9,440 bases of DNA from positions 1-9,440 of the forward strand of contig WGDF01000179.1 in the NCBI GenBank assembly GCA_015493405.1. Direction: 5' to 3'. The DNA is from Flavobacteriaceae bacterium. Lineage in GTDB: Bacteria; Bacteroidota; Bacteroidia; Flavobacteriales; Flavobacteriaceae. Shown here piece by piece: positions 1-9,440 of this stretch. The position numbers and the translations under genes were made by a program. The notes beneath the pieces were generated by a model. That model ran no database searches, was not told where the DNA came from, and saw nothing but the letters and a program-made list of their open reading frames with translations. Numbering within the stretch: position 1 is the first letter of the stretch; every line of letters starts with the position of its first letter.

Positions 1-555
1 GCCCGCTTTAAACGGAAATTGCGGTGTTTTTTGTGCAAAAACCAATCCGGCAAAATCGTCTAATTGTGATGTATCACCTTCGGGAATATTTTCCAAAATT
101 ATAACATCATCATTAAAATGGTTAATAGCGACGATAAACCGGTAAAAGCCGTAAGACATTTCGGGAATATTATCTTTTTTGGGTTTGGGTTCAAAATCAA
201 ACGTGTCGAAATATTTGACCGCTTCAAAACCGGTAAACCCGTATAACCCGTTAAACTGCTTGGTTTTACCGGATTGACTGACATTGATTTGTTTGACAAA
301 TGATTTTAAGCCATTTTTGACTGTATCCGGCTCGTTAATTTCCGTTTCTTTATCGTTGATTATCAACGTGTTGTTTTGAATTTTAAACTGTTCCAAACGA
401 CCGGCAACAATAAAAGTAAAACTATTTTTATCGCTGTTGTAGTCGGAACTTTCGAGCAATAAGCTTTCGGGAAACCGGTCACGTATCCGGAGATACACGC
501 CCACGGGCGTGATTAAATCGGCAGGTTTTTCAATGATTTTGGTTTGGTATTTCAT
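1..555 (-). CDS. trpE: Anthranilate synthase component I, N-terminal part (cut by window edge)
   Basis: TrpE makes anthranilate from chorismate with ammonia or with glutamine through TrpG, the first committed step of tryptophan synthesis, in the cytoplasm. The frame is open from the ATG at 555 to the left edge (185 codons), so the catalytic chorismate-binding C-terminal half lies outside. The N-terminal domain is recognisable: TPVGVYLRIRDRFPESLLLE at about residues 16-35, with L33-L34-E35-S36 matching the LLES element that forms the tryptophan feedback site in known TrpE proteins. A later stretch, YGFYRFIVAINHF, also fits the family. Paralogues such as PabB or menaquinone isochorismate synthases are less likely because of the LLES site and the Trp-codon leader peptide upstream (809-865). 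It should be the first structural gene of a trp operon running leftward. It sits about 190 bases beyond an attenuator terminator, with repeat-like DNA between. Confidence 0.93.
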   Translation of the reverse strand, partial: MKYQTKIIEKPADLITPVGVYLRIRDRFPESLLLESSDYNSDKNSFTFIVAGRLEQFKIQNNTLIINDKETEINEPDTVKNGLKSFVKQINVSQSGKTKQFNGLYGFTGFEAVKYFDTFDFEPKPKKDNIPEMSYGFYRFIVAINHFNDDVIILENIPEGDTSQLDDFAGLVFAQKTPQFPFKAG

Positions 556-561
556 GTTGGT

Positions 562-586
562 GGTTATTTGGTTAATCGATTATTTG
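562..586 (-). repeat. 25-bp repeat, copy 1 (upstream of trpE)
   Basis: This sequence matches 9354-9378 at 24 of 25 positions. Read on the minus strand, it is made of two CAAATAACC-like 9-mers separated by seven bases; in this copy the first 9-mer has one change. It ends seven bases before the trpE start codon, so it lies in the translation initiation region. Both copies have the same orientation relative to the minus-strand gene just downstream. It may be a dispersed intergenic repeat or the edge of a larger element; the function is unknown. Confidence 0.7.
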
Positions 587-722
587 AGATTCCTCGTCGT
601 TCTTTCGTCGGGATCGTAATGACAATCTCTGTCATTACGAATGACAGTGAGAAATCTAATTATAAAATTGATTTCTCATCACTTTTACTCCTATGTCATA
701 AAAGCTCTGTCGAAATGACAAG
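586..722. repeat. Palindrome-rich dispersed-repeat-like element in the trp leader
   Basis: This noncoding block between the attenuator and trpE is built from inverted repeats. CGTAATGACA (615-624) and TGTCATTACG (630-639) form a perfect 10-bp hairpin with a 5-base loop. GAGAAATC (649-656) is inverted at 670-677. TGTCAT (694-699) is inverted as ATGACA at 715-720. Words such as TGTCATTTCGACAGAGC (minus strand) and GAGATTCCTCGTCG resemble short intergenic repeats that I recall as widespread in Bacteroidota genomes; this resemblance is from memory and not checked. No transposase is present, so it would be a nonautonomous or decayed element. The outer limits are approximate. It would be transcribed in every trp mRNA that escapes attenuation. 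Confidence 0.55.
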
Positions 723-748
723 CTCAACTTATTATCTATTTCTAAACA

Positions 749-778
749 AAAAAGCTTGCCGGATTCGGCAAGCTTTTT
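749..778 (-). terminator. trp attenuator terminator hairpin
   Basis: This is a perfect 13-bp inverted repeat: AAAAAGCTTGCCG (749-761) and CGGCAAGCTTTTT (766-778) around a 4-base loop. On the minus strand the stem is followed by a T-rich run (TTTTTTGTTT), as expected for a Rho-independent terminator. It starts 30 bases after the trpL stop codon and lies about 190 bases before trpE, so it is placed to stop transcription before the structural genes. The symmetric A and T runs mean it could also work on the plus strand, but no plus-strand gene lies to its left. Confidence 0.85.
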
Positions 779-808
779 GAATATGTTATATGCAAAACAG
801 CGACTCCC

Positions 809-865
809 TTATCCGGTTATGGAACAGGTTAAACGCCACCAAAATTTTGCAACAAATAAATTCAT
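809..865 (-). CDS. trpL: trp operon leader peptide
   Basis: This short ORF encodes 18 residues, MNLFVAKFWWRLTCSITG, with tandem TGG codons at positions 9 and 10 (836-841). Leader peptides of this kind act by translation itself: with little charged tRNA-Trp, the ribosome stalls at the Trp codons and a terminator further down cannot form. Three features support it: a TAnnTTTG promoter 20 bases before the ATG, the terminator hairpin at 749-778, and trpE as the next gene. The AT-rich upstream sequence AGAAAGAA before ATG would suit initiation. The stop codon overlaps a segment (811-816) complementary to the terminator loop, which fits the expected antitermination logic. It is too short for standard gene callers. 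No homologue search was possible, so the call rests on its composition and position. Confidence 0.85.
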   Translation of the reverse strand: MNLFVAKFWWRLTCSITG

Positions 866-884
866 TTCTTTCTATCTTAAAGCA

Positions 885-913
885 CAAATGTATAATTTTT
901 TTTTAAAACTCAA
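885..913 (-). promoter_or_regulatory. Promoter of the trp leader/operon
   Basis: On the minus strand, TTG (913-911) is followed after 18 bases by TACATTTG (892-885), a full match to the Bacteroidota housekeeping promoter pattern TTG-N17-23-TAnnTTTG. Transcription should start near 879, about 14 bases before the trpL ATG. The promoter lies in the 77-base gap between the stop of the outer-membrane gene (943) and trpL. Confidence 0.75.
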
Positions 914-942
914 AAATAAAATAATAAAATTTTATGTTGGTC

Positions 943-1941
943 TTATAATCGCCATTTTAAACCCAAACTGATGAGATGGGTATGACTATTTTTAAATAAT
1001 GGCGTTATATCATAATTGGCATAAATACTCCAATCGCTTCCACCGATTCCTCCTGTTAAACCATAAGCAAAAGCCGGCATCATAAAATCATTTTTAATCA
1101 CTTCATCATGGTCTTGGTTCCGGGCCAAATAAGTTAACTTTTGCTTAGTTGTCAAACGAAATTTGCCGTAGACTCCAGCCGATAAATGTAAGTGACCTCG
1201 TGTGGATTGGGGTAAATTTAATTCTAAACTCAAAGGAAATTTTAACCAGATATGTCGCAATTTGGAAGTTGACAATTGATTTGGATAAGCCACTATTTTA
1301 ACCGTATCATTTTCAACAATATGGTATTTATTATCTGTGGGTTTTAAAGTATGCCAAACAAATGAAAATCCATAAGTTATAAAGGTTTTATGATGCATTA
1401 TATTCGTCTTCCAATCCATCCCCAATTCAAAAAAGCGGGATTGGAGGTAACCATACGGGCTAAATTCAATACTTTGGACTTTATCTCGATCTATGACATT
1501 ATTTAAACCGGTTGCTAAAAATAAAAAAGCATAACTGCGCTTGTTTTTATGGACTTTCCGGTCGTAATACTTTTTGCGGTATAATTTCACGCGCCTAATA
1601 TGGTAAGCGGTTTCGTTGTGAACAATACTATCCATTATATAAGAACCTTTAACGGCATGCTTTAGATCTCCTGTCAATTTATAAACGGTATAATCCAAGT
1701 CTTCAGCATATTGTTTGGCCAATTGTTTTTTTTGCGCTTGCGCTTCCTGTACATTTATTTCCCCTTGTTCTAATTGCCTATTAATTCTATTGAAAGCTTG
1801 TTGAAATTGTGAACTTTTAGCATGCACAATACTATCAATTTGCCGGTTAATCTGAATTAAATGCCGATCCAAATTATGTTGTCCCGACACTTGCTGTATA
1901 AATATTAAACTGTAAATTAAGATATATTTTAAAAATTTCAT
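943..1941 (-). CDS. Exported protein with helical N-terminal part and predicted outer-membrane beta-barrel
   Basis: I do not recognise a named family. The 332-aa product starts with a hydrophobic signal peptide (about residues 1-20, likely cut after VSG before Q21). Residues 25-100 are rich in Q, K, E and R and look helical, possibly coiled coil (for example NRQLEQGEINVQEAQAQKKQ). A basic Tyr-rich stretch (113-135) follows. From about 135 to the end, alternating aromatic and polar residues suggest transmembrane beta-strands, with a final strand HLISLGLKWRL, as in outer-membrane barrels. It is the last gene in the same direction as the sigma-factor cluster. It starts 124 bases after the DUF2807 gene stop, so it may be cotranscribed or have its own promoter; no clear TAnnTTTG box was seen. 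A surface sensor or porin-like role is inference only. Confidence 0.75.
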   Translation of the reverse strand: MKFLKYILIYSLIFIQQVSGQHNLDRHLIQINRQIDSIVHAKSSQFQQAFNRINRQLEQGEINVQEAQAQKKQLAKQYAEDLDYTVYKLTGDLKHAVKGSYIMDSIVHNETAYHIRRVKLYRKKYYDRKVHKNKRSYAFLFLATGLNNVIDRDKVQSIEFSPYGYLQSRFFELGMDWKTNIMHHKTFITYGFSFVWHTLKPTDNKYHIVENDTVKIVAYPNQLSTSKLRHIWLKFPLSLELNLPQSTRGHLHLSAGVYGKFRLTTKQKLTYLARNQDHDEVIKNDFMMPAFAYGLTGGIGGSDWSIYANYDITPLFKNSHTHLISLGLKWRL

Positions 1942-2065
1942 CGTTCTATTTTTTTAAATGATTAACAGATTATTTAATACCAAAAACAACTATTTATTAG
2001 TCCAATAAATCGTTTGTTCCGGCAATTTTCGATATATTTTATAGATTTTTTCTGGTTCTTACGAC

Positions 2066-2788
2066 TTACAAACGCCTGTAATTGACATCGCCACTGCCGA
2101 GTGTCTTTGTTTTCAAATATTGAGGTTCGCCAAAATAATAAATGTCGCCACTACCCAAAATTTTAGCATTTAACCTATGGACGGCACGCAAATAAATATC
2201 GCCTGAACCTATGACTGTAGCCTTAATATCTTGAACAATCAGATCTTGGGCTTTGAGATCACCCGAACCGGTTAAAGCATAATCCGCATCATCAGCTTTT
2301 CCTGACAAATAAATATCGCCTGAGCCTGTTAAATCGACCTCAATATGTGTCACCAAGGTTTTAAAATCCATATTACCCGAGCCTGTCAATGTTAATTTTA
2401 AATTGTGCCAGTTAAAAGCTTTTTCATTGTAAACACTTCCCGAACCAGTCAGTGTAATTTGAGATAAATAATCCGTAGGGACTTCAATCTGCAACTTGGT
2501 ATAGTGCTGTAAATTAAAATCGGGATTAATGCGAATGACCAATTTTGAGCCTTTGGTATAAGTTTCTATAATTTCAAGCAAATTTTGATCAGCTGTAAGG
2601 GTAAGACGTCCCGTTTTACCCGGCACTATTTTGACTCTGAAAGCTCCCGTCACCGTGATTTTGTCAAAATTGCCAATCTGGCGGCTTACAGTTGTTACGT
2701 TACCATCGCCTGAGATTTTCTTTCCCCAAAATTGAGCTTGGGTATAAAAAGTAACCCAAATAAATAAAAGCATTAATATTTTTTTCAT
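2066..2788 (-). CDS. Exported DUF2807 (head GIN domain) protein
   Basis: The 240-aa product has a signal peptide (about 1-18, cut near AQA before Q19) and then the pattern of the DUF2807 'head GIN' family (PF10988), common in Bacteroidota and described as a putative adhesin domain. The hallmark is visible: seven GSG motifs starting at residues 115, 136, 155, 174, 194, 212 and 231, mostly GSGD, spaced 18-21 residues. That spacing fits one turn of a beta-helix or solenoid. The first part (residues 38-105, including FDKITVTGAFRVKIVPG) is the usual opening of the family. No catalytic residues are evident. It should be periplasmic or surface-exposed. It lies 108 bases after the other solenoid gene, in the same direction, so it probably belongs to the ECF sigma-factor operon. 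The biochemical role is unknown. Confidence 0.88.
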   Translation of the reverse strand: MKKILMLLFIWVTFYTQAQFWGKKISGDGNVTTVSRQIGNFDKITVTGAFRVKIVPGKTGRLTLTADQNLLEIIETYTKGSKLVIRINPDFNLQHYTKLQIEVPTDYLSQITLTGSGSVYNEKAFNWHNLKLTLTGSGNMDFKTLVTHIEVDLTGSGDIYLSGKADDADYALTGSGDLKAQDLIVQDIKATVIGSGDIYLRAVHRLNAKILGSGDIYYFGEPQYLKTKTLGSGDVNYRRL

Positions 2789-2896
2789 GATATTTTAAGT
2801 TTTGATTATTTTATGAACGAAACACAGCCAAATTTTGAGTGAACACTTGGCCTTAAAATTGATTATATTCTAATTATTATTGAAACTTTTCGGTGT

Positions 2897-3979
2897 TTAA
2901 TTATTGATTCGGACACAACCATAATCCATATTAATTTTGATTAAAGCCGTTGCCTTTTCATCTTTATAAAAAGCCTTGATTTCTCGATCACCATTATCAA
3001 TGATTTCTCTGTAAATATCCAAATCATTTTGTTTAAAACAACCATAATCTTGTTCCAATTCGAAATGGTAAGGTGCTTTTTCTTCATTATTAATTCTGAT
3101 TGTGGTATAATCACAAGATAAATCGACACGTTCAAAATCGGGCAATAAACCGTTTATTTCGATGGAACCGTAATCTCCGGTAAATTTGACCTTATTAATA
3201 TGACCAAAGGAACGTGTTTGATAATCGCCCGAGCCGTAAACTTCCTTAACGTCTTGAACATGAATACTGCCATAATCATTGTTAAATTTTAGTTGTCGAA
3301 CCGTCTCAATTTTAATGGTGGTATAATCACAATTGAGATCCAAATGATAGGCGGAAGTTATGTTGAGTTTACTGTAATCGGCCTTGATGTCGGCTTGTTT
3401 CACAAAATCGATAGTTGAATGCGAAAAATAATCGGTTACAATATTGTTTTGACGGCTTAACAACTCACCAATCTCAAAACTACCATAATCGGCATTTAGA
3501 TCTAAATTTCCGGTCAGTTTATTCAAATAAATATTACCATAATCATTGCGTATTTTTAGATTCCACTGTTGTGGCATATGCACTTCATAATTAATTTTAA
3601 AATTGGTATTGTGAGAATTGCCCCCGAACATCCAAGAAAACAAATTCCAATTGTAAGATGAGGCTTTATCAAAAATAGTCTGTGCCTTAATTTGCGAACC
3701 ATTCTGTATTATATTGACTTTAATTTTTCTAAACTGCTGTTCAACTGCATCATCATCGTTACCGTCAACGCTAATACGGACTATAATTTCGACTTGTGAT
3801 TGACGGTCGGTTATGATATTGATGTTACCATAAGTATTGTCAATGAAAACCTCACCGGTCTCACCAACTTGAAACGTTCGCTGAATGGTTTTAAGTTTTT
3901 TGAATTTGCCTTCGGGCCGGTGAGAAAACACCAGCAAAGGCAAAATAAATATTAATAATTTAAGCCCTATATTTTTCAT
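2897..3979 (-). CDS. Exported DUF4097-like solenoid protein with D-Y ladder
   Basis: I place the start at the ATG at 3979 rather than at an upstream in-frame ATG at 4063, because 3979 gives a clean signal peptide (MKNIGLKLLIFILPLLVFSH) at the N-terminus. The mature protein (360 aa in total) resembles the DUF4097/putative adhesin group. Its striking feature is a repeating Asp-Tyr pair at residues 146, 164, 183, 201, 218, 235, 252, 269, 290, 311 and 352, often as DYGSI or DYTTI followed by a beta-strand-like I-x-I. The core spacing of 17-19 residues suggests a parallel beta-solenoid. It overlaps the putative anti-sigma gene by 20 bases (3960-3979), which suggests translational coupling. It should be an envelope protein controlled by the sigma factor at 4496-5053; its exact role is unknown. 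Confidence 0.85.
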   Translation of the reverse strand: MKNIGLKLLIFILPLLVFSHRPEGKFKKLKTIQRTFQVGETGEVFIDNTYGNINIITDRQSQVEIIVRISVDGNDDDAVEQQFRKIKVNIIQNGSQIKAQTIFDKASSYNWNLFSWMFGGNSHNTNFKINYEVHMPQQWNLKIRNDYGNIYLNKLTGNLDLNADYGSFEIGELLSRQNNIVTDYFSHSTIDFVKQADIKADYSKLNITSAYHLDLNCDYTTIKIETVRQLKFNNDYGSIHVQDVKEVYGSGDYQTRSFGHINKVKFTGDYGSIEINGLLPDFERVDLSCDYTTIRINNEEKAPYHFELEQDYGCFKQNDLDIYREIIDNGDREIKAFYKDEKATALIKINMDYGCVRINN

Positions 3980-4493
3980 CTTGATAGCTTTTAGAATCCT
4001 TAATTCGTTTAATTTCTTGTTTGACAAACTGTAAAATATCAATACGCTGCTGAAAATTTTCAATCATGGCATTTAAAATATATTTGTCTTGATTAATTTT
4101 ATAGTCTTTAATCAATTGTTGATAAGCTGTTTCCAGTTGATCAATTTGCTTCATAGCATCTTTAAAAACTTTTTGAGTTTCCGGAGTTTCATCTTTTTTT
4201 ATTTGCGATATCTCAGCTTTTATGATTTGAGAGAAATAGCGCTCATTTTCTTGTATTCCAGTATTAACGACCCTTTTTTGTTTTTCAAATTTAAAATATT
4301 GAAAGCCTAAAGTCAGCAGGATGGAAACCGAAGCGGCTATTAAAAGTTTCTTGTAATATTGCTTTAAAAAAGAAGCTTTTTCAGGCGTTTTATGATTTTT
4401 CAATTTGGCCATAAATTGATCTTCATGACCCGATTTTGGTTCATAAACATCAAATTTTGACTTATTTTTTTCTAAAAAATCTTTTAAATTCAT
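3960..4493 (-). CDS. Single-pass membrane protein, probable anti-sigma factor
   Basis: This 177-aa protein has a charged cytoplasmic N-terminus (residues 1-49, including GHEDQFMAKLKNH), one transmembrane segment (about 50-66, LLIAASVSILLTLGFQY), and a long charged periplasmic region (about 80-177), probably coiled coil, rich in K, E, Q and I. It follows the ECF sigma gene by two bases and overlaps the next gene by 20 bases. In Bacteroidota the gene directly after an ECF sigma factor often encodes a membrane anti-sigma factor that holds sigma until an envelope signal arrives. I see no zinc-binding HxxxCxxC motif and no FecR-type domain, so the role is inferred from position and topology. It could instead be a signal-sensing partner of the exported proteins downstream. 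Confidence 0.7.
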   Translation of the reverse strand: MNLKDFLEKNKSKFDVYEPKSGHEDQFMAKLKNHKTPEKASFLKQYYKKLLIAASVSILLTLGFQYFKFEKQKRVVNTGIQENERYFSQIIKAEISQIKKDETPETQKVFKDAMKQIDQLETAYQQLIKDYKINQDKYILNAMIENFQQRIDILQFVKQEIKRIKDSKSYQDEKYRA

Positions 4494-4495
4494 TT

Positions 4496-5053
4496 TTATG
4501 ATTTTATAACTTCTATATAATTTGTTTCTAAAATATATTTCAATTTTTGTTTGGCTCTTGAAACCAATGTCCGAACATTAGCATAAGATAGATTTAAAAT
4601 TTGCATCATTTCTTCATAATCATAGCCCTCTAGAAAATACAGATTAATAGCTAGTTTGTAATTTATTTTTAATTGATCAATCGCTTCTAATAACTGTTCA
4701 ACTTTAAGCTTATCATCCAAAATTTCGATCTCGGTTTCCGATTCAATATGAGATAAATTATCATCAATACATTCAAAATCCTTTTGTTTTCTTAACCAGG
4801 TCAAACTTTCATTAATCACAATCCGTTTGAGCCAAGCCCCGAAAGTTGCTGTTGCTTTATAAGTATGTAATTTATCAAAAGCCTTGATAAAAGCTTCTTG
4901 CATCACATCTTGTGCATCATCAGCATCTCCTACAATACGCCGCGCTGTATTATACATCGCTTTGGCGTAACGTTGATAAACGAGCCGTTGCGCTTTAGGA
5001 TTATTTTGTCTGCAAGCTTTCAGCAGTTGTGTTATGTCGTCTTTTGTCTCCAA
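4496..5053 (-). CDS. ECF-type RNA polymerase sigma factor (sigma-70 family)
   Basis: The 185-aa product has both conserved domains of an extracytoplasmic-function sigma factor. Region 2 (about 20-91) includes DADDAQDVMQEAFIKAF (43-59) and the promoter-melting segment AWLKRIVINESLTWLRKQK (73-91). Region 4 (about 119-175) has a helix-turn-helix at 144-168 (YDYEEMMQILNLSYANVRTL, then VSRAK). There is no extra C-terminal domain. The start is TTG at 5053: an in-frame TAA lies just upstream, and the next Met (residue 33) would remove part of region 2. It directs core RNA polymerase to a small regulon, probably including its own operon. The putative anti-sigma gene starts two bases after its stop. 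A candidate ECF-type promoter lies at 5076-5105. Confidence 0.92.
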   Translation of the reverse strand: METKDDITQLLKACRQNNPKAQRLVYQRYAKAMYNTARRIVGDADDAQDVMQEAFIKAFDKLHTYKATATFGAWLKRIVINESLTWLRKQKDFECIDDNLSHIESETEIEILDDKLKVEQLLEAIDQLKINYKLAINLYFLEGYDYEEMMQILNLSYANVRTLVSRAKQKLKYILETNYIEVIKS

Positions 5054-5075
5054 CCGGTCTTAAACATTATCATCT

Positions 5076-5105
5076 TAAAGATAGTATTTATTTTATTTTG
5101 TTACA
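5076..5105 (-). promoter_or_regulatory. Candidate ECF-dependent promoter of the sigma operon
   Basis: On the minus strand TGTAAC (5105-5100) is followed after 16 bases by TATCTTTA (5083-5076). TGTAAC contains the AAC core common in ECF -35 elements, and the spacing suits a -35/-10 pair. Transcription would start near 5070, some 17 bases before the TTG start. The -10 part also resembles a weak TAnnTTTG box, so housekeeping sigma could use it. TTACA and TGTAA (5101-5113) form a small inverted repeat here. Self-regulation is an inference from this motif and the usual behaviour of ECF operons. Confidence 0.4.
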
Positions 5106-5106
5106 G

Positions 5107-5136
5107 TTTGTAATCTAAATAAAAAAATTATATTTG
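5107..5136 (+). promoter_or_regulatory. Promoter of the divergent small exported-protein gene
   Basis: TTTG (5107-5110) is followed after 18 bases by TATATTTG (5129-5136), a full match to the Bacteroidota TTG-N17-23-TAnnTTTG pattern. Transcription would start near 5142, about 23 bases before the ATG at 5165. Its -33 box abuts the candidate sigma-operon promoter on the other strand, so the two could interfere with or influence each other. Confidence 0.65.
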
Positions 5137-5164
5137 TTCTTATTAACAAAAAAAATAAATTATT

Positions 5165-5626
5165 ATGAAAAGACAAATTTTATTGTGGGCTGTTGCATTT
5201 TTATTCACTTTGAATATGGCTGCCCAAACAGCTTACGAATACAAAATTATTACAACGGTGGAATCTATTGTCCCAATGGGAATCGGTCGTTCGAGAATAG
5301 TTGAGCATAACGTCCCAATGGACTACAAACTCGCTACCAATACCAGAGAAAAAGCCAACCATTTTAAAAATAACAAAACAAAACGTAAAGGTTTAAAAAT
5401 CAGCAGTTTTAATGAAACAAAATTGTTAAATTTTTATACTATGGTCGGTATTAATTTTCAAAATATTGCTTCCAATGATGCTTTGATTTCTTCCAAATTG
5501 ACCGATATGAGTCGGGAAGGCTGGCGTTTGTTTACGGTAGCGAGTGGCGTTGAAAGTGATGCCGGTAAAGGGGATGGTAAAGGTATTTTTATCACCCGTT
5601 ATATTTTTAGAAGACCTTTAAAATAA
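5165..5626 (+). CDS. Small exported protein of unknown function (DUF4177-like pattern)
   Basis: The 153-aa product has a signal peptide (about 1-20, likely cut after MAA before Q21), so it should be periplasmic or outer-membrane associated. The mature part starts YEYKIITTVES and ends with LTDMSREGWRLFTVASG and FITRYIFRRPLK. This order (YEYK at the start, a 'leGWxl' phrase, a closing R-Y-x-F-x-R strand) resembles small DUF4177-like proteins, but an insertion of about 60 residues separates the two ends and I am not sure of the family. A basic stretch (about 62-77, HFKNNKTKRKGLKISS) lies in the middle. It is the only plus-strand gene in the window, 111 bases from the divergent sigma operon, and it ends before a strong bidirectional terminator. 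No catalytic residues are visible. Confidence 0.8.
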   Translation: MKRQILLWAVAFLFTLNMAAQTAYEYKIITTVESIVPMGIGRSRIVEHNVPMDYKLATNTREKANHFKNNKTKRKGLKISSFNETKLLNFYTMVGINFQNIASNDALISSKLTDMSREGWRLFTVASGVESDAGKGDGKGIFITRYIFRRPLK

Positions 5627-5649
5627 AAAATAACATTATATTTATATTT

Positions 5650-5679
5650 AAAAACCACGGAAAGAATTTCGTGGTTTTT
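5650..5679. terminator. Bidirectional Rho-independent terminator
   Basis: This 13-bp stem (5650-5662 with 5667-5679, one G-T wobble) has the loop AGAA. The core is AAAACCACG pairing with CGTGGTTTT. It is flanked by T runs on the plus strand and A runs that become T runs on the minus strand. It lies between the convergent gene ends at 5626 and 5698, so it can serve both the small exported-protein gene and prfC. Confidence 0.88.
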
Positions 5680-5697
5680 TTATGTTTTAAATTAGAG

Positions 5698-7284
5698 TTA
5701 AAACTCGGATTTCTCGTGTAATTTGACACTAGGATATTTGGTTTTGGTCATTTCAAACGAAAAGGGAGAATCAGCCAAAAAAACTTGTTTACCATATTTA
5801 TCTTTAGCTAAATAACGCTGTTTGACCCGTTTAAAATCCTCATACTCGGAATGATCTTTATCGTCGGGATCTACCCAAAACGCTTTGTAAACATTGAGTG
5901 GCTCATAGGTACATTTGGCACCATATTCATGTTCGAGTCGATACTGAATCACATCATATTGCAATGCGCCAACCGTGCCAATAACTTTTCTACCATTTAA
6001 GTCTAATATAAACAATTGCGCAACACCTTCATCCATCAACTGATCTATACCTTTGGCCAATTGTTTTGATTTCATAGGATCGGCATTGTTGATATATCTA
6101 AAATGTTCCGGAGAAAAATTAGGAATACCTTTAAATTTCAGCATTTCACCTTCTGTAAAAGTATCCCCTATTTTAAAATTTCCGGTATCATGCAGTCCGA
6201 CAATATCACCCGGAAAGCTTTCTTCAACCACTTGTTTTTTTTGAGCAAAAAAGGTATTGGGGCTTGAAAATTTGAAATTTTTCTTTAAACGAGTATGATA
6301 ATAAGGTGTATTCCGTTTAAAAGTTCCCGAAACTATTTTGACAAAAGCCAGCCTGTCGCGGTGTTTGGGATCTAAATTGGCATGAATTTTAAAAACAAAT
6401 CCGGTCATTTTGGGTTCCTCGGGGGAAACGATACGGCTTTCAGCTGCTTTAGGCTGTGGAGGCGGCGCAATTTCAACAAAACAATCTAAGAGCTCCTGAA
6501 CCCCGAAATTGTTTAATGCTGAGCCGAAAAAGACCGGCTGCAAGTCGCCTTTGAGATAAGCATTGCGATCAAAAGGGTTATAAACCCCTTCGACCAATTC
6601 CAAATTATCAATGAGTTCGATAACCGTATCAGCGCCCAATAATTCAATCAATCTTGCATCTTTGAGATTGGAAATTTCTTCAGAATCAGCGATTTGTTGC
6701 TTGGTTTCCCCAAAATAAAGCTTCACTTTTTGTTCCCAAATATTATAAACACCCTTAAAATCACTTCCCATTCCAATCGGAAAACTCAAAGGAGAAACGG
6801 TTAAGCCGAGCTTTTGTTCAATTTCATCCAATAATTCAAAGGCATCTTTACCTTCACGGTCTAATTTATTGATAAAAACAATCATAGGGATGTTGCGCAT
6901 ACGACATACTTGCACCAACTTTTCAGTTTGTTCCTCCACCCCTTTGGCCACATCTACTACCACAATGACACTATCTACAGCAGTTAATGTCCTATATGTA
7001 TCCTCTGCGAAATCTTTGTGTCCGGGTGTATCTAAGATGTTGATTTTCTTATTTTTATAATAAAACGCCAAAACAGAAGTGGCAACGGAAATACCCCTTT
7101 GCTTTTCTATTTCCATAAAATCGGAAGTGGCAGTTTTTTTGATTTTATTTGATTTGACTGCACCGGCTTCTTGTATAGCTCCCCCAAAAAGTAATAATTT
7201 TTCGGTCAAAGTGGTTTTTCCGGCATCGGGATGCGAAATGATACCAAAAGTGCGACGCTTAGCGATTTCTTGTTGTAAACTCAT
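5698..7284 (-). CDS. prfC: Peptide chain release factor 3 (RF3)
   Basis: RF3 is a translational GTPase that removes RF1 or RF2 from the ribosome after peptide release. The 528-aa length matches the usual size (E. coli RF3 is 529). The GTPase motifs are intact: G1 SHPDAGKTT (17-25), the switch I region with RGIS (63-66), G3 DTPGH (85-89) and G4 NKLD (139-142). The beta-barrel domain begins near TGFVFKIHANLDPKHRDR. The C-terminal domain includes GVAQLFILDLNGRKVIGTVG and GALQYDVIQYRLEHEYG, which are typical of RF3 and separate it from EF-G, TetM-type proteins and LepA. It starts at the ATG at 7284, with its own promoter box at 7302-7309, and ends before the shared terminator at 5650-5679. It looks monocistronic. 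Confidence 0.97.
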   Translation of the reverse strand: MSLQQEIAKRRTFGIISHPDAGKTTLTEKLLLFGGAIQEAGAVKSNKIKKTATSDFMEIEKQRGISVATSVLAFYYKNKKINILDTPGHKDFAEDTYRTLTAVDSVIVVVDVAKGVEEQTEKLVQVCRMRNIPMIVFINKLDREGKDAFELLDEIEQKLGLTVSPLSFPIGMGSDFKGVYNIWEQKVKLYFGETKQQIADSEEISNLKDARLIELLGADTVIELIDNLELVEGVYNPFDRNAYLKGDLQPVFFGSALNNFGVQELLDCFVEIAPPPQPKAAESRIVSPEEPKMTGFVFKIHANLDPKHRDRLAFVKIVSGTFKRNTPYYHTRLKKNFKFSSPNTFFAQKKQVVEESFPGDIVGLHDTGNFKIGDTFTEGEMLKFKGIPNFSPEHFRYINNADPMKSKQLAKGIDQLMDEGVAQLFILDLNGRKVIGTVGALQYDVIQYRLEHEYGAKCTYEPLNVYKAFWVDPDDKDHSEYEDFKRVKQRYLAKDKYGKQVFLADSPFSFEMTKTKYPSVKLHEKSEF

Positions 7285-7301
7285 ATAAAATTATTGAAAT
7301 G

Positions 7302-7309
7302 CAAAAGTA
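7302..7309 (-). promoter_or_regulatory. prfC promoter -7 box
   Basis: TACTTTTG on the minus strand (7309-7302) matches TAnnTTTG exactly and lies 17 bases before the prfC ATG, giving a very short leader. I see no good TTG at the matching -33 position. A second TAnnTTTG match (TATTTTTG, on the minus strand near 7412-7419) could be an alternative start with a longer leader. Confidence 0.5.
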
Positions 7310-7451
7310 AGAACTTTTTTATAGTTAGGGTCAGCTGAAAAGCTTTAAAGATTTTGAGGCACAATAAACGCAAAATAAGATAAATTTAAACGGTACTAAA
7401 ATGCAATTGGTACAAAAATAAATATACTTCTGAGCTTTTGTGCAGGTCTGT

Positions 7452-8603
7452 TTACATTTTTTCTATGACTAAATTATTAGAACTTTCTTTTTTGGCGTAA
7501 GAGATAATTTTATGCACCATTTGATAATAATAATCAGGGTTTTCGACAAAATCTATATCACTAATATCCAAAATCAAGATATTGAGATCTTTTTGTGTTT
7601 TGATAAAATTCATATAACCCTCATGAATCTGTTCCAAATAATCTCCGGTTATAGACTGCTCATAGGAACGACCTCGTTTTTTAATATTTTGCAACAAGCG
7701 TTCCACATTTTGATACAGATAAATGTATAAATCGGGTTTGACCAAATCTTTATACATAAAATTAAAAATTTTACGGTATAAAGCGTATTCTTCATCAGAA
7801 AGCGTAACTTTAGAAAAAATTAAAGATTTAAACACAAAATAATCGGAAATAACAGATGTTTTGAATAAATCATACTGAGATAAATCATCAGTTAATTGCT
7901 GATAACGGTCTGCCAAAAAAGACATCTCCAAAGGAAAAGCATAACGTTTCTGATCCTCGTAAAATTTGGGTAAAAAAGGATTTTCTTCAAATCGTTCCAA
8001 AACCAATTTGGCATTCACATCTTTGGCAAATTGCGTTGCAAAGGTCGTTTTTCCCGCACCGATATTACCTTCGATAGCAATAAAATTATATGGTAAATTA
8101 TTAACACTCAATTGTTTATCAATTAAAATAGGTTTAGTTTTATCAGAAGATAAAGTTAGTAATTCTTTATGATTTTTTTGTAAAAGGGGATGAAAAAAAT
8201 CCGGCAAAATGTCATCTAAAGGCTTCAAAACAAAATTTCGCTCATGCAAATGCAGATGTGGAATTTGCAAATCTTTGGTATTTAGAACCTTATGATTAAA
8301 ATATAAAATATCAATGTCTATTGTTCTGTTATGGTATTGGCCTTCTAAAGACTTTTGGCTGCGTCCTAAAATCCGCTCTATTTTTTGGGTCAATTTTAAA
8401 ACTTCAGATGGCGCTTTATACGTTTCTAGCAAAAGAATGGTATTGAGAAAATCCGCCCCCTTAAATCCCCATGCTTTGGTTTGGTAAACCGGTGCAATTT
8501 TTAAGATTTTACCAACAAACCAATTCAAATAATTAACTGCAGATTGTAAATTGTCAAATTTAGATTCCAAATTACTGCCTAAGGCCAAAACCACTTTATT
8601 CAT
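7452..8603 (-). CDS. folK: Bifunctional FolK (HPPK)-deoxynucleoside kinase fusion
   Basis: Two enzymes are joined in 383 residues. Residues 1-150 are 6-hydroxymethyl-7,8-dihydropterin pyrophosphokinase, a folate-pathway enzyme that transfers pyrophosphate from ATP: LALGSN (6-11), AWGFKGADFLN (44-54), the metal-binding NRTIDIDIL (92-100, D96 and D98) and RNFVLKPL (122-129). An arginine of the usual GRxR motif is Q here (GRSQ, 80-83). After a linker, residues 172-383 form a deoxynucleoside kinase that phosphorylates a deoxynucleoside: P-loop GNIGAGKTT (179-187), ERFEENPF (203-210), SDYFVFK (253-259) and the lid RGRSYEQ (310-316). Substrate preference (dA, dG or dC) cannot be read from this. The frame is continuous with no internal stop. 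It starts 21 bases after the ZIP gene stop, so the two are probably cotranscribed. Confidence 0.93.
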   Translation of the reverse strand: MNKVVLALGSNLESKFDNLQSAVNYLNWFVGKILKIAPVYQTKAWGFKGADFLNTILLLETYKAPSEVLKLTQKIERILGRSQKSLEGQYHNRTIDIDILYFNHKVLNTKDLQIPHLHLHERNFVLKPLDDILPDFFHPLLQKNHKELLTLSSDKTKPILIDKQLSVNNLPYNFIAIEGNIGAGKTTFATQFAKDVNAKLVLERFEENPFLPKFYEDQKRYAFPLEMSFLADRYQQLTDDLSQYDLFKTSVISDYFVFKSLIFSKVTLSDEEYALYRKIFNFMYKDLVKPDLYIYLYQNVERLLQNIKKRGRSYEQSITGDYLEQIHEGYMNFIKTQKDLNILILDISDIDFVENPDYYYQMVHKIISYAKKESSNNLVIEKM

Positions 8604-8624
8604 AACTAGTTGTAAATCAATATA

Positions 8625-9302
8625 TTAAGTAAGATAAGCAAATAACATAGCCATAAAAATCAAGACAAATTTGCGGATATTAAAACGATGAGAGTGTTCA
8701 TTTTCAAACAAAATTGTAGTACCAATATGAGCCAAAATACCGACAACAAATGCATTAACATAGGCACCATAGACCAACATAAATTGCAAATGTTTGCCTA
8801 AAAAAGCGGCCAAAGGAGACATCGCAGCAAAAACGGTTAAAAATAAGAATATTTTGGTTTTGCTCATTCCCGACTCAATCATTACAGAAGTTAAAACAAT
8901 AGCAATGGGCAATTTATGAATCAAAATACCATAAAAATAACTGTAATGTAAATGATGTCCTTCATTGATGGGCAAGCCTTCCATAAAAGCATGAATACTT
9001 AAACTGACTAGTAAAATCCAAGGTGCTCTACGATCAAATGCGTGTTTATGGCCATGCTCTGCCCCATGAGAAAAAAGTTCTAAAACAAGCTGAAATACAA
9101 TCCCCAACATGATAAAAAAACCTGCAGTTTTACCATTTAACTCGCCATAGACATGGGGCAATAAATGAAATACAATGATGGACAATAAGTAAGCACCGCT
9201 AAAACTCAACAGTAATTTAATGTATTGTTTATCGGCATGCTGGAATTGGAAGGCTAAATATCCCCCTAAAATTACAATTATAAATAAAATAGCGTAGGTC
9301 AT
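8625..9302 (-). CDS. ZIP-family metal (zinc/iron) transporter
   Basis: ZIP proteins carry Zn2+ or related divalent metals into the cytoplasm across the inner membrane. The 225-aa protein has about seven or eight hydrophobic segments. The metal-binding motifs are present: HAFMEG (104-109) in the fourth helix and HKLP (129-132) in the fifth. A His-rich loop, HGAEHGHKH (79-87), lies between the third and fourth helices, and a second one, ENEHSHRF, is near the C-terminus. Its length is a little short for the family, as in several Bacteroidota members. It is followed after 21 bases by the folK-dNK gene, in the same direction. No sharp promoter match was found upstream; a weak TATTTTTA lies at 9326-9333. 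Metal specificity cannot be read from the sequence. Confidence 0.92.
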   Translation of the reverse strand: MTYAILFIIVILGGYLAFQFQHADKQYIKLLLSFSGAYLLSIIVFHLLPHVYGELNGKTAGFFIMLGIVFQLVLELFSHGAEHGHKHAFDRRAPWILLVSLSIHAFMEGLPINEGHHLHYSYFYGILIHKLPIAIVLTSVMIESGMSKTKIFLFLTVFAAMSPLAAFLGKHLQFMLVYGAYVNAFVVGILAHIGTTILFENEHSHRFNIRKFVLIFMAMLFAYLT

Positions 9303-9353
9303 GATGTTACAGGTTTTTGGTTGGATAAAAATACGGAATTTATTGTAAAGGGC

Positions 9354-9378
9354 GGTTATTTGGTTAATCGGTTATTTG
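9354..9378 (-). repeat. 25-bp repeat, copy 2 (upstream of the ZIP gene)
   Basis: It is identical to 562-586 except for one base. In this copy the two 9-mers CAAATAACC (minus strand) are perfect and separated by seven bases, a 16-base period. It lies 51 bases upstream of the ZIP gene start. As with copy 1, repeat-like DNA adjoins it on the side away from the gene. The function is unknown. Confidence 0.7.
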
Positions 9379-9422
9379 CCTGCCTTCCCAACGTTGTGTC
9401 GAGGTCGTAGCACTCAGCCACC
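9379..9422. repeat. Possible remnant of a dispersed intergenic repeat
   Basis: This noncoding DNA next to the 25-bp repeat has higher GC than its surroundings. On the minus strand it contains GGTGGCTGAG and CGACACAACGTTG, words that resemble dispersed repeats I recall from Bacteroidota genomes. It lacks the inverted arms that a complete element would have. The recognition is from memory and weak. The rest of the window to 9440 shows no gene. Confidence 0.35.
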
Positions 9423-9440
9423 TTTGTTTACGTTTAATAA

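What the first reader, a model, noticed from the sequence alone, without database searches (positions are those of the whole stretch)
749..913. Complete trp attenuation system in a Bacteroidota-like genome
Seen in order on the minus strand: a TAnnTTTG promoter (913-885), an 18-codon ORF with tandem Trp codons at residues 9-10 (865-809), a perfect 13-bp terminator followed by Ts (778-749), then trpE. Ribosome-mediated attenuation is established in Enterobacteria; it is much less described in Bacteroidota, where initiation seldom uses Shine-Dalgarno pairing and coupling is less studied. The ORF is short enough to be missing from standard annotation.
Basis: partly seen in the sequence, partly recalled or inferred. 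Interest (0 to 1): 0.75.

Follow-up and report, generated by a model that had tools for sequence, protein, structure and literature searches.

The report
Tryptophan-starvation switch ahead of trpE
Ahead of a bacterial tryptophan-making gene lies a tiny open reading frame with two neighbouring tryptophan codons and an RNA hairpin, conserved in its relatives, which likely work as a switch that lets the gene be copied only when tryptophan runs short; switches of this kind were already predicted in this phylum, but I found no description of the way this one would disarm its stop signal.

Summary
In detail: on the minus strand lie a TAnnTTTG box (892-885), an 18-codon ORF with tandem Trp codons (865-809; Trp 841-836), a perfect 13-bp terminator (778-749) and trpE (from 555). 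The element is present in 10 of 13 same-genus genomes. The idea is not new for the phylum: Rfam RF01692 (Bacteroid-trp) hits 116 of 149 sampled genomes of the window's family, and a 2019 paper applies it to Flavobacterium psychrophilum. The window is a divergent relative (34.2 bits; gathering score 49). I add a candidate for the missing half of the switch: a hexamer at the leader stop codon (CCGGAU, 816-811) complementary to the terminator's loop and 3' arm (AUCCGG, 764-759). The complement starts 23-25 nt from the first base of the last two Trp codons in 64 of 67 leaders, while its distance to the stop codon floats, and it changes in step between lineages (CCGGAU/AUCCGG, ACCGGG/CCCGGU, UCGUGA/UCACGA). 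Folding gives this antiterminator with a ribosome on the Trp codons or the next three, not at the stop codon or without ribosome; E. coli trpL, modelled alike, uses the terminator's 5' arm. Verdict: very likely a ribosome-mediated trp attenuator, a new variant of a known kind; regulation untested.

The parts
885..892 (-). -7 promoter box TACATTTG (TAnnTTTG type)
   Evidence: such a box upstream of the leader ATG in 11 of 14 clade leaders and 57 of 75 overall (2.7 expected); consensus TAnnTTTG named in PMC9723704
809..865 (-). leader ORF MNLFVAKFWWRLTCSITG*, tandem Trp codons at 841-836
   Evidence: Trp codons and ORF kept in relatives; translation not tested
835..851 (-). strand 1: 5' side of the predicted protector hairpin (UGCAAAAU 851-844 and GGUGGC 840-835, with the Trp codons)
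   Evidence: pairs with 804-791; 90.8 and 94.0% of cells paired in these two helices over 14 leaders
821..828 (-). strand 1b: CCUGUUCC, pairs with 814-807 (strand 2 region) in the predicted ribosome-free fold
   Evidence: helix 6, 85.7% of cells paired, no change on both sides
811..816 (-). strand 2: candidate antiterminator hexamer CCGGAU, overlapping the stop codon
   Evidence: complementary to 764-759; best complement 23-25 nt from the first base of the last two Trp codons in 64 of 67 leaders
791..804 (-). 3' side of the protector hairpin (GUCGCU, GUUUUGCA); part of it pairs with the terminator's 5' arm in the predicted antiterminator
749..778 (-). intrinsic terminator, 13-bp stem, loop AAUC, running into T's
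   Evidence: over 57 leaders 8 of 13 pairs change on both sides, 91.9% of cells paired; not flagged by the pattern scan
759..764 (-). target of strand 2: AUCCGG, end of the terminator loop plus start of its 3' arm
   Evidence: 387 of 402 cells paired over 67 leaders; changes on both sides at pairs 1, 4, 5, 6
1..555 (-). trpE (N-terminal part; runs off the contig)
   Evidence: PF04715
556..748 (-). DNA between terminator and trpE, holding dispersed repeat pieces
   Evidence: 19 matches to parts of it in the own genome, one of them itself

Best explanation
This is a trpE leader with a short Trp-codon ORF and a terminator that likely works as a ribosome-mediated tryptophan attenuator, in which a ribosome stalled on the two Trp codons would free an RNA segment at the stop codon to pair with the terminator's loop and 3' arm and so would let transcription run into trpE. 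Steps: (1) shown by sequence: ORF, Trp codons, terminator, trpE, conservation. (2) shown by comparison: strand 2 (816-811) is complementary to loop plus 3' arm (764-759), differs in step with it between lineages, and keeps its distance from the Trp codons, not from the stop codon. (3) predicted by folding: with a ribosome on the Trp codons (RNA taken as free from 14 or 17 nt on, a footprint recalled from E. coli), or on one of the next three codons, the antiterminator forms as the 3' arm emerges; with a ribosome at the stop codon strand 2 is covered and the terminator forms; with no ribosome a hairpin holding the Trp codons hides strand 2 and the terminator forms. (4) inferred, not tested: that the ORF is translated, that ribosome and polymerase run close enough together, and that trpE rises when charged tRNA-Trp falls.
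For: Conservation: this leader in 10 of 13 same-genus genomes. Complementarity of strand 2 to loop plus 3' arm: 62 of 75 leaders p<0.05 against 500 single-base shuffles each, the window at p 0.03; mean score 16.2 for own pairs, 13.7 for pairs taken from different leaders. Pair counts over 67 leaders: 387 of 402 cells paired; pair 1 C-G/U-A, pair 4 G-C/U-A/C-G, pair 5 A-U/G-C, pair 6 U-A/A-U. Position: best complement, searched over the whole stretch, at +23 to +25 of the first base of the last two Trp codons in 64 of 67, against -10 to +22 of the stop codon. Two loci found later by model search (L128, L129) carry a further matched pair, CAGUGA/UCACUG, read by eye. State folding: with 6 nt of the 3' arm out, target-upstream pairing above 0.5 in 45 (stalled), 0 (stop) and 2 (no ribosome) of 75 leaders; with 4 nt out 42, 0 and 9; with 8 nt out 22, 0 and 0. 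Dinucleotide-shuffled controls: mean 0.08 against 0.59 (window 1 of 40 shuffles as high). Window: P(strand 2:target) 0.94-0.99 for 3-7 nt of 3' arm out with the ribosome on the second Trp codon, 0.00 at the stop codon and without ribosome. Positive control: E. coli trpL, modelled in the same way in a separate script, gives its textbook switch. No TrpR match and no T-box over cut-off in the own genome, which is 91% complete.
Against: No expression data. At full length the terminator is the more stable fold in every state, so antitermination must be kinetic; the same holds for E. coli in this model. Codon specificity is not sharp: a ribosome placed on codons 11, 12 or 13 also gives the antiterminator (0.54-0.99 at 3-7 nt). 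30 of 75 leaders do not exceed 0.5 in the stalled state with 6 nt out. 13 of 75 show no significant complement: L008 (same genus as the window), L012, L013, L015_0, L016_0, L018, L021, L045, L107, L109, L110, L111, L112. Eight leaders (two of L015, L016, L018, L019, L021, L089, L109) were left out. The register of the pair count was chosen among 7 offsets by best pairing. 47 of the 67 have the identical pair UCGUGA/UCACGA, so the signal is a contrast between a few lineages, not many independent events. In the window's own clade of 14, 3 of the 5 pairs of the outer helix never vary; over the antiterminator 5 pairs change on both sides, with 14 of 500 shuffles as high. For the protector 3 pairs do, 159 of 500 shuffles as high, and three slid versions show more (6, 4 and 7).
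Confidence: 0.84

Rival explanations
1. Attenuation in the plain E. coli manner: strand 2 frees transcription by pairing with the terminator's 5' arm, and the match to loop and 3' arm is only a by-product of strand 2 resembling the 5' arm.
For: The window's predicted antiterminator also takes up the 5' arm (GG with CC, GCU-UUUUG with CAAAA-AGC), and in the clade of 14 the helix that includes these pairs holds 4 of the 5 pairs with changes on both sides. E. coli uses the 5' arm.
Against: Across 67 leaders 4 of 6 pairs with loop plus 3' arm change on both sides; the 5'-arm part was not counted across lineages. The target includes loop letters that the terminator stem does not need.
Confidence: 0.15
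2. The strand 2:loop pairing makes a pseudoknot that helps the terminator rather than opposing it.
For: The lower stem AAAAAGCUUG:CAAGCUUUUU could in principle coexist with strand 2 on the loop; the folding used does not score pseudoknots.
Against: In the fold strand 2 takes bases of the loop-closing pairs of the stem, and it is available in the starved state but not at the stop codon or without ribosome, which would turn the operon off when Trp is short.
Confidence: 0.06
3. A protein- or tRNA-sensing leader (TrpR operator, TRAP, T-box) with the ORF incidental.
For: Other phyla do this for trp (recalled).
Against: No TrpR match at E<=1; no T-box over cut-off, best 17.8 bits against 93, in a genome that is 91% complete; Trp codons unchanged in 8 same-genus leaders while much of the rest varies. 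TRAP was not searched.
Confidence: 0.03
4. A constitutive terminator of an upstream transcript plus a chance ORF.
For: The mechanical scan flags neither terminator nor sigma-70-type promoter on this strand (that scan does not cover other promoter types).
Against: ORF, Trp codons, strand 2, terminator and -7 box are kept together in relatives.
Confidence: 0.01

Closest known systems
RF01692 Bacteroid-trp (Weinberg et al. 2010, PMC2864571)
   Same: Upstream of trpE in Bacteroidota, short ORF with Trp codons, hairpin holding them, then a terminator arm of the GGCUUGUC type; the window aligns over the whole model, 1-131.
   Different: Window scores 34.2 bits, gathering score 49. It has two Trp codons and CCGGAU/AUCCGG; the RF01692-matching leaders fetched mostly have three and UCGUGA/UCACGA. 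The Rfam structure line holds only the Trp-codon hairpin and the model stops inside the terminator's 5' arm, so loop, 3' arm and antiterminator are not in it.
E. coli trpL attenuator (RF00513 Trp_leader)
   Same: Leader peptide with GWWR, three mutually exclusive foldings, same outcome when modelled in the same way; strand 2 starts 20 nt from the first base of the Trp codons in E. coli and 25 nt in the window.
   Different: E. coli strand 2 (CGGGC) pairs with the terminator's 5' arm only; the window's pairs with loop and 3' arm and, further in, 5' arm. RF00513 scores 27.5 on the window against a gathering score of 41.
Leader-peptide attenuation reported or suggested in Flavobacterium psychrophilum (PMC9723704, passages; PMC6414381, one passage)
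   Same: Same phylum; amino-acid operons, in one paper the trp operon with Bacteroid-trp.
   Different: The passages I saw give no antiterminator and no test by mutation.

Membership tests
Ribosome-mediated amino-acid attenuator (trpL kind) | short ORF with tandem regulatory codons just after the promoter | tested here: met
Ribosome-mediated amino-acid attenuator (trpL kind) | intrinsic terminator between leader ORF and first structural gene | tested here: met
   (sequence and covariation); one search's pattern scan did not flag it
Ribosome-mediated amino-acid attenuator (trpL kind) | antiterminator mutually exclusive with the terminator and freed by a ribosome on the regulatory codons | tested here: met
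   by folding and comparison only:
Ribosome-mediated amino-acid attenuator (trpL kind) | protector hairpin that hides strand 2 when no ribosome is present | tested here: inconclusive
   folds; 85.6% of cells paired, covariation score reached by 3 of 500 shuffles, but pairs with change on both sides no more than in shuffles (159 of 500) and fewer than in three slid versions
Ribosome-mediated amino-acid attenuator (trpL kind) | leader is translated and read-through depends on charged tRNA | not testable with these tools
   needs expression data
RF01692 Bacteroid-trp | score at or above the gathering score of 49 bits | tested here: not met
   34.2 bits, E 0.032-0.034; no match in the own genome at E<=0.01
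RF01692 Bacteroid-trp | place upstream of trpE with Trp-codon ORF and Trp-codon hairpin | tested here: met
   alignment over 1-131/131
RF00513 Trp_leader | score at or above 41 bits | tested here: not met
   27.5 bits
T-box leader (RF00230) | score at or above 93 bits | tested here: not met
   one match in the genome, 17.8 bits, on another contig
TRAP-controlled leader | TRAP protein and (G/U)AG repeats | not tested
   no search made

The most novel reading that the evidence does not exclude
Bacteroidota trp leaders form a class of their own that works by loop capture: a segment set at a fixed 23-25 nt from the stalling codons, wherever the stop codon lies, seizes the terminator at its loop and loop-closing 3' arm as these leave the polymerase, so that the hairpin cannot start to close; this would mean that a phylum without Shine-Dalgarno initiation keeps ribosome and polymerase in step closely enough for codon-level timing, and that the whole regulated trp operon has moved between lineages with its switch.
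Probability: 0.5. Interest if true: 0.6.

Novelty: new variant of a known kind. Interest (0 to 1): 0.45.

Why it matters
Trp leaders in Bacteroidota have been listed since 2010, but none of the passages I saw gives the switch itself. A named candidate antiterminator with compensatory changes and a fixed distance from the stalling codons turns 'a structured leader' into a mechanism that a few base changes can test, and it offers a simple reporter for whether transcription and translation are closely coupled in a phylum that starts translation without Shine-Dalgarno pairing.

Tried and rejected
Rfam at gathering cut-offs found nothing in the window; only a permissive search gave RF01692, Phe_leader and Trp_leader, all below their cut-offs, among 29 weak matches. 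Peptide conservation as evidence of translation: rejected, since changes in the ORF are mostly non-synonymous (17 against 125). Stop codon as the fixed point of strand 2: rejected. Full-length equilibrium folding as the readout: rejected, the terminator wins in all states, in E. coli too. MAFFT on whole leaders put strand 2 out of register between lineages, and a second alignment that began at strand 2 put a gap inside it, so pairs were counted from letters, strand 2 from its start and the target anchored on the 3' arm. Search with my own model in the class: 4 of 385 genomes, the own one among them, with stricter filters that lose weak matches; the window's version seems rare outside its genus. 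Paper searches (listings, then passages of eight papers) showed no description of this antiterminator; they cover open-licence PubMed Central papers only, and no supplement was read.

Full report
WHAT IS THERE. The minus strand reads, in order: a -7 box TACATTTG (892-885), 19 nt, ATG (865), an 18-codon ORF MNLFVAKFWWRLTCSITG ending at 809, a 30-nt spacer, a 13-bp hairpin with loop AATC (778-749) running into T's, 193 nt, and trpE from 555. The finding's coordinates are right. The genome is fragmented (2.07 Mb, 395 contigs, 91% complete); its closest named kin are MAGs called Flavobacteriaceae or Flavobacteriales bacterium. In a same-genus contig (L124) the genes after the leader carry, in order, the Pfam domains of TrpE, TrpG, TrpD, TrpC, TrpF, a PLP enzyme in the place of TrpB, and TrpA.

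CONSERVATION. Same-genus loci carry the same leader: MTLFIAKFWWRLTCSITG, MSLFIAKFWWRLTYSITG, MTLFVVKFWWRLTFFPAG, MNLFVAKLWWRFTFSRSG and others. Of 13 same-genus genomes (own included), 10 have this type; G005 has a WWW leader and a TrpE only 37% identical; G003 and G010 have neither a TrpE match nor a match to my model R1. Most leaders matched had been used to build R1. G006 has two copies, one cut by a contig end. In 8 same-genus leaders the pairwise codon differences are 17 synonymous and 125 non-synonymous, with the Trp codons unchanged, as expected if the peptide matters for its Trp codons and the RNA for its folding.

WHAT IS KNOWN. Rfam family RF01692 Bacteroid-trp is the same kind of element. 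At E<=0.01 it matches 116 of 149 sampled genomes of the window's family (94 over cut-off) and 34 of 296 sampled from the phylum (27 over cut-off). The window scores 34.2 bits against a gathering score of 49, so by Rfam's own rule it is a divergent relative, not a member. The Rfam structure line holds only the Trp-codon hairpin, and the model ends in the terminator's 5' arm. In print: Weinberg 2010 lists the motif (PMC2864571, passages); PMC6414381 (one passage) sets Bacteroid-trp upstream of the F. psychrophilum trp operon beside E. coli attenuation; PMC9723704 (passages) reports clues of leader-peptide attenuation ahead of amino-acid operons in the same species. In Naville and Gautheret 2010 (PMC2965389, passages) no word beginning with 'bacteroid' occurs in the main text. 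Ten paper searches showed no description of the antiterminator below.

THE ANTITERMINATOR. From 109 loci plus the window a script kept ORFs with ATG, TGGTGG and a downstream hairpin with T's: 98 records, 9 of them copies of the same contigs, 89 left, 75 after near-identical ones were removed. Loci failing the script (for example L014, no hairpin over threshold; L017, TTG start; L003, cut leader) are not in the set. 46 of the 75 came in as RF01692 matches, for which I held only the best 30 of each search. For each leader I asked whether the stretch between Trp codons and terminator is complementary to the terminator's loop plus the first 5 nt of its 3' arm: 62 of 75 at p<0.05 against single-base shuffles, the window at 0.03; 13 not, among them L008 of the same genus. 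RF01692 cannot have selected for the target, since its model ends before loop and 3' arm. In 67 leaders (8 left out beforehand: two of L015, L016, L018, L019, L021, L089, L109) 387 of 402 cells of the hexamer pair (register chosen among 7 offsets). The pairs differ on both sides at positions 1 (C-G/U-A), 4 (G-C/U-A/C-G), 5 (A-U/G-C) and 6 (U-A/A-U). The main types are UCGUGA/UCACGA (47 of 67), CCGGAU/AUCCGG (6, the window's) and CCGGGU/UCCCGG (2, where ACCGGG/CCCGGU is the full match in one). Three loci from the later class-wide search were not in this set; L128 and L129 show CAGUGA/UCACUG and L130 CCGGGG/CCCCGG (read by eye). When the hexamer was searched over the whole stretch, it started 23-25 nt from the first base of the last two Trp codons in 64 of 67 (the others 17, 20, 43), while its place ranges from -10 to +22 of the stop codon and from 18 to 45 nt before the terminator. 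A segment that keeps its distance from the Trp codons and not from the stop codon is what a stalled ribosome would need.

THE THREE STATES. I folded the part of the leader that a ribosome would leave free, at growing transcript lengths; the footprint is recalled from E. coli. Window, ribosome on the second Trp codon: CCGGAU:AUCCGG at 0.94-0.99 while 3-7 nt of the 3' arm are out, with further pairs into the 5' arm (-18.4 kcal/mol with 7 nt out); from 8-9 nt on the terminator takes over. On the first Trp codon 0.54-0.99, on codons 11 to 13 likewise 0.54-0.99, so any stall from codon 9 to 13 would do. At the stop codon and without ribosome 0.00 throughout. Over 75 leaders, with 6 nt of the 3' arm out, target-upstream pairing exceeds 0.5 in 45 (stalled), 0 (stop) and 2 (no ribosome); with 4 nt out 42, 0, 9; with 8 nt out 22, 0, 0. 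Shuffling the stretch before the terminator lowers the stalled mean from 0.59 to 0.08. E. coli trpL, modelled in the same way, gives the textbook result, but with strand 2 on the terminator's 5' arm and loop and 3' arm free. At full length the terminator is the stabler fold in all states in both, so antitermination has to be kinetic.

COVARIATION IN THE WINDOW'S OWN CLADE. 14 leaders (A2): antiterminator 89.8% of cells paired, 5 pairs changed on both sides (14 of 500 shuffles as high), covariation score above all 500 shuffles and all slid versions; in its outer helix 3 of 5 pairs never vary. The protector is kept (85.6%) with a covariation score that 3 of 500 shuffles reach, but 3 pairs changed on both sides (159 of 500 as high), fewer than in three slid versions, and its outermost helices pair in only 76.2 and 42.9% of cells. 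Terminator over 57 leaders: 8 of 13 pairs changed on both sides, none of 500 shuffles as high. The structures were derived from the window's own folds, which favours them against slid versions.

ORIGIN. In a tree of TrpE N-terminal parts (91 rows) the 11 rows of the window type, three TrpE of MAGs named Saprospiraceae and L040 lie on one side of a long branch with support 100/100, away from the other family members including same-genus G005. The CCGG-type leader goes with this TrpE type where a leader could be read. Transfer of the operon together with its switch is the simplest reading, but MAG bins and names may be wrong (one contig, L035, with the TrpE of G002 is filed under Campylobacteraceae), the same-genus G012 row groups weakly with the Saprospiraceae rows, and the tool warns of long branches in the tree.

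VERDICT. As a discovery in the phylum it is not new. The antiterminator, its place and its target are, as far as the searches show, new detail, and they make a direct test possible.

Noticed in passing
window 748-556: The DNA between terminator and trpE holds dispersed repeat pieces: parts of it give 19 matches in the own genome (one is itself), at 70-100% identity. The leader ATG lies 131 to 339 nt before trpE in seven leaders of the window's clade.
   Followed up: partly
L016:102-370 and L015 (G037, G052): Two Trp-Trp-Trp leaders in a row ahead of one trpE. In L015 the script found a terminator after each; in L016 only after the first, though an imperfect hairpin with T's is visible after the second: a possible tandem attenuator.
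   Followed up: partly
L019 / L126 (G005): A same-genus genome has a different trp operon (TrpE 37% identical) with a WWW leader, so two trp operon lineages seem to occur within one genus.
   Followed up: partly
L043-L045: MAGs named Saprospiraceae carry TrpE and leader of the window's type (WW, CCGG element), which suggests transfer of operon plus switch, or misnamed bins.
   Followed up: partly
L035: A contig filed under a Campylobacteraceae MAG encodes a TrpE part identical, over the columns compared, to that of G002 of this genus; probably a binning error.
   Followed up: no
window 7452-8603 minus: A 383-aa ORF whose sequence looks like a folate-pathway kinase (HPPK-like) fused to a deoxynucleoside kinase; recalled motifs, no search made.
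   Followed up: no
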